Part shown: positions 1 through 64,000 of the stretch, piece by piece
Numbering within the stretch: position 1 is the stretch's first letter
How the letters are laid out: the number at the start of each line of letters is the position of its first letter
Assembly: GCF_012516375.2 (NCBI RefSeq)
Contig: NZ_CP051204.2
Coordinates: forward strand, 1,612,001-1,676,000
Reading direction: 5' to 3'
Source of the DNA: Chitinophaga oryzae
GTDB lineage: Bacteria; Bacteroidota; Bacteroidia; Chitinophagales; Chitinophagaceae
Length of the DNA stretch: 64,000 bases
Program-made: the position numbers and the translations under genes
Notes under the pieces: model-generated
Seen by the model: the letters and a program-made list of their open reading frames with translations, nothing else
What the model was told of the DNA's origin: nothing
Databases searched by the model: none

Positions 1-458
1 GCCTTGTTTCCCTTAAAATACCACCAGCAGCCTATACCGTAGGCAAACTCAATAACGAAATTCAGCATAGGGTAGTCAATAATACCAAATCCCCAGACAG
101 GAGTAGGGAAGAACGGCGACAACCGGATGTCCTTTTCATGGAAGATCAGATCAATGACCACATGGGACAAAACGCCGATAGCAAAAGCGACCGCGAGTTT
201 TCTGTTATGATAGCCCAGGTTGATCACACAAAAGGAAAGCGCGGCAGCAGCAACACCGGAAAAAATGGAATGTGAATAAGGCAGATAGTCGAGATGAATG
301 CTGCCGTTGGAAACAGAGAAATGCTCCCAGCCCAGGTAGTTGAAAAGCACCCATAATATTTCTACAAACTGCACGGATATCAGCAGGGGAAGCAGTGGCA
401 GCTTTGATTCCTTTTTTCTTAATAATAAGGCTGTTGCGGCGTGATTAATGGCATACAT
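1..458 (-). CDS. Partial integral membrane protein, YdjM/DUF457-like (C-terminus beyond window)
   Basis: An open frame runs from ATG at 458 to the window edge without a stop, so about 152 N-terminal residues are visible. It starts MYAINHAATALLLRK, and hydrophobic stretches alternate with short polar loops, giving about four membrane segments. Two His-containing patches (YSHSIFSG near residue 62 and SHVVIDLIFHEKD near residue 98) resemble the conserved histidines of the inner-membrane putative metal-dependent hydrolases (YdjM/DUF457 group). This family match is from recall and is only moderately certain; membrane location is the safer claim. The gene lies 40 nt downstream of the AraC-type regulator on the same strand and may be cotranscribed with it. 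Confidence 0.5.
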   Translation of the reverse strand, partial: MYAINHAATALLLRKKESKLPLLPLLISVQFVEILWVLFNYLGWEHFSVSNGSIHLDYLPYSHSIFSGVAAAALSFCVINLGYHNRKLAVAFAIGVLSHVVIDLIFHEKDIRLSPFFPTPVWGFGIIDYPMLNFVIEFAYGIGCWWYFKGNK

Positions 459-497
459 AAAATAAAGTTTGGATTATTTTATGCAAAGATCCCGCTG

Positions 498-1265
498 TTA
501 CTTTACGAAGGCTTGAATGAATTGGCTATTCTTCAATAAATAAGAAGGTGCTATCCCGAACATCCGTTTGAACGTCCGGTTAAAGTGCGGGGCGTCGGAG
601 AAGCCCGCTTCGAGAGCGGCATCTGTGAGGTCCCTGGCATCAATGATATATTGCAGTGCTTTCAGAAGCCTGGCCCATAGGATATATTTCCTTACAGGAA
701 TACCGACCTGTGTGGTGAACAGGTGGATAAGCCGGCTGGGAGAAAGATAGGCGATAGCGGCTAAATCCTTGATCTTGAATGGTGCTTCTCCCGGCTGTTT
801 AAGCATTTCCAGGACCCTGGCGATCCGGTCGTCCATATCTTTATGTCCTCCCGTATGCGAAAGTTCCCGGAGAAACCGGAGCATATTGTTAAAAATGCTG
901 TCGGCGGCTGTAATGTCGGATAGCAGTGGTTTTATCTTTTCCAGCAATTCTTCCACGATGGCATCAGGCAAGGCTGCTATTTTTTTGCCGGACAGGCAGA
1001 TCTTTTTAAGACCGGCTCCTATGGTACATTCCGGATCGATGTTGATCAGCAAAAAGGTATTGTTGTAAGTCCTGCATTCGTGTGGTTCGTCGGAGCCGAT
1101 GATAACAGCCCTGTGTTTGATCATTGAGCCCGGTGAGACGATTTCTATTTCGTCTTCAAAACTGATGGCAATCTGAAGCGCATGGTGTTCATGAACAACG
1201 GTATCGACAGCACGGCCTATGTAAATAAAGTATCCGGTGGAAAAAAATAACAGGGGCTGGTTCAT
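498..1265 (-). CDS. AraC-family transcriptional regulator
   Basis: The last 100 residues or so are a typical AraC double helix-turn-helix: a first HTH around IKDLAAIAYLSPSRLIHLF and a second ending in FSDAPHFNRTFKRMFGIAPS, the signature recognition region. The N-terminal 150 residues look like a cupin-like sensing domain (HEHHALQIAIS carries the usual His pattern), so the protein probably binds a small ligand. A TTG nine codons upstream (1292) is an alternative start. ATG at 1265 is preferred because a near-consensus -7 element (TACTTTTA on the minus strand, 1300-1307) would place the transcription start almost on that TTG. The target genes are unknown; the adjacent membrane protein is the obvious candidate. 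Confidence 0.85.
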   Translation of the reverse strand: MNQPLLFFSTGYFIYIGRAVDTVVHEHHALQIAISFEDEIEIVSPGSMIKHRAVIIGSDEPHECRTYNNTFLLINIDPECTIGAGLKKICLSGKKIAALPDAIVEELLEKIKPLLSDITAADSIFNNMLRFLRELSHTGGHKDMDDRIARVLEMLKQPGEAPFKIKDLAAIAYLSPSRLIHLFTTQVGIPVRKYILWARLLKALQYIIDARDLTDAALEAGFSDAPHFNRTFKRMFGIAPSYLLKNSQFIQAFVK

Positions 1266-1375
1266 GTGGTGAAAGTTAAGCTGAATGGACAACTTGCGAT
1301 AAAAGTACAGGAATCAGGCAAACAGCGGTAACATCTCTACCCAGGCCGTACCGGGGTACGCCCGGGAATTGGCTA

Positions 1376-1410
1376 AAAAAGAAAAGCCTGCTCATAGAGC
1401 AGGCTTTTTT
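1376..1410 (-). terminator. Rho-independent terminator of tRNA-Asp
   Basis: A perfect 12-bp stem (AAAAGCCTGCTC / GAGCAGGCTTTT, loop ATA) sits 10 nt past the tRNA 3' end and has U-tracts in both orientations, so it can also act on transcription from the left. Confidence 0.85.
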
Positions 1411-1419
1411 GCATTTCTG

Positions 1420-1493
1420 CGGACTGGACGGGACTCGAACCCGCGACCTCCGCCGTGACAGGGCGGCATTCTAACCGACTGAACTACCAATCC
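1420..1493 (-). tRNA. tRNA-Asp(GTC)
   Basis: The minus strand folds into a full cloverleaf: acceptor stem GGATTGG/CCAGTCC with one G-T pair, D-arm with GGTTAGA, anticodon loop CTGTCAC (anticodon GTC) on a CCGCC/GGCGG stem, T-arm GCGGGTTCGAGTCCCGT, discriminator G. CCA is not encoded. The gene stands alone between accA (divergent) and the AraC gene and is followed by its own terminator. Confidence 0.97.
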
Positions 1494-1665
1494 TTTCCAA
1501 AGAAAAAACTGCTGTTGACCAGCTATCTTTTTGTGTCCCAAGACGTTGTGTTGTTCCGTTTTGGGATTGCAAAGATAGCAACAAAGTTCCCAATTAAGCA
1601 AATCTTTTTTAAAAAAAATTTTCAGCACTATCTTTACACCCGATCTTTAACCAATTAAACTAATT

Positions 1666-2619
1666 ATGCAATTCCTGGATTTCGAAAAACCTATCGCGGA
1701 TTTATATGAGCAGCTGGCGAAGCTGAAGGAGAATGGTGAAAAATCCGGGGTAGATGTTTCTGCTACTGTAAAGGAATACGAGCAGAAAATTGAAGACACC
1801 CGTCTCAACATCTACACCCATCTCACCGCCTGGCAGCGTGTGCAGCTCAGCCGCCATCCGGATAGGCCCTATACTTTGGCGTATATCGAAAAAATGTGCA
1901 CCAATTTTATGGAACTGCACGGCGACCGGAATGTGAGAGACGACAAAGCCATGGTCGGTGGCTTTGCTGACCTGGATGGAGAAACCGTGATGTTTATCGG
2001 TCAGCAGAAAGGGGTGAACACTAAAATGCGCCAGCTCAGGAACTTTGGTATGGCCAACCCTGAAGGCTACCGCAAAGCGCTCCGCCTCATGAAACTGGCG
2101 GAAAGATTCAACAAGCCCATTGTAACCCTCATTGATACTCCCGGCGCTTATCCGGGGCTGGAAGCGGAAGAAAGAGGCCAGGCAGAGGCTATCGCCCGCA
2201 ACCTCTTCGAAATGGTGAAACTCCGCGTGCCGGTTATCTGCATTATCATCGGTGAAGGCGCCTCTGGTGGCGCACTGGGCATCGGTATCGGCGACCGCGT
2301 GTTAATGCTGGAAAACAGCTGGTATACCGTTATTTCGCCGGAAAACTGCTCCACCATCCTCTGGCGTAGCTGGAACTTCAAAGAGAAAGCGGCAGAAGAG
2401 CTGAAACTCACTTCCGACTACATGAGCCAGTTTGGCCTGGTAGACGGCCTTGTCCGTGAACCGCTGGGCGGCGCCCACGTAAACCCGGACGAAATGGCCG
2501 CCATTCTGAAGACTAAAATCAAAGAAACACTGGCTGAACTGAAGAAAATAGATCCTGATGTACGCATAGAACAGCGTATTGACAAGTTCTCCCGCATGGG
2601 TTTTTACGAAGAACACTAA
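1666..2619 (+). CDS. accA: Acetyl-CoA carboxylase carboxyltransferase subunit alpha
   Basis: This is the alpha half of the carboxyltransferase that moves CO2 from carboxybiotin to acetyl-CoA, making malonyl-CoA for fatty-acid synthesis; it works with AccD in the cytoplasm. At 317 residues it has the usual length. The N-terminal helical segment ([17 protein letters not shown]) leads to the conserved block [13 protein letters not shown], then the crotonase-like core with [11 protein letters not shown], the [17 protein letters not shown] loop and the oxyanion-hole region [15 protein letters not shown]. The C-terminal part carries the [11 protein letters not shown] motif. The gene appears monocistronic; an inverted repeat follows its stop. 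The start is the ATG just downstream of an AT-rich leader with a TATCTTTA-like element at about 1630. Confidence 0.97.
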
Positions 2620-2640
2620 AAAAAATTTAGAGATCACAAT

Positions 2641-2678
2641 AAAAAATTCGAATTTCGGCCTTCGGAATTCGAATTTTT
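2641..2678 (+). terminator. Perfect 13-bp inverted repeat after accA
   Basis: AAAAATTCGAATT and AATTCGAATTTTT flank an 11-nt loop and are followed by T-rich sequence, which suggests a terminator for accA. The arms use the AATTCG unit that recurs in other gene-end hairpins of this window. Confidence 0.6.
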
Positions 2679-2701
2679 ATTTTTTTCCCGTAAAAACACA
2701 C

Positions 2702-3577
2702 ATGGAACAGTTAAAAGGCACCGGGGTGGCTTTGGTAACACCCTTTAAAGCAGATGAAAGCATAGATTGGAATGCTTTGGAAAACCTGATCAATTATGTA
2801 ATTGATGGCGGCGTAAACTACGTGGTGACTTTAGGTACCACCGGCGAAACGCCCACGCTTTCTGCAGACGAGAAGCTGGATTTGATGAAATTCACTTTCG
2901 AAAAGGTGTCGAAGCGGGTGCCGGTAGTGGTCGGCATCGGCGATTATAATACCCGTGATGTGGTTAAAAGACTGGAAAAATGCCCGCTGGACGAAGCTGC
3001 TGCTGTCCTTAGCGTGGCGCCGTACTACAGCAAACCTACCCAGGAAGGAATCTATCAGCACTATAAAACCATCGCAGCCGCTTCTCCGAAGCCCATTATT
3101 CTCTATAATGTGCCCGGCCGTACCGGTCGTAACATGACTGCCGACACCACGCTGCGCCTCGCGCACGACGTGGAAAACATCGTGGCCATGAAAGAAGCTT
3201 CCGGCGATATGGCCCAGTGCATGCAGATCATCCAGGGCAAACCGAAAGATTTCCTCGTGATCAGCGGCGATGACGCGCTGGCCCTGCCTCAGCTGGCCTG
3301 CGGCATGGACGGTGTGATCTCCGTAGCGGCCAACTATTTCGCGAAAGACTTCTCAGCACTGGTTAAAACAGCACTGGAGAATAACTATCCGGCTGCCCGC
3401 ACTCTGCACTACAAAATGATGCAGGGCTTTGAACTGATGTTCTCGGAAAATAATCCTTCCGGCATCAAAGCGTTCCTGGCGCACGCCGGCATCATCGGAA
3501 ACTACTTCCGCCTGCCAGTGCTCCCCGCTACTGATGCGCTTTACCGTCAGATTGGTGAATACCTGAAACAGTATTAA
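2702..3577 (+). CDS. dapA: 4-hydroxy-tetrahydrodipicolinate synthase
   Basis: DapA condenses pyruvate with aspartate semialdehyde, the first committed step to diaminopimelate and lysine. The 291-residue TIM barrel shows LGTTGETPTLS (pyruvate-binding Thr pair), YNVPGRTG with the catalytic Tyr, and the Schiff-base lysine in VAMKEASGD. The start is ATG 2702 because the encoded MEQLKGTGVALVTPF matches the family N-terminus; the same frame stays open upstream, but that part overlaps the accA end and the hairpin after it. It follows accA on the same strand, 82 nt away and past a likely terminator, so coexpression is doubtful. Its 3' end meets the convergent rnz gene across a long inverted repeat. 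Confidence 0.96.
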   Translation: MEQLKGTGVALVTPFKADESIDWNALENLINYVIDGGVNYVVTLGTTGETPTLSADEKLDLMKFTFEKVSKRVPVVVGIGDYNTRDVVKRLEKCPLDEAAAVLSVAPYYSKPTQEGIYQHYKTIAAASPKPIILYNVPGRTGRNMTADTTLRLAHDVENIVAMKEASGDMAQCMQIIQGKPKDFLVISGDDALALPQLACGMDGVISVAANYFAKDFSALVKTALENNYPAARTLHYKMMQGFELMFSENNPSGIKAFLAHAGIIGNYFRLPVLPATDALYRQIGEYLKQY

Positions 3578-3581
3578 TACT

Positions 3582-3691
3582 AATTACGAATTACGGATTA
3601 CGAATTGAGGGCTTTCATATGGAAAGGTTATTTAGTAACCGCTCTATAAGAAAGCCCTCAATTCGTAATTCGTAATCCGTAATTCGTAATT
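3582..3691. repeat. Long inverted repeat filling the dapA/rnz convergent gap
   Basis: A left arm at 3582-3616 and a right arm at 3650-3691 are near-perfect reverse complements. Each contains tandem AATTACGA units and the core GAGGGCTTTC; the right arm has one extra 8-bp unit. The repeat occupies almost the whole gap between two convergent genes and would form a very stable hairpin in either transcript, consistent with a bidirectional terminator or mRNA 3'-end protector. Confidence 0.85.
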
Positions 3692-3693
3692 GC

Positions 3694-4602
3694 CTAAACG
3701 TAGTAGGTTACGCCCTCTTCCGCGATGTCCGTGGCCGCAAACACCGGCCTCGTCTCTTCGAGGAAAGGTTGTAAATCCGTGTATTTCGATGAAAAATGCC
3801 CGATCAGCAACCGCTTGGCGGCGGCTGCGGCAGCCAGGGACGCCGCCTGCACCGAGGTGCTGTGGTAACGCTCTGCTGCCCGGGTCTCCAGGTCATGCAG
3901 ATAGGTGGTTTCATGATATACCAGGTCAGCGTCCTGTAACTCGGGAAGCAGGCCGGTGTCATAAATCGTATCGGCACAGTACACATACCGCTTGCCTTTG
4001 GCAGGAGGGAGGGTCACCCAGTCGTTTTTGACGATAGTGCCGTCTTTTCGCACGTAATCGGCGCCTTCCTGCAGTTTACCATAGTAGGAGGCGGGAATTT
4101 CGTAGGCCCGGGCCTGTTCGGGGATCAGTTTCCGCTTCTTTTTCTGCATGGTAAAGGAGAAACCGAAACAGGAAATGCGGTGCTGCGTGGGAAAACAACG
4201 TACGGTGAGGTCCTTGTCTTCCAGGATGATACCGCTGTATCCCGCTTGCAGCGGCACAAAAGACAGCTCATAATGCAGCTGGGTGCCGGAGCAGTCCAGC
4301 TGCAGCTGGATAATGGGCTCCAGTTCCGGCGGCGCATATACGCTGAGGGGCTCTGTCCGCCCCATCAGGCTGAGGGTGTTCAACAGGCCAATCAGCCCGA
4401 AATAATGGTCGCCATGCAGGTGGCTGATAAAAATATACCTGATTTTACTGCGTTTGATGCGGTATTGGGCGATGCGGAGCTGTGTGCCTTCGCCACAGTC
4501 GACCAGCAGCAGCTGCTCATCACAGGTAACGATCTGTGCGGTGGGGTGTCTGTCCAGCGTGGGGATCGCTGAGTTATTACCTAAAATTGTTACTGCAAAC
4601 AT
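3694..4602 (-). CDS. rnz: Ribonuclease Z (tRNA 3' processing endonuclease)
   Basis: RNase Z cleaves pre-tRNA 3' trailers. The 302-residue length fits the short bacterial form. The metallo-beta-lactamase signature SHLHGDHYFG lies near residue 59, preceded by the phosphate/nucleotide region DCGEGTQLRI. Further metal ligands are expected at the Asp of CADTIYD (about residue 212) and the His of LIGHFSSKY near residue 270; both patches are present, as is the YHETTY motif. The nearby tRNA-Asp gene lacks an encoded CCA, so it needs this activity. A STAS-domain gene lies 73 nt upstream on the same strand and is probably cotranscribed. Confidence 0.95.
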   Translation of the reverse strand: MFAVTILGNNSAIPTLDRHPTAQIVTCDEQLLLVDCGEGTQLRIAQYRIKRSKIRYIFISHLHGDHYFGLIGLLNTLSLMGRTEPLSVYAPPELEPIIQLQLDCSGTQLHYELSFVPLQAGYSGIILEDKDLTVRCFPTQHRISCFGFSFTMQKKKRKLIPEQARAYEIPASYYGKLQEGADYVRKDGTIVKNDWVTLPPAKGKRYVYCADTIYDTGLLPELQDADLVYHETTYLHDLETRAAERYHSTSVQAASLAAAAAAKRLLIGHFSSKYTDLQPFLEETRPVFAATDIAEEGVTYYV

Positions 4603-4675
4603 AATGTGAAACGTTTCGCCGCCTGCTTCTGGCCCTAACCCTGACGGCTAAAGGCGGAAACAAGGCCGCTTTTTA

Positions 4676-5050
4676 TCAATCCAGTCCGTTCAGGAGCTCT
4701 CTCTCCAGTTCTTCCATCATCACCAGGTCTATGGCTTCGGCCATTGTAGGGGCGATGTTGAGCATGTCGCCGCCCGCAGCCTTCAGTTCCTTTGTTAATG
4801 CGTTGTTAACGCCGGTGATCGCGCAGGAACGGCCTTTGTCATAGATATTTTGATATACTGTTAAAATGGCTTGAACGCCCTCAGGGTCGTTTTTTTCGAT
4901 CAATGTCAGGTCCAGTATGAGATTGCGGGTTTCCAGCTCCGGCAGGGAGCCGATGGTGGAAATCAGATCGGCTGACAAATTAGCATCCAAAGCAGGTTCT
5001 TCAGGACAAAAAACAACAATTTTTTCTTTGGTATCAATTTTGAATTTCAT
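4676..5050 (-). CDS. STAS-domain protein (anti-anti-sigma-factor-like)
   Basis: The protein has 124 residues. The body reads as a single STAS fold: strand-helix pattern with LILDLTLIEKNDPEGVQAIL where SpoIIAA-type proteins carry the conserved D-S phosphorylation loop. Here the canonical Ser/Thr after Asp is not obvious (EKNDPEG), so a phospho-switch role is uncertain. The C-terminus is rich in acidic residues (MMEELEREL). It is the upstream partner of rnz on the minus strand and diverges from clpC. A link between the STAS protein and RNase Z is suggested only by adjacency. Confidence 0.75.
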   Translation of the reverse strand: MKFKIDTKEKIVVFCPEEPALDANLSADLISTIGSLPELETRNLILDLTLIEKNDPEGVQAILTVYQNIYDKGRSCAITGVNNALTKELKAAGGDMLNIAPTMAEAIDLVMMEELERELLNGLD

Positions 5051-5355
5051 GCGTTGGACGTTGTTTTATACATTTAGTAAAAAAATCAATTTAAAGAGGG
5101 AAACCCAGCCTATTAAAAACTAAAATAAAAAAGGAGATCAAAACAAAAGCCGCTTTTTCCTCGTAAGTATTTTTGAACGCTATCCCCGCTTCACCACAAA
5201 AATAAATCTTATACTATTAAAGTGTAAGTTGTTTAAGTGCAAAAAAGGAATAACTTCATCTAAAGTAAATAGCGTGATAATCTAAGTTCAGAATTATTCG
5301 TTATTATTGTATAAGCAAGCCCCGTAAGGGTTTTTGATCATTTAATATTCTCACA
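5051..5355. promoter_or_regulatory. Divergent STAS/clpC control region
   Basis: A 305-nt AT-rich gap without a gene. For clpC the best promoter candidate is TTG at 5229-5231, a 19-nt spacer, then TAACTTCA at 5251-5258, which leaves a 5' UTR of about 90 nt with a short GCCCCGTAAGGG-type stem before the start. Nothing recognisable as a CtsR or CIRCE operator is seen. Confidence 0.4.
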
Positions 5356-7890
5356 ATGGACCAGAATTTTTCACCGCAAGTTAAGGAGATCATTTCGTTC
5401 AGCAGAGAGGAAGCTTTACGCCTGGGGAATGATTTCATCGGTACTGAACACCTGCTGTTGGGTATTATCCGCGAAGGCGAAGGCACGGCCGTAAAGATTC
5501 TGCAAGCTTTAAACGTAGACCTGTACGAATTACGTAAAGAAGTAGAATTAGCTGTTAAAGATAAGACTGGAAAGAATATTGCAAATATTAACAGTCTACC
5601 CCTGACCAGACAGGCTGAGAAAGTCATCCGGGTGACGGTACTTGAAGCGAAAGCGCTCAAAAGCGCTACTGTGGAAACCGAACACCTCATGCTTTCCATA
5701 CTCAAGAACAAGGAAAACGTTTGTACTCAAATCTTACAACAATTTGACGTGGATTACGATACTTTTAAAAACGAACTGGGCTTTGTAAAATCTGCCGATC
5801 CCAAATCCGAATTCGATGATCCGGGTGAAGAGGAGTTCGAAGATGAACGCAAGAGTTTTGCATCCAAAGCCAAACAGACCAACACCAAATCCAAGACACC
5901 CGTACTGGATAACTTTGGCAGGGACATCACCAAGCTCGCTGAAAGCGGCAGCCTGGACCCGATCGTAGGCCGCGAACAGGAAATTGAACGCGTTTCGCAG
6001 ATCCTGTCCCGTCGTAAAAAGAACAATCCCATCCTGATCGGTGAGCCCGGCGTGGGTAAAACAGCCATCGTGGAAGGCCTCGCACTGCGCATCGTGCAGC
6101 GTAAAGTGTCCCGCGTACTGTTCGACAAACGCGTGGTAAGCCTCGACCTCGCAGCCCTGGTAGCCGGTACCAAATACCGCGGCCAGTTCGAGGAAAGGAT
6201 GAAAGCGATCATGAATGAACTCGAAAAGAACAGGGACGTGATCCTGTTCATCGATGAAATCCATACCATCGTTGGCGCCGGCGGCGCTTCCGGCTCCCTG
6301 GACGCCTCCAATATCTTCAAGCCTGCCCTCGCAAGAGGCGAGCTCCAATGCATCGGCGCCTCCACCCTGGACGAATACCGCATGTATATCGAAAAAGACG
6401 GCGCACTGGACCGCCGTTTCCAGAAAGTAATGGTAGAACCGCCCAGCGTGGATGAAACCATACAGATCCTCAACAATATCAAGCCCCGTTATGAAGAATA
6501 CCATAACGTAAGCTACTCCGACGCAGCCATCGATGCCTGCGTGAAACTGAGCGACCGCTACATGACCGACCGTCTGCTGCCCGACAAGGCCATCGACGTG
6601 CTGGATGAAGTAGGCGCCCGCGTTCACCTCAAAAACATCAATGTGCCGCAGAATATCCTCGATCTGGAAAAACAGATAGAAGATATCAAACAGGAGAAAA
6701 ATAAAGTCGTTAAAAGCCAACGCTTCGAAGAAGCCGCTGCCCTGCGCGATACTGAAAAGAAACTGGGGGAAGACCTGGAACGCGCTAAAGCCATGTGGGA
6801 AGAAGAAGTGAAGCATAAACGCTACCCGATCGATGAAGAAGCTATCGCGGAAGTAGTGAGCATGATGACCGGTATCCCCGTTAAAAGGATGGTACAGGCC
6901 GAAACAGAGAAGCTGCGCCGCATGGGCGAAGACCTCAAAGGCGCCGTGGTGGGACAGGACGATGCTATCAGCAAAGTCACCAAAGCCATACAGCGTAACC
7001 GCGTAGGCCTGAAAGACCCGAAAAAACCAATCGGTACCTTTATCTTCCTCGGTCCGACCGGCGTGGGTAAAACCGAACTGGCCAAATCACTGGCCCGCTA
7101 CATGTTCGACTCCGATGAGGCACTCATCCGTATCGATATGAGCGAATACATGGAGAAATTCTCTGTAAGCCGCCTCATTGGCGCGCCTCCGGGCTACGTA
7201 GGCTACGAAGAAGGTGGTCAGCTGACGGAAAAAGTTCGCCGCAAACCTTACTCCGTGATCCTGCTCGATGAAATCGAGAAAGCACACCCGGATATCTATA
7301 ACCTCCTGCTGCAGGTACTCGATGACGGTATCCTCACTGATGGCCTCGGCCGTAAAGTGGACTTCAAAAATACCCTCATCATCATGACCTCCAACATCGG
7401 CGCCCGCCAGTTGAAAGACTTCGGTGCCGGCGTAGGTTTCACCACCTCCGCAAAGGCCATGAGCGAGGAAGAAAATACCAAATCAGTGATCGAAAAAGCA
7501 CTGAAACGGACCTTCTCACCGGAATTCCTGAACAGGATCGATGATGTGATCATCTTTAACTCCCTGAGCAAAGAACACATCTATACCATCATCGATATCA
7601 CCATGAAAAGCGTCCTCAAACGCCTCAACAACCTGGGCTTCAGCCTGGAACTCACAGACGAAGCAAAAGGCTTCCTGGCAGACAAAGGCTACGACCAGCA
7701 GTTCGGCGCAAGACCGCTCCACAGGGCCATCCAGAAATACCTGGAAGACCCGCTGGCAGAAGAAATCCTCAATATGAACATCCATGATGGCGATATCCTC
7801 GTCGCTGACCTCGACAAGGAAAACCAGAAACTGGTGTTCACCCTGAAGAACAACTCTTCTAAAAGCAAATCAGAAAAATCTGAAGCGTAA
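5356..7890 (+). CDS. clpC: ATP-dependent Clp protease ATP-binding subunit ClpC
   Basis: An 844-residue class I Hsp100 unfoldase that feeds ClpP. Domain order: two Clp N repeats (about 1-145, opening with [20 protein letters not shown]), an acidic linker, AAA+ domain 1 with Walker A GEPGVGKT (about residue 230) and Walker [10 protein letters not shown], a UVR-type coiled segment ([16 protein letters not shown], about 455) that separates ClpC from ClpA/ClpB, AAA+ domain 2 with GPTGVGKT (about 565) and [13 protein letters not shown], and the C-terminal small domain. In the family the UVR/M region binds adaptors such as MecA; no adaptor gene is nearby. It is a single-gene unit closed by a strong terminator. 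Confidence 0.97.
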
Positions 7891-7917
7891 GTAAATACAA
7901 CGCATATAATTATCCAC

Positions 7918-7950
7918 AAACGGCTGCCCGTAAAAAGGCAGCCGTTTTTT
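7918..7950 (+). terminator. clpC terminator
   Basis: An 11-bp stem AAACGGCTGCC / GGCAGCCGTTT, loop CGTAAAAA, then a T-run, 28 nt after the clpC stop. Confidence 0.92.
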
Positions 7951-8014
7951 ATTGCTTTTGCCGGCGCCTGGCTTCGAACTCCCTAAAGACACCGTCTCTA
8001 ACCACCTCCCCGGG

Positions 8015-8275
8015 TCACCGCTCCTGGCTTTCACCCCCAACCACCGCTCCAGGCTTCCACCCCCAACCACCGCTCCAGGCTTCCACCCAAAGCCACCGCT
8101 CGGGGCCTCTACCCCCCAACCACCGCTCCGGGCTTCGACCCCAAGCCTCCGCTCCGGGCTTTCACCTGAAGCCACCACTCCGGGCCATCACTCCCAATCA
8201 CCACTCCGGGCTTTCACCCCAAGCCGCCGCTCCGGCCCCACCACCCAAAGCCTCCTCCCGAACGTCCACTCGAGC
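8015..8275. repeat. 26/27-bp GC-rich tandem repeat (minisatellite-like)
   Basis: About ten imperfect copies of a 26-27-bp unit, approximately CACCGCTCCGGGCTT followed by CACCCCAAGC, run head to tail. The copies differ by substitutions and by unit length (26 versus 27), so no reading frame is preserved across the array and the open frames through it are low-complexity P/T/S or G/E/R-rich. The block lies between the clpC terminator and the surface-protein cluster and is far more GC-rich than the AT-rich DNA that follows. A non-coding repeat is the best reading. Confidence 0.8.
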
Positions 8276-8701
8276 CACCCACTCCCCACCCCAGGCGCTG
8301 CCGCATTTACCCCTTTCTCACATGAAAATGTTAACCAACGACTTTTCATGATAAGTTGATGGTTTGTAAGCGCTTTCCTGTGTCCTTGCTGCATTTCGAA
8401 ATCGATCTCCAAACCTTTGCCCCGCCTAAAATGCAGGTATAGAAAATATTATTAAAATATAAAATATAGCATAATAATGTCATTTTTAGAATTTTTATAA
8501 TGCATACTTTTGTCACATAAAATAATATCTACCTCTATTATTTTTTGTATAAGAATTAGATATACATCTAACTCTTATATATATTATAAAATTGCCTATA
8601 TCTTTATCCTGACTTCCTTATAACCGAACACACAGAAATTAGACTGTCCGCCCCATGCGCGGCCTACCGGAAGATCATTTTAACTATTTATCCTTATACC
8701 A
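8276..8701 (+). promoter_or_regulatory. AT-rich promoter and leader of the fibre-like gene
   Basis: No gene is seen here. TACTTTTG at 8505-8512 fits the -7 element, with a T-rich -33 region about 19 nt upstream, giving a predicted 5' UTR of about 180 nt. That leader contains a 12-bp hairpin with one mismatch (ATAAGAATTAGAT / ATCTAACTCTTAT, about 8549-8578). Confidence 0.45.
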
Positions 8702-10375
8702 ATGACTAAATCTTTACAAGTCGCATTCCGCGGTATCATACTGGGAAGCATCACCTTGTTGGCTACAGACGCCTTCGCTCAGCTTAAAGTAGGTAACCAG
8801 CCCACCAAGATCAACAGATCTTCCGTACTCGAACTGGAATCCGACAGGCAAGGTCTCCTGCTCCCACGCCTTACCTCCTTTACCGACATCGATGCCCTGA
8901 CACCCCCGGATGGTATGATCGTTTATTACGCCCCCACCGACCCGGCCAAGGCTGCCGAAAAAGGACTCTACATCAGGAGAAACAACGCCTGGGAGAAAAT
9001 GGCGAACGATAAAGACGCTACCGCCAACTGGAAACTTACCGGCAACGACGCCGTAGCCGGCAACTTCATCGGTACCAACGTGGGCAGCGTACCACTGGTA
9101 TTGAAAGGACAGGGCGTAGAAGGCCTGATCATTGACAACGGTTACACCTTCCTGAAAAAACTGGACGCAGTGACTGCCGGCGTAGATGTATTGCTGGTAG
9201 ATCCGGCCACAGGGAAAGTATCTTCCCGCAAAATCAGCGAGACAGCCTTCAACTCTGCTATCAACTCCATCAATGGACTGACCGGCCCTAACCAGACACT
9301 CACTACAGCAGGCGGCACAGACTACGCTTTCACGTCTGCCGGCAGCGACCACAAACTGACAATCGTTACACAGGACGGTACCAAAACGGTAGGTCTCCTT
9401 TCCAAAGCCGACTGGGACCGTCTCGACAAAGCTGCTAAAGCACTGGTTATCGGCGGGTTCAATGCAACCCCCACCACCAACGGTCTGAGCATCGGAACAG
9501 ACGCTCTCGGCAACCCGTCGCTCTCCCTGCACGCGGCAGACGAAAACAACCCGGGTGCTCTCACTGCCGTAGCACAGACCATCGGCGGTAACAAAACCTT
9601 TAAAAACAATGTCATCGTAGACGGCAGCGGTACCATCAACAACGGCCTGACGGTTACCGGCACCACTACGCTGAACGACGACGCGATACTGAAAAAATCC
9701 CTGCAGGTAGGTACTACCTCCGAACTGAAAGGCAAAGTAACCCTCGGCAGCGTAGCCACCGGTACAGACGCGGATAAAGAAGTGCTGATGTTAGGCGCCA
9801 CCGGCGAAGTGATCAAAAAGACCCTGCCCACCGCTGCCTTCAGGGATTTCAAAAACGGTTCCGACGGTCCGGATGTACACTACACTGAAGACGCAGCTAC
9901 CAACTCCCTTACCCTCCACGTTCCTTCTGCTTCCCTCGTGGCCGACAGAGGCCTGGTAACCGGTATCGGCCAGACTTTCAAAGGCGCTAAAAAATTTAAT
10001 GACGACCTGGCTGTACGTACAAAAGTAATCGTAGGCGATACCCTCGCTGCTGCTAACTCTACCCTCCAGGTAGCAGGTTCCCTGTCTCTCAATATCGTTA
10101 GCCAGAACGCTAACTATACCATGACAGACAATGACAATACCATCCTCATGAACTGCACCAGCGGTGATCTTACTGTAACCCTCCTCTCTGCCGCCGGCAG
10201 AAAAGGAAGAGTCATCACTGTCAAAAAAATTGGCGGTACACTGGCTAAATCTTTACAGATCGTCACAACAGGCGGTGAGAAAATCGAAGACGGTACAGAC
10301 TACTTCATCTATAATGACTGGACTTTCGTAACCCTGCAATCTGACGGAGCCAACTGGTTTATCATCAGACACTAA
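8702..10375 (+). CDS. Secreted fibre-like surface protein 1
   Basis: A 557-residue exported protein. It has a signal peptide (hydrophobic GIILGSITLLATDAFAQ, cleavage after AFA) and then LKVGNQPTKINRSSVLELES-DRQGLLLPR, the N-terminal signature of a large group of Bacteroidota tail-fibre-like surface proteins. The middle is rich in Gly, Thr, Asn and Asp, with repeated motifs such as NNGLTVTGTTTLNDD and LQVGTTSELKGKVTLG that read like short beta-solenoid or fibre repeats. The C-terminus (about 470-557) is a compact beta-rich domain ending in WTFVTLQSDGANWFIIRH. There are no catalytic motifs. It is paralogous to the next gene. A structural or adhesive role at the cell surface is inference. Confidence 0.75.
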   Translation: MTKSLQVAFRGIILGSITLLATDAFAQLKVGNQPTKINRSSVLELESDRQGLLLPRLTSFTDIDALTPPDGMIVYYAPTDPAKAAEKGLYIRRNNAWEKMANDKDATANWKLTGNDAVAGNFIGTNVGSVPLVLKGQGVEGLIIDNGYTFLKKLDAVTAGVDVLLVDPATGKVSSRKISETAFNSAINSINGLTGPNQTLTTAGGTDYAFTSAGSDHKLTIVTQDGTKTVGLLSKADWDRLDKAAKALVIGGFNATPTTNGLSIGTDALGNPSLSLHAADENNPGALTAVAQTIGGNKTFKNNVIVDGSGTINNGLTVTGTTTLNDDAILKKSLQVGTTSELKGKVTLGSVATGTDADKEVLMLGATGEVIKKTLPTAAFRDFKNGSDGPDVHYTEDAATNSLTLHVPSASLVADRGLVTGIGQTFKGAKKFNDDLAVRTKVIVGDTLAAANSTLQVAGSLSLNIVSQNANYTMTDNDNTILMNCTSGDLTVTLLSAAGRKGRVITVKKIGGTLAKSLQIVTTGGEKIEDGTDYFIYNDWTFVTLQSDGANWFIIRH

Positions 10376-10380
10376 GAAAT

Positions 10381-10424
10381 AACGGTCAGGAGTATACGTT
10401 AAAATGCGTATAGTCCTGACCGTT
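10381..10424. terminator. Intergenic hairpin between the two fibre-like genes
   Basis: Arms AACGGTCAGGA-TATACG and CGTATA-TCCTGACCGTT pair over about 17 bp with one internal mismatch. No T-run follows, so it may act as a processing or stability hairpin rather than a strict terminator. Confidence 0.55.
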
Positions 10425-10472
10425 ATCTGCCTTCGCCGGCCCTGCCGATTTCCATGTAATTAATTTAGGAAG

Positions 10473-12479
10473 ATGACTGTTTTAAGATACTTACCCGTAT
10501 TGGGACTGGGACTCCTGTTTTCAGTCCGGGCCACTGCGCAACAAATGAAACTGGGGCTTCAGCCAACACTGCTCAAAAAAGAAGCACTGCTGGAACTGAA
10601 CAGCGACAGCCAGGGGCTGCTGTTGAACAGGGTGCCTAAAAGTGCCATCAGCGCCGGCGGCCCGCTGTTCAGCGCCACTGACGGTATGTTTGTATACGTA
10701 ACAGACCCGGGAGAAAAATGTCTCTACATCAAAGCCAATGGTGCATGGAAAAAAGTGGCCGACTTCTCAGGCATCACCACGGATAATATCCCTGAAGGCG
10801 CCACCAACCTGTATTTTACACAGGCAAGGGCCAGAGCGGCCTTCTCTGCCGGCAACGGTATCAACATCAGCGCCGCAGGCGTTATCAGCAACACCGGCGT
10901 ACTCACCTTTGCAGGCCGTACTCCGGATGCTACCGGAAATATCGCACCAGCCGCAACAGACTATGCTTCCTTTTACCTGCCATGGGCCAGCAAACTGACG
11001 CTCACTGCCGGCACCGGCATGAAAACGACTACCACAGCTACTAAAGACCTGAACATCAATCCCGCTTTTACCATCGACGCGGATAACGGATCGGCTATCT
11101 GGAACGCCAATAAACTGGCCTCTGTACCCGTGTCCGCCATAGCACCGGCCGCCAACCAGGTGCTGACTTTCAACGGCACCCAATGGGAGCCTAAAGCACC
11201 CGCCGGAGGCGCCGGAAATTATATTCTCAACGGAACATCCACACAAGCCGGCGCCAGCTTTAATATTGCCGGCAGTGGCGACATCGGGGGCAGCCTGCAG
11301 GTAGGAGGGAACGCTACGATGTCAGGAAATGCACTGCTCATGGGCAGATTGACCTTAAACAGCCTGGCATCCGCCACCCCCGGCGCTGCAAACGGCAAAG
11401 TATTGTCACTGAACGCAACCGGTGACGTGATCGTCACCCAAACCCTGCCAGCTACCCGTAAAATAAAGCTGGTGGCAGGCAGCGGTGTCATCAACTTCGG
11501 CGCCGCCGGAGAACAGGACCTCTCTGCCGACAGAACATGGCAGATCAGCGTTGACAGCTTTAAAAACATCTGGAACGCAAACAGGATCCAGAACAATGCA
11601 GTTGCTACCACCGCACCGGCCGACGGTGATGTGCTGAAATGGAACGCCGCCACACAAATGTATACCCCCGCTGAAGATATTACCGGTGGCGCCTCTTATG
11701 GCACCTTGGGCTCGCGCGATATTCGTAACGCCGACGCGCCGGATGAACGGTACCGCATGAAAATCTGGCAAGGCCCGTCTCCCTCGGGTATAGGCGCCGG
11801 AACTGTTCAGTATGGACCGCTCGGTACCAGCGCTTTCGCCTGGAGCGTGCTGGCCTTCAGGTCCGGAGACTATACGACTCATCTGTATTTTGATAAAAAC
11901 ACACTGGCAATACGCGAATGGGAGGGAAGCCAAAAACCACTGGCGCCCAACACAGGCACACCCATTAATCCATGGTATAAAGTGGTGACAACCTATGGTG
12001 ATAACACTTTTACGGCCGGAGGACTGCTGTTCGGCTACAAAACCAGCGACGCCTCTACCGAAACGGCACAGGACGCTGGTAATCTTTTCTGGGATAACAC
12101 GAATAAAGAACTGGGCCTGGGAACCAGTAATCCACAGGCTACGCTGGATGTGAACGGTGATTTTAAAATGGGCCAGAACGGAACGGTGCTGAATGGGATG
12201 AATAAATTTCAGGTGTCTTATACAGGCGGAGGCTCCGTCAGCGGTCAACGGCAATTGATCCTCTCTATCACTGTACCCGCGGGCACACCGGCATTAAGCA
12301 CAGATGCAAACCTGATCGTTAATCCAACGGGAGATCTGGGTACGGCAAATCCACCGATCTCTATTGGCTGGTCAAGAGTCAGCAGCAGTAACACCATCAG
12401 AGTGTCTATTGTAAATTCCGGCGGTACCAGCTATACCATTCCAAACCCATTGAGGCTTAACGTCACTGTCATTCAATAA
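10473..12479 (+). CDS. Secreted fibre-like surface protein 2
   Basis: 668 residues with a signal peptide (VLGLGLLFSVRATAQ) followed by MKLGLQPTLLKKEALLELNS-DSQGLLLNR, clearly the same N-terminal module as the upstream protein. The segment NIPEGATNLYFTQARARAAFS is typical of phage-fibre-type repeats borrowed into Bacteroidota surface proteins. The middle again carries Gly/Ala/Thr-rich repeats (GAGNYILNGTSTQAGASFNI; LGTSNPQATLDVNGDFKMGQ). The C-terminal 100 residues form a predicted beta sandwich. No enzymatic motif is visible. It ends 8 nt before the next start, so the pair is an operon. Its own T9SS sorting domain is not evident, so the export route after Sec is unknown. Confidence 0.75.
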   Translation: MTVLRYLPVLGLGLLFSVRATAQQMKLGLQPTLLKKEALLELNSDSQGLLLNRVPKSAISAGGPLFSATDGMFVYVTDPGEKCLYIKANGAWKKVADFSGITTDNIPEGATNLYFTQARARAAFSAGNGINISAAGVISNTGVLTFAGRTPDATGNIAPAATDYASFYLPWASKLTLTAGTGMKTTTTATKDLNINPAFTIDADNGSAIWNANKLASVPVSAIAPAANQVLTFNGTQWEPKAPAGGAGNYILNGTSTQAGASFNIAGSGDIGGSLQVGGNATMSGNALLMGRLTLNSLASATPGAANGKVLSLNATGDVIVTQTLPATRKIKLVAGSGVINFGAAGEQDLSADRTWQISVDSFKNIWNANRIQNNAVATTAPADGDVLKWNAATQMYTPAEDITGGASYGTLGSRDIRNADAPDERYRMKIWQGPSPSGIGAGTVQYGPLGTSAFAWSVLAFRSGDYTTHLYFDKNTLAIREWEGSQKPLAPNTGTPINPWYKVVTTYGDNTFTAGGLLFGYKTSDASTETAQDAGNLFWDNTNKELGLGTSNPQATLDVNGDFKMGQNGTVLNGMNKFQVSYTGGGSVSGQRQLILSITVPAGTPALSTDANLIVNPTGDLGTANPPISIGWSRVSSSNTIRVSIVNSGGTSYTIPNPLRLNVTVIQ

Positions 12480-12487
12480 AACATAAG

Positions 12488-14071
12488 TTGAAAAAATACC
12501 TGCTCTCCATTCTGGCCTTTATGTTGGGAATCATCCTCCCGGCAACTGCACAACAGGGCGTCTATATCCCTGATGGCGCATCCGTATGGCTGTCCGGTAA
12601 CTCAGGCGTTTTTTCAGATCTCACCAACAACGGTATCCTCGGTTCCAACCCGACGGCCACCCTCTATTTCCTCAGTAAAAAATGGACTAACGGCAACGCT
12701 GCTACGTTGCCTGATGAAAGCGCCGATGGCCGCTCCGGTATCGGTGGCAGATTCCTCTTCCTGGGGCAAAACCCGCTGTACGGCAACATCGGCCGGCAGA
12801 CCATATTCGGCAACTACAGCCTCGCCACCCGGCAGGGCAGCAGTTTCCCCAACCTCGAAATCAATAACAGCGCAGGACTGCTCCTGGATGATCTCAGCGA
12901 TCTCAAAATCCGGAACAACCTGCATTTCGCTGACGGACATATATTCCTTAACGGCTGGAACCTCCTCGTCGGAGAAAACAACCCCGGCACCATTACCGGC
13001 TACAGCGATCAGCGCTTTGTAGTGAACGGCACCGCCGCCGCAGGCGGCGCACTCTACCGTAACGGCATCAACGATGCGGCCAATAAAGTAGTGTTCCCGG
13101 TGGGAACAACCATCAGCAGCTATTCCCCCGCAGCGCTGCTGCTCGATGGCGCCACCGACATGTTCAGCGTCCGTGCATATGACAGCGTATACAGTCTCGC
13201 TATCAGTGGCCGCGCTTATCCCGACAGCTTCGTGAATAAAACCTGGCAAATCACCCGTGCCGCTTCCGGCGGAACGGCAACCGTCATTCTCCAGCATATG
13301 GATGGGGAAGAACTGCCTGCCTACACCGCTGCCCGCGATAGCAGCTATATTACCCGTTTCACCGGCAGCATATGGGACCAGGTGCCTTCCCTGGCCACCC
13401 TGCCCAAACCCGGTACCCTTACAACCAATGGCCTCGCTACGCCGGCCACCATGCATATGCGCGTCTTCACCGGCCTGGGGACAAATGAATATTTCGCCAA
13501 AACAACCCTCGTCAGCAAAGCTAAACCTGCTGTTTTCCTCAGCTTTGAAGCCTACCGGGTAGCACCACTCATGGTGCAGCTCGACTGGACCACCAGCCGC
13601 GAAGTCAACAACCTGCTGTTTGAAGTGGAACGGCGCTATGAACGGGAAGAAGTATTTTCCCGTATAGCCATCGTGCCCACAAAAGCCATCAATGGCAATA
13701 GTAACGTGCCGCTGAGCTACACCATGCAGGACCTTAATGACTATGACGGCTGGACCTACTACCGCATCAAAGCCGTGTCCCGCAATGGTAAGGAAGTGTA
13801 TTCCGAAATCCGTGCTGTACCGCCGTTTGTACAGATCGACGTATTCCCCAACCCGAATAACGGCAAGTTCAAAGTACGTATCCGTGGTATAAGAGGAGCA
13901 CTGGTAATGCAGCTCCGCGATACCTGGAGCCAGGTGATGCGCGAATATGACGTGCGCCAGGACAATGATCTGAGCATAAGCGACCTGCCGGCCGGTACTT
14001 ACTTCATGGTGCTCTATCATAAAGACACCCAGAAAGTAGCCTACACCTGCAAAGTAGTCGTGGTGCCATAA
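12488..14071 (+). CDS. T9SS type A sorting-domain surface protein
   Basis: 527 residues. The start is TTG (KKYLLSILAFMLGIILPATAQQ follows, a clear signal peptide). The central region, with YRNGINDAANKVVFPVGTT, resembles the beta-rich proteins often encoded beside fibre-like surface proteins in this phylum. The segment ending in TYYRIKAVSRNGKEVYSEI resembles the Ig-like domain before sorting signals. The C-terminal 75 residues start with VDVFPNP-like IDVFPNPNNGKFKVRIRG and end with LPAGTYFMVLYHKDTQKVAYTCKVVV, a textbook type A sorting domain, so the protein should cross the outer membrane by T9SS. The PorW/SprE-like gene at 39825 would be part of that machinery. It lies 8 nt after the fibre-like gene, which suggests the three products work together on the cell surface. 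Confidence 0.85.
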   Translation: MKKYLLSILAFMLGIILPATAQQGVYIPDGASVWLSGNSGVFSDLTNNGILGSNPTATLYFLSKKWTNGNAATLPDESADGRSGIGGRFLFLGQNPLYGNIGRQTIFGNYSLATRQGSSFPNLEINNSAGLLLDDLSDLKIRNNLHFADGHIFLNGWNLLVGENNPGTITGYSDQRFVVNGTAAAGGALYRNGINDAANKVVFPVGTTISSYSPAALLLDGATDMFSVRAYDSVYSLAISGRAYPDSFVNKTWQITRAASGGTATVILQHMDGEELPAYTAARDSSYITRFTGSIWDQVPSLATLPKPGTLTTNGLATPATMHMRVFTGLGTNEYFAKTTLVSKAKPAVFLSFEAYRVAPLMVQLDWTTSREVNNLLFEVERRYEREEVFSRIAIVPTKAINGNSNVPLSYTMQDLNDYDGWTYYRIKAVSRNGKEVYSEIRAVPPFVQIDVFPNPNNGKFKVRIRGIRGALVMQLRDTWSQVMREYDVRQDNDLSISDLPAGTYFMVLYHKDTQKVAYTCKVVVVP

Positions 14072-14145
14072 GGTTTGTTTTGCTTTTTTCGCATAATTCC
14101 CTCAATTTTGTGAGGTTATCTCACCAGGCGGTTAAATAAGCGAAA

Positions 14146-14835
14146 TTGAAAAAAATCATTATCACGATAGATGGCTACTCTTCCTGTGGCAAAAGTACGT
14201 TGGCAAAACAACTGGCTAAAAAACTGGATTATGTGTATATCGACAGCGGCGCCATGTATCGTGCAATCACGCTTTATTTCCTGCAGAACCGCGTAGACTG
14301 GGCCTCCCAGCCGGCTGTTGTAGCGGCGCTGGCGGATATTCATCTCGAGTTTGAATACAACCCGGTGTCAGGCGCCAGCGAAATGCACCTCAACGGAGAA
14401 AATGTGGAACACATGATCCGTGAAATGCTCGTAGCAGAAAAAGTCAGCGAAGTGGCTGCCGTGAAAGAAGTACGCGAGTTTGCCGTTGCCCAGCAGAAAA
14501 AAATGGGCGCCCGCAAAGGCATCGTCATGGATGGCCGCGATATCGGTACGGTGGTATTTCCCCATGCCGAACTCAAAATCTTCATGACCGCTGATATCGC
14601 TATCCGGGTGGAACGCCGCTTCAGAGAACTCTACGAGAAAAATAAAAACATCACTATAGAAGAGGTAAAAGAAAATCTGGAACTCAGAGACTATATTGAT
14701 GCCAACCGGGAAATAAGCCCCCTTCGCAAGGCCGAAGATGCTATTATACTGGATAACAGCCAGTTAAGCCGGGAAGATCAGATGGATCTCGTGATGCAAT
14801 GGGTGGAAGATGCCACGCTGGCACACACCCCCTGA
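14146..14835 (+). CDS. cmk: (d)CMP kinase
   Basis: Cytidylate kinase phosphorylates CMP/dCMP to the diphosphates for nucleotide recycling. The 229 residues show the P-loop TIDGYSSCGKST at the N-terminus, the substrate-binding YIDSGAMYRA motif, VMDGRDIGTVVFPHA and the lid/Arg region RVERRFRELYEK and RKAEDAIILDNS. The start codon is TTG, directly followed by AAAAAAATC; no in-frame ATG would keep the P-loop strand. It follows the T9SS protein by 74 nt on the same strand without a clear terminator. Confidence 0.95.
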   Translation: MKKIIITIDGYSSCGKSTLAKQLAKKLDYVYIDSGAMYRAITLYFLQNRVDWASQPAVVAALADIHLEFEYNPVSGASEMHLNGENVEHMIREMLVAEKVSEVAAVKEVREFAVAQQKKMGARKGIVMDGRDIGTVVFPHAELKIFMTADIAIRVERRFRELYEKNKNITIEEVKENLELRDYIDANREISPLRKAEDAIILDNSQLSREDQMDLVMQWVEDATLAHTP

Positions 14836-14880
14836 AATAATATTTTCTTTTATTGAAAGTCTTTTATACATTTGCCTTGT

Positions 14881-15047
14881 CCCTGCTTAACCACCAGCGG
14901 ACCATCCCAATAATTTTCCACATCCTGAAGAATTTCCTGCTACATGTTTGTATGTGAAACAATGTCAATAACTGACGGGGTTTTCCATGCTTTAACCTTA
15001 TCTGACCTGAAATATTGCCAAGGTTACTGAAGTGGGCAATGTTTTTT
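14881..15047 (+). ncRNA. Candidate small RNA (unidentified)
   Basis: TACATTTG at 14867-14874 matches TAnnTTTG, and a hairpin ATTGCC/GGCAAT followed by six T's ends at 15047, giving a predicted transcript of about 165 nt without a credible ORF. I could not match it to tmRNA, SRP RNA or RNase P. The size would suit a 6S-like RNA, but no closing stem was found. The -33 element is weak. Confidence 0.3.
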
Positions 15048-15325
15048 GCGCGCCCGGCTGATGCCTGACCGCATAAAACATGCAATAAGACAACCATTGA
15101 AATTGTGAGCGCAGAAGCGTATAAGATATTGCTGTCTATATGAAAGTCTTATTTGTAACTATATCCACAAAACCTTTGCTATTAACCGATTATTGAACTA
15201 ACTATAAATAAATTCCGCCTGGCGCGCCTTATGGCGCTTTGTCCGGCATAAAGAGAAATGTGGGATGGCATGGCTTGCCATAGCCGTTCCATATTTTCAG
15301 TAGGTGTATTCGGTTAATAGGAAGA

Positions 15326-15358
15326 AGGGGCGAATTCTTTCGCCCTTTCGCTTTTTTA
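15326..15358 (+). terminator. Terminator-like hairpin before the kinase gene
   Basis: Stem GGGCGAA/TTCGCCC with loop TTCT, then TTTCGCTTTTTT. No gene lies just upstream, so it may end an unrecognised RNA or the cmk transcript. Confidence 0.6.
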
Positions 15359-15472
15359 TCCCCTTTAAAGCCCGCTTTGTAGAAATTATTCCCAAAAACA
15401 GCCCCCTGATTCGTAATTCGTCATCCATAATTCGTAATTCTTCTTAAATTGTGTGGTCACACTGTTCAGCCA

Positions 15473-17422
15473 ATGTCTATTAAAAGTCTGTGTCTTTTAG
15501 GCTTGCTCCTGTTGGGGGCCTGTTGGGCCGCTGATGCGCAGGATTCCCTGCGGATGTATCACACCTTCGACTCCATCCGGACATTACCCAACGATACCGC
15601 CAAGGTATCTTTGCTGATCAGGGCAGGTAAACAATACAGCCGCTATTTCGATAACCACAGGTCGGAAAACCTCTTCTGGCAGGAAGCCCTCCCGCTGGCA
15701 CATAAACTGCGCTCGGCCCGGAGCCTGGCCCTCGTCTATAATGAACTGGGCACCTCCAAAAGAAACAAATCCCAGTACCTGGTGGCGGAAGATTACCACG
15801 AAAAAGCCATTAAATACGCCGAAGAAGCCAACGATACCCTGCTGATGTGCCTGTCGTTCAATAACGCCGGGGTAGACTGCCGCCGCCAGGATAAACTGCA
15901 GCAGGCCTTCGACTATCACCTCCACGCCCTGCAGCTGGCGGAAAGAATCAACGACGTCCGCAACATCTGCGTGGCCACCAACAGCATCGGTAATATCCAG
16001 CTGACAGCGGAAAACTATGAAGACGCCATCCGCCATTTTGACCGGGCGCTGAAACTGGAAGAACAAAGCCATAACGACCTCGGGGTGGCCATCAACCTCG
16101 GCAACCTCGGATATGCCTACCAGGGCCAGAACAAACTGGACCTCGCTATCCACTACTATCACCGCTCCCTTGCGGTGAACCAGAAAATAGACAATCCTAC
16201 GGGAATGGCTATATGCTATAACGCCCTCGGCGCCGCCTACAAGGAAAAAAAGGACTACGCCACCGCCATGGAATACCTCCAAAAGGCCCTCGCGGTAAAT
16301 GATAAGGTAGATGATAAAGTCCACGTGGCGGAAAGCTACCTCAACATCGGAAAACTCCTCAGTGCGCAGAACAAACACGAAGAGGCCCGTAAATACATGC
16401 AGCAGTCCATAGAACTGAGCATGTTCTGGAACTTTAAGTCCATGCTCATGGAAGCCTATAAGGCACTCGCAGCAGACTACAAGGCCAGCGGCGATTTCCG
16501 CCGCTCGCTCGACGCGGCCGACAAATCCCTGTTGTACAAAGACAGCATCCTCAACGAGAAATCTGCCATGGCACTCCAGCAAATGCAGACCATCTACGAG
16601 GTAGACCGGAAAGACAACCAGATCAAAACACTGGAGCATGATAAAGTGATCGGTGAACTGAGAAGAAAACGTAACGTAATGTTCATCTTTGCGCTGGCAG
16701 GCTTCCTGCTGATGGCGATGATCGGAGGCTTTTTCTATATCCGTCACCGTAACCTGGAAGCCAATAAACAGACCCTCCAGCTGGAACTGAAATCGTTGCG
16801 CTCCCAGATGAACCCGCACTTTATCTTCAATTCCCTGAGCTCCATACACCGTTATATCTGGAGCAATAACCAGGAAGAGGCCTCCGATTACCTGACCAAA
16901 TTCTCCCGCCTGATGCGCCTTATTTTGGACAATACGCAGCATACTTTCGTGACGCTTAACAAAGAGCTGGAATCGCTCCGCCTCTACCTCGACCTGGAAT
17001 CGCTCCGCTGCAACGGTATCTTCGAATATAATATCCGCGTAGGGCCCGATATCAACGACGAGGAAGTGCTGATCCCTCCCATGATCCTGCAACCTTATGT
17101 GGAAAACGCCATCTGGCACGGACTGGTACACAAACACAATGAGAAAGGCCAGCTCGATATCGATATCGTGCTGAAAGACAGGAGCCTGGTATGTACCATT
17201 ACCGACAACGGTATCGGCCGGCAAAAAGCGATGGAGATCAAGGAAAAGAAAGGGAAGGGGCATAATTCCGTCGGCATGAAAGTGACCGAGGGCAGGATCG
17301 ATCTGATCCGTAAAATCAACAACAAGGAAGCCAAAGTAACGGTCAACGACCTGGCAGATACTGCCGGGCAACCGGCCGGCACGATGGTGACTATTATTTT
17401 ACCGGCCGAATTCATATTTTAG
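15473..17422 (+). CDS. TPR-containing sensor histidine kinase (LytS/His_kinase family)
   Basis: About 649 residues. ATG 15473 is chosen over TTG 15449 because it begins the signal sequence MSIKSLCLLGLLLLGACWA. The periplasmic part (about 40-390) is a row of tetratricopeptide repeats (for example GVAINLGNLGYAYQGQNKLD, MAICYNALGAAYKEKKDYAT). One transmembrane helix follows (VMFIFALAGFLLMAMIGGFF). The cytoplasmic end has the His_kinase-type phosphoacceptor motif QMNPHFIFNSLSSIHRYIW and an HATPase with YVENAIWHGL and ITDNGIGR. It should phosphorylate the LytTR regulator encoded 48 nt downstream. The TPR ectodomain points to sensing through protein or peptide binding; the signal is unknown. Confidence 0.9.
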   Translation: MSIKSLCLLGLLLLGACWAADAQDSLRMYHTFDSIRTLPNDTAKVSLLIRAGKQYSRYFDNHRSENLFWQEALPLAHKLRSARSLALVYNELGTSKRNKSQYLVAEDYHEKAIKYAEEANDTLLMCLSFNNAGVDCRRQDKLQQAFDYHLHALQLAERINDVRNICVATNSIGNIQLTAENYEDAIRHFDRALKLEEQSHNDLGVAINLGNLGYAYQGQNKLDLAIHYYHRSLAVNQKIDNPTGMAICYNALGAAYKEKKDYATAMEYLQKALAVNDKVDDKVHVAESYLNIGKLLSAQNKHEEARKYMQQSIELSMFWNFKSMLMEAYKALAADYKASGDFRRSLDAADKSLLYKDSILNEKSAMALQQMQTIYEVDRKDNQIKTLEHDKVIGELRRKRNVMFIFALAGFLLMAMIGGFFYIRHRNLEANKQTLQLELKSLRSQMNPHFIFNSLSSIHRYIWSNNQEEASDYLTKFSRLMRLILDNTQHTFVTLNKELESLRLYLDLESLRCNGIFEYNIRVGPDINDEEVLIPPMILQPYVENAIWHGLVHKHNEKGQLDIDIVLKDRSLVCTITDNGIGRQKAMEIKEKKGKGHNSVGMKVTEGRIDLIRKINNKEAKVTVNDLADTAGQPAGTMVTIILPAEFIF

Positions 17423-17470
17423 CATTATCAAAAACGGACGGCGTTGCCGTACCGCTAAACCTACCACAGC

Positions 17471-18238
17471 ATGAGCGACATAAAAGCTATCATCGTAGAT
17501 GATGAGCAACATTGTATCGATGCCTTGCAAACCATGTTAGTCAGGAAGTGCCCGGGAGTAGAGGTAGTAGGATCAGCCAAAGGAGTCAAAGAAGCAAAGG
17601 AACTGGTGGATGAACTCCACCCCGATCTGGTTTTCCTGGATGTGGAAATGCCTCACCAGAACGGGTTTGAGTTACTGAAACAGTTCGAGAAGATCGGGTT
17701 TGACGTTATCTTTACCACTGCCTATGAACAGTATGCCCTTAAGGCCATCAAATTCAATGCGCTGGATTATCTCCTCAAACCTTTCAGTGTAAAGGAGTTG
17801 CAGGATGCCCTGGACAAATGCCGGGAGAAGAAGCAACAGCGGCAGCGGGATACCAACAGCCTCTCTCCGATGGATGTGTTCCTGCAAAACATGAAAACAC
17901 TGCAGCAGTCACACAAAAAAATTGCCCTCCCTACCATCAACGGATTGGTGTTTATGCCTGTACAGAATATAGTACGCTGTGAATCCACCGGCAACTACAC
18001 CCGCATCTTTTTTACAGACAAAAAGAACCTGATGGTGTCCAGGCCCCTGAAGGAATTCGAAGAACTGCTGGCCGATGTGGATTTCTTCCGGGTACACAAT
18101 TCCCACCTGATCAACCTGCAACAGATGCAATCCTATATCCAGGGAGAAGGCGGCTTTGCGCTAATGAGCGACGGGGCGCAGGTGGAAGTGTCCAGGAGAC
18201 GCAAAGCCGATTTCCTGAAACGGGCCATGCAGTTCTGA
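17471..18238 (+). CDS. LytTR-family response regulator
   Basis: 255 residues: a receiver domain (1-120; acidic pocket IVDDEQH, phospho-acceptor Asp in LVFLDVEMPHQNG, Thr in IFTTAYEQ, Lys in YLLKPF) and a C-terminal LytTR DNA-binding domain (about 150-255; VRCESTGNYTRIFF, FFRVHNSHLINL, VEVSRRRKADFL). Paired with the kinase just upstream, probably in one operon. Targets are unknown; LytTR proteins bind paired imperfect direct repeats upstream of promoters. Confidence 0.95.
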   Translation: MSDIKAIIVDDEQHCIDALQTMLVRKCPGVEVVGSAKGVKEAKELVDELHPDLVFLDVEMPHQNGFELLKQFEKIGFDVIFTTAYEQYALKAIKFNALDYLLKPFSVKELQDALDKCREKKQQRQRDTNSLSPMDVFLQNMKTLQQSHKKIALPTINGLVFMPVQNIVRCESTGNYTRIFFTDKKNLMVSRPLKEFEELLADVDFFRVHNSHLINLQQMQSYIQGEGGFALMSDGAQVEVSRRRKADFLKRAMQF

Positions 18239-18400
18239 CCGCCAAAAGGCGTATGCCCGGTAAGGGTGCGGCTTCTATGGAAAACGATTGCTTTTTATGA
18301 CCGGCAAAAAACGCTTTCCGATTTTAGGCTTTTTTATGCCACTTATAGTCAATAAACTACCAGATAATAAATGGCTGTTGTATGCCTTTTCAGGAAGATT

Positions 18401-18508
18401 TACTTTTGAATTACGATTTCAATTTTAGCGCTATATATAAATTTTATTCTCTGCATTACTAGCGTGATTAGCCCCAAAGAAAAAAGACACCTTCTGGTGT
18501 CTTTTTTG
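18401..18508 (+). ncRNA. Candidate small RNA with own promoter and terminator
   Basis: In the 312-nt gap between the LytTR gene and ispH, GTTG (18377-18380), a 20-nt spacer and TACTTTTG (18401-18408) form a good promoter. A transcript starting near 18414 would run about 95 nt to a perfect terminator (stem AAAAAGACACC/GGTGTCTTTTT, loop TTCT, 18481-18507). There is no ORF of useful length inside. The same hairpin can end ispH transcription from the other strand only if read-through occurs, since ispH stops at 18551. Confidence 0.4.
18481..18507. terminator. Bidirectional terminator downstream of ispH
   Basis: An 11-bp perfect stem, loop TTCT, with an A-tract on one side and a T-tract on the other, so it can work in both directions. 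It sits between the LytTR gene and the 3' end of ispH. Confidence 0.9.
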
Positions 18509-18550
18509 TTTTGAAATATTTTAGGCTAATCTGTTTACGGATAGTATTTA

Positions 18551-19774
18551 TTAATCAACCAAGGTCAGTTCGTCGGCTTTGTGCTCCAGTCCATAAAAAG
18601 ACAGCAACCGGCGAATGACCCCTTCCACCAGGGCGTCGGGGCAGGATGCGCCACTCGTCAGCAGGATGGTGACCTGTGATTTTTCCGGTAAAAAAGTATC
18701 ACTGTGAATTTCCTGTTTGTGGTGGAAATCCCAATGGTCAACCTGGCGGGCACTGCGCATCTGTTCAGGTGCGCTGATAAAATAGGTTGGCAGTTTTTCT
18801 TCACAGAGTTCTACCAGGTGAGAGGTGTTGGAGCTGTTATAGCCGCCTACCACGATCGCCAGGTCGGCAGGTTCCTCCAGCATACCGATAACGGCGCTCT
18901 GGTTATCGTTGGTCGCGTAGCAGAGGGTGTCGCGGGTATCGGCAAAACGTTCGCCTGCATTGGCCTCCGTAAGGCCGTAGTGGGCAACGATCACCTGGCG
19001 GATATAGTCGGCGATGGCCTGGGTTTCGCTGGCCAGCATGGTCGTCTGGTTCACCACCCCTACGCGCTGCAGGTCTTTGGTGACGTCGAAACCTTGTGAA
19101 TACTGGCCTTTGAACGCTTCATAGAAAGTGTCGGGGGCGGCTTCACCGGTGATGTAACGGGCCAGTTTTTCCGTTTCGGCCATGTCTTTTACCACGATAG
19201 TAGGAGTGTTGGACTGGCTGTGGGAGAAAGTGGCCCTGGTCTCTTCGTGTTTGGGTTTGCCGTGCACGATCACCGTATAATCTTTTTTACCGATTTGTTC
19301 CGCCTTGTTCCATACCCTTTCCACAAAGGGACAGGTAGTATTGTATTTCAGCGGTTCGATACCGAGGGAGGCAAGTTTGTTTTCCGTTTCAATGGTGGTG
19401 CCGAAGGCTGGGATGATCACGATGTCGTCGGACTGCAGGGTTTCCCAGGGCACCAGCTGGTTGCCGGCAGTGTCCATGATAAACCGTACGCCGCGTTCCA
19501 GCAGGTCGTTGTTGACATGCGGGTTGTGGATCATTTCACTGAGCAGGAAGATCCGTTTGTCAGGATTTTCATCCACCGTTTTAAAGGCGATCTCGATCGC
19601 ATTTTCCACCCCGTAGCAAAAGCCAAAGTGGCGGGCGAGCAATATTTTCAGCGGACCAAAATCAAGCGCGGTAGGCGTGAAGTCCTTTTTCATGCGGTCC
19701 TGCTGTTTGCGTTGGTTTTTGATGGTGCTGATCAGCGGACTGCGATATATGACCGGAACATTAAAAGTTTTCAT
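18551..19774 (-). CDS. ispH: 4-hydroxy-3-methylbut-2-enyl diphosphate reductase
   Basis: Last enzyme of the MEP isoprenoid pathway, a [4Fe-4S] protein making IPP and DMAPP. The three cluster cysteines are visible in HFGFCYGVENA, YNTTCPFV and SGASCPDALVEGV; the usual HNPHVN and HGKPKHEE motifs follow the first. At 407 residues it is the long form found in Bacteroidota (the E. coli enzyme is about 316), with an extra N-terminal stretch and a longer middle. The start ATG 19774 lies just inside a transcript predicted from TACCTTTG on the minus strand (19800-19807). The gene downstream of rhomboid on the same strand is 34 nt away. Confidence 0.95.
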   Translation of the reverse strand: MKTFNVPVIYRSPLISTIKNQRKQQDRMKKDFTPTALDFGPLKILLARHFGFCYGVENAIEIAFKTVDENPDKRIFLLSEMIHNPHVNNDLLERGVRFIMDTAGNQLVPWETLQSDDIVIIPAFGTTIETENKLASLGIEPLKYNTTCPFVERVWNKAEQIGKKDYTVIVHGKPKHEETRATFSHSQSNTPTIVVKDMAETEKLARYITGEAAPDTFYEAFKGQYSQGFDVTKDLQRVGVVNQTTMLASETQAIADYIRQVIVAHYGLTEANAGERFADTRDTLCYATNDNQSAVIGMLEEPADLAIVVGGYNSSNTSHLVELCEEKLPTYFISAPEQMRSARQVDHWDFHHKQEIHSDTFLPEKSQVTILLTSGASCPDALVEGVIRRLLSFYGLEHKADELTLVD

Positions 19775-19808
19775 CGTAAAAGGGCGAAAAATTGAAAGGC
19801 AAAGGTAA

Positions 19809-20675
19809 TCAGTTTTCTTTGCTCACTTTGTCCAACCAGGCTTTTTCTTCCGCGCTGAGGCTGTTATAGCCTTTCTCATTGATTTTATCGAGCAGCTGGT
19901 CCAGCCGCAGCTGGTTGTTATCTTCCGGCTTCTTCACCACTTTCAGCGGTGATTTTTTGGGTTTGGTCCTCGCCTGCGCCCGTTTTTGTTCTCTCCGGGT
20001 GTCAGCATCGAAGAGCCATATCAGGGGTTTGCACAGGTCTGTGCCGCTTTGCAGGGAGCGGATATAGAAGAAGCCGAAAAGGGCGCCGCCCATGTGGGCG
20101 ATGATGCCGCCGAGGTTTCCCCGCGGTATGGAGATCACCCCCAGTACGATCAGGCCCAGGGCCAGCCATTTCAGTTTAACATTGCCGATGAACAGCAGGC
20201 CGATCTCGTAGTTGGGCATAAGGGTGGCGCAGGCCACCAGCATGCACATGACAGAGGCAGACGCGCCGATCATGGTAGATTCAAAGCCGGGAAAAATGAG
20301 CGTATAGCACAACAGGTACAACAGACCGCCGGCGATGCCCCCCATCAGGTAGAGCGGCAGCACGCGTTTGTTGCCCAGGAAGTCACGAAAGAGATTACCA
20401 AACCAGTACAGGTTGATCAGGTTAAAAAGCACATGGAAAAACTCCACATGGGTAAACATGTAGGAGATCAGACCCCACGGCTTCCGGATAAAAACGGCCG
20501 GCAGGGAATGAAGGGCTATCTGGTCAAATGTCCATGCAAAGGCGGTACCGGGAGAGATAAGATACATCAGGTTGATCCCGAGAAAAATGACAATGTTCCA
20601 GAGAAGCAAATGATTGACTGTGTTGCCTTGTCTGAGCCAAAAGCGAATATCCGATTGAAATGAGGTCCCGTTCAT
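19809..20675 (-). CDS. Rhomboid-family intramembrane serine protease
   Basis: 288 residues with six or more membrane segments. The catalytic dyad is visible: Ser in the GASASV motif (about residue 158) and His in IAHMGGALFGFFYIR (about residue 210). The conserved TM2 His/Asn pattern HVEFFHVLFNLINLYWFG is also present. The C-terminal 75 residues are a charged cytoplasmic tail ending with a short motif (LDQLLDKINEKGYNSLSAEE) common to Bacteroidota rhomboids. ATG 20675 is preferred to GTG 20681. Substrates are unknown. It is upstream of ispH and may share a transcript. Confidence 0.92.
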   Translation of the reverse strand: MNGTSFQSDIRFWLRQGNTVNHLLLWNIVIFLGINLMYLISPGTAFAWTFDQIALHSLPAVFIRKPWGLISYMFTHVEFFHVLFNLINLYWFGNLFRDFLGNKRVLPLYLMGGIAGGLLYLLCYTLIFPGFESTMIGASASVMCMLVACATLMPNYEIGLLFIGNVKLKWLALGLIVLGVISIPRGNLGGIIAHMGGALFGFFYIRSLQSGTDLCKPLIWLFDADTRREQKRAQARTKPKKSPLKVVKKPEDNNQLRLDQLLDKINEKGYNSLSAEEKAWLDKVSKEN

Positions 20676-21023
20676 ATACACAAATTAAAATAAAAATCCG
20701 GGATTTAAAGCCCTTTACAGGGCAGATTTTCAGTTGATGAAATTTAACTTTTTTTACTGCAGAAAATTATCAATTGGACACTGAATAAATAACAAATTTT
20801 CGCTATTCTGGTTGCATATAAAGGCTAAAAAAAGAACGCTGCCTGCCGTTTATAGTTATTTTATTTTGAATATGATAAAAAAATATCCGAAAAGAACGTT
20901 AAATGAGGGCCGGAAAAGGGGATTTCTTCGCTAAAAATGAGGTTAACCGGGGATTTTTTCGTATTTTTGCCGTCCCATAAAACAGGGAGTCCGGGTATTC
21001 CGGATTTAAAATTTCAATTTTTT
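20676..21023 (+). promoter_or_regulatory. Divergent rhomboid/rpsA region with rpsA promoter
   Basis: A gene-free, AT-rich stretch. TATTTTTG at 20962-20969 fits the -7 element for rpsA. It lies inside the longer open frame that begins at 20937, which argues against that upstream start. The predicted leader (about 20976-21023) carries a small TCCGG/CCGGA hairpin just before the start codon. Confidence 0.45.
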
Positions 21024-22919
21024 ATGAGCGAAAACAACATTATTAACGAACAAAACGCAGAACAACAGGCACCGCAGGCAGCTGCGGCAGAAACTGCGAC
21101 AACAAAGGCTCCTGTAGTAGCAACCGCCCACGACGATTTCGATTGGAGCGTGGACAAACGTAACGTTTCTTCCTACAGCAAAGAAGAGAAAGAAAAGTAC
21201 GATCAGACTTACGACAGCACCTTCAAAGTGTTTGAAGAAAACACCTTGCTGAGCGGTACTGTGGTAGGTATTACCAACACAGACGTGGTGATCAACATCG
21301 GCTTCAAATCCGACGGTTTGATCTCCCTGAACGAATTCCGTGACTTACCGGGCCTGAAAATCGGTGACGAAGTGGAAGTGCTGGTGGTAGAAAAAGAAGA
21401 CCGCGACGGTAACCTGCACCTGAGCCGTAAACAGGCTCGCCAGAAACGTGCATGGGAAAAAATCGTGGAAGTTTACAAAACAGGCGAAGTGGTTACTGGT
21501 ACTGTTACCAGCAAAACCAAAGGCGGCCTGATCGTGGACGTATACGGTATGGAAACATTCCTGCCTGGTTCTCAGATCGACGTGAAACCGGTTACCGACT
21601 ACGACCAGTTTGTAGGCAAAACCATGGAGTTCAAAGTGGTGAAAGTAAACGAAACCATCCGCAACGCCGTAGTTTCCCACAAAGCACTGATCGAAAGCGA
21701 TATCGAACAACAGAGAGTGGATATCATCTCCAAACTGGAAAAAGGCCAGGTATTGGAAGGTACCATCAAGAATATCACCGACTTTGGTGCGTTCATCGAC
21801 CTGGGCGGTCTGGACGGTCTGCTGTACATCACAGACATCTCCTGGGGCCGTATCTCCCATCCGAGCGAAGTGCTCCAGATGGACCAGAAAATCAACGTGG
21901 TGGTGCTGGACTTCGACGACGAAAAACGTCGCATAAGCCTCGGCTACAAACAACTCACCCCGCATCCGTGGGATACTTTACCGGCTACTATCACCGAAGG
22001 TGCTAAAGTTAAAGGTAAAGTGGTTAACATCGAAGACTACGGTGCATTCCTGGAAATCATGCCGGGCGTAGAAGGCCTGGTACACGTTTCTGAAATCTCC
22101 TGGGCTTCTACTCCTATCAACGCTAAAGAATTCTTCAAATTAGGCGAAGAATACGAAGCAGTGGTAGTTACCCTGAGCAAAGAAGAACGTAAAATGTCTC
22201 TGTCTATCAAACAACTGACAGAAGACCCATGGTCTACTATCGAAACCAAATTCCCGGTTGACAGCCGTCACAAAGGCATCGTTAAAAACATCACTCCGTA
22301 CGGCGTGTTCGTTGAACTGGAAACTGGTATCGGTGGCATGATCCACATCTCCGACCTGAGCTGGATCAAACGTTTCAACCACCCATCTGAATACACTAAA
22401 GTAGGTAACGAAATAGATGTAGTGATCCTGGGTATTGACAAAGAAAACCGCAAACTCAGCCTCGGTCACAAACAGATCGAAGAAGATCCGTGGAACACTT
22501 TCGAAACTATCTTCCCGATCAACTCCGTACACGAAGGTACCGTTGTGAAGAAAGATGAGAAAGGTGCTACTGTTCAACTGCAATACGGTCTGGAAGCTTA
22601 CGCTCCTGCCCGTCACCTGAGAACAGAAGACGAAAAACCAATCAACGTTGAAGACGTGAAAGAATTCATGATCATCGAATTCGATCGCAGCGAAAAACGT
22701 ATCCTGGTTTCTCACACCAGAGTATGGGAAAAAGCACAGGCTGAAGAGAAAGAAGCTGTTGTGAAAGAGAAAAGAGCTGAAGCTGACAAAACCCGTAAAG
22801 CAGTGAAAAACATTCAGGGTAAAGTAGAAAAAGCTACTTTAGGTGACCTGGGTGCTTTAGCTGAACTGAGAGAAAAACTGAAACAATCTGAAGGTGGCGA
22901 AGAAAAAAGCGCACAATAA
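21024..22919 (+). CDS. rpsA: 30S ribosomal protein S1
   Basis: 631 residues with an acidic Asn/Gln/Ala-rich N-terminal tail (MSENNIINEQNAEQQ) followed by six S1/OB RNA-binding repeats. The repeats are recognisable by recurring blocks such as GTIKNITDFGAFIDLGG-LDGLLY, GKVVNIEDYGAFLEIMPG and GIVKNITPYGVFVELETG, each ending in a KRISLGYKQL- or RKLSLGHKQI-type strand. S1 brings mRNA to the small subunit, which matters in this phylum where Shine-Dalgarno sequences are rare. The start at 21024 removes an upstream stretch that overlaps the promoter. It is monocistronic with a strong terminator. Confidence 0.97.
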   Translation: MSENNIINEQNAEQQAPQAAAAETATTKAPVVATAHDDFDWSVDKRNVSSYSKEEKEKYDQTYDSTFKVFEENTLLSGTVVGITNTDVVINIGFKSDGLISLNEFRDLPGLKIGDEVEVLVVEKEDRDGNLHLSRKQARQKRAWEKIVEVYKTGEVVTGTVTSKTKGGLIVDVYGMETFLPGSQIDVKPVTDYDQFVGKTMEFKVVKVNETIRNAVVSHKALIESDIEQQRVDIISKLEKGQVLEGTIKNITDFGAFIDLGGLDGLLYITDISWGRISHPSEVLQMDQKINVVVLDFDDEKRRISLGYKQLTPHPWDTLPATITEGAKVKGKVVNIEDYGAFLEIMPGVEGLVHVSEISWASTPINAKEFFKLGEEYEAVVVTLSKEERKMSLSIKQLTEDPWSTIETKFPVDSRHKGIVKNITPYGVFVELETGIGGMIHISDLSWIKRFNHPSEYTKVGNEIDVVILGIDKENRKLSLGHKQIEEDPWNTFETIFPINSVHEGTVVKKDEKGATVQLQYGLEAYAPARHLRTEDEKPINVEDVKEFMIIEFDRSEKRILVSHTRVWEKAQAEEKEAVVKEKRAEADKTRKAVKNIQGKVEKATLGDLGALAELREKLKQSEGGEEKSAQ

Positions 22920-22940
22920 GATCCGTTTTGGAAAATAATA

Positions 22941-22974
22941 AAAAGCCGTTCTGAGTTATCAGAACGGCTTTTTT
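22941..22974. terminator. rpsA terminator
   Basis: A perfect 14-bp stem AAAAGCCGTTCTGA / TCAGAACGGCTTTT, loop GTTA, T-tract after and A-tract before. It can serve rpsA and the convergent T9SS gene. Confidence 0.93.
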
Positions 22975-22991
22975 GTGGCGATAATTTTGAT

Positions 22992-24469
22992 TTAAAAGGT
23001 GTTGCCACTACCTACTACTACTTTGGTATTGTAGATCTTCCCGTCTTTTGTCCTTAACCTGAACACATATACGCCAGGCAGCACTTTCTCCGGCAGCGTT
23101 ACGGTATGAGTGGTCAGATAGGTACGAAACACCTCTTTCCCCGACAGGTCTGATAGTACAGCCATCCCGTTTTCCACGTCTATTTCCTTGTTGATCCGGA
23201 AGGTCCCGGCAGTGGGATTTGGAGAAATGATCAGCCTCACACCCTCGCCGGATGTTGTTCCTTCCGGTGCGGATGCCTGCACGGACAGTGTCTGATATAT
23301 CGGGTATTCCGGGGAATAGGAAGCCTCCAGTTGTTCAACTTCCTCCTGGGTCAGGCTCCTGTTATAAATGATCAGCTCATCCATATTCATATTCTGAAGG
23401 TAACCACTAAAGTTGCCGGCAGGGGAACCTTGTAGCGAAAGCACTCCGTCAATGGTGCCTGCCTTAACACCGGAGATATATAAAGTTGCGCCGGTTCTTT
23501 TACACACTACTACTATATGAATAAAATAACTGGTGCTTAGCCTGCTTTTTACTCTGATAACAGGTGTTTCGAGGAATATGCTTCTATAGGTTGAATCAGC
23601 AAAGAAAAAAAGAATACTGTCTTTGGAAACGCTGATGGCATGCTGGTTGGTATGCCAACCAAAAGTTGCATCTGCATAGCCGGAGGCTTCCCAGGGAAGC
23701 TGTCTTAGCCAAAATGAATAAGTGATAGCGGTATCGGAGAGCTCCGGATAGGGGATGGCAAACAAACCTGGCCCCCGCTAACGCTGTCGGACGCCGCCAA
23801 ACCACAAACGGCGTTCGCGGAATAACGGAACGCGGCAAAACCGTGAAGCTGACGGGGACCTTTGTCATAAAAATCTCCGTTCAATGGATAGTATGCATAA
23901 GCGCCCGCCGGCGAACCGGCACACCTATACCGCGGGATAACAGCGGCATAAGCCGAATAAATTCTCAATCCTGCGCCAAGGGCCAATATACCTGCATGAA
24001 GCCGGATCGTGACCCGGTCACACTCCACCAATGCCGGGAAAGTATAGGTAAGCCGGTTGGAATTGGGTTTCCGCCTGAGAGCACTACCCTGTATAATATG
24101 CTGGTCGCCATTGTCAATATTGCCCCGTGCAGTGCCGACAGATACGGCTCCCAACAGATTAACCGATAACCCGTCACTGTGGGCGATTTCAATCGTGATC
24201 TCTGTTCGGGGAAGGCCGGGATGGATCTTGGGAAAAATCAAGGTCTGGGAGACACTGGCGCCTAGTAAGCTGACTCCCAGTGAAAGCGTTGTGTAATCAT
24301 CCAGGTTGTTGTTGGTAACAGCATTAAGGCTATCGCTGACCTTACAACCCAGGCAAAGCCCGTTTGTTCCCGTACGTTGAGTGGTGGCGTAGGTGGTGTC
24401 GCGGGGCGTTTGTGCTGATAAAACAAGATGTGAAAAAAACAGGATAAAGACCAGCAGCATCTTTTTCAT
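22992..24469 (-). pseudogene. Frameshifted LamG-like T9SS-exported protein
   Basis: Two overlapping minus-strand frames encode one protein. The first (24469 to about 23775) starts with a signal peptide (KKMLLVFILFFSHLVLSAQ) and runs into a LamG/concanavalin-type opening (YYPLNGDFYDKGPRQLHGFA). The second (about 23771 to 22992) continues that fold (PELSDTAITYSFWLRQ, SGYLQNMNMDELIIYNRSLT) and ends with a type A sorting domain (ISPNPTAGTFRINKEI, GVYVFRLRTKDGKIYNTKV). The frames meet at a run of five G (minus strand, 23772-23776). With six G the reading would continue smoothly as SGGPGLFAIPYPE. So the gene carries a one-base deletion, is phase-variable, or holds a sequencing error. ATG 24502 is an alternative start. 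Confidence 0.8.
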
Positions 24470-24664
24470 GCATACCGGTGGAAGGAGGTAAAGGTTCTTC
24501 ATAATCGTTGTATTTGGTTATCTGATGGTTGATACATTCTGGTTATTTCAATCCGATGTTGACGAGGGTGCACAATACCAGCATGTGAGGGAACATGCGG
24601 CATTCCAAATTGACCGGGGGCTTTATAAAGATAAAAGATTTTTTGCCGGAACACTAATAATGAG

Positions 24665-24695
24665 GCGGGACCTGCTTTTTATAGGCAGGTCCCGC
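24665..24695 (-). terminator. Hairpin downstream of the cyclase gene
   Basis: An 11-bp perfect stem GCGGGACCTGC / GCAGGTCCCGC, 25 nt past the cyclase-family stop. No long T-run follows on the minus strand, so termination strength is uncertain. Confidence 0.55.
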
Positions 24696-24720
24696 TGTTC
24701 GTATAGCAATAACGAAGGGC

Positions 24721-25482
24721 TTATATCATCGCTACTACCCGCGCCGGCGCGGCGCTGGCGCCTTTGATCTTCAGCGGGAACACCGCCACTTTAAAACCGT
24801 GCGGTGGCAACGCGCCGAGGTTGACCAGCTGCTCCATATGGCAGTATTCTTTCTGCTGGCCCACCAGGTGCGCCTGCCAGAAATAATCGCTTTTTCCTTC
24901 TGCTTTGGCCTTTTGTACCATATATTTCAGGGGAAGATCAAATCCCCACTGATCGATGCCCATCACTTTCACGCCCTGGTCTATCAGCCAGTGGGTGGCC
25001 TCCGCGCTCATACCGGTGCCGCGCATCGGGTATTCACGCGTACCGATGTACTGGTCGCGCCCCGTATAAATTAATACGATCGTGCCCGGTTGGATAACAG
25101 CCCCGGTCTGTTGCAGGTTCTCCCGTATATCCGCCAGCGTTATCTCCTCGAAATCTGCCTTATGGGTCATGTTGATCACCACACCGTCGCCATAGCACCA
25201 TTCGAGCGGTATCTGGTCGATGGTTTTGGCAGGCTGACCGTTTACTTCCGGCGCATAATGCCACGGCGCATCAATGTGCGTGGCGGCATGAACGCCCATG
25301 CTCACGATCTTATCGTCTGCCCAGCCCTGAAATCCTTTGGGGAACAGCTTCGCCGGCAGGCCCAGGAAAAAACGGATCAGCGCGCGGCTTTGCCGGTGCG
25401 GCTTGTGTTTGACACGGATACGCATAAACCAGGGGTCCTGCTTATTGTATTCGATCGTTTTGGACAGGTCAATGATTTTCAT
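24721..25482 (-). CDS. Cyclase-family metal-dependent hydrolase (kynurenine formamidase-like fold)
   Basis: 253 residues. The family signature HxDxPxH is seen as ATHIDAPWHYAPE (about residue 72), with the N-terminal IIDLSKTIEYN and the later IVLIYTGRD and GTGMSAEATHWLIDQGVKVMGIDQWGFD blocks of PF04199 cyclases. Members open cyclic amides or aryl formamides with a metal; the substrate of this one cannot be read from sequence. It ends with GASAAPARVVAMI. It lies 19 nt downstream of the HAD phosphatase gene on the same strand, so the two are probably cotranscribed. Confidence 0.85.
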   Translation of the reverse strand: MKIIDLSKTIEYNKQDPWFMRIRVKHKPHRQSRALIRFFLGLPAKLFPKGFQGWADDKIVSMGVHAATHIDAPWHYAPEVNGQPAKTIDQIPLEWCYGDGVVINMTHKADFEEITLADIRENLQQTGAVIQPGTIVLIYTGRDQYIGTREYPMRGTGMSAEATHWLIDQGVKVMGIDQWGFDLPLKYMVQKAKAEGKSDYFWQAHLVGQQKEYCHMEQLVNLGALPPHGFKVAVFPLKIKGASAAPARVVAMI

Positions 25483-25501
25483 GGTAATAACAAGGGAGTT
25501 T

Positions 25502-26164
25502 TTAGTGTTGCAGGAGCAGTGTCAGCCGATGGTCGTTGAAGTCCAGCAGGGAATCCAGCTGCATGTTGGCAAGCGCATAACGCGGGTCGTGACGGTTATG
25601 CGGCTCCGGCACCACCACGGTAGTCATCCGCGCTGCTTTGGCGGCGGTCATGCCGGTAACGGAGTCTTCAAAAGCGATACAGTCCAGCGGATCGGCGTGC
25701 AGCGCTTTGGCGCAGGCCAGGTACACGGCCGGATGCGGTTTACCATAATCCTCGAACTCTGCAGAATATGCCGCCTGAAAGTATTCCCGGATATCAAGGT
25801 GGGCCAGCACCGCCTCAATCAGCCGCAGGGGAGAAGAGGAGGCCAGTCCGATTTTAAAATCCTTCGCTTTGAAAAACTCCAGGATGTATTGCAGCCCTTC
25901 CATCGCCTTGCCTTCCGCGATGATCTTAGTCGTTACGCTGTCAATGATTTCGTTGGTGACCTGCTCCGCACTTTTGCCTTCCCACTTAAAATAGCTGTGC
26001 CAGTAGCTGACTACCTCCCGGGTGCGAAGCCCGGTGGTTTTGTGGGTCAGTTCGGGGGACAGGGTGACGCCCACCGTCGCAAAAACTTCTCTCATCGCAA
26101 TGCCCCACAGTGGCTCTGAGTCCACCAGCAGGCCATCCATATCGAATATTACCGTATTGATCAT
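25502..26164 (-). CDS. HAD-superfamily sugar-phosphate phosphatase (HxpB/YniC-like)
   Basis: 220 residues with the four HAD motifs: DMDGLLVDSEPLW (nucleophile and acid Asp), the Thr/Ser motif GLASSSPLRL, the Lys in EDYGKPHPAVY, and FEDSVTGMTAAKAARMTTVVVP. The cap insertion after motif I (about 15-85) is the small helical C1 type. Overall it resembles hexitol/2-deoxyglucose-6-phosphatases and beta-phosphoglucomutases; the DSEPLW variant favours the phosphatase group. Substrate remains an inference. First gene of a likely two-gene unit with the cyclase-family hydrolase. Confidence 0.88.
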   Translation of the reverse strand: MINTVIFDMDGLLVDSEPLWGIAMREVFATVGVTLSPELTHKTTGLRTREVVSYWHSYFKWEGKSAEQVTNEIIDSVTTKIIAEGKAMEGLQYILEFFKAKDFKIGLASSSPLRLIEAVLAHLDIREYFQAAYSAEFEDYGKPHPAVYLACAKALHADPLDCIAFEDSVTGMTAAKAARMTTVVVPEPHNRHDPRYALANMQLDSLLDFNDHRLTLLLQH

Positions 26165-26350
26165 AATGCCATTTTACGCCGCAAAGATAATCATGGAAAG
26201 ATGACCACCGCTGAATTCTTGCGGCGTGATGGCGGAATAGCGGTAAAAGAAGCCGGGAATAAGGGTTGGAGGGGAGGCATCCGGCGTTAATTCATTTTAA
26301 GGCGGCTGGCCCCTCCGGTGCGCGCCATGCGTTATCACCGTAATGCTTTG

Positions 26351-26551
26351 TCAATGTAAGGTAATAGTTCCGGCCAGCCCAACGGTCACCGCCTTCAGCA
26401 CCCGGGCAATGCCGGCCGCCAAACCGGGAGAAGTAATGGCCGTCACCGGCCCTGTACACAGGACTACTATGACAAAAAGCACCAGGAGTAAAAACGCCGG
26501 CAGGTAACCGGTAACATTTCTTCGGGGAGCTGATTTTCTGATTTCTTTCAT
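26351..26551 (-). CDS. Possible small membrane protein
   Basis: A 66-residue frame starting MKEIRKSAPRRNVTG with a basic N-terminus, one strong transmembrane helix (YLPAFLLLVLFVIVVL) and a second weakly hydrophobic Gly/Ala-rich stretch near the C-terminus. The topology is plausible for a small inner-membrane protein, but there is no family match and no good promoter, so it is a guess. It sits alone in the gap between the HAD gene and the sulfite reductase leader. Confidence 0.3.
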   Translation of the reverse strand: MKEIRKSAPRRNVTGYLPAFLLLVLFVIVVLCTGPVTAITSPGLAAGIARVLKAVTVGLAGTITLH

Positions 26552-26849
26552 AGGTAACAATGTTGAAATGAACGATCAGGGTATGGGATTTTAAACGGAT
26601 ATAAAAATAATAATTTATTTTAATGTGTTGATGTCGACTATCATGAATTCGGGAGAAGTTGACACCCGGAACACGACTTTCCAAGCTGGGTTCTCTATAA
26701 CAAAATGTTATCCGCAATAAGCGCAGGTTATGATGAGAGAAGGGTAGGGTAATTGTATCTAATTGATTACTAATTAGTAAGATGATATTTTAATACTTTT
26801 GGCTCATTTTTTCGCTGTCTCTTTAGCCTCATTTTCAGGCAAAAAATTT

Positions 26850-26880
26850 TTTGGAAAGACCAAGGGCGTTTTTATCTTTG
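26850..26880 (+). promoter_or_regulatory. Consensus promoter of the sulfite reductase leader
   Basis: TTTG at 26850-26853, exactly 19 nt, then TATCTTTG at 26873-26880: a perfect match to the Bacteroidota housekeeping promoter. Transcription should start near 26887, about 20 nt before the leader ORF. Confidence 0.8.
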
Positions 26881-26907
26881 TATTACTCTACTAAAATTAT
26901 AGGGAAT

Positions 26908-26985
26908 ATGGGTAATAAGGAAGCGAGGATGATGGTCAGCCACTATAATTGTTGTTGCAGTGCAGCAGCAGCGGAACGCGTGTAG
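26908..26985 (+). CDS. Cys-rich leader peptide (putative attenuator peptide)
   Basis: A 25-codon ORF with AGGGA 3 nt before its ATG. It encodes HYNCCCS with three consecutive Cys codons (TGT TGT TGC, 26950-26958), then four Ala codons and TAG. It lies between a consensus promoter and an intrinsic terminator, upstream of genes for sulfide production. The Cys codons form the 5' arm of a small hairpin (26952-26968) whose 3' arm is the Ala codons. A strand spanning the last codons and stop (26977-26985) can pair with 27044-27051 inside the terminator. These are the parts of a translation-coupled attenuator sensing charged tRNA-Cys. An in-frame ATG pair at 26929-26934 could give a shorter peptide that keeps the Cys run. 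Confidence 0.65.
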   Translation: MGNKEARMMVSHYNCCCSAAAAERV

Positions 26986-27034
26986 TATGCAACATGGATA
27001 AGTTTATTTAATAACACTCATCTCAGTTATACAC

Positions 27035-27063
27035 AGCCTCCGCCTACAGCGGGGGCTTTTTTT
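27035..27063 (+). terminator. Attenuator terminator before the sulfite reductase gene
   Basis: A 9-bp GC-rich stem (AGCCTCCGC / GCGGGGGCT, one T-G pair), loop CTACA, followed by seven T's. It stands between the leader ORF and the structural gene start at 27109 on the same strand, so it must be passed for operon expression. The alternative pairing of 27044-27051 with 26977-26985 would prevent it. Confidence 0.8.
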
Positions 27064-27108
27064 ACCACCAATTACCACGATTTTTACCACCACCTGAAAA
27101 TACTTTAT

Positions 27109-29220
27109 ATGCAAAGCTTCAGAACAGAACTTGAAAATCCCATTGTACAACAGGATATCATCGACCTGGAGAAGAAGATCCGCCTGTTCCGCGAAGGGGC
27201 TATCACGGACGAAAAATTCCGTAGCCTCCGGCTGGCGAGAGGGGTGTATGGTCAGCGTCAGCCCGGTGTGCAAATGGTGCGCATCAAATTACCCTATGGT
27301 AAAATGACACTGCAACAGTGGAAACGTATTACAGAAGTATCCGACGAATATGCTACCAGCAACCTGCACCTGACTACCCGCCAGGATGTGCAGATACACT
27401 ACGTGAGCCTCGACAGAACACCGGAACTGTGGCACACGCTGGAACAGGACGAAATCACCATCCGCGAAGCCTGCGGTAACACCGTCCGCAACATCACCGC
27501 TTCCGACCGCGCCGGCATCGATCCGGAGGAACCGTTTGATGTAACACCTTATGCAGACGCCACCTTCCGCTACTTCCTGCGCAACCCTGTCAGCCAGGAG
27601 ATGGGCCGTAAAATAAAAATCGCTTTTTCCTCTTCTGAAAAAGATACTGCCTGGGCTTTCATGCACGACTTCGGCATGATCCCCAAAGTGAAAATCATCG
27701 ACGGCAGGGAAGTAAGAGGCTTCAAAGTATTGGTAGGCGGCGGTTTGGGCGCACAGCCCTTCCTGGCTAAACCGGTATATGAGTTCCTGGAAACAGACCT
27801 CCTCATCCCTTACATCGAAAACGTATTGCGCGTGTTCGACCGCTATGGCGAAAGGACCAGCCGCAACAAAGCCCGCATGAAATTCCTTATCCAGAAAATA
27901 GGCATGGAGGAGTTTGAACGCCTCGTCAAAGAGGAATACAAAGCGGTGAAAGTGAAAAGCGTACCGGTAGACGCTGCTGCATGGCCGGCAACACAACCGC
28001 CGGTGATTGGTGAAATCCCCGCTTACACCATTAAAAATCCGGCAAAATACGAAGCCTGGAAAAAGACCAACGTATTTGAACAGAAGCAGAAAGGCTACTA
28101 CGGCGCTTACGTGAAAATTACCCTTGGCAACATCGGCTCTGCTGTCAGCCGCCAGCTGATAGAAGCGCTGCGCCCGGTGATCGCGGACGATGTGCGAGTG
28201 ACCGCCAACCAGGGACTGCTGCTGAAGTTCATCCTGCCGGAACACCTGCCGTACGTATACAGCGCACTGGAAGCCGCCGGCTTCGCTGAACCGGGATTCG
28301 ACAGCATCGCGGACATCACCGCCTGCCCCGGCACGGATACCTGCAACCTCGGTATCTCCAACAGCACCGGTATCTCCAAAGTGCTGGAATCCGTTATCAC
28401 CGACGAATTCCCCGACCTGATCTACAACAAGGACATCAAAATAAAAATCAGCGGCTGTATGAACTCCTGCGGCCAGCACGGTATCGCCAGCATCGGCTTC
28501 CATGGCTCTTCCATGAAAAGCGCCGGTAAAGTGCTGCCAGCCCTTCAGGTATTGCTGGGCGGCGGTATCGTAGGCGACGGCGTAGGCCGCGTAGCGGACA
28601 AAGTGATCAAAGTGCCCAGCCGCCGCGGCCCCGACGTACTGCGCAGCCTCCTGCATGACTACGAAATCAACGGCGCGGAAAATGAACTGTTCAACGATTA
28701 CTACGACCGCCAGGGCGAAAAGTATTTCTACGAACTGCTGAAACCGCTGGCAGACCTGACCACCCTTACCCCGGCAGACTTTATCGACTGGGGCCAGGTG
28801 GAAAACTATGCCACCGCCATCGGCGTAGGCGAGTGCGCCGGCGTCATCATCGACCTGGTAGCTACCTTGCTGCTGGAAGCGGAAGAGAAAATCGAACTCG
28901 CTACCCTCGCTATCAGCAAAGGCGCTTATGCAGACGGTATCTATCACGCTTACTCCACCTTTGTACAGGGCGCTAAAGCGCTGCTGCTCGGCGAAGGCGT
29001 CAGCGGTAACACCCAGATCGGCATTATCAACGATTTCGATAAACACTTTGTAGCTACCGGTAAATTCAGCTTCGAAACAGACTTCAAGACACAGGTATTG
29101 CAGATTAACGGGAACGAGCCTACGGAAAGTTTCGCTAACGCCTACTTCCAGCAGGCACTGTCTTTTTACAATGCAGCACAGGTTTACCGGCAGAAAACGG
29201 CTGAACCGGCGCAGGCATAA
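27109..29220 (+). CDS. Assimilatory sulfite reductase hemoprotein with C-terminal HEPN-like domain
   Basis: 703 residues. Two ferredoxin-like/siroheme half-domain pairs as in nitrite/sulfite reductases: the N-terminal half has HLTTRQDVQIHYV, the C-terminal half the four cluster cysteines C406-x5-C412 (ACPGTDTCNLG) and C450-x3-C454 (SGCMNSCGQHG) that hold the coupled [4Fe-4S]-siroheme centre. Siroheme-synthesis genes follow directly. Sulfite rather than nitrite as substrate is inferred from the Cys leader. The last 130 residues or so (ATLAISKGAYADGIYHAYSTF and onwards) are outside the reductase fold and look like an all-helical HEPN-type domain. No flavoprotein partner is encoded here, so the electron donor is probably ferredoxin. 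Confidence 0.9.
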   Translation: MQSFRTELENPIVQQDIIDLEKKIRLFREGAITDEKFRSLRLARGVYGQRQPGVQMVRIKLPYGKMTLQQWKRITEVSDEYATSNLHLTTRQDVQIHYVSLDRTPELWHTLEQDEITIREACGNTVRNITASDRAGIDPEEPFDVTPYADATFRYFLRNPVSQEMGRKIKIAFSSSEKDTAWAFMHDFGMIPKVKIIDGREVRGFKVLVGGGLGAQPFLAKPVYEFLETDLLIPYIENVLRVFDRYGERTSRNKARMKFLIQKIGMEEFERLVKEEYKAVKVKSVPVDAAAWPATQPPVIGEIPAYTIKNPAKYEAWKKTNVFEQKQKGYYGAYVKITLGNIGSAVSRQLIEALRPVIADDVRVTANQGLLLKFILPEHLPYVYSALEAAGFAEPGFDSIADITACPGTDTCNLGISNSTGISKVLESVITDEFPDLIYNKDIKIKISGCMNSCGQHGIASIGFHGSSMKSAGKVLPALQVLLGGGIVGDGVGRVADKVIKVPSRRGPDVLRSLLHDYEINGAENELFNDYYDRQGEKYFYELLKPLADLTTLTPADFIDWGQVENYATAIGVGECAGVIIDLVATLLLEAEEKIELATLAISKGAYADGIYHAYSTFVQGAKALLLGEGVSGNTQIGIINDFDKHFVATGKFSFETDFKTQVLQINGNEPTESFANAYFQQALSFYNAAQVYRQKTAEPAQA

Positions 29221-29247
29221 TCCGATCATCATTTAATACTACACATC

Positions 29248-30024
29248 ATGCAACAGATACAACCTAAACTCACATTGGTAGGCGCCGGTCCCGGCGATCC
29301 GGAATTGATTACCGTAAAAGGCATGAAAGCCATTCAGGAAGCGAAGGTAATCCTCTACGATGCGCTGTCCAGCAACGAACTGCTGGATTATGCCCCTGCC
29401 GGTTGCCTCCGCCGTTTCGTAGGAAAACGCGCCGGCATGCATGTGTACACACAGGATGAAATCAACCGCATGATTGTAAAATATGCGCTCAGCTACGGAA
29501 GCGTGGTAAGACTTAAAGGCGGCGACTCTTTCGTGTTTGGCCGCGGTCAGGAGGAAATAGCATTTGCACAACAATTTGGCATCACGGCAGAAGTAGTACC
29601 GGGTATCTCCAGTGCTATTTCTGTCCCCGGTGTCAATAAAATCCCGGTGACGGCCCGCAACGTCAGCGAAGGCTTCTGGGTAATCACCGGCAATACCCGC
29701 AACGGCAACCTCTCCAGGGACCTCCAATATGCCATCCAGGCCAACACCACCGTGGTTATTCTGATGGGAATGAGCAAACTGGCGGAAATAGCTGGTATAT
29801 TTGCTGAAAGCGGCAGAGGCGATACGCCCGCCGCTATCATCCAGAACGGCACCCTGCCCAATCAACAGATCGGCATGGGCCGCGTGGCCGACCTGCAGGA
29901 AATTGCCGCTGCGCAACAGCTCTGCAATCCGGCCATCATCGTTGTAGGGGAGGTAGTACGATTTCATGAAGATTTTACCACCCTGCAATCCAGGGTAGCC
30001 GAAGAACTTAAAATCGCTGTATAA
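29248..30024 (+). CDS. cobA: Uroporphyrinogen-III C-methyltransferase
   Basis: 258 residues. It methylates uroporphyrinogen III twice with SAM to precorrin-2, the branch point to siroheme and cobalamin. Family blocks: LVGAGPGDPELITVKG at the N-terminus, VVRLKGGDSFVFGRGQEE, VVPGISSAISVPGVNKIPVT, and a late VVGEVVRF. It starts 27 nt after the sulfite reductase stop and overlaps the next gene by one base (TAATG), so the three genes form an operon that makes the enzyme and its siroheme cofactor. Confidence 0.95.
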   Translation: MQQIQPKLTLVGAGPGDPELITVKGMKAIQEAKVILYDALSSNELLDYAPAGCLRRFVGKRAGMHVYTQDEINRMIVKYALSYGSVVRLKGGDSFVFGRGQEEIAFAQQFGITAEVVPGISSAISVPGVNKIPVTARNVSEGFWVITGNTRNGNLSRDLQYAIQANTTVVILMGMSKLAEIAGIFAESGRGDTPAAIIQNGTLPNQQIGMGRVADLQEIAAAQQLCNPAIIVVGEVVRFHEDFTTLQSRVAEELKIAV

Positions 30025-30614
30025 TGGAAAATCAGTTGTTCCCGGTTTTTTTTAAGCTCAACCGCCTTCACGTCCTCGTGGTAGGCGGTGGCAATATTGG
30101 ACTGGAGAAAGCGAACGCTATCCTGCAAAACTGCGCGGAAAGCAATATCACCATCGTTTCGCTGGACTTCCTGCCTGAACTGGAAGACATCGCCCGGCAG
30201 TTCCCCAACGTGGAACTGGTACGCAAACCCTTTTCCTGCGGCGACCTGCTCGGAAAAGACCTGGTGATCGCCGCTACCAACGACAAAACACTCAATTATA
30301 CCGTGTGGGAAAAAGCGAAAGGGGCGAAGGTGCTGATCAATGTGGCAGACACCCCCGAGCTGTGCGACTTCTACCTGGGGTCCATCGTACAGAAAGGCAA
30401 CCTGAAAATTGCCATTTCCACCAACGGGAAATCACCTACCGTGGCCAAACGTCTCAAACAGGTGCTGCAGGAAGCTATCCCTGACGCCCTCGATGAGGTT
30501 TTACAAAAACTGCACATCATCCGTGACAAGCTGAAAGGAGATTTCGCCGCCAAAGTAAAACAGCTGAACAATATCACAGACGTGCTGGTAAAGCCGGAAA
30601 AAGAAAACGCCTGA
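30024..30614 (+). CDS. Precorrin-2 dehydrogenase / sirohydrochlorin ferrochelatase (CysG N-terminal/Met8-type)
   Basis: 196 residues. The N-terminal Rossmann domain carries VVGGGNIGLEKANAILQ and VIAATNDKTLNYTVW. The middle has VADTPELCDFYLGSIVQKGNLKIAISTNGKSP-type sequence, the SirC/Met8 dimerisation and catalytic region with the conserved Asp of NVADTPELCDF. It oxidises precorrin-2 with NAD and inserts iron to give siroheme. The length fits the stand-alone form (E. coli fuses it to CobA in CysG). Translationally coupled to cobA through TAATG. Its stop abuts the convergent DUF488 gene, with no terminator between. Confidence 0.92.
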   Translation: MENQLFPVFFKLNRLHVLVVGGGNIGLEKANAILQNCAESNITIVSLDFLPELEDIARQFPNVELVRKPFSCGDLLGKDLVIAATNDKTLNYTVWEKAKGAKVLINVADTPELCDFYLGSIVQKGNLKIAISTNGKSPTVAKRLKQVLQEAIPDALDEVLQKLHIIRDKLKGDFAAKVKQLNNITDVLVKPEKENA

Positions 30615-30956
30615 TTAACCCTTTAACACTTCCAGCAATACCTGCGCCTGGTTGTGGACCGTATCTTTAGCTCCATATAATAAAGTCACCCGGTGATGTT
30701 TTGCCCGCTGCCGGATACCTTCCAGTAATTCCTTTTTGTCTTTCAGCTCCGCCAGATAACGGGTACGGAACTCGTCAAATTTCCCGTCCTCATGATGGAA
30801 CCATTTCCGCAACACATCGCTCGGCGCAATATCTTTCAGCCACTCATCCACATGGGCTTTGTCTTTGGACAACCCCCGCGGCCATAAACGGTCTACCAGG
30901 ATGCGGTATCCGTCACTTTCGGAAAAATCTTCATATACGCGTTTGGTCTGTATCAT
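30615..30956 (-). CDS. DUF488 family protein
   Basis: 113 residues with the DUF488 hallmarks YRILVDRLWPRGLSKDK near the N-terminus and VTLLYGAKDTVHNQAQVLLE near the C-terminus. The biochemical function of the family is not established. It is convergent with the siroheme gene, ending on the adjacent base, so the two 3' ends share no room for a terminator. Confidence 0.88.
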   Translation of the reverse strand: MIQTKRVYEDFSESDGYRILVDRLWPRGLSKDKAHVDEWLKDIAPSDVLRKWFHHEDGKFDEFRTRYLAELKDKKELLEGIRQRAKHHRVTLLYGAKDTVHNQAQVLLEVLKG

Positions 30957-31009
30957 AATCTCATAACGGCCGGAAGGGCGGGAAAGTTTTACGTATTATC
31001 TTTACCGTT

Positions 31010-31660
31010 ATGCAAAATAATCAGGAAATCATCGATGCTACGGTAGCATATGTAAAAACCTCCCTGGAAGGAGCAGAGGGCGGCCACGACTGGTGGCATA
31101 TTTACAGGGTATGGCAGCTGTCCCGGCAGATAGCCGCCCGGGAAACGGCAGACCTGCTGGTGGTGGAACTGGGCGCTTTGTTGCATGATATTGCAGATTC
31201 CAAATTCCACAATGGCGACGAAAACATCGGTCCCGCCCGTGCCCGCGCTTTTATGGAATCACAGGGCCTGCCGGAGGAAACCATCGCTCACGTGGAAAAT
31301 ATCATCCGGTATATTTCTTTTAAAGGCGGACATAATGACAACGCCTTCCGTTCCCCGGAACTGAGCGTGGTACAGGATGCCGACCGGCTGGATGCTATCG
31401 GCGCCATCGGGGTGGCCAGGGCCTTCAACTACGGCGGGTTTAAGAACAGGGCCATCTATGACCCGTCTATTGGACCCAATATGTCTATGACGCGGGAGGA
31501 GTATAAAAGCAACGCTTCTCCTACCATCAATCACTTCTACGAGAAACTGCTGCTGCTCAAAGACCGTATGAACACCGCAACCGGCAAGGTGATGGCGGAG
31601 GAACGGCACCGGTTTATGGAAGCGTTCCTTGACCAGTTCTATAAAGAGACGCGGCTGTAA
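31010..31660 (+). CDS. HD-domain phosphohydrolase (YedJ-like)
   Basis: 216 residues. HD metal-binding signature: HDWWHIYRVWQLS (first His/Asp pair at about residue 25), then LGALLHDIADSKF (HD dyad at about 64) and VQDADRLDAIGAIGVARAF (final Asp at about 125). This pattern matches the YedJ/YpgQ class of predicted nucleotide or phosphate hydrolases. The start is ATG 31010, a few bases after a TATCTTTA element. It is convergent with the acyl-CoA thioesterase; two hairpins separate them. Confidence 0.88.
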   Translation: MQNNQEIIDATVAYVKTSLEGAEGGHDWWHIYRVWQLSRQIAARETADLLVVELGALLHDIADSKFHNGDENIGPARARAFMESQGLPEETIAHVENIIRYISFKGGHNDNAFRSPELSVVQDADRLDAIGAIGVARAFNYGGFKNRAIYDPSIGPNMSMTREEYKSNASPTINHFYEKLLLLKDRMNTATGKVMAEERHRFMEAFLDQFYKETRL

Positions 31661-31679
31661 GGCAAATATTGTAAACAAA

Positions 31680-31719
31680 AAAGCATCCCGTTTGATATCA
31701 TTATCAAACGGGATGCTTT
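31680..31719. terminator. Terminator after the HD-hydrolase gene
   Basis: A perfect 18-bp stem (AAAGCATCCCGTTTGATA and its complement), loop TCAT, followed by TTTCTTTTATTT. Confidence 0.92.
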
Positions 31720-31749
31720 CTTTTATTTATATATATATTTTCACCCTCT

Positions 31750-31792
31750 GCCCGGATCTTTGCTGATCAGCGAAATCAGCAAAGATCCGGGC
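31750..31792. repeat. Perfect 18-bp inverted repeat downstream of the thioesterase gene
   Basis: GCCCGGATCTTTGCTGAT and its exact complement flank a 7-nt loop. It lies 10 nt from the thioesterase stop on the minus strand. T-runs are absent, so it is a 3'-end hairpin rather than a classical terminator. Confidence 0.8.
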
Positions 31793-31802
31793 CGTCACAG
31801 TT

Positions 31803-32324
31803 CTATTTGTCGAAAAACAATGCTTTCAGTTCGTCAGCATCTTCCGGTTTCATTTTACCACCGAGGATAAGGCGGAGCTGCCGGCGGCGGAGGGCGCCAT
31901 CATATAATTTTTTTTCCTCTTCTGTGTCGGTCACGATACCGGGCACGGGACGGGAGTTGCCGTTAGGGTCCAGGGCAACGAAGGTCATAAACGCTTCATT
32001 GGATTTGTAGCGGTATTGTTGTACCGGGTCTTCTCCCCATACGCGCATGTGTACCTCCATGGAAGTATTGAAGGCGCGGCTTACCTTGGCTTCGATATGT
32101 ACCACATTCCCCAGCTTAATCGGATTCTCGAAAGAAATATTATCAACGGAGGCGGTGACCACAGGGGCGCTGCAGTGTTTCATACAGGCCAGTGCAGCAG
32201 CGATGTCCATCCAGTACATCAGACGGCCTCCCATGAGGTTGCCGAAAGTATTGGTATCGTTGGGCAGAACCAGTTCGGTCATCTGGATGAGCGAATCCTG
32301 CGCTCTCTTAGGCGTTAAAGTCAT
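31803..32324 (-). CDS. Hotdog-fold acyl-CoA thioesterase (YciA/BACH-like)
   Basis: 173 residues. Typical of the acyl-CoA hydrolase family: ELVLPNDTNTFGNLMGGRLMYWMD (catalytic Asn/Asp-bearing helix region), TASVDNISFENPIKLGNVVHIEA, and MTFVALDPNGNSRPVPGI. The C-terminal 40 residues are a charged tail. ATG 32324 is chosen over TTG 32351, because TAAATTTG on the minus strand (32349-32356) looks like the -7 element and overlaps the upstream start. Role: hydrolysis of free acyl-CoAs in the cytoplasm; chain-length preference unknown. Confidence 0.9.
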   Translation of the reverse strand: MTLTPKRAQDSLIQMTELVLPNDTNTFGNLMGGRLMYWMDIAAALACMKHCSAPVVTASVDNISFENPIKLGNVVHIEAKVSRAFNTSMEVHMRVWGEDPVQQYRYKSNEAFMTFVALDPNGNSRPVPGIVTDTEEEKKLYDGALRRRQLRLILGGKMKPEDADELKALFFDK

Positions 32325-32531
32325 CTTTTTATTTATGTATTTCGGACGCAAATTTACAGTTTCTATTTGTTAGGAACGAAAGTCTCTGTATTAACAATAC
32401 CTGCTAATGCAGGTTTTTAACAAATAATTTCCCTCACTTGAAAATTCTTTAAAACGCGCTGTGGTTCAATGATAAGAGCTGAACAGAAACCCGCAAAAAT
32501 TAACAAACAAATAAAGCCACTGCGTAAAAAA

Positions 32532-34315
<1,784 letters not shown>

Positions 34316-34351
34316 TTTAGATATTTAAATATTTTGTTATTTATGAATTTG

Positions 34352-34386
34352 AAATGCAGCGGATATAGTTATCTGCTGCATTTTTA
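34352..34386 (+). terminator. pyrG terminator
   Basis: Stem AAATGCAGC / GCTGCATTT with further GATA/TATC pairing inside, then a T-run. An AT-rich stretch with TAATCAAA units (about 34460-34495) follows before yidC. Confidence 0.8.
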
Positions 34387-34554
34387 TTAAATCGCAAGGA
34401 TTTAATAAAAGTCCAAAAGCCCTGAAATCAAAAAATCAAGGGATAACAAAATTTAAAATGTATAAATAACCAAATAATCAAATAATCAAATAAACGGGGG
34501 CGGCAAATCATAAATCATGCTTACCTTTGCTGCCTAAATTTTTAATTGCATTTC

Positions 34555-36398
34555 ATGGATAGAAATTCGGTTATTGGGTTTTTAATGTTAGGTGTTTTAC
34601 TGGTAGGATATATTTTCTATAACCAGAAACAACAGGGAAATATCGCCAGGGAGAAAGCCCGGGCAGGATTCCATTGCCAATCTGAACAAGCCTAAAGCGC
34701 CTGTTGCCGATTCACTGACAGCCATCGCCAACGGAGAACACTGGATTCAGCCACCAGGCTCAACTGGCAGGCGAATTTGGCGTTTTTGCCGCCGCTGCGG
34801 TAGCGCCGGTACAGACCACAGTGATGGAAAACGACGATGTTAAAGTTACTTTCTCAAATAAAGGTGGCCAGCCGGTCAGCGTTCAACTGAAAAAATTTAA
34901 AACTTCAGAAGGTGGTCCTTTAATGCTGGCACAGGGATCTTTTAACCGCCTCTCCCTGGAAGTGCCTGCCAGCGCCACAAAAGTGCTGAACAGCGCTGAC
35001 CTGTTCTTTACTGCCGGCCCTGTACAGAAACTGGCAGACGGCGGACAGTCCATCAGCTACCGCCTCAATACTTCCAATCCTGCTACCTACCTGGAATTCG
35101 TTTACGGTATCAAACCGGGCAGCTACGTGGTAAGCTATAACGTACACGCCGTTGGCTTCCAGAATATCCTGCCGGGCAATCAGAACTACCTGAACCTGCA
35201 GTGGAACAGCCAGAACGACAAACAGGAGCATGACATGGAAAACGAGCGCCTCAACAACCAGGTGCACTACATGTATGCCAATGATAAACATGACTATTTC
35301 ACGCTGCAGCGCAGCAGCCACGAGAAGCTGGACAACAAGCTGAAATGGATCAGCGTAAAACAACAGTTCTTCAATACCACCCTGATCGCTAAAAGCGGCA
35401 GCTTCGACGCGGCAGACGTGAACACCAAAGTGCCACAGAGCGGTAACATCGTGGGTCAGGCTTTCACGACCATCCAGATCCCTTACAACCGCGCCAATGA
35501 TTTCTCTTTCCCGATTGATATCTACTATGGCCCTAACCACTACAAAACACTGAAGTCTTTCGATCTGGGCCTCGAGAAAATCATCCCCCTGGGCTCCGGC
35601 ATCTTCGCCTTCGTAAAATATGTGAACAAATGGATCATCATCCCGGTGTTTAACTTCCTCAGCGGATTTATCAGCAACTACGGTATGATCATCATCCTGC
35701 TCACCATCTTCATCCGTTTGCTGATACTGCCTTTCACCTACCAGAGCTACGTTTCTCAGGCGAAAATGAAAGTGCTGAAACCGGAAATCGATGAGCTGCG
35801 CGCCAAACACGGCGAAGACCAGCAGGCTTTCGGTATGGAGCAGATGAAACTGTTCAAGAGTGCCGGGGTGAACCCGCTGGGCGGCTGTTTACCAGCCCTG
35901 CTGCAGCTGCCTATCCTGGTGGCCATGTACAGCTTCTTCCCGTCTTCCATCGAGCTGCGTCAGGAAAGTTTCCTGTGGGCAAAAGACCTGTCTACTTACG
36001 ACTCCATCCTGAACCTGGGCTTCAACATACCTTTCTACGGTAACCACGTGAGCCTGTTCACCATCCTGATGACCATCACGAGCCTGATCCTGGCCTTCTA
36101 CAACCGTGGCATGACCGATCAGAGCAACCCGGTGATGAAGTACATGCCTTACATCATGCCGATCATGCTGTTGGGTATCTTCAACCGCCTGGCTGCCGCA
36201 CTTACCTTCTACTACTTCCTGTCCAACGTGATCAGCATCCTGCTGCAATGGGTGCTCCAGACGTTTGTCATCAACCATGACAAAATCCACGCGCAGATCC
36301 AGGAAAACAAGAAAAAGCCTGTCTCCAAATCCAAATGGCAGGAGAAACTGGAAGAAGTACAGCGCCGTCAGCAGGACATGCAGCAGCGCAAAAAATAA
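34555..36398 (+). CDS. yidC: Membrane protein insertase YidC, with two apparent +1 frameshifts near the 5' end
   Basis: The Oxa1/YidC core is intact from GTG 34821 onward (525 codons): a periplasmic P1 domain, then TM segments beginning NYGMIIILLTIFIRLLILPFTYQSY, the conserved KSAGVNPLGGCLPALLQLPI, and a basic C-terminal tail. The true N-terminus is upstream: ATG 34555 encodes RNSVIGFLMLGVLLVGYIFY (TM1) and then REKARA. The family-like continuation DSIANLNKPKAPVADSLTAI is in the +1 frame from about 34667, and FSHQAQLAGEFGVFAAAA is in the next +1 frame from about 34734. Both breaks are explained by one extra G (34666-34667 and 34733-34734). YidC is normally essential, so sequence errors are likely. 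Confidence 0.85.
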
Positions 36399-36427
36399 GC
36401 AGCCGACCATTATTCAAAATATATTGT

Positions 36428-36458
36428 AAAGCCCCCGGCAATCGCCGGGGGCTTTTTT
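36428..36458 (+). terminator. yidC terminator
   Basis: A GC-rich perfect stem AAAGCCCCCGGC / GCCGGGGGCTTT, loop AATC, then a T-tract; 15 nt before the start of the M28 peptidase gene, which therefore needs its own promoter or read-through. Confidence 0.92.
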
Positions 36459-36472
36459 CAACCGATAGTCAT

Positions 36473-37402
36473 ATGAAAAAAAGCTTGTTATTGATGATGA
36501 TGCTGGCAGGAGGAATGTCTGCCGCCTTTGCACAAGACAGCATTCCCGACGCCCGCCGTATCGGGGAGATTGTAAATTACCTGGCTTCCGACAAACTGAA
36601 GGGGAGAGGCACCGCCGAGAAAGGCGGCCGCACCGCCAGCCGCTTTGTGGCGCGGCAGTTTAAAAAACTGGGACTGAAACCTGTTAACGGCAGCAGCTAT
36701 TTCCAGGATTTTACGTTCGACCGCAACGCGCATAAAAATATCCCGAGCCGCAACGTGGCCGGTTTCCTGGATAACGGCGCCGCCCGTACGATTATCATCG
36801 GTGCACATTACGATCACCTCGGCACCGCCGGTCTTTTTGACGGCAAATATCCCATCGGGCAGATACACAACGGCGCCGACGACAACGCCTCCGGCGTGGC
36901 CGGCCTGCTGGAACTGGCCCGCCACTATGTGAAAAATGCCGGTAAAGAACCTTTCAATTTCCTGTTCATCGCTTTCGGCGGGGAAGAGCTGGGCCTGCAG
37001 GGCTCCAAATACTACACCGCGCATCCGCTGATGCCGCTGGACAAAGTGCATTTTATGCTCAATATGGACATGATCGGCCGCTACAACCCGGAAAGAGGCA
37101 TCGGTATCGGCGGTTTCGGCAGCGCGCAGGAATGGCCGGAAGTGTTTAAGGACGTACAGCAACCAGGCATTAAACATTTCACGGACGCCGCCGGCAAAGG
37201 CGCCTCCGATCATCATAACTTTTATGTGAATAAAGTGCCGGTCCTGTTTTTCCATACCGGCGGGCATGACGATTACCACAAGCCTACCGACGATGCGCCC
37301 AAATTACAGGCGGCTTCCGAAGCGGCTATTCTGCAGCTGGGTATTCAATTGATCAATAAAGCGATGACCTACACTGAATTACACTATGTGGGAGAAAAAT
37401 AA
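36473..37402 (+). CDS. Secreted M28-family zinc aminopeptidase
   Basis: 309 residues. ATG 36473 begins a signal peptide (KKSLLLMMMLAGGMSAAFAQ); the same frame is open further upstream but overlaps yidC and its terminator. Zinc ligands and catalytic residues are all visible: His/Asp in IIGAHYDHLG, the bridging Asp in NGADDNASGVAG, the Glu pair in AFGGEELGLQG, Asp in LNMDMIGRYN and the final His in FHTGGHDDYHKPTDD. It should act in the periplasm or outside, trimming N-terminal residues from peptides. Confidence 0.93.
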   Translation: MKKSLLLMMMLAGGMSAAFAQDSIPDARRIGEIVNYLASDKLKGRGTAEKGGRTASRFVARQFKKLGLKPVNGSSYFQDFTFDRNAHKNIPSRNVAGFLDNGAARTIIIGAHYDHLGTAGLFDGKYPIGQIHNGADDNASGVAGLLELARHYVKNAGKEPFNFLFIAFGGEELGLQGSKYYTAHPLMPLDKVHFMLNMDMIGRYNPERGIGIGGFGSAQEWPEVFKDVQQPGIKHFTDAAGKGASDHHNFYVNKVPVLFFHTGGHDDYHKPTDDAPKLQAASEAAILQLGIQLINKAMTYTELHYVGEK

Positions 37403-37423
37403 CCCAATACCAAAATTTCGAAA

Positions 37424-38050
37424 TCAGTTCAGCACTTCTACTTCGTAAACGGGGCTGAACAGATAAATACGTTTAGACGCTACCTCTTCACAGCGGTAGC
37501 GTTTTCTTATTCTTTCCCCTTTGCGGAAGATGCGGCCGTCTTTGGTTTTGAAGAGCTGATGGAGCGGGAGCTGTTCCACCAGGAAGTGCGTCTCTTTGCG
37601 GTCGTCGTAGTTACGGAGCACGCGCATCAGGTTTTCGTCGGCGCAGCTGCTGGCGGCCGGATTGTTCATGCTCTGGCGTACAGCCTGTTCCACGTCGTGG
37701 GGCAGGTAGCCTTTGCCTACAAAGTCACGGAGAATAATGGAAAACTCCTGTTTCCATTCCTTGCCGTGTGCCGGTACGCGGTTGGCGTATTTATTAAAAG
37801 TGGTGAGATGGGCTATTTCATGCAGCAGGGTGATGAGAAAAGAATACCTGTTCAGCGATCCGTTGATGCTGATCCGGTGTCCTTTTCCATTTCCATCGGG
37901 GTGACGGTAGTCACCCAGTATGCTTTGCCTTTCCCGGGTGATGGTGAGATGCACTTTATACTGGAGCAGAAACGCCATCACCTGGTCAAAGGTGCCGTCG
38001 GGCAAATAGGACGCTAATGCATGCAGGGGCGCCTCTTTTTTCAATGCCAA
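37424..38050 (-). CDS. SprT-like zinc metalloprotease-fold protein
   Basis: 208 residues with the HExxH-type motif LLHEIAHLTTFNKY (about residue 96) and a third His in VPAHGKEWKQEF, the SprT/Spartan pattern. The C-terminal basic stretch FRKGERIRKRYRCEE is a possible nucleic-acid-binding remnant; the Cys-rich zinc ribbon of classical SprT is reduced to one Cys here. The start codon is TTG, directly after the upstream stop (TAATTG). Last gene of a four-gene minus-strand run starting at 39046. Confidence 0.85.
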   Translation of the reverse strand: MALKKEAPLHALASYLPDGTFDQVMAFLLQYKVHLTITRERQSILGDYRHPDGNGKGHRISINGSLNRYSFLITLLHEIAHLTTFNKYANRVPAHGKEWKQEFSIILRDFVGKGYLPHDVEQAVRQSMNNPAASSCADENLMRVLRNYDDRKETHFLVEQLPLHQLFKTKDGRIFRKGERIRKRYRCEEVASKRIYLFSPVYEVEVLN

Positions 38051-38437
38051 TTACTTTTTAAGCCTGGTAAGCCGGAAGAGGCTCCATGTTTCAAATACGG
38101 TATACAACAGGTACAGGAACAAAAGCAAAAAGATGGTCACTTTACTGACGTTGGGCCGGTAAATGAGCACATAAACGGCAATGCCGATCACGCACAGCAT
38201 GAGTTTGCTGAGCGTGGAACCGTATACGGCGCGGATAAAGGCATTGTGGTTGGCAGAAGCGAGCCCTTTGCGGCTCATCAGGTAGGAGGCCAGGGAGATC
38301 AAAGCCATAGCCAGATTGCCGGCCAGCAGCACATAAAAATGGATGCCATTGTCCAGCAATCTGGGTTTGAAAAATATGATCAGGCCGTTCAATATGCCGA
38401 AAATCGAAAATAATCTGATTAAAAATCTATCGCTCAT
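38051..38437 (-). CDS. Small four-helix membrane protein of the bactofilin-AtpZ group
   Basis: 128 residues, almost wholly hydrophobic with about four transmembrane helices (FLIRLFSIFGILNGLIIFF, HFYVLLAGNLAMALISLASYL, LCVIGIAVYVLIY, VTIFLLLFLYLLYTVFE). ATG 38437 overlaps the upstream stop by one base (TAATG), which indicates translational coupling. In related genomes proteins of this kind precede the ATP synthase a subunit; here the next gene is sprT instead. No catalytic motif is visible. Confidence 0.7.
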   Translation of the reverse strand: MSDRFLIRLFSIFGILNGLIIFFKPRLLDNGIHFYVLLAGNLAMALISLASYLMSRKGLASANHNAFIRAVYGSTLSKLMLCVIGIAVYVLIYRPNVSKVTIFLLLFLYLLYTVFETWSLFRLTRLKK

Positions 38438-38658
38438 TACCGACGGGTGTCTTTTATAATTTGCCACAAAAGTATGGCTAAAGCCAGTAAAGAAAAAATG
38501 ATCAGGAACACGGGGAACCGCCAGCCCGTTTTCTGGTCCAGTTTGTACCCTGCAAATACTCCCAACCCTAATGTGGCCATCATTTGAAACGCCAGTCCGG
38601 CATAGCGCAGTACCGGATTATTACGTTTATTCGGCTTCCTGGAGGACGGATTTTCCAT
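38437..38658 (-). CDS. AtpZ/AtpI-family small membrane protein
   Basis: 73 residues: a basic N-terminus (MENPSSRKPNKRNNPV) and two transmembrane helices (YAGLAFQMMATLGLGVFAGYKLD, with the GxxxG-like Gly pattern and the conserved GYKLD, then FPVFLIIFSLLALAILLWQI). AtpI/AtpZ proteins assist c-ring assembly or carry Mg/Ca for the F-type ATPase. No atp genes are present in the window. The start overlaps the bactofilin 3' end by 32 nt, which fixes ATG 38658 as the likely one. Confidence 0.8.
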   Translation of the reverse strand: MENPSSRKPNKRNNPVLRYAGLAFQMMATLGLGVFAGYKLDQKTGWRFPVFLIIFSLLALAILLWQIIKDTRR

Positions 38659-39046
38659 GTTTCTGCGTTTCTGGCTGCTGTTCATCCATGTAGCAGCGGC
38701 CATTGAATTTGGCAGTCGGCTCCATTTCAAAATGAGCAGTGTACACATCTCCCTTTACCAGGGCGTTCCCTTTCAGGAACAGCAGTTCTTCCACTTTGAT
38801 GATACCGGTCACTTTACCGAGAATGTCTGCGCTCTGACATACGAGGTCGCCGGTGATGTCGCCTTCGGGCCCTACCACGATTTTGGCTTTGGTGGATACC
38901 AGCCCGTTTACCTGGCCGTCTATCCGGATATCCCCTTCACATACGATATCGCCCTGGATAGAAGTGCCGCTGCCTATAATGTTAACAGTCGATGTGGGTA
39001 ACAGGTTCTTGTTGTCACCCTTAGAGTTTGATTTGTTATTAAACAT
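38627..39046 (-). CDS. Bactofilin (polymer-forming cytoskeletal protein)
   Basis: 139 residues. The central right-handed beta-helix of bactofilins is evident from the spaced Gly/hydrophobic pattern (SGTSIQGDIVCEGDIRIDGQ, GDITGDLVCQSADILGKVTG, LKGNALVKGDVYTAHFEM), flanked by short disordered ends rich in Asn/Ser and in Gln/Glu. Bactofilins self-assemble into filaments that help place cell-wall enzymes. First gene of the run leading to the AtpZ-like, membrane and SprT genes. Confidence 0.9.
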   Translation of the reverse strand: MFNNKSNSKGDNKNLLPTSTVNIIGSGTSIQGDIVCEGDIRIDGQVNGLVSTKAKIVVGPEGDITGDLVCQSADILGKVTGIIKVEELLFLKGNALVKGDVYTAHFEMEPTAKFNGRCYMDEQQPETQKHGKSVLQEAE

Positions 39047-39276
39047 AGGTTTTCAGGTTTTTCAGCCCTTAAATATATTTTGCTATTTTTTTATTTAAGT
39101 ATTTGATCATTGGGTATACAGATGATATGGCCTTTACATTTCACAAAACCATTCACTTATTAAATTTAAATAAAATTTAAATATCAAATTTATAAATATT
39201 AAAATATATAAAAATTAAAATATTTATTCTTCGAACATCTGCAATATCAAAATAGCCCAATAGCTAAATTTCTAAA
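39047..39276. other. AT-rich gap between M23-N-like and bactofilin genes
   Basis: Very AT-rich (runs of AAATTTAAATAAAATTT type). It presumably holds the bactofilin promoter; no clear consensus element or hairpin could be assigned. Confidence 0.4.
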
Positions 39277-39681
39277 TTAATACGTGCTGTTGTCTACTTT
39301 CGGCACTTTTAACATGGTTGTGTCCAGCTTGCCGGTAAAATCCCCATTGATCACTTGTTTGATGTTCTTCAGGTAGAGGTCCCGCTGATTAATGGCTGTC
39401 TCAAGGGAATCCGCCCTCATCTTCAGATGGATGAACTCCTTGCGCTGTTTCAGGTCTCCATAGCCCGGGATGTAATATCTTAATGGCGTAAATACTACCG
39501 TTGCCACCGTAATAGCTACCAGTAATACAAACAGGGTGCTCAAAGCGATGTACACACTCATTCTGGACAATTTGAAGGATGTCACTTCTTCATAGGTATC
39601 ATCATTCATAATTACCAGACGGTACTTATGACTGAGTTTTTCAAGGTTTCGTCTGTTGTTTTTTTTCCCCTTCCTGGCCAT
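39277..39681 (-). CDS. Single-pass membrane protein resembling the N-terminus of Bacteroidota M23 peptidases
   Basis: 134 residues: a highly basic start (MARKGKKNNRRNLEKLSHKY), the block RLVIMNDDTYEEVTSFKLSR, one transmembrane helix (VYIALSTLFVLLVAITVATVVF), then TPLRYYIPGYGDLKQRKEF and a short coiled coil. This order matches the N-terminal half of M23 metallopeptidases common in the phylum, but the LytM/M23 domain itself is absent. It may be a non-catalytic paralogue that interacts with envelope enzymes. No frameshifted peptidase domain was found downstream (39276-39047). Confidence 0.65.
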   Translation of the reverse strand: MARKGKKNNRRNLEKLSHKYRLVIMNDDTYEEVTSFKLSRMSVYIALSTLFVLLVAITVATVVFTPLRYYIPGYGDLKQRKEFIHLKMRADSLETAINQRDLYLKNIKQVINGDFTGKLDTTMLKVPKVDNSTY

Positions 39682-39824
39682 TTTTTGGTGTGCTTATAGA
39701 GATTTATTCGTTTTCAGGCGGCTAAAGTTAATCAATCCCCCCAATCAATCCACTATTTTATCCTATCTTTAAAATATTTTTTCAAACTTACAGTTATATA
39801 TATAGCCTATACACCCTGGCATCC

Positions 39825-42800
39825 ATGAATTGCTATAAATCGCTACGTCTTTATCCGGTATTATTTTTTTTATTGTGCATGGGATCTCCGGCGGTTTTGG
39901 CTCAAATCAAGCCCCGTAGCCAGGCACAGCAGCAGCAACCACAGCAGGACCCTCAGGGCCAGTCCCCAAGGCCGCTACTCAATAAGCCGCTCTTCAAACC
40001 AAAAGAGCCGCGGATACAGGACAGGAGACCTCCTTCCGAAGTGATGCTGGAAAAGAAGCACTGGAATTTCAAACGCAGGTTCTTCCAGAACCTGGCGACC
40101 CGTTATAATTATTACTTCCATGCCCGGGTGAAACTGGACAAGGTAGTGAAGACGGTCAACCGTGACGGTCAGGACAACTACAACGTACTGTTGCCGTTTT
40201 ATCCTACCAGCCTGCAAAGTCAGGGATTCAGCAAAACAGAGCTGGACTCCGTGATCGAAAAAACCAATATGGCCATCCAGCTGCATGACCCCAGGGGTAA
40301 GTGGATCGACGACTGCTTCCTCCTCATGGGCCGCGCCTACTTCTATGAAGGCGACCTGGAAAATGCCAACAAAACCTTCCAGTATATCAACCTCACTTTC
40401 GCCCCCAAGAAAAAAGACGAATACAAAACCGTGGTAGGCGCCAGTGAAAACGATCATATCTCCATCGCCACCCGCGAAAAACGCAAAGGCCTCTTTGGCC
40501 GCTTCAAACACGTAGCCGCCCGTAACGATGCCTTCCTCTGGCGCGCTAAAACCCTGCTGGAACAAAAAGACTACGATGAAGTACAGGCGCTGCTCAACAT
40601 CCTGAGCACCGACCCCAACTTCCCGCACCGCCTCGACGGCGGACTGGCAGAGGTAAGGGCCTACAGCAACTACGTACAGGCCCGCTACCCCGAAACAATA
40701 GAACCGCTGAAAGTAGCCATCGATAAAAGCCGCGACCGCGTGGCCAGAGCAAGGATGTCGTTCATTCTCGGGCAGCTGTACCTGCAGCTGCACCACGCCG
40801 ATTCGGCCATGGACAAGTTCCGCGATGTGATCGCCAGCAAGCCCGATCCCATGATGGACTTCCAGGCCCGCCTCCAGATAGCTAAAATCAATGCGAAAGA
40901 AGAAGGCGGACTGGCCCGCAGCCTGGAAGGCCTGCGCCATATGCTGAAAAAAGAACGTTTCAGCCACTTCCGCGATGCCATCCTCTACACCATGGGCACC
41001 CTCTCGTATCCGGGAGACACCGCCGTAGCCCTGGGGTACCTCCGCAAATCCCTCAAAGAAGGCGGCGATAATATGGTGCAGCGTACGCTGACCTATAAAG
41101 CCATCGCCGACATCTACTACGAACAACGCCAGTACCTGGACGCCAAAAAATATTACGACAGCACCGCCGGCACCATGACCGCCGAGTTCGTGGACGCCGC
41201 CACCGTCAACGTCCGGAAGACGGTACTCGCCGACGTTGCCGCCAAGCTGACCATCATCCACCGGGAGGACAGCCTGCAGCGCATCGCCGCCATGCCGGAA
41301 TCTGACCGCAACATCTTCCTCGCGAAAATGGCAGCCACCCTCAAAACCGCTGCCGCCGAAAAGAAAAAGAAAGACGCCATGCAGGCCGCCAATCCGTACG
41401 ACAATCCCGCTTTCGGGATGAACAACAACGGCGGCGCCTACAGCCCCAAAGAAGAAAAAGGGGACTGGTATTTCTATAACCCGGCCAGCAAATCGACCGG
41501 TTACTCCGAATTCAAGCGCCGCTGGGGCAGCCGCCAGGTGGCCGATAACTGGCGCCGCAGCCAGGCAGGTAACCTTCACACTGCCGGCAACAACAACGAC
41601 GCCCCCGTACAGGTAAGTACCGACGCGGCCACCGCTGCATCCTCACCGGAGAACCTGCCGGCAGACAGCATCACCGCCGAACGCCTCGCACAGGGCCTGC
41701 CCCTGACGCCGGAAAAACTGGTCGACTCCCGCAAAATGGACCAGGATGCCCGCTTCGAACTGGGTAAACTGTACTACGATAAACTCGAAAATTATCCGCT
41801 GGCGATAGAAACCTACGACTCGCTGCTGCTCAAATATCCCGACCATCCGCGTAAACCGGAGATCCTCTACTCCCTCTACGTATGGCAGGGCAAACTGAAC
41901 CATCCGGCAGAAGCCGCCCGTTATAAAAACATGATACTTACGCAGTACGGCAACACCAACTACGCAGATATCATCCGTTCCGGCGGCAACCGTGATACAG
42001 ACCTGGCCCGGAAAAAAACCATCAGCGCTACTTACGACTCCGCCTATACGGCTTTCCGCGGTGGAGACGTAGCCGGTGCGCTGGCCATCAAACGCCGCGC
42101 CGACAGCACCTACGGCACCAATTTCATGCAGGGGAAATTTGACCTGCTCGAAGCCATGGCGCTGGTAAAACAGGACACCCTCATCGGCGTGGACTCCACA
42201 CAGGCCTCCCGCAGGGCCGTGCTGGCCGTGATGGACAAATACCCCGGCGACGACGGTATCCAGCAACAGACCAAAGCCCTGCTGGACGCACTCGACCATC
42301 GCAACGAACTGGTGAACTACCTCGCTAAACTGGAAATCAGGAAAGACAGCGACGGTGGCCCGCTGGTAGATGAAAACATCTCCATGCGTTACCCCTGGCA
42401 AAATCCGCAGCCGGTGCTGGTAGACCGCCTCAACGGCGCCAAAACGCCCGCCGCATCGGCCGATTCCGCACACATGTCCGGCAAAATAGCCGGCAACGTG
42501 CCTACAGCGCCCATCGCCACCGTAGCGCCGCCACCTAAACCCGTAACGCCCTATAAACTTTCGGCAGATAACCCGCACTTCGTCGTACTGGCATTCCAGC
42601 GCGTTTCCAAAGAACTGATGGACGAAGGGCTCAACCAGTTCACCCGGTACAATGCCACTAAACACGCTACCGATAAAATCGAGGTGGGCAGCTTTGTATT
42701 GTCTCCTTCTGAAACGATGCTGATTTTCAGGATCTTCCCGAATGAAGACAAAGCACTGAACTACTTCGACGAAATCCGGGAAGAGGCTGCCATCAGCATC

Positions 42801-42929
42801 ATCCCCCGGATCCGGCCGAGCGATTATTCCTTTTTTGTCATTTCACGAGATAACTTCATCCTGCTGAACAGCACCAAAGACCTGGTCGGTTACAGGAAGT
42901 TTTTTACTGACAACTATGTAACACAATGA
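39825..42929 (+). CDS. porW: PorW/SprE-type T9SS/gliding protein with TPR repeats
   Basis: 1034 residues. A signal sequence (LYPVLFFLLCMGSPAVLAQ) is followed by a Gln/Pro-rich stretch. The block RRFFQNLATRYNYYFHARVKLD matches the entry of PorW/SprE proteins. Many TPR units cover about 130-480 (for example ARMSFILGQLYLQLHHADSA), with more TPRs at 640-760 (DARFELGKLYYDKLENYPLA). The C-terminal domain DNPHFVVLAFQRVSKELMDE to YRKFFTDNYVTQ is the conserved end domain. In gliding Bacteroidota the protein is needed for type IX secretion. It supports the T9SS cargo genes at 12488 and 22992. The symbol is by family resemblance. Confidence 0.85.
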   Translation: MNCYKSLRLYPVLFFLLCMGSPAVLAQIKPRSQAQQQQPQQDPQGQSPRPLLNKPLFKPKEPRIQDRRPPSEVMLEKKHWNFKRRFFQNLATRYNYYFHARVKLDKVVKTVNRDGQDNYNVLLPFYPTSLQSQGFSKTELDSVIEKTNMAIQLHDPRGKWIDDCFLLMGRAYFYEGDLENANKTFQYINLTFAPKKKDEYKTVVGASENDHISIATREKRKGLFGRFKHVAARNDAFLWRAKTLLEQKDYDEVQALLNILSTDPNFPHRLDGGLAEVRAYSNYVQARYPETIEPLKVAIDKSRDRVARARMSFILGQLYLQLHHADSAMDKFRDVIASKPDPMMDFQARLQIAKINAKEEGGLARSLEGLRHMLKKERFSHFRDAILYTMGTLSYPGDTAVALGYLRKSLKEGGDNMVQRTLTYKAIADIYYEQRQYLDAKKYYDSTAGTMTAEFVDAATVNVRKTVLADVAAKLTIIHREDSLQRIAAMPESDRNIFLAKMAATLKTAAAEKKKKDAMQAANPYDNPAFGMNNNGGAYSPKEEKGDWYFYNPASKSTGYSEFKRRWGSRQVADNWRRSQAGNLHTAGNNNDAPVQVSTDAATAASSPENLPADSITAERLAQGLPLTPEKLVDSRKMDQDARFELGKLYYDKLENYPLAIETYDSLLLKYPDHPRKPEILYSLYVWQGKLNHPAEAARYKNMILTQYGNTNYADIIRSGGNRDTDLARKKTISATYDSAYTAFRGGDVAGALAIKRRADSTYGTNFMQGKFDLLEAMALVKQDTLIGVDSTQASRRAVLAVMDKYPGDDGIQQQTKALLDALDHRNELVNYLAKLEIRKDSDGGPLVDENISMRYPWQNPQPVLVDRLNGAKTPAASADSAHMSGKIAGNVPTAPIATVAPPPKPVTPYKLSADNPHFVVLAFQRVSKELMDEGLNQFTRYNATKHATDKIEVGSFVLSPSETMLIFRIFPNEDKALNYFDEIREEAAISIIPRIRPSDYSFFVISRDNFILLNSTKDLVGYRKFFTDNYVTQ

Positions 42930-43029
42930 TATTTAGGGATTTCGTGATTTGGTGATTTTATGATTGAATGGTTGTTGCGCCATAATACCCGAAATCCCGA
43001 AAGCTCAAAATCAGTAAATCCCTAAATAT
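42930..43029. repeat. Inverted repeat after the PorW/SprE gene
   Basis: ATATTTAGGGATTT (42930-42943) immediately after the stop and its perfect complement at 43016-43029; the inner part is T-rich GTGATTTGGTGATTTTATGATT-like and only loosely complementary. Same style as the other gene-end repeats. Confidence 0.6.
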
Positions 43030-43171
43030 TTAATAGATTTGTGGGTCAAACTGTTAGTAAACAGGCCTGTTTATTGCTGTTAGAGGCCGTTTATTAAATA
43101 TTTAGTTTAACAGCCAACTAGCAACTGTCCAAAAAACTCGGCGTACGCCGTAAAACAAACTTATATAGCGC

Positions 43172-45577
43172 ATGAAAAAATCGGTGAAAATATTGTGGCG
43201 TGTGGCGTTTGGTATTTTAGCACTGTTTGTTCTCTTTATCTTATTGATCAACTTCAGGGTCATTGGTAATATGCCATCTATGGAGGAACTGGAAAACCCG
43301 CGCGCTGCGCTGGCTTCCGAAGTGATCGCCGACGATGGGACCATTTTGGGCAAATACTACCAGGTAGACCGCTCCAGCAGCGATTTCAATGAAATTTCCA
43401 AAAATGTGATCAACGCCCTGATCGCTACCGAAGAAACCCGCTTCTACCAGAACTCCGGTATTGACGCCAAAGGCACGCTGGCCATCCCTTTTTACCTGCT
43501 GATTGGTAAAAAGCGTGGTTCCAGCACCATCACCCAGCAGCTGGCGCTCAACCTGCAAACAGACAACCTCGGTAAGCAACGTGCTACCAACCCTATCAGC
43601 AGGGGCTTCCAGAAACTGCAGGAATGGATTATCGCCGTGAAGCTGGAAAGAAACTTCACCAAACAGGAAATCCTCACACTTTATCTGAACACGGTTGCCT
43701 TCGGTGATAACGTATATGGTATTGAAAATGGCGCCCGCACCTTCTTCAGTAAAGATGCCGGTCACCTCTCCATCGAGGAAGCCGCTATACTGGTCGGTAT
43801 GCTGAAAGGCAACACCCTGTATAACCCGCGCCGTAACCCGCAGCTGGCCCTCGCCCGCCGCAATACGGTGATCGATAATATGGTGGAAGCTAACTTCATC
43901 ACCCCTGCGGAAGCCGCCGCCGCTAAAAGCAAGCCCATTGTATTACATTATAATAAGATAGACCACAATAAAGGACTGGCGCCTTATTTCAGGGAAGTGC
44001 TGCGTGATGAGGTGAAAGCCTGGTGCAAAGACCATAATAAAGCAGACGGTACTCCGTATAACCTTTACCGTGACGGCCTTAAAATATATACCACTATTAA
44101 TCCGCGTATGCAATTGTATGCGGAAGAAGCGGTATCCCGCCACCTGCAGACCCTGCAGAAATACCTGTCTAACCAGAATGATGTAAAAACAGGCAGCGTA
44201 TGGAAAAAATGGCCGCAGTACCTCGATAAATACACGAAAGAGTCTGACCGTTACCGCAACATGAAAGAAGCGGAAGCGTCTGATGAAGAGATCACCAAGT
44301 CGTTCAACACACCTACCAAAATGAAGGTGTTCGCCTGGAGAAGTTATACGGAACCAGATCTGAACGAGATCGACACCGTGATGACGCCGCTGGATTCCAT
44401 TAAATACATGCGTGCGGTATTACAGGCCGGCTTTATGGCCATGGACCCGGAAAGCGGTGAGGTGAAAGCATGGGTAGGCGGTCCTGATTTCCGCTATTTC
44501 AAAAACGACCACGTCGCTAAAACCCGCCGTCAGGTGGGCTCTACCTTCAAACCGTTCCTGTATTGCTTTGCCATCATGAACGGCATGTCACCCAATACCA
44601 TGCTGCCCAACGAACCGATCACCATCGGTAACTGGACACTGAGCCGCAACTCTGAAGGCAGCGTGGGCGGCAGCATCTCCATGGCGGGGGCGCTGGCCAG
44701 GTCGCTCAACCTGGTGTCGGCCTACCTGATCAAACAGATCGGCGCCAAAGCGTTTGCAGATTTTGCGCAGAACAAGATCGGCTTTACCAGTAAAATTGAG
44801 CCTTATCCCTCCATCGCGCTCGGGGTGTCTGAGATTTCCCTGTACGAGATGTTACAGGCTTATACGATGTTCCCGGGAAGGGGCATCAATACCAAACCGA
44901 TCTATATTACCCGCATAGAAGACCGCTATGGCAATATCCTCGAAACTTTCGCCCCGGTGAAACGGGAGGTGATCAGCGAGAAAGAAGCTTACACCATGGT
45001 GAAGATGATGGAAGGCGTATTGCAGCCCGGCGGCACCGGCGCCCGTATGCGCGGCACCTATAAAATGCAGGGTGAAATGGCCGGTAAAACCGGTACCACC
45101 AACGATAACACGGATGGCTGGTTTATGGGTTACACACCTAAACTGCTGGCAGGCGCCTGGGTAGGTTGCGAAAACAACTTTATCCACTTTGCCACCACCG
45201 GTATCGGTCAGGGCGCTAACACCGGCCTGCCTATCTGGGCTTATTTCATGCAGAAAGTATTTGCCGATAATACGCTGAAAGTGAGCAGCAGCGACAAATT
45301 CCAGGTGCCGGCCAATATGACCGATGAAACCTATTCCAACTTCGACACCAACGTGAAACCCGGTGCAGAAGCGGAAGACATCGGTAACGGTTCTGAATCC
45401 GACTACCAAACCGGCGAAGAAGACATGTACTCGCCGGGGGCCGACAAGCCGGCGCAGGAAACGCCGAAGCCCAGGGAAGAAAAGCCGGCGACGCCTAAGC
45501 CTAAAGAAGATAACAAAGACAAAGGCACGCCTGCCGCCGCCCCCAAAGCGGTATATCCTCCTAAAAAAGATAATTGA
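43172..45577 (+). CDS. Penicillin-binding protein 1A (bifunctional transglycosylase/transpeptidase)
   Basis: 801 residues. One N-terminal transmembrane anchor (VAFGILALFVLFILLINF), a GT51 glycosyltransferase domain with the catalytic-Glu motif IATEETRFYQNSGID and GSSTITQQLALNL, a linker, and a transpeptidase domain with the acylated Ser in RRQVGSTFKPFLY (about residue 456), SEGSVGGSISMAGAL and the KTGTTNDNTDGWF motif (about 640). The C-terminal 80 residues are a low-complexity Pro/Glu/Lys tail (PAQETPKPREEKPATPKPKE). It polymerises and crosslinks peptidoglycan. A hairpin and a second bidirectional terminator separate it from sucC. Confidence 0.96.
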   Translation: MKKSVKILWRVAFGILALFVLFILLINFRVIGNMPSMEELENPRAALASEVIADDGTILGKYYQVDRSSSDFNEISKNVINALIATEETRFYQNSGIDAKGTLAIPFYLLIGKKRGSSTITQQLALNLQTDNLGKQRATNPISRGFQKLQEWIIAVKLERNFTKQEILTLYLNTVAFGDNVYGIENGARTFFSKDAGHLSIEEAAILVGMLKGNTLYNPRRNPQLALARRNTVIDNMVEANFITPAEAAAAKSKPIVLHYNKIDHNKGLAPYFREVLRDEVKAWCKDHNKADGTPYNLYRDGLKIYTTINPRMQLYAEEAVSRHLQTLQKYLSNQNDVKTGSVWKKWPQYLDKYTKESDRYRNMKEAEASDEEITKSFNTPTKMKVFAWRSYTEPDLNEIDTVMTPLDSIKYMRAVLQAGFMAMDPESGEVKAWVGGPDFRYFKNDHVAKTRRQVGSTFKPFLYCFAIMNGMSPNTMLPNEPITIGNWTLSRNSEGSVGGSISMAGALARSLNLVSAYLIKQIGAKAFADFAQNKIGFTSKIEPYPSIALGVSEISLYEMLQAYTMFPGRGINTKPIYITRIEDRYGNILETFAPVKREVISEKEAYTMVKMMEGVLQPGGTGARMRGTYKMQGEMAGKTGTTNDNTDGWFMGYTPKLLAGAWVGCENNFIHFATTGIGQGANTGLPIWAYFMQKVFADNTLKVSSSDKFQVPANMTDETYSNFDTNVKPGAEAEDIGNGSESDYQTGEEDMYSPGADKPAQETPKPREEKPATPKPKEDNKDKGTPAAAPKAVYPPKKDN

Positions 45578-45583
45578 TGATAC

Positions 45584-45610
45584 AAGGGCTGACCCACAAG
45601 GTCGGCCCTT
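45584..45610 (+). terminator. Hairpin after the PBP1A gene
   Basis: AAGGGC-GACC / GGTC-GCCCTT with loop CACAA, a few bases past the stop; weak T-run. Confidence 0.6.
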
Positions 45611-45648
45611 CCTGTATTTAATATATTATACATTATTTGTTTGAGCAT

Positions 45649-45688
45649 AAAAAAGCGGAGATCAGTATGTTGATCTCCGCTTTTTTTT
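45649..45688. terminator. Bidirectional terminator between PBP1A and sucC
   Basis: A perfect 16-bp stem AAAAAAGCGGAGATCA and complement, loop GTATGT, T-tract of eight; serves both convergent genes. Confidence 0.93.
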
Positions 45689-45698
45689 AATATCTAAA

Positions 45699-45757
45699 TA
45701 ATCAAATAATCAAATAATCAAATAATCAAATGATCAAATAATCAAATGATCAAATGA
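45699..45757. repeat. 8-bp tandem repeat TAATCAAA next to the sucC stop
   Basis: Seven consecutive 8-bp units, mostly TAATCAAA with TGATCAAA variants, running up to the sucC stop codon. A shorter version is found at about 34460-34495. Confidence 0.85.
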
Positions 45758-46969
45758 TTAGTTCAGTGCTTTGTTTACCAGGTCAGCTGCTTCGCTGAGG
45801 AGGGTAGCAGACTGTACTTTCAGGCCGCTGGCTTCGATCAGTTCTTTTGCTTCTTTGGCGTTGGTGCCTTGTAAGCGTACAATGATCGGCACGTTGATGT
45901 TGCCGATAGATTTGTAAGCGTCGATAACACCCTGAGCAACCCTGTCGCAACGAACGATACCGCCGAAGATATTGATCAGGATGGCTTTTACTTTCGGGTC
46001 TTTCAGGATGATGCGGAAGCCTGCTTCTACCGTTTGTGCGTTGGCAGTACCGCCTACGTCCAGGAAGTTGGCCGGATCGCCGCCGCTCAGTTTGATCATG
46101 TCCATGGTAGCCATGGCCAGACCGGCGCCGTTTACCATACAACCTACGTTACCGTCCAGTTTTACGAAGTTGAGGTTGTATTTACCTGCTTCTACTTCTG
46201 TCGGATCTTCTTCGGTGATGTCGCGGAGCGCTTCCAGGTCGGGATGACGCATCAGGGCGTTGTCGTCCAGGTTTACTTTGGCGTCAACGGCAATGATTTT
46301 TTCATCGCTGGTTTTGAATAACGGGTTGATTTCCAGCATGCTGCAGTCCAGTCCTACGTAAGCGTTGTACAGGTTGGTCACAAATTTCACCATGTTTTTG
46401 AACGCTTCGCCGCTCAGACCGAAGTTGAACGCGATGTTACGGGCCTGGAATGGCTGCAGGGGCATATTGGGTTTTACCCACTCTTTGTATATTTTCTCAG
46501 GAGTACTGTGTGCTACTTCTTCGATATCCATACCGCCTTCGGTAGAATACATGATCACATTCTGGCCTTTGGCGCGGTCCAGCAGGATAGACAGGTAAAA
46601 TTCCTTTACCGGGTTGGGGCCCGGGTAGTATACGTCCTGTGCTACCAGCACTTTGTTCACCAGCTTGCCTGCTTCTCCGGTCTGGATAGTCACCAGTGTG
46701 CCACCCAGGATGTTACCTGCAATGGTTTTCACATCTTCCGCATTTTTCCCAACTGCCACACCTCTCTGCTCAGTTCCACGGATTTTACCTTTACCGCGTC
46801 CACCAGCGTGAATTTGCGCTTTAACCACTGCAAACTCATTACCGTATTGCACCTTCAGTTGCTTGTAAGCTTCGGCAGCTGCTTCCGGTGTTTCTACCGG
46901 AATACCTTCCTGAACCGGTACATTATATTTTTTCAACAGTTCTTTAGCCTGGTACTCGTGTAAGTTCAT
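45758..46969 (-). CDS. sucC: Succinate--CoA ligase (ADP-forming) subunit beta
   Basis: 403 residues. ATP-grasp N-terminal domain (MNLHEYQAKELLKKYNVPV, HAGGRGKGK, EINPLF) and C-terminal ligase domain with the conserved GGIVRCDRVA and NIFGGI segment. It works with SucD to make ATP and succinate from succinyl-CoA in the TCA cycle. No sucD is adjacent, which is common in this phylum. It is divergent from the PNP gene. Confidence 0.97.
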   Translation of the reverse strand: MNLHEYQAKELLKKYNVPVQEGIPVETPEAAAEAYKQLKVQYGNEFAVVKAQIHAGGRGKGKIRGTEQRGVAVGKNAEDVKTIAGNILGGTLVTIQTGEAGKLVNKVLVAQDVYYPGPNPVKEFYLSILLDRAKGQNVIMYSTEGGMDIEEVAHSTPEKIYKEWVKPNMPLQPFQARNIAFNFGLSGEAFKNMVKFVTNLYNAYVGLDCSMLEINPLFKTSDEKIIAVDAKVNLDDNALMRHPDLEALRDITEEDPTEVEAGKYNLNFVKLDGNVGCMVNGAGLAMATMDMIKLSGGDPANFLDVGGTANAQTVEAGFRIILKDPKVKAILINIFGGIVRCDRVAQGVIDAYKSIGNINVPIIVRLQGTNAKEAKELIEASGLKVQSATLLSEAADLVNKALN

Positions 46970-47047
46970 CGCAATAAAATTTGCCGCTAAAATAGGTCAT
47001 TATGATTTAAATATAAAACTGCAGTCATTTGTGAATTAAAAAATAAC

Positions 47048-47055
47048 TTTGCGCG
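47048..47055 (+). promoter_or_regulatory. PNP -7 element
   Basis: TAACTTTG matches TAnnTTTG, about 44 nt before the PNP start in the sucC/PNP divergent gap; the -33 element is weak. Confidence 0.4.
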
Positions 47056-47098
47056 GGTTTGATTTTTAAATCCGACTTTTAATTAATTACATAATCAA

Positions 47099-47920
47099 AT
47101 GAGTGAATTAACGGACCAGATCAAAGCAGCTGGTGATTATATCCGGAAGCACTGGCAGGAAACGCCTGTAGCGGGGGTGATATTGGGAAGCGGGCTGGGT
47201 AACCTGACCAAAGAGATAGAACGGAGCATCGAAATATCTTATCGTGATATTCCACATTTCCCGGAATCCACTGTGGAAGGGCATTCAGGAAAACTGATCC
47301 TGGGATATATGCAGGGTAAGCCCATAGTGGCCATGGCCGGCAGATTCCACTATTATGAAGGTTTTTCCATGAAACAGGTCACTTTCCCGGTGAGGGTGAT
47401 GAAAGAGCTGGGCATCCATACCCTGTTCATTTCCAATGCTGCCGGGGGGATGAACCAGCAGTTTAAGGTGGGCGACCTGATGGTGATCAGGGACCATATC
47501 AACCTGCAACCGGAACATCCGCTGCGTGGCCGTAACGAAAATACACTGGGCCCCCGTTTCCCGGATATGAGCGAACCCTATTCCAAAGCGCTGATCCAGG
47601 CGGCCCATGAAATTGCCGCTGCCAACAATATTTCACTGCATACAGGCGTATATGTGGGCGTACAGGGACCTTCCTTTGAGACAAGGGCGGAATACAAATA
47701 CATGCACATCATCGGTGGCGACGCGGTAGGGATGAGCACTGTACCGGAGGTGATCGTAGCGGCGCACGCCGGGCTGAAAGTCTTTGCCATGAGCGTTATT
47801 ACCGATATCGGCATCCGTGAAGAGGAAAATGTGATCACCCACGAGGAGGTACTGGAAGCGGCCAATGCGGCAGAACCCAAGCTTACGCTTATCTTTAGTG
47901 AATTAATCCGGCAACTATAA
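47099..47920 (+). CDS. Purine-nucleoside phosphorylase
   Basis: 273 residues of the trimeric PNP class: VILGSGLGNLTKEIE, VEGHSGKLILGYM (phosphate site His), GRFHYYEGFSM, SNAAGGMNQQFKVGDLMVIRDHINL, GPSFETRAEY, GMSTVPEVIVA and HEEVLEA with the base-binding Glu. It splits (deoxy)inosine and guanosine by phosphorolysis. It is 18 nt upstream of the porin gene and likely cotranscribed with it. Confidence 0.95.
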   Translation: MSELTDQIKAAGDYIRKHWQETPVAGVILGSGLGNLTKEIERSIEISYRDIPHFPESTVEGHSGKLILGYMQGKPIVAMAGRFHYYEGFSMKQVTFPVRVMKELGIHTLFISNAAGGMNQQFKVGDLMVIRDHINLQPEHPLRGRNENTLGPRFPDMSEPYSKALIQAAHEIAAANNISLHTGVYVGVQGPSFETRAEYKYMHIIGGDAVGMSTVPEVIVAAHAGLKVFAMSVITDIGIREEENVITHEEVLEAANAAEPKLTLIFSELIRQL

Positions 47921-47938
47921 ACGTTTTGTCATTTTCGG

Positions 47939-49918
47939 ATGAGGCATCTTCTTATTTTCATAGCCCTGCTGTTGGCAGGTAGTCATTCCTTAATGGCACA
48001 GTTCAATACCGGACGTTTCGGGGGTATGGGCGGCGGTGGCGGCGGTTCCAGCAAAATGCAGCGCGATACCATGCACCACCACGAAGAGCCGGACACCCTT
48101 ACATTGACTTACCGCTACCTCGGCGAGCCGACAGATTTTACCATCGACTCCTCTGTGGCGGATTTCAATATCGACTTCCTGAAAGTGCCGGCCAACTACA
48201 TGACGCTGGGCAACAGCGGTTCGGCTGCCCGCAATATTATCTTTACGCCGCTGATGAAACCCGGCTTCGATGCCGGCTTCCATGCTTACGATATCTATGG
48301 TAACAGTCACGCTAATGCCCGGTTTTATAACACCAACCGGCCCTACTCCGAACTGAACTACCTCGTAGGCAGCAAACAGGAACAGGTGATCGGGGTAACG
48401 CACACGCAGAACCGCACGGACCGTTTCAACTTTGCCTTCGATTACAGGAAAGTGAACGCCCCCGGCTTTTACCGCTCACAAACCACCAACCACGATACCT
48501 ACCGGCTGACCGCCCGCTACCAGAGTAAAAACAAAAGAGCCAATACCTATTTTAGCTTTTATTATAATAAGCTCCAGGGCGGCGAAAACGGCGGTATCAA
48601 AAGCGATACCTTCCTGTCCAACGACAAGTACAAAAACCGCCAGGCCATTGGTGTAAACCTTGGTAACCAGGAAGTGGGCCAGTATGCTTTCTTCGGCACC
48701 AAAATCCCCGTGAAATCGCAGTACCAGCAAACAGGACTGCTGATTCAGCAACAGTACGACTGGGGCCGCGGCGATACCCTGCACATCAACGACACAACGG
48801 ACTATTACCGTTACCGGCCCATTTTCCGGGTACAGTATACGTTCAACTACCAGAACGACAACTATCAGTTCATCGACAATAACCAGGATACTACCTTTTA
48901 TACACGGCATTACGGGTTTGACTTCATCACCCGGGACACCATCCATGCCCAGCACAAATGGAAAACAATATCCAATGACCTGTCACTGATACAGTTTCCT
49001 GTACTGGGCAACCTGGGACACTTCATCAACCTCGGCGCCCGGTTTGAAAGCATTACCGGTACTTTCCTCGATGCAGACATCAACTTCACCAACCTCGCGC
49101 TGCATGGTGAATACCGCAACAAAACCCGGAATAAGCTGTGGGATTTCTCTGCCCGTGGTGAGTTTTACGTAGTAGGGCAGAATATCGGGGATTACAGTAT
49201 CTACGGTAGCCTGCGCCGGCATATCAACGACCTGCTGGGAGATGTTAAACTCTCTGTCAGCAACGTTAACCGGGAGCCTTCCTACGTCTATAAGTTTTTC
49301 AACAGCAACCGCGATACCTGGTACAACAGCACCACCGCCAAGGAAAATACCACCCAGTTGCAGTTTGCCGCTGAAAATAGCAAGCTGCAGTATAATCTGG
49401 CGGTGAACTATTTCCTGTTTACCAACTACACTTACCTGAAAGACTACTATCACAGCGCACAGGCCACCAACCTGTTTAACCTGCTGCAGGTAGTATTCAG
49501 CAAGAAATTCAACATCCGTCCGTTCTCCTGGTATGCAGAAGTAGCTTTCCAGCAACGCCACGGCGAAGGGCCGCTCAATGTGCCCACCATCTGGACACGC
49601 CACCGCTTTTCCTTCGAAAAACTGCTGTACCGGAACCTGAACCTGATGACAGGGCTGGAATTCCGCTACAATACTTCGTATTACGCTGACGACTATTCTC
49701 CGTTGCTCGGACAGTTCGTGTATCAGAACACCACCAACGTGAAATACAACGCACCGGATATTTCCGCGTTTGCCCATTTCCGCATCAAGTCTTTCTCCGC
49801 CTTCGTGCGCGCAGAAAACCTGAATGTGTTCTTTGCTGAAAATAATCACGCCGCCCCGCTGTACCCGTACAATAACTTCGCCTTCAGGCTGGGACTGCGC
49901 TGGTGGTTTATCAATTAA
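47939..49918 (+). CDS. Putative porin (Porin_10 family)
   Basis: 659 residues. Signal peptide (LLIFIALLLAGSHSLMAQ), a Gly-rich stretch (GRFGGMGGGGGGSSK), then a long run of amphipathic beta strands with aromatic girdles and the final Phe-containing strand (RLGLRWWFIN), all typical of outer-membrane barrels. The opening DTLTLTYRYLGEPTDFTIDS and YMTLGNSGSAARNIIF are hallmarks of the Porin_10 group. The transported solute is unknown; its position behind a PNP hints at nucleosides but this is only context. Confidence 0.88.
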   Translation: MRHLLIFIALLLAGSHSLMAQFNTGRFGGMGGGGGGSSKMQRDTMHHHEEPDTLTLTYRYLGEPTDFTIDSSVADFNIDFLKVPANYMTLGNSGSAARNIIFTPLMKPGFDAGFHAYDIYGNSHANARFYNTNRPYSELNYLVGSKQEQVIGVTHTQNRTDRFNFAFDYRKVNAPGFYRSQTTNHDTYRLTARYQSKNKRANTYFSFYYNKLQGGENGGIKSDTFLSNDKYKNRQAIGVNLGNQEVGQYAFFGTKIPVKSQYQQTGLLIQQQYDWGRGDTLHINDTTDYYRYRPIFRVQYTFNYQNDNYQFIDNNQDTTFYTRHYGFDFITRDTIHAQHKWKTISNDLSLIQFPVLGNLGHFINLGARFESITGTFLDADINFTNLALHGEYRNKTRNKLWDFSARGEFYVVGQNIGDYSIYGSLRRHINDLLGDVKLSVSNVNREPSYVYKFFNSNRDTWYNSTTAKENTTQLQFAAENSKLQYNLAVNYFLFTNYTYLKDYYHSAQATNLFNLLQVVFSKKFNIRPFSWYAEVAFQQRHGEGPLNVPTIWTRHRFSFEKLLYRNLNLMTGLEFRYNTSYYADDYSPLLGQFVYQNTTNVKYNAPDISAFAHFRIKSFSAFVRAENLNVFFAENNHAAPLYPYNNFAFRLGLRWWFIN

Positions 49919-49921
49919 TAA

Positions 49922-49955
49922 GCTGCCCCTTGTACTCCGGTGGTACAAGGGGCAG
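49922..49955 (+). terminator. Hairpin after the porin gene
   Basis: CTGCCCCTTGTA and its complement TACAAGGGGCAG, loop CTCCGGTGG-like. It is followed by TTAACGC rather than a T-run. A -7 element TACTTTTG for the next gene lies at 49969-49976. Confidence 0.65.
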
Positions 49956-49998
49956 TTAACGCTATATTTACTTTTGTTCAACCCAAATCCTATATTTT

Positions 49999-51015
49999 AT
50001 GAAACGTTTTATCCTTGCTGTATGCCTGCTGCAGGCCCTATTTACAACAGTGACACGTGCTCAGGCGCCGATTGAGCATAATATCCTTCAAATTTATGGT
50101 AACGAAGAAGGAGCCGCCTGGCTGAATGGCGGCGATTCGTGGCAGACCGTCACGAAGGGGAGTTATCTTACCATAGAACAATTGCTTAGCGGGGCATTAA
50201 ATCCCGGATATGTCAGACAGTACTACATATTGATTGCGCGTTCGGATAACATGACCTGCGGAGAAATCCAGTTCAGGTTTTGGTTTTCCTGGAAGAACAA
50301 AGCCGGACATCAGTTCAAGGTTTCAAAGTGGAATGGAAAAGTGAATGAAGGCGGGTATGCGCTGGTACAAATTCCCGGAACAGCAGCGCAGGCCCTGGCG
50401 GCTGGTATCGCTAATACAGACCCGTATGGCGGATATTGGCGGATAGACGCCCGTGTGTCGGGCTGTGACGCTGTACCATCTGCAGTAGCAAAGATTTCCG
50501 GTATATACCTCAGAGCGATCGACTACTACCAGGGAAAAGATGCGGATGTTGTACTGAATACCGACGGCGATGTAACCATCCCCACTAAATATGTTGTGGG
50601 AGGTACTACGGGAGCGGTTGTTGTAAAAGATGGTAAAGTCGGCATCGGTACTTTTAACCCTAAAGCTTCTCTCTCTGTCAGCGGAGAGGTCTATGCAAAG
50701 AGGGTAAAAGTCACCCAAAACGCTGCCGACTGGCCGGACTATGTATTCCATCCGGACTACCGGCTCCCTTCACTGGACAGCACGGCTGCTTTCATCTCTG
50801 CAAACGGCCGCCTGCCAGGCATGCCTTCCGCCCAACAGATAGGGGAGAGCGGACTGGACCTTGGTGAGATGAACCGGCTCCTGTTACAAAAAGTAGAGGA
50901 GCTTACGCTGCATATGATCCGGTCGCAGGAGGAGAACAAAGCACTAAAAGCGAAAGTGGAGCAACTGGAAAAAAGGCCGGTATCTCCCGAAAAACGAAAA
51001 AACGGTAAACGCTAA
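49999..51015 (+). CDS. Secreted fibre-tip-like protein with C-terminal coiled coil
   Basis: 338 residues. Signal peptide (FILAVCLLQALFTTVTRAQ), an N-terminal beta-rich domain (about 20-180), then DGDVTIPTKYVVGGTTGAVV and KVGIGTFNPKASLSVSGEVYA, a repeat seen in many Bacteroidota fibre-like proteins. The end VFHPDYRLPSLDSTAAFISA to LGEMNRLLLQKVEELTLHMI is the characteristic C-terminal module, finishing in a coiled coil (EENKALKAKVEQLEKR). There is no S74 peptidase and no sorting domain. Probably a surface fibre subunit; function unknown. Own promoter suggested by TACTTTTG at 49969-49976. Confidence 0.72.
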   Translation: MKRFILAVCLLQALFTTVTRAQAPIEHNILQIYGNEEGAAWLNGGDSWQTVTKGSYLTIEQLLSGALNPGYVRQYYILIARSDNMTCGEIQFRFWFSWKNKAGHQFKVSKWNGKVNEGGYALVQIPGTAAQALAAGIANTDPYGGYWRIDARVSGCDAVPSAVAKISGIYLRAIDYYQGKDADVVLNTDGDVTIPTKYVVGGTTGAVVVKDGKVGIGTFNPKASLSVSGEVYAKRVKVTQNAADWPDYVFHPDYRLPSLDSTAAFISANGRLPGMPSAQQIGESGLDLGEMNRLLLQKVEELTLHMIRSQEENKALKAKVEQLEKRPVSPEKRKNGKR

Positions 51016-51065
51016 CCGAATGTTAAAATAACCGGCGCATCCTGAAAATGACAGCGGTCACTATA

Positions 51066-51091
51066 AAAGACAATTTATTGTAGTACTTTTG
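51066..51091 (+). promoter_or_regulatory. Promoter and palindrome of the metal-handling cluster
   Basis: TACTTTTG (51084-51091) ends 8 nt before the first ATG, so the leader is very short. Directly upstream, ACAATTTATTGT (51071-51082) is a perfect palindrome lying between the -33 and -7 positions, where a repressor or activator could bind. Confidence 0.45.
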
Positions 51092-51099
51092 TACCTGAC

Positions 51100-51495
51100 A
51101 TGAAACGTTTTTTTGCCATATTTTTTGCTTTCCTCTACACGCTGTTAACCAGCGGGTTTACGGTGAACGTGCATTATTGCATGGGCAAACTGGCGTCCGT
51201 AAAGCTGCAGAACGTCTCCGATAAGGACCAATGCAAGAAGTGCGGCCGCCCGGTAAAAAGTATGGACTGCTGTAAAAACGAGGCAAAGTTCTGTAAGGTG
51301 ACCACCTCTCACCAGGCGGCCAAAGCCCTTCAGCAGGATGCGCCGGTATCTGCCGACTTGCAGCTGCCGGTAAAAATCCTTCAAACGCCGTCTCTGTCTG
51401 CCTTACAGCTGCATCATAGCAGCTATCCGCATGATCCCCCCGATATGGGCGCTGCCACGCCCGTTTTCCTGCGCAACTGCGTTTTCCTGATCTGA
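51100..51495 (+). CDS. HYC_CC_PP-family cysteine-rich exported protein
   Basis: 131 residues. Signal peptide (FFAIFFAFLYTLLTSGFTV) followed by the diagnostic NVHYCMGKLASVK, then CKKCGRP and DCCKNEAKFCKV, giving seven cysteines and several His. Proteins with this HYC...CC...PP pattern are found in Bacteroidota beside copper-related HMA and outer-membrane protein genes; a periplasmic metal-binding role is inference. It is first in a plus-strand run with the three following genes. Confidence 0.8.
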   Translation: MKRFFAIFFAFLYTLLTSGFTVNVHYCMGKLASVKLQNVSDKDQCKKCGRPVKSMDCCKNEAKFCKVTTSHQAAKALQQDAPVSADLQLPVKILQTPSLSALQLHHSSYPHDPPDMGAATPVFLRNCVFLI

Positions 51496-51575
51496 TAACA
51501 ACTTCCTGTTACTGTTTTCCGCTGTGCGGAAAAATATAGGCATTGTTGTATTTTATAATTTATAATCATCAGATC

Positions 51576-52121
51576 ATGAAAATATTATCTGTTATCTTAC
51601 TCGCATTAGGACTTTCCTTTGGCGCTCAGGCGCAATATAAAAAAGCCAGTCTGCAGGCTTCCGGCCTCACCTGCGCTATGTGTTCACGGGCTACCCTGGA
51701 ATCGCTCCAGACCCTGCCATTTGTGGACAAAATAGACACCGACCTTGACAACACCACTTTTATCCTGCATTTTAAACAGGGGGCGGCTGTCAATATTGAC
51801 GCCATTAAGCAGAAAGTGGAAGACGCCGGTTTCTCTGTTGGCAAACTGGTAGTGACCGCCAGCTTCAGCGATGTGAAGGTGCAAAACGATGCCCATGTGC
51901 CTTTTGCGGGCAGCACCCTGCATTTTATGCAGGTAAAAGACCAGGTGCTGAACGGCGACAAAGACATTACGGTGATCGACAAGGATTTTGTTTCTGCCAA
52001 ACAGTTTAAAAAATACGCAACTGAAACCACGATGCCCTGCTATAAGACAGGGGTAATGGCTGACTGCTGCACACCGCACGACGCCAAGGCTTCCAAAAGG
52101 ATCTATCACGTCACTATTTAA
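51576..52121 (+). CDS. Exported heavy-metal-associated (HMA) domain protein
   Basis: 181 residues from ATG 51576 (signal peptide KILSVILLALGLSFGAQAQ). The first domain is HMA-like with the metal motif ASGLTCAMCSRATLES (CxxC) and the ferredoxin-like betaalphabeta order. The rest (about 95-181) is beta-rich and includes MPCYKTGVMADCCTPHDAK, a second cluster of Cys/His. Likely a periplasmic copper chaperone or sensor partner. Eighty nt downstream of the HYC protein, 14 nt upstream of the outer-membrane protein gene. Confidence 0.82.
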   Translation: MKILSVILLALGLSFGAQAQYKKASLQASGLTCAMCSRATLESLQTLPFVDKIDTDLDNTTFILHFKQGAAVNIDAIKQKVEDAGFSVGKLVVTASFSDVKVQNDAHVPFAGSTLHFMQVKDQVLNGDKDITVIDKDFVSAKQFKKYATETTMPCYKTGVMADCCTPHDAKASKRIYHVTI

Positions 52122-52135
52122 TCCTTCGGTTTCAG

Positions 52136-52990
52136 ATGCGCAAATTTTTGATGATGGCTGCGGCGTGCTTCGCCTTCAGCCAGGTAACAACAGCACAGGA
52201 ATTATACGTAAACACAGAGCCTGCCAGTAATATGGCGGCTAATTCACTCGGCATCCGGCTGACCAACAAGTTCTTTAAAATGGAACATGACGGTACCACG
52301 GGAATGCGGTTTGAACCGGAAATCATGTGGGGCATCAATAAAAAACTGATGGTACACGCCATCGGCTATGCGGCCAACATGATGCAGTCTTCCATCCGCA
52401 TGGAAGGCGGCAGCATCTACGCCAAATACCGTTTCCTGTCGCTGGACCAGCAGCATGCCCATTTCCGGATGGCCGCCTATGTGAAGGGCTCGGTAATCGA
52501 CAACCCTTATCTGCCGGCCACGCATGCTACCAAAAAGCCGTATGCCAATACGGACCTGGACCTGGAAGGAGCTACTTCCGGCGTAAGCGGCGGCGTTATC
52601 GCCACACAGCTGCTGCATAAACTGGCGCTGTCAACTACGTTAGGGTATTCCCGTTATATGAACAATATAAAGGATAATATCCCGGAGGGATTCCCGAAAA
52701 ATTCCGTAAATTATAGCCTGTCCGCAGGATATTTGCTGCTTCCGGTAAGATATAAGAACTTTAACCAGACCAACCTGAACCTGTATGTGGAACTGTTAGG
52801 CAAAACCAATGCAGACGCAGCAGGAAAAGGGTCCTATCTGGACATTGCGCCGGCAGTACAGTTTATTTTCAACAGTACTACCCGGCTGGATCTTTCTTAC
52901 CGCACACAACTCACCGGAGATATGGCGCGTAATTCGTTCAATTCGTTTTTGGTACGTATAGAACACAATATTTTTAATATTAAAAAATAA
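52136..52990 (+). CDS. Outer-membrane beta-barrel protein of the metal cluster
   Basis: 284 residues. Signal peptide (FLMMAAACFAFSQVTTAQ) and alternating hydrophobic/aromatic strands through to the C-terminal FNSFLVRIEHNIFNIKK, consistent with a small barrel of about 10-12 strands. Phrases such as GMRFEPEIMWGINKKLMVHA resemble the transporter-like outer-membrane proteins that accompany HMA genes in this phylum. No plug or TonB box is seen. Substrate is unknown; context suggests metal export or adaptation. Confidence 0.72.
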   Translation: MRKFLMMAAACFAFSQVTTAQELYVNTEPASNMAANSLGIRLTNKFFKMEHDGTTGMRFEPEIMWGINKKLMVHAIGYAANMMQSSIRMEGGSIYAKYRFLSLDQQHAHFRMAAYVKGSVIDNPYLPATHATKKPYANTDLDLEGATSGVSGGVIATQLLHKLALSTTLGYSRYMNNIKDNIPEGFPKNSVNYSLSAGYLLLPVRYKNFNQTNLNLYVELLGKTNADAAGKGSYLDIAPAVQFIFNSTTRLDLSYRTQLTGDMARNSFNSFLVRIEHNIFNIKK

Positions 52991-52997
52991 CACCTGC

Positions 52998-53567
52998 GTG
53001 AAAACAGATCTGTTCATAAAAAATATGGTTTGTCCGCGCTGTATTAAGGTAGTCAAATCAGTGCTGGAAGCCGTACCGTTCACCGTCACAGACATTCAGC
53101 TGGGCAAAGCCACCGTGGATGGAAAGGTGACTGAACAACAATTGCAGGCAGTTTCAGTTGCTTTGCAGGCGGAAGGCTTTCTGCTGATAGACGATAAAAA
53201 GCAGCAACTGGTGGCTGCCATCAAAAATATCGTTGTAGAAACCGTCCATTATTCAGAGCTGGATGACATGAGAGAAAATTTCTCCACCCTGCTGGCCGGC
53301 AAGCTGCAAAAAGACTATCATTACCTGAGCAGCCTTTTTTCCGAAATGGAAGGAGTGACCATCGAGCAGTATATCATTCAGCAAAAAATTGAACGGGTGA
53401 AAGAGCTGCTGGACTACAACGAGTTGAGTTTAAGTGAAATCAGTTATAAGATGGGGTACAGCAGCGTGGCGCACCTGTCGGCGCAGTTCAAAAAAGTGAC
53501 CGGCCTGACGCCCAGCCAGTTCAAACAACTGAAAACACCCAAGCGTATTCCCCTTGATAAACTATAG
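52998..53567 (+). CDS. HMA-like metal-binding domain fused to an AraC-type DNA-binding domain
   Basis: 189 residues, GTG start, 7 nt after the outer-membrane gene. Residues 1-70 look like an HMA fold with the metal motif NMVCPRCIKVV (CxxC). A linker helix follows, and residues 95-189 are an AraC HTH pair (YIIQQKIERVKELLDYNELS, ISYKMGYSSVAHLSAQFKKVTG-type recognition helix, LTPSQFK). The combination predicts a cytoplasmic regulator that reads metal directly through the CxxC site and controls the cluster, perhaps through the palindrome at 51071-51082. The metal (copper is most likely from context) is not shown by the sequence. Confidence 0.85.
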   Translation: MKTDLFIKNMVCPRCIKVVKSVLEAVPFTVTDIQLGKATVDGKVTEQQLQAVSVALQAEGFLLIDDKKQQLVAAIKNIVVETVHYSELDDMRENFSTLLAGKLQKDYHYLSSLFSEMEGVTIEQYIIQQKIERVKELLDYNELSLSEISYKMGYSSVAHLSAQFKKVTGLTPSQFKQLKTPKRIPLDKL

Positions 53568-53603
53568 TTGTTAGAAGTTAGTTGTTTTAGTTTTAGTTGA
53601 AAA

Positions 53604-53636
53604 GAGAGGCTGCTGCACACCGCAGCCTCTTCTTTA
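53604..53636 (+). terminator. Terminator of the metal-handling cluster
   Basis: Stem GAGGCTGC / GCAGCCTC (53606-53629), then TTCTTT, 38 nt after the regulator stop. Confidence 0.85.
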
Positions 53637-53649
53637 AAAATCACGGGAG

Positions 53650-53721
53650 ATGAAAAAAGTATTATTGTCTGTGTTGAAATTCATACAGTCATTGTTCACC
53701 AAAAAAGAGTGTTGCCGTTAA
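53650..53721 (+). CDS. 23-residue peptide with terminal Cys-Cys
   Basis: A short ORF starting MKKVLLSVLKFIQSLF, an amphipathic or weakly membrane-active helix, and ending in KKECCR before TAA. A GGGAG motif sits just before the ATG. The ORF lies between two terminators (53604-53636 and 53748-53780), so it is a separate unit or is translated from a read-through transcript. The paired Cys and basic residues would suit metal binding at the membrane. Whether it is expressed is unknown. Confidence 0.4.
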   Translation: MKKVLLSVLKFIQSLFTKKECCR

Positions 53722-53747
53722 CGGTATACCTGGTGCCGACCGTATTG

Positions 53748-53780
53748 TCCCGGAGCCGATGCTCCGGGATTTTTATTTTT
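53748..53780 (+). terminator. Terminator after the small Cys-Cys peptide ORF
   Basis: Stem CCCGGAGC / GCTCCGGG, loop CGAT, followed by ATTTTTATTTTT. Confidence 0.9.
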
Positions 53781-53820
53781 GGCATGGAAATTATATATCT
53801 TTACCCATCGATTTTTTCAG

Positions 53821-55494
53821 ATGAAGTACAAGATTTTTATTTTTAGTTTGTTATGCGGCTCCGGAATGTGTTTGTTATTAGCTTGTGGACATGGAAAGAA
53901 GCACGCAACCCCCAAAAAGAAACAGATTGTCGCCAACATCCGGCAGCTGGACGAAGTGGTCAAAGAAAGTATCACCGAACGCTTGTCAGCTATTCAGGAC
54001 AATGATGGTTTGATGGAAGACAGTCTTCCCGCCTTCCGGCCCGAAGCCTTGCAGGAGTTTTACAAAGAAAAGGAAAATGCCAGCCGCTGGTCGAAAGACG
54101 GTGTGCCAAATGCTGCTGCCGCCACCATGATAGATGCTATCAAACAGGCGGAAGACGTAGGCCTGCTGCCGGCGCGTTACCATGAACCTGCATTGAACAC
54201 CGCCTGGGAACAACTCAGCAACGATCCTGCCGCCAAAAAAGACGCTGCCTTGTGGGCACGGATGGACGTTATGCTGACCGACGCTTTTATGCGAATGGCG
54301 TCTGACCTGCGTTTCGGAGCAGCGCCACGCGACAGCGTTACGCTGAAAGCCGATTCCCTGTTCACCGACACAGAACTGACAGCCAAACTCCATCAGGTGC
54401 TGGAGCAGGGAGAGGTAACCACCCTGCTGCATGACCTCGAGCCCACACATCCCGGCTATGTGGCGCTGAAAGAAGGCATCCGCACTTTCAAGGAAAAATA
54501 CGCCGGCTACCACTGGGACACCTTACCGCTGAACTATACGGATACACCCGCTTTCCGCCTGATGGTCGTTGACCGCCTGGTACAGAGCGGCCACCTGGAC
54601 ACTACCGGCAAAGAAATAGACAGTGCCCTGATAAAGACAGGCGTAAAAGCCTTTCAGAAAGAATTTAATATCTATCCGGACGGCGTGCCCGGTAAAAGGA
54701 CCGTCATGGCCCTGAACCGCTCGGTACACGACTGGGTGATGCAGGCTGCCGTAAACCTCGACCGCTGGCGCAAACTCCCGGATACGCTGCCTAAGCAGTA
54801 TATCATGGTTAACCTGCCTGGCTATACGCTGCAGGTGGTGGATAGCGGGGAAGTAAAGCTGGAATCACGGGTAATCGTGGGGACGCCGCGTACGCGTACG
54901 CCTATCCTGAACTCCTACATGACCAACTTCATGTTGTTCCCTTACTGGCGCGTGCCCTACAGCATTGTGTTTAAAGAGATGCTGCCGGCTATTAAGAAAG
55001 ACGTGGGATACCTGGCCGCTAAAAACCTGGAGGTGATCGATGCGTCCGGCAACGCCGTAGATCCGCATACGATAGACTGGAGCAAGTTGTCGAAAGGGCA
55101 CTTCCCGTATGTATTACGACAGATGGACGGGCTGGACAATTCACTGGGCATTATGAAGTTCAACTTCCGCAACAAATACAGCGTATACCTGCATGATACC
55201 AACAACCGCGGGCTGTTTAAAAACTCAATGCGCGCCATGAGTCATGGTTGCGTGCGGGTGCAACAGTGGGACAGCCTGGCGCAGTACCTGGTGTCTTCAC
55301 CGGACACCGCAAACCACAGAGGCGACAGCATCCGCGCCTGGATTGACCGGGAGGAGAAACGGCAGGTAGACCTTACCCGTCGTGTCCCGATCTACTTCCG
55401 TTATTTCACTGCAGAAGGAAAAGACGGCACCCTTGTATTTTACGATGATATCTATGCAGAAGATAAAGTAGTACGCAGGCAGATGGGACTGTAG
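53821..55494 (+). CDS. L,D-transpeptidase (YcbB/LdtD-like lipoprotein)
   Basis: 557 residues. ATG 53821 begins a lipoprotein signal (IFIFSLLCGSGMCLLLAC with lipobox LLAC); a longer frame to 53779 adds nothing typical. Domains: scaffold region (about 60-240), a peptidoglycan-binding domain (IKTGVKAFQKEFNIYPDGVPGKRTV, about 275), and a YkuD catalytic domain (about 320-510) with the nucleophile Cys in MSHGCVRVQQW and the preceding His in VYLHDTNNRGLFK. It forms 3-3 crosslinks in peptidoglycan or links other groups to it. Confidence 0.93.
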   Translation: MKYKIFIFSLLCGSGMCLLLACGHGKKHATPKKKQIVANIRQLDEVVKESITERLSAIQDNDGLMEDSLPAFRPEALQEFYKEKENASRWSKDGVPNAAAATMIDAIKQAEDVGLLPARYHEPALNTAWEQLSNDPAAKKDAALWARMDVMLTDAFMRMASDLRFGAAPRDSVTLKADSLFTDTELTAKLHQVLEQGEVTTLLHDLEPTHPGYVALKEGIRTFKEKYAGYHWDTLPLNYTDTPAFRLMVVDRLVQSGHLDTTGKEIDSALIKTGVKAFQKEFNIYPDGVPGKRTVMALNRSVHDWVMQAAVNLDRWRKLPDTLPKQYIMVNLPGYTLQVVDSGEVKLESRVIVGTPRTRTPILNSYMTNFMLFPYWRVPYSIVFKEMLPAIKKDVGYLAAKNLEVIDASGNAVDPHTIDWSKLSKGHFPYVLRQMDGLDNSLGIMKFNFRNKYSVYLHDTNNRGLFKNSMRAMSHGCVRVQQWDSLAQYLVSSPDTANHRGDSIRAWIDREEKRQVDLTRRVPIYFRYFTAEGKDGTLVFYDDIYAEDKVVRRQMGL

Positions 55495-55496
55495 AG

Positions 55497-55654
55497 ATTT
55501 TGGGATTTTTTGATTTACGAATTTTTTGATTTTGTTTGATAATATGAGCGAATAAAAAAGACCGAAGCGATTGCTTCGGTCTTTTTTATGTTGATTGATT
55601 CGCTCGTATTATCAAACAAAATCAAAAAATTCGTAAATCAAAAAATCCCAAAAT
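55497..55654. repeat. Nested long inverted repeat between L,D-transpeptidase and IDH genes
   Basis: Outer arms of 57 nt (55497-55553 and 55598-55654) match with a single mismatch and enclose a perfect inner terminator (AAAGACCGAAGC / GCTTCGGTCTTT, loop GATT, 55557-55584). The repeat fills the convergent gap from one stop codon to the other. Confidence 0.92.
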
Positions 55655-55655
55655 A

Positions 55656-56885
55656 TTATTTAGCCAGTTTTGTCTTCAGGGCTTTATCCAGCTCTTCCAG
55701 GAATTCTTCTGTGTAGAGGTAGTGTTTGCCGTGTTCCACTTTGTTGCCGTGGATACAAACTGCGAGATCTTTGGTCATTTTACCGCTTTCCACTGTTTCG
55801 ATACAAACCTGTTCCAACGCCTGGCAGAAGTCGATCAGTTCCTGGTTGCTGTCCAGTTTGCCACGGAATTCCAGACCGCGGGTCCATGCGAAGATGGAGG
55901 CGATAGGGTTGGTGGAGGTAGGCTTACCGGCCTGGTGGTCGCGGTAGTGGCGGGTAACGGTACCATGAGCCGCTTCTGCTTCCATCGTTTTGCCATCAGG
56001 CGTAACGAGGGTGGAAGTCATGAGGCCGAGGGAGCCGAAGCCTTGTGCTACGGTGTCGGACTGAACGTCGCCGTCGTAGTTTTTGCAAGCCCATACGAAG
56101 TTACCGTTCCATTTCAGGGCAGAAGCCACCATGTCATCGATGAGGCGGTGCTCGTAAGTGAGGCCGGCGGCATCGAACGCAGTTTTAAATTCCTGCTGAT
56201 AGATTTCTTCGAAGATATCTTTGAAACGACCATCGTATTTTTTCAGGATGGTGTTTTTGGTGCTCAGGTACAGCGGCCATTTTTTCATCAGGGCCTGGTT
56301 GAAACAAGCGCGTGCGAAGCCTTTGATAGACTCGTCGGTGTTGTACATCGCCAGCGCAACGCCGTCGCCTTTGAAGTTGTATACTTCGTGCTCGATTACT
56401 TCGCCGTTTTCACCTTCAAATTTGATGGTGAGTTTGCCTTTGCCTTTGGTAACAAAGTCGGTAGCGCGGTATTGGTCACCGAAAGCGTGACGGCCGATGC
56501 AGATAGGAGCGGTCCAGTTGGGAACCAGGCGCGGCACGTTTTTCATCACGATGGGCTCACGGAACACAGTACCATCCAGGATGTTACGGATAGTGCCGTT
56601 CGGTGATTTCCACATTTGTTTCAGGTTAAACTCTTTTACGCGGGCTTCATCAGGGGTGATGGTGGCGCATTTAATACCTACGCCTGTTTCGCGGATAGCG
56701 TTAGCAGCATCAATAGTAACCTGGTCGTTGGTAGCATCGCGATGTTCCATACCCAGGTCAAAGTATTTGATTTCTACGTCCAGATATGGAAGTATCAGTT
56801 TATCCTTAATGAATTTCCAGATGATCCGTGTCATCTCGTCTCCATCCAGTTCTACCACCGGATTAGCTACTTTAATTTTTGACAT
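55656..56885 (-). CDS. icd: NADP-dependent isocitrate dehydrogenase, eukaryote-like (type II)
   Basis: 409 residues. N-terminal [23 protein letters not shown] is the signature of the homodimeric type II enzyme, followed by [34 protein letters not shown] and the NADP-binding [26 protein letters not shown] region, in which the His and Arg contact the coenzyme phosphate. It makes 2-oxoglutarate and NADPH. A promoter resembling TTTTG, 19 nt, TATTTTTC is present on the minus strand around 56969-56999. A different IDH lies immediately upstream (57261-58532). Confidence 0.96.
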
Positions 56886-57260
56886 TACGGTTTTTTTTAA
56901 AAAATTAGATTAAAAGCAACAAAAAACGAACAACTATTCAAGCAAGTCCCTAAAAGGGATAATCACGAAAAATACAAATAGCTGGGAAAATTACAAAACA
57001 TTTTCACACGTAAGGTTCTCGCAAAGACACAAAGTACCGCAAAGGCGCTAAGTTTTTTAATAAGATAAGATAAAATAAGAAAGCAAAGGCGTTTGATCTC
57101 CTTTATTGCTACCCTGTATTATATTATGCTATATTATATTAAAATATAATACAATAATAACACAGCATATTCATTAAAGGTGATCCTCGCTCCTTTGCTT
57201 TCTTATTTTATCTTATTAAAAAACTTAGCGCCTTTGCGGTACTTTGTGTCTTTGCGTGAA
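56886..57260. repeat. Gap with 65-70-nt inverted repeat between the two IDH genes
   Basis: The left arm (57020-57089) and right arm (57192-57256) are complementary except for a 5-nt insertion in the left one. Each carries CGCAAAGACACAAAG, CGCAAAGGCGCTAAG, and TAAGATAAAATAAGAAAGC. The roughly 100-nt centre is very AT-rich with short palindromes (TATATTAAAATATAA). The right arm reaches the stop of the upstream IDH gene. The type II IDH promoter lies at the other end of this gap. Confidence 0.9.
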
Positions 57261-58532
57261 CTAGTGTTGCATTTGTTTGATCACTTCATCTGCGAACTCG
57301 CTGGTTTTTACCAGGGTGGCGTCGTCCATCAGATTGTAGAAGTCGATGGTAACGCGTTTGCGGGCGATGGCAGTGCTCAGGCCGTGCACGATGATGTTGG
57401 CGGCTTCTTTCCAGCCCATGTATTCGAGCATCATTACCCCGCTGAGGATAACGGAAGACGGGTTCATGGTGTTGGTGTTGGCGAAGCGGGGCGCAGTACC
57501 GTGTGTGGCTTCAAACACCGCGTGACCGGTGAGGTAGTTGATATTGGCGCCCGGTGCGATACCGATGCCACCTACCGCCGCAGCCAGTGCGTCGGAGATA
57601 TAGTCGCCGTTCAGGTTCAGCGTGGCTACTACGGAGTAGTCCTGCGGAGCCAGCAGTATCTGTTGCAGGAAGTTGTCGGCGATCACGTCTTTGATCAGCA
57701 GTTTACCTTCTGCGAGCGCTACTTTCAGTGCTTTATTGGCAGCTTCTTCGTTTTGTTCTTTCTTGGTTTGCTCCCACTGTTCCCAGGTGTACACCTGATC
57801 ACCAAATTCTCTTACCGCCAGTGCGTAGCCCCAGTTTTTGAAGCCGCCTTCGGTGAATTTCATGATGTTGCCTTTGTGTACGAGGGTAACGGAAGGACGT
57901 TTGTGCTCCAGCGCATACAGGATGGCGGCGCGTACCAGTCTTTCAGTACCTTCGATAGACACCGGTTTGATGCCGAGGGAAGAAGTTTGCGGGAAGCGGA
58001 TTTTTTTCACGCCCATTTCGTTCTGCAGGAAGTTGAGCAGTTTCTCGCATTCAGGCGTGCCCGTCATATATTCGATGCCGGCATAGATGTCTTCTGTGTT
58101 TTCACGGAAGATCACCATATCTACTTTCTCGGGATGTTTTACCGGAGAAGGTACTTTGTTGAACCAGCGTACAGGCCTTACGCAGGCGTAGAGGTCCAGT
58201 TCCTGGCGCATGGCCACGTTCAGGGAACGCATACCGCCACCCACGGGGGTAGACAGGGGGCCTTTAATAGATACCAGGTAATCTTTCAACGCATCCAGCG
58301 TTGCAGCAGGCAACCATTCGCCGGTTTCCTGGAAGGCTTTTTCGCCTGCCAATACTTCTTTCCATTCAATTTTCCGCTCACTACCATAGGCTTTTTCCAC
58401 AGCTGCGTCGAATACACGGACGCTGGCTTTCCAGATATCCGGACCAATTCCGTCGCCTATAATAAATGGTATGATTGGGTGGGTAGGGACCTGTAACAGG
58501 CCATTGTTCATCGATATTTTTTCTGCCGGCAT
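57261..58532 (-). CDS. icd: Isocitrate dehydrogenase, E. coli-like (type I)
   Basis: 423 residues. [37 protein letters not shown] (substrate serine equivalent to E. coli Ser113), [16 protein letters not shown], and [22 protein letters not shown] are type I features. The residues that hold the NADP 2'-phosphate in E. coli (Lys344, Tyr345, Tyr391, Arg395) appear here as Arg, Phe, Ile and Asn ([16 protein letters not shown]), so coenzyme choice is uncertain. A -7 element TACCTTTG lies at 58576-58583 on the minus strand. It is separated from the type II gene by a long inverted repeat. Confidence 0.93.
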
Positions 58533-58659
58533 AAAACGGTTTCTTTATGCGTTACGTAATTGTTGTAATCGGGTGCAAAGGTACAGCATTCCGGGTTAAG
58601 GGCGGTCAACTTTCTGCTTAAATCTGTGTGAAAAAGAGGGTGTATATAACTTTTTGCTT

Positions 58660-59328
58660 ATGTTAGGATTAATGCTATTTTGCTGTTCGTTTTTTTATCA
58701 CGACAAAACCGCAGATACCCTTATGGTCCCATATTCTTTCCTGGCGCTGGGTGACAGCTATACTATCGGTGAAAGCGTCGCGGAGACGGAGCGTTTCCCG
58801 ATGCAGACGGCCCGGTTGCTCCGGGACAAAGGCGTCGCCATGGCCGATCCCCGGATCGTGGCCGTCACCGGCTGGACGACCGACGAGCTGGAGAATGGTA
58901 TCCGGGAAGCAGGCATCACCGGCACTTTCGACCTGGTGACCCTGCTGATCGGGGTGAATAACCAGTACCGTGGCCGCAGCCTGGACGAATACCGGGAACA
59001 GTTTACCCGGTTGCTGCAGCAAGCCGTCGATTTCGCCGGTCGCCGGCGGGGGCATGTGGTGGTGCTGTCTATCCCCGACTGGGGCTTAACGCCTTTTGCG
59101 GCCGACCGCGACCGGGCCGCCATCGCCCGGGAGATAGATGCTTTTAATGCGGTCAATAAAGCCGTTGCGGCGACGGAAGGCGTACACTGGCTGGATATTA
59201 CGCCCTATACCCGCGAAGCGGCACAGGATACGTCGCTGGTGGCGGCTGATGGCCTGCATCCTTCCGGAAAGGACTATGCCCGCTGGGCTGCAGACCTGGC
59301 CGCACTGTCTGCGGAGATACTGCGTTGA
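58660..59328 (+). CDS. SGNH/GDSL-family hydrolase
   Basis: 222 residues from ATG 58660. A short hydrophobic N-terminus (LGLMLFCCSFFY) may be a signal or lipoprotein anchor. SGNH blocks: FLALGDSYTIGESV (Ser nucleophile, block I), TLLIGVNNQYRG (Asn, block III) and DGLHPSGKDYARWA (Asp and His, block V). An esterase or lipase of unknown substrate. The FNR-like gene follows 45 nt later on the same strand. Confidence 0.9.
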   Translation: MLGLMLFCCSFFYHDKTADTLMVPYSFLALGDSYTIGESVAETERFPMQTARLLRDKGVAMADPRIVAVTGWTTDELENGIREAGITGTFDLVTLLIGVNNQYRGRSLDEYREQFTRLLQQAVDFAGRRRGHVVVLSIPDWGLTPFAADRDRAAIAREIDAFNAVNKAVAATEGVHWLDITPYTREAAQDTSLVAADGLHPSGKDYARWAADLAALSAEILR

Positions 59329-59373
59329 CCAAAAAAATATCCTATATTCATATCAAACCAGAAAACCTACACT

Positions 59374-60042
59374 ATGGAAAGCCATATCGTTAAAGTACTA
59401 TCCGTTACCCCCGTTACACATAATGTAAGACGTTATAAAGTGGAAAAGCCAGCGGGATATGTGTTTGTTCCCGGTCAGGCCACCGAAGTAGCAGTGAACA
59501 AGCCCGGGTGGGAAGACGAACGCCGACCCTTTACTTTCACCGGTCTCAATGAATGGGACCACCTCGAATTCACTATCAAAAGTTATCCCGATCATCACAG
59601 CGTGACTGACCTGCTGGGGCATATCCAGCCGGGCGACAGCCTGGTCCTGCACGATGTATGGGGCGCCATCCAGTACAAAGGGGAAGGCGTTTTTATTGCC
59701 GGCGGCGCCGGCGTTACCCCTTTTATCGCCATTTTCCGCGACCTGCAGCATAAAGGACAGCTGGGCAATAACAAGCTGATTTTCTCCAACCGCACCTACG
59801 CTGACATCATTCTTAAAGAAGAATTTGAAGAGATGCTGGGTAACAACTTCATTAATACCATCACAAGGGAAGAAGTGCCCGGTTATGATCATCATATTAT
59901 TGATGAAGCTTATTTGAAAAGGAAAATCTCCGATTTCAACCAGCATTTCTACATCTGTGGCCCCGATCCGATGGTGCAACAGCTCAAGGCGGTGCTGGAA
60001 AAACTCTCCGGTAAAGCCGACCTGGTGACGGTCGAAATCTGA
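59374..60042 (+). CDS. FAD-binding oxidoreductase (ferredoxin/flavodoxin reductase-like)
   Basis: 222 residues. FNR fold: N-terminal FAD domain with ERRPFTFTG (Arg-x-Tyr/Phe-Ser/Thr FAD motif) and a dinucleotide-binding domain starting GVFIAGGAGVTPFIAIF and ending with YICGPDPMVQQLK. No [2Fe-2S] domain is attached. It likely passes electrons between NAD(P)H and a small carrier; the partner is unknown. Confidence 0.88.
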   Translation: MESHIVKVLSVTPVTHNVRRYKVEKPAGYVFVPGQATEVAVNKPGWEDERRPFTFTGLNEWDHLEFTIKSYPDHHSVTDLLGHIQPGDSLVLHDVWGAIQYKGEGVFIAGGAGVTPFIAIFRDLQHKGQLGNNKLIFSNRTYADIILKEEFEEMLGNNFINTITREEVPGYDHHIIDEAYLKRKISDFNQHFYICGPDPMVQQLKAVLEKLSGKADLVTVEI

Positions 60043-60359
60043 TTTCCCGGCCTGGCGGGTTTCCCCGGCCCACGCGCGTGGCCTGTTGTATAAGGGCTGT
60101 AAGGTTTCTTTGGGAAGCCCGCTACCGTCCATGTTACGATATAGCCGCTTTCTGTGGCCCCTGGCGGCGCTCAAACGGCCTTTCACCGGGGAAATGCAAT
60201 GATATAGCCGCCGGCCAAAGCGCCAGGGGTATTTTCACCGGTCTTTTCCTGCTTTTTACCGGTAAAACCGCATTTTTAGCCTAATGGCGCTTTTACAGCC
60301 GCTCCGGCCGTCCTACTTTTGTATTGTTAAAACATTCCAGCAATGAAAAAAGCAAAACA
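60043..60359. other. Gap before the LiaF-like operon, with its promoter
   Basis: No protein gene. A GC-rich inverted repeat (CCCTGGCG near 60158 and CGCCAGGG near 60221) spans a central segment, ending in a TATTTTC. TACTTTTG at 60314-60321 with TTTT about 19 nt upstream is a good promoter for the next operon. The six-codon mini-ORF at 60343-60363 overlaps the LiaF-like start as ATGA. Confidence 0.5.
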
Positions 60360-61100
60360 ATGATTAAAGATGATTTTGTCGCCAGAAGAAGAAGAGGACG
60401 CGGCATCGGTGGTATTATTCTTATCCTCATCGGTACCGCACTGCTGCTGCAGCGGCTTGATTTAAACATCCCCAACTGGATGTTTTCCTGGCAAATGATT
60501 CTGATCGTAATTGGCCTGGCACTGGGCTTTAAACATAATTTCAGAGGCGGTCCCTGGTTTGCGATGATCACTGTAGGCGGCATTTTCCTGGCGGGTGAAA
60601 TTCTGCACTGGCCCTACAATACCGCCAAGTTCATCTGGCCGGTCGTGTTGATCGCCATCGGTATTACCGCTCTCTTTAAAAGGCAAAATGAAAATTATTT
60701 CTCAGACGCAAGATATTTCGCAAAAGACCGTACCAGCAGCGATATTTCGGCCGACGACGATACCATCAACATATCCTCCTGCTTCAGTGGCCTGGAAAAG
60801 GTGGTGACCTCCAAAAACTTCAAAGGCGGCTATGTCTCCAACGTATTTGGCGGTACAGACCTTAACCTGATGCAGGCAGACATCAACGGTACCGTAACGC
60901 TGGAAGTGACCGCTATCTTCGGTGGCTGTGAAATCGTAGTACCGGCCAACTGGACGGTGAAAGTAGACATCTCTACCATCATGGGCGGCGTAGAGGAAAA
61001 ACGCCCGGCCGCCCTGCTGGGAAGTATTGATAAAGACAAAGTATTGCTGCTGAAAGGCTCCTGTATTTTCGGTGGAGTGGAGATCAAAAGCTTCGCTTAA
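60360..61100 (+). CDS. LiaF-like membrane protein (DUF5668 plus LiaF C-terminal domain)
   Basis: 246 residues from ATG 60360. Three to four N-terminal helices (GIGGIILILIGTALLLQRLD, MILIVIGLALGF, MITVGGIFLAGEIL, FIWPVVLIAIGITALF) of the LiaI/LiaF-like type, then a C-terminal beta-solenoid typical of cell-wall-active antibiotic response proteins (FGGTDLNLMQADINGTVTLEV, IFGGCEIVVPANWTVKVD, CIFGGVEIKSF). In Firmicutes LiaF restrains a LiaRS pair that senses envelope stress. Here it precedes a LytS-type kinase and LytTR regulator in the same operon. Confidence 0.85.
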   Translation: MIKDDFVARRRRGRGIGGIILILIGTALLLQRLDLNIPNWMFSWQMILIVIGLALGFKHNFRGGPWFAMITVGGIFLAGEILHWPYNTAKFIWPVVLIAIGITALFKRQNENYFSDARYFAKDRTSSDISADDDTINISSCFSGLEKVVTSKNFKGGYVSNVFGGTDLNLMQADINGTVTLEVTAIFGGCEIVVPANWTVKVDISTIMGGVEEKRPAALLGSIDKDKVLLLKGSCIFGGVEIKSFA

Positions 61101-61157
61101 CGAACCCCCGGAAACCATATCAGCGCACTATCTTACCAACTTTTTAAATCTTATTGT

Positions 61158-61511
61158 ATGTATTGGTTTGTTGCTAAAGTAGTTTATCAGATCATTTGCG
61201 GTAATGGCAGTCATACGCCGCAATTCGATGAACAGTTGAGACTGATCAGCGCCATCTCCAAAAAAGAAGCCTGGCAGAAAGCAAGGGAAATCGGAATGCA
61301 GGAACAATACGCATTCAAAAACCAACAACAGGAACTGGTACAGTGGAAATTCATCAATGTGCCTGAAGTATATACCCTTGATCAACTGACAGACGGAATG
61401 GAACTGTATTCCCGTATAGAAGAGCCGGGAGATCCCAACTCCTATATTGCCTGGCTGCAGATGAAATCTGCCCAGCTGCAGGGACAACAATATATTGAGG
61501 TGAACGTTTAA
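61158..61511 (+). CDS. DUF4288 family protein
   Basis: 117 residues. It begins MYWFVAKVVYQIICGNGSHT, has EQLRLISAISKKEAWQKARE in the middle and VQWKFINVPEVYTLDQLTDG and ELYSRIEEPGDPNSYI later, which match DUF4288. No membrane segment, no catalytic motif; function unknown. It sits between the LiaF-like gene and the histidine kinase gene, 22 nt from the latter, so it probably belongs to the envelope-stress operon. Confidence 0.8.
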   Translation: MYWFVAKVVYQIICGNGSHTPQFDEQLRLISAISKKEAWQKAREIGMQEQYAFKNQQQELVQWKFINVPEVYTLDQLTDGMELYSRIEEPGDPNSYIAWLQMKSAQLQGQQYIEVNV

Positions 61512-61533
61512 AACGGACATTAAAAGCGCACAT

Positions 61534-62598
61534 TTGGCAAAAGAATTATACAAAGGAAACTCCCGGTGGAGTTTCCTTACCTCTTTCCTGATCTGGCTGG
61601 TGCTGTATGCCGCCCTGTTGTATTACTGGTTTAACCTCACCGCATGGCAGGCCATTTCAGACAGTTCTGTACATGTGGTCCTGCTGGGCGGCGCCGGATT
61701 CCTGATCAGCCGCAACCTGTCGTACTACCGCCCCGGAGCCGGTATCAACAAGTTCCTGTATGTGACCGTAGTCAGTTCCGTGATGGCCGCCCTCTGGGTG
61801 TTCTTCACCCACTGGTTACTGGAAACCACCTTCGACAACGACCCGGTTTACCTGCATTGGCTGAACAGCGCCATCCCCATCCATTTCATCGTAGGATGCA
61901 TGATCATCGCCGGCATCGGTTACCGCAGCCAGCTGTGGTACGACGAAGAAGAGGAACAGGGCGAAAGGGAAAGGAGAGAGGCCAACGAAGCCATTATCCG
62001 GGAGGCAGAACTGTACAAGCTGCGGCAACAGCTGCAACCGCACTTCCTGTTCAACAGCCTCAACTCTATCAACGCGCTCATTATGCTGCGCCCTGAACAG
62101 GCCCGTGAAATGGTGCTCAAACTGTCCGACTTCCTCCGGGGTTCCCTGAAACGGGAAGATGATCACTGGATCTCCCTGAAAGAAGAGCTCCAGTATCTCC
62201 AGTTATATCTCGATATCGAGAAAGTGAGATTCGGACATCGTTTAACCACCAGCGTTAGTTACGACGAAGCCGCAGAAGCCATGTATATGCCGCCTATGCT
62301 GCTGCAGCCGGTAGTGGAAAATGCCATTAAATTCGGGCTTTATGATACTGTAGGAGATATCACCATTACCATCAGGGCTTTTGTGGAAGAAGGAATGCTG
62401 ATGCTGGAAGTGAAAAACCCTTTTGACAACGAACTGCAGCAGCCCAATAAAGGCACCGGTTTCGGGCTTACCTCCATCAGAAGAAGGCTGTATCTGCTGT
62501 TCGCAAGGCAGGACCTTATGGAGACGGGCGCTCAGGAGAATATTTATACCACGCTGATTAAAGTACCACAAACACATGATAAAAGCAGTAATAATTGA
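61534..62598 (+). CDS. LytS-type sensor histidine kinase
   Basis: 354 residues, TTG start. Four membrane helices at the N-terminus (FLTSFLIWLVLYAALLYYWF, VVLLGGAGFLI, FLYVTVVSSVMAALWVFFTH, IPIHFIVGCMIIAGIG), a coiled linker, then LRQQLQPHFLFNSLNSINALI (phospho-acceptor His) and an HATPase domain with PVVENAIKFGLYD and GTGFGLTSIRRRL. It lacks an extracellular sensor domain, fitting an intramembrane-sensing kinase controlled by a LiaF-like partner. The response regulator gene overlaps by 23 nt. Confidence 0.93.
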   Translation: MAKELYKGNSRWSFLTSFLIWLVLYAALLYYWFNLTAWQAISDSSVHVVLLGGAGFLISRNLSYYRPGAGINKFLYVTVVSSVMAALWVFFTHWLLETTFDNDPVYLHWLNSAIPIHFIVGCMIIAGIGYRSQLWYDEEEEQGERERREANEAIIREAELYKLRQQLQPHFLFNSLNSINALIMLRPEQAREMVLKLSDFLRGSLKREDDHWISLKEELQYLQLYLDIEKVRFGHRLTTSVSYDEAAEAMYMPPMLLQPVVENAIKFGLYDTVGDITITIRAFVEEGMLMLEVKNPFDNELQQPNKGTGFGLTSIRRRLYLLFARQDLMETGAQENIYTTLIKVPQTHDKSSNN

Positions 62599-63313
62599 TG
62601 ATGAACCTCTGGCACGTGAAGTGGTAAAGGAGTTCCTGGCAGCCTATCCGCAGGTGCAACTGATGCAGGAATGCAACGATGGTTTCGAAGGACTGAAAGC
62701 CATTCAGCAACATCAGCCGGATATCATCTTCCTCGATATCCAGATGCCGAAAATCACCGGTTTTGAAATGCTGGAGCTGGTGGAAAATATGCCGGCCGTT
62801 ATATTCACCACCGCTTTTGAAGAACACGCCCTCCGCGCTTTCGAAGTACATGCGGTGGATTACCTGCTGAAACCTTTCTCCCGCGATCGTTTTGACAAAG
62901 CCTTTCAGAAATGGATGGAGCAACATAATAACAATGCCGCCGCTACGGCTGCATTACTGGACACAGCCGCCGCTACGCCCCTGCAAAACAACCGGGTGGT
63001 GATCAAGATCAACGGCAAAATCAAAATCATCCCGGTACAGGACATTCACTACCTGGAAGCCGCAGATGATTATGTAAAGATTGTGACGCAGGAAGGCAGT
63101 TTCCTGAAGAACAAAACCATGTCGTTTTTTGAGCAGACGCTGGACCCGCAGCAGTTCACCCGGGTGCACCGTTCATTTATCCTGAACGTTAACCAGGTGA
63201 CCCGCATCGATCCTTATGAGAAAGAGAACCACCTGGCCATTCTGCGCAGCGGAGCCAGGGTGCTGGTAAGCAAAACCGGTTATCCCCGCCTGAAAGCCGC
63301 GCTGGGGCTATAA
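62576..63313 (+). CDS. LytTR-family response regulator
   Basis: 245 residues. Receiver domain (KAVIIDDEPLAREVV, phospho-acceptor Asp in IIFLDIQMPKITG, Thr/Ala in FTTAFEEH, Lys in DYLLKPFSRD) and LytTR output domain (IHYLEAADDYVKIVTQ, FTRVHRSFILNVNQVTR, VLVSKTGYPRLKAALG). Starts inside the kinase gene, a sign of translational coupling. Predicted target is its own operon and envelope functions. Confidence 0.95.
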   Translation: MIKAVIIDDEPLAREVVKEFLAAYPQVQLMQECNDGFEGLKAIQQHQPDIIFLDIQMPKITGFEMLELVENMPAVIFTTAFEEHALRAFEVHAVDYLLKPFSRDRFDKAFQKWMEQHNNNAAATAALLDTAAATPLQNNRVVIKINGKIKIIPVQDIHYLEAADDYVKIVTQEGSFLKNKTMSFFEQTLDPQQFTRVHRSFILNVNQVTRIDPYEKENHLAILRSGARVLVSKTGYPRLKAALGL

Positions 63314-63697
63314 GGCAGCAAAACGCCGCTCCAGTTTTTCTTTCGGCAGTATTTTCTGTGCTTGTGTGCCCCGGGCAATGAGCCGGCTGCCACAATACGC
63401 TTCATAACTGCAGATAATTTCATTTCCCTGCAAGGCGGTGATGGTGGCGGTAAAATGTACCTCGCTGCCTTGCAGGGCCGGTGAAAGATGTTCTACGGTC
63501 AGCATCGTGCCGATACCTTCCTCTTCCGCTGTTTTCATTTCCAGCACAAACAACCGGCAGCACCATTCGGCGTCGCGGCCCAGCGCGAAGGTGGCGTACA
63601 CCGGATGCACCGTGCCGCTGTCAAAAGACGCACAATCTTCAGCCCGCACATGACGGGTAAAGTGTTTCACATCGCCGGGCTGAAAAATGGCTCGCAT
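63308..63697 (-). CDS. Thioesterase-family (hotdog-fold) protein
   Basis: 129 residues. Hotdog pattern: FDSGTVHPVYATFALGRDAEWC in the first half, then EEEGIGTMLTVEHLSPALQGSEVHFTATIT and EIICSYEAYCGSRLIARGTQAQKIL. The second half resembles the fluoroacetyl-CoA thioesterase (FlK) group, where Thr/Glu/His residues serve catalysis; here Glu in the EEEGIG stretch and His in TVEHL are candidates. Stop overlaps the last codons of the convergent response regulator by 6 nt. Divergent from the MarR gene. Confidence 0.82.
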   Translation of the reverse strand: MRAIFQPGDVKHFTRHVRAEDCASFDSGTVHPVYATFALGRDAEWCCRLFVLEMKTAEEEGIGTMLTVEHLSPALQGSEVHFTATITALQGNEIICSYEAYCGSRLIARGTQAQKILPKEKLERRFAAL

Positions 63698-63787
63698 ATT
63701 TCACTTTTTTGATCTGACCTAAGTTAAGGTATTAATCGTTCAGGAACAGGATGACGCCTGTGTCTGTTCAGATCAGGAAAAAATCAT

Positions 63788-63820
63788 TTAGTTGAATATG
63801 CAACTAATTTTGTACCTTTG
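63788..63820 (+). promoter_or_regulatory. Promoter and palindromic operator of the MarR-type gene
   Basis: TTG (63792-63794), 18 nt, TACCTTTG (63813-63820). The perfect palindrome TTAGTTG-AATATG-CAACTAA (63788-63807) covers the -33 element, the right size for a MarR dimer, so autorepression is likely; the thioesterase promoter may be controlled from the same site. Confidence 0.6.
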
Positions 63821-63841
63821 TAAAATCAATAAAACAGCTTC

Positions 63842-64000
63842 ATGGACCAGTCACCACGGATCAGCTTATTAATCTCCCAGGCGCTGGGGCTTTACCGCCA
63901 GCGTATCAATGCCCTGCTGGCGCAGCACCACATTGACCTTACGTCTGAAATGGTAACGGTGCTGCGGATACTGTGGCACCGGGAAGGCCGTAAACAGCAG
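63842..64000 (+). CDS. MarR-family regulator, partial (3' end beyond window)
   Basis: 53 codons are visible from ATG 63842: helix 1 (RISLLISQALGLYRQRINAL) and the segment IDLTSEMVTVLRILWHREGR, the typical MarR opening where LT.. precedes the first helix of the winged HTH (the usual pattern is LT-x-x-Q). Enough to assign the family with fair confidence, not the ligand. Its start lies just downstream of a palindromic operator. Confidence 0.75.
   Translation, partial: MDQSPRISLLISQALGLYRQRINALLAQHHIDLTSEMVTVLRILWHREGRKQQ

Follow-up and report, generated by a model that had tools for sequence, protein, structure and literature searches.

A cysteine-codon leader that appears to control a sulfite reductase operon by transcription attenuation in a soil Chitinophaga

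Classical ribosome-mediated attenuators control the trp, his, thr and leu operons. Bacteroid-trp RNA is a Trp leader. This RNA is catalogued as RF01692 (PMC2864571, in the part cited). Cys leader peptides were predicted in 2005 by Seliverstov for cys operons of Mycobacterium and Propionibacterium acnes, and for cbs of Bifidobacterium longum (PMC1262725). A first-pass annotation of the locus described below had mentioned such leaders in mycobacteria. The prediction extends to other Actinobacteria, and the passages cited describe no conserved terminator hairpins (PMC1262725). Papers citing Canestrari 2020 state, in the passages used, that mycobacterial Cys leaders are cysteine-responsive. Citing papers likewise describe the M. 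smegmatis Cys leader as leaderless and acting by translational attenuation. In Streptomyces lividans, the metL leader precedes metNIQ and ends in a mixed Cys/Met stretch, CMCRRMC. Its authors ascribe it to Met and Thr; in the sections cited, they report no typical Rho-independent terminator (PMC8079986). For Bacteroidota, leader peptides have been suggested for amino-acid operons of Flavobacterium psychrophilum (PMC9723704). Leader-peptide attenuation has also been suggested for Bacteroides thetaiotaomicron, which has long 5' UTRs with short ORFs (PMC7366714). These two cases and Bacteroid-trp share the phylum and the general mechanism with our locus; the passages concerned name no cysteine leader. 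The leaders suggested in F. psychrophilum may overlap those that we found before MetY or serine acetyltransferase. Literature searches of open-licence papers turned up no Cys attenuator in Bacteroidota.

Here we describe a leader in a window of 64,000 nucleotides, the whole stretch of DNA analysed, from the 8.36 Mb genome of Chitinophaga oryzae. Like the his and trp attenuators, it very probably acts by ribosome-mediated transcription attenuation, with cysteine supply, in the form of charged Cys-tRNA, as its signal. This soil bacterium appears to turn on sulfur-assimilation genes only when charged cysteine tRNA runs short. Read from the DNA, its parts are a promoter, an ORF with Cys codons, a putative antiterminator strand at the leader end, a terminator with a 5' arm that could be captured and an operon downstream. 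Such anatomy would place the locus in the attenuator class. Shared with the trp, his, thr and leu attenuators are a short ORF with codons for the end product, an antiterminator strand at the leader end, an overlapping intrinsic terminator and a biosynthetic operon downstream. Conversely, the signal (Cys, possibly also Met), the operon (sulfite reduction and siroheme) and the host (Bacteroidota) differ. Also unlike those attenuators, many relatives have, by eye, a Cys hairpin that adjoins the antiterminator strand without overlapping it. The actinobacterial and Chitinophaga leaders have in common short ORFs that contain runs of Cys codons and precede cysteine genes. What distinguishes the Chitinophaga leaders, as far as the actinobacterial ones are described in the passages cited, is a conserved intrinsic terminator together with an antiterminator strand that matches it. 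In these passages, the mycobacterial-type leaderless polycysteine ORF has no intrinsic terminator (PMC1262725), whereas the window has one. The metL leader, which precedes a methionine gene cluster, also contains both Cys and Met, as described in its source, but is actinobacterial. If our reading is true, cysteine supply is read by the classical leader-peptide/terminator device, which, with no terminator in the passages cited, was incomplete for cysteine in Actinobacteria in 2005 (PMC1262725). Attenuation would also extend to sulfur assimilation in Bacteroidota.

Coordinates are those of the window, and features are on the plus strand unless stated. The promoter, read from sequence, has a -33 box, TTTG (26850-26853), and a -7 box, TATCTTTG (26873-26880), separated by 19 nt. 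Bacteroidota promoters have the consensus TTTG-N19-TAnnTTTG. The TAnCTTTG of the -7 box is invariant across a 38-sequence alignment. The leader peptide ORF, MGNKEARMMVSHYNCCCSAAAAERV, has 25 codons and a stop (26908-26985), with ATG at 26908-26910 and TAG at 26983-26985. From the distance between the end of the -7 box (26880) and the ATG (26908), the 5' UTR is predicted to be about 20 nt long. Codons 8 and 9 are Met-Met. Three consecutive Cys codons, TGT TGT TGC (26950-26958), are the predicted ribosome stall site. An intrinsic terminator (27035-27063; -16.3 kcal/mol) follows, with a stem of nine pairs, seven of them G-C (27035-27057), and seven T's (27057-27063). The first-pass annotation had listed this promoter, the 25-codon ORF with three Cys codons and a GC-rich terminator with seven T's; all are present where it placed them.

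The operon begins with a sulfite reductase hemoprotein-type gene (27109-29220) encoding 703 aa. The protein scores above cut-off for Pfam NIR_SIR and NIR_SIR_ferr, and every NCBIfam NirA/Sir-type match to it is under its cut-off. Next are genes for a uroporphyrinogen-III C-methyltransferase of the cobA/cysG C-terminal type (29248-30024; TIGR01469 above cut-off) and a protein of the precorrin-2 dehydrogenase type, the CysG N-terminal domain (30024-30614; TIGR01470 above cut-off). By family assignment, the genes downstream of the leader are those of sulfite reduction and siroheme. In the ORF list, the likely upstream gene (25502-26164) is on the minus strand. Hence, the terminator, which lies 3' of the promoter, is not the end of that gene. 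A putative plus-strand ORF of 260 aa is antisense to it.

We sorted 46 loci of the Chitinophaga clade by hand. A leader was counted if at least two Cys fell within eight residues and the ORF lay at the conserved anchored place. An anchored Cys-cluster leader, a short ORF between promoter and structural gene, was present in 37 of the 46. Conservation of the ORF, proposed as a check by the first-pass annotation, was thus found. The nine loci without one are L026, L027, L028, L032, L036, L040, L044, L050 and L054; the ORFs that the scan printed for L027, L032, L036, L050 and L054 lie away from the anchored place. Counting the window, CC occurs in 29 of 38 leaders and CC or CxC in 35. The peptide flanking the Cys residues varies by group (HYNCCC, NGCSCC, NSCC, VACCWMSM, NMCMCCW, KMCCCM, CHCS). 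The HYNCCC peptide, whose conservation had been anticipated, is kept only in the closest group; elsewhere, Cys codons recur in shifting positions.

Leaders of ten groups contain 27 Cys, against 7.3 expected (0/5000 shuffles). By reading frame, Cys makes up 27 of 232 residues in the leader frame, and 11 of 222 and 9 of 222 in the two others. Synonymous-biased substitution, a further expectation of the first-pass annotation, was absent; 9 of 70 changed comparisons were synonymous at Cys codons versus 134 of 605 at other codons. Hence, selection seems to act on Cys content, not on fixed positions. The residue was retained more often at Cys codons (0.76) than at other codons (0.63).

As a control, we counted Cys-cluster short ORFs having a terminator of -12 kcal/mol or below within 70 nt. 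These occurred in 36 of 46 regions upstream of sulfite reductase, in none of the 46 reverse complements and in 4 of 552 windows drawn at random from flanks. Irrespective of the terminator, Cys-cluster ORFs were found in 42 of 46, 7 of 46 and 69 of 552, respectively. In L026, L027 and L044, a GGAGGC strand and a terminator-like stem are retained without Cys codons. Hence, the structural part can exist without the sensor. L028 likewise has the strand and stem with no Cys cluster at the leader position, and these four loci are possibly decayed or rewired attenuators.

We propose the following mechanism. The leader ORF would be translated. With Cys-tRNA scarce, the ribosome would stall at 26950-26958, its footprint ending near 26968. 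The strand 26971-26989, which spans the leader stop codon, would then be free to capture 27028-27043. Within this 3' strand, 27035-27043 doubles as the terminator 5' arm, so that no terminator would form and the operon would be transcribed. Conversely, with Cys-tRNA plentiful, a ribosome at the stop codon (26983) would cover the antiterminator strand. The terminator (27035-27057) would form and RNA polymerase would stop near 27063.

Folding predicts that the antiterminator of the window is a long hairpin, with an outer stem of 26971-26975 and 27039-27043 that extends inward to 26989 with 27028. The pairing of 26971-26979 with 27036-27043 has -10.0 kcal/mol. The first-pass annotation had chosen 26977-26985 and 27044-27051 instead. 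Here, 8 bp can be written but, at -7.7 kcal/mol, these are weaker. Furthermore, the terminator-loop half, 27044-27051, changes even among the closest relatives (CTACAGCG in the window, CCACAGCG in L005, ACATAGCG in L006 and AGACAGCG in L007). The core of that proposal, that a stalled ribosome frees the antiterminator and one at the stop codon permits the terminator, is supported by the comparisons below, while the exact pairing is replaced by the modelled one. A hairpin of Cys codons and Ala codons (26950-26973), also noted earlier, does exist. It pairs 26950-26958 with 26965-26973 (-11.8 kcal/mol) and would correspond to segments 1:2, possibly as a pause hairpin. It is not universal; in 16 leaders, window included, it beats shuffles at 0.05 in six and at 0.13 in ten.

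Across 38 aligned leaders, the terminator core hardly varies (GCCTCC...GGRGGC-T(n)). Of the 37 leader-bearing Chitinophaga loci, four (L018, L025, L033 and L042) gave no hairpin in a strict scan, and a laxer T criterion (4 of 10 bases) gave a terminator in each. By the laxer scan, all 43 leaders analysed have one; L027, L032, L036, L050, L051, L054 and L060 had been left out as spurious or doubtful ORFs. In the 43 leaders, a strand at or near the leader stop codon pairs with the terminator 5' arm and extends into a long hairpin. Chitinophaga leaders place the stop codon 5-12 codons after the last Cys. No riboswitch, T-box or known leader family in Rfam matched the region at curated score; RF01692 does not match, and the best hit was Leu_leader (24.5 bits, cut-off 50).

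To model capture of the terminator arm, we folded RNA ending at the terminator loop and placed a ribosome at either the last Cys codon or the stop codon. The model treats truncated RNA at folding equilibrium and assumes that the ribosome footprint reaches A-site +12. Over the 43 loci, the mean capture probability was 0.74 at the last Cys codon versus 0.15 at the stop. Both thresholds, above 0.5 at the Cys codons and below 0.3 at the stop, were passed by 29 of 43. The window has 0.85 and 0.31. Folding of the two states, suggested as a check, thus gave the expected capture at the Cys codons, and the window narrowly misses the threshold at the stop. Dinucleotide shuffles of the stretch from Cys codons to terminator gave a contrast of 0.09, against 0.64 observed (0/20000 over 13 groups); singly, two of the 13 groups miss 0.05 (0.078 and 0.100). 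Without a ribosome, RNA ending at the terminator loop antiterminates as well (mean 0.72), whereas the complete window leader folds with the terminator formed. By prediction, the antiterminator excludes the terminator and depends on ribosome position.

The match between leader end and terminator arm was assessed by swapping terminator arms among leaders, one per group, and comparing pairing with own and foreign arms. With 13 groups, 67 of 20000 permutations were as good as the true partners. With 22 leader groups, own partners beat swapped ones (0/100000). For the larger swap, L039 was used for L029 in one group and nine groups were added; the L013 strand was begun 6 nt earlier and the terminator arm was taken without the preceding 12 nt. 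The own arm was best of 22 for six leaders and within the best three for 12; in L039 and L158, it pairs worse than the average foreign arm. Within the ten Chitinophaga groups alone, the swap was not significant (2404/20000, or 21549/100000 with the changed choices) because the terminator arm barely varies there. Hence, the covariation that the first-pass annotation looked for is found across the 22 groups but not within Chitinophaga, and its support comes from distant leaders. In these, the matching pair is replaced as a whole, such as GTGCGGA with TCCGCAC in L159 and L160. Against shuffles, only 7 of 13 leader-end strands are better at 0.03, and the window has 0.097.

A scan of the genome collection gave 80 sulfite reductase loci, the best 80 of 111 relatives; of these 80, Chitinophaga eiseniae DSM 22224 has the closest sulfite reductase (98%). 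In genomes of the same family, 74 of 117 have a match to the sulfite reductase, many of them weak. We read the 22 best-matching loci (L155-L176), comprising the window's own, two partial and 19 others. A Cys leader with terminator was seen in five of the 19: L157, of the same genus, and L158, L159, L160 and L167, of four other genera. The geometry of these last four is that seen in Chitinophaga. The rest of the 19 have no Cys leader with terminator, and most have an operator-like palindrome by eye. Three sulfite reductases are identical to those of loci already counted (L156 and L032, L161 and L049, L173 and L059). In a FastTree tree built from 98 sulfite reductases, 48 rows have the leader, 47 lack it and three are unknown; the leader needs at least eight changes, versus a shuffled mean of 31.6. 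The 32-row clade that includes the window keeps the leader in every row. Five distant Bacteroidota loci (L056, L063, L064, L066 and L068) have CC leaders with terminators. In four of these (L056, L064, L066 and L068), a second CC ORF lies upstream, giving tandem Cys-containing leader ORFs before sulfite reductase; by eye, the first ORF has a terminator in L056 and L066.

Similar leaders precede other genes. The coding pattern for MCCMM occurs at 58 places in 48 of 395 Bacteroidota genomes; a reversed control, which is not a fair one for coding DNA, gave one place. Of 30 loci fetched, 12 have a short leader ORF with terminator, before MetY (five), glutamate dehydrogenase (four), serine acetyltransferase (two) and rhodanese (one). 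Family matches were checked for one gene of each kind, and the others were named by shared N-terminal sequence. The MetY checked is TIGR01326; the serine acetyltransferase is above the cut-off of NF041874 and below that of TIGR01172. The other 18 loci have no leader with terminator and mostly look like unrelated coding sequence. We folded 16 leaders, five of sulfite reductase and 11 others (L136 and L137 were left out). In raw values with no shuffle control, capture in 15 is 0.60 or more at the Cys codons and 0.35 or less at the stop; L133 failed (0.23 to 0.16). Of 60 genomes from the family to which G343 belongs, 43 have a MetY match; 30 loci were fetched and 26 were oriented. A CC leader with terminator was found in 2 of 26, one being G343, already found by the MCCMM pattern. 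Hence, the MetY leader is patchy. Bacteroidota may carry an undescribed class of sulfur-amino-acid attenuator, which we propose tentatively. It would count Cys and Met codons, sometimes in tandem with separate terminators, and occur patchily before sulfite reductase, MetY, serine acetyltransferase, rhodanese and glutamate dehydrogenase, having been repeatedly gained and lost beside Rrf2 control.

Some side observations concern these loci. Tandem Cys-containing leader ORFs are found upstream of MetY in L129/L197 and L222, each ORF with its own terminator in L197 and L222. A SAM-II riboswitch (RF01726, 48.9 bits) lies on the minus strand at L129 1196-1302, near the tandem MetY leaders. Glutamate dehydrogenase, which is not a sulfur gene, is preceded by Met/Cys-rich leader ORFs with terminator in L131 (checked by Pfam), L135, L136 and L137. 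In several of these, a second short Cys-containing ORF comes after the leader.

The presence of Met alongside Cys raises an alternative, in which the ribosome stalls on either codon and the leader measures both supplies. With start codons excluded, 22 representative leaders have 64 Met codons, against 12.7 by shuffling (0/2000). Similarly, there are 21 versus 5.5 in the ten Chitinophaga groups, and 20 versus 4.4 in seven sulfite reductase leaders outside Chitinophaga that were found without the Met pattern (both 0/2000 shuffles). The window leader itself carries the Met-Met pair. Conversely, the start is the sole Met in L159 and L160, and the Met codons may serve as alternative starts or simply reflect TG-rich sequence. 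In the window, the Met codons lie 16-21 nt ahead of the first Cys codon, and a ribosome there is also predicted to leave the antiterminator free. Hence, folding cannot separate a Met from a Cys signal. Such dual sensing is possible, if on balance doubtful. As Met and Cys codons are enriched together, the idea that one leader can weigh two related amino acids is directly testable.

We think it quite unlikely that the nascent peptide, rich in Cys and Met, is itself a metal or redox sensor. It would bind copper, for instance, or be oxidised and so stall the ribosome, with Cys acting as a residue and not through tRNA demand. Motifs of the MCCMM type could bind Cu(I), sulfite reductase carries Fe-S and siroheme, and 4 of 12 MCCMM leaders precede glutamate dehydrogenase, a non-sulfur gene. 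However, the fixed peptide motif expected of a metal-sensing uORF was not found. The Cys run shifts in form, position and context (CCC, CSCC, CHCS, CMCC) with no fixed surrounding motif. A stop so soon after the last Cys in Chitinophaga leaves little chain, and 8 of 12 MCCMM leaders, like all sulfite reductase leaders, precede sulfur genes.

An imperfect palindrome, CTCTACTAAAATTATAGGG (26886-26904), is conserved in the alignment of leaders and is probably the operator of an Rrf2-family regulator. Under the attenuation reading, a repressor of this type would probably add control at initiation. That it is the sole control, with a leader ORF of no regulatory role and a terminator acting as a constitutive brake, is highly improbable; similar palindromes (by eye) do occur upstream of sulfite reductase loci with no Cys leader, and some Chitinophaga do have a terminator-like stem with no Cys codons, but the Cys enrichment, the effect of ribosome position and the leader-end/terminator-arm match over 22 groups would be left unexplained.

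The palindrome has, by eye, the form CTACTAAAtNAGTAG near the presumed transcript start of sulfite reductase in the window (26886-26904), L058, L059, L162-L164, L166 and L168-L173. In L052 and L059, genes resembling the Rrf2 regulator of the C. oryzae genome are directly upstream of sulfite reductase. In C. oryzae, the cysH-cysD-cysN operon has no Cys leader; an Rrf2 gene (by Pfam) and an operator-like site lie upstream.

The sulfite reductase operon is the only sulfur operon of the genome with such a leader, among cysHDN, six PF01053 genes and one serine acetyltransferase homologue. The six PF01053 homologues are full-length and the serine acetyltransferase match has one internal stop codon. 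Two of these seven (L185 and L189) have a short ORF with CC within 700 nt on their coding strand. That of L189 was rejected as a leader, with no strong terminator (-4.7), and that of L185 by chance overlaps a SAM riboswitch. In the C. oryzae genome, a gapped promoter/TGYTGY/T-run pattern was not discriminating (151 matches versus 113 in the reversed control). The conserved 5' region, allowing at most 3 mismatches, gave one exact site, that of the window, and 4 weak ones versus 6 control matches. The sequence TAYAAYTGYTGYTGY occurs at four places; the three outside the window lack a leader ORF of this kind and resemble coding sequence of unrelated genes. The SAM riboswitch (RF00162, 75.1 bits; L185 1197-1307) lies upstream of a PF01053 gene and is followed by a terminator. 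Finally, the window has a tRNA gene (RF00005, 68 bits) at 1420-1493 on the minus strand.
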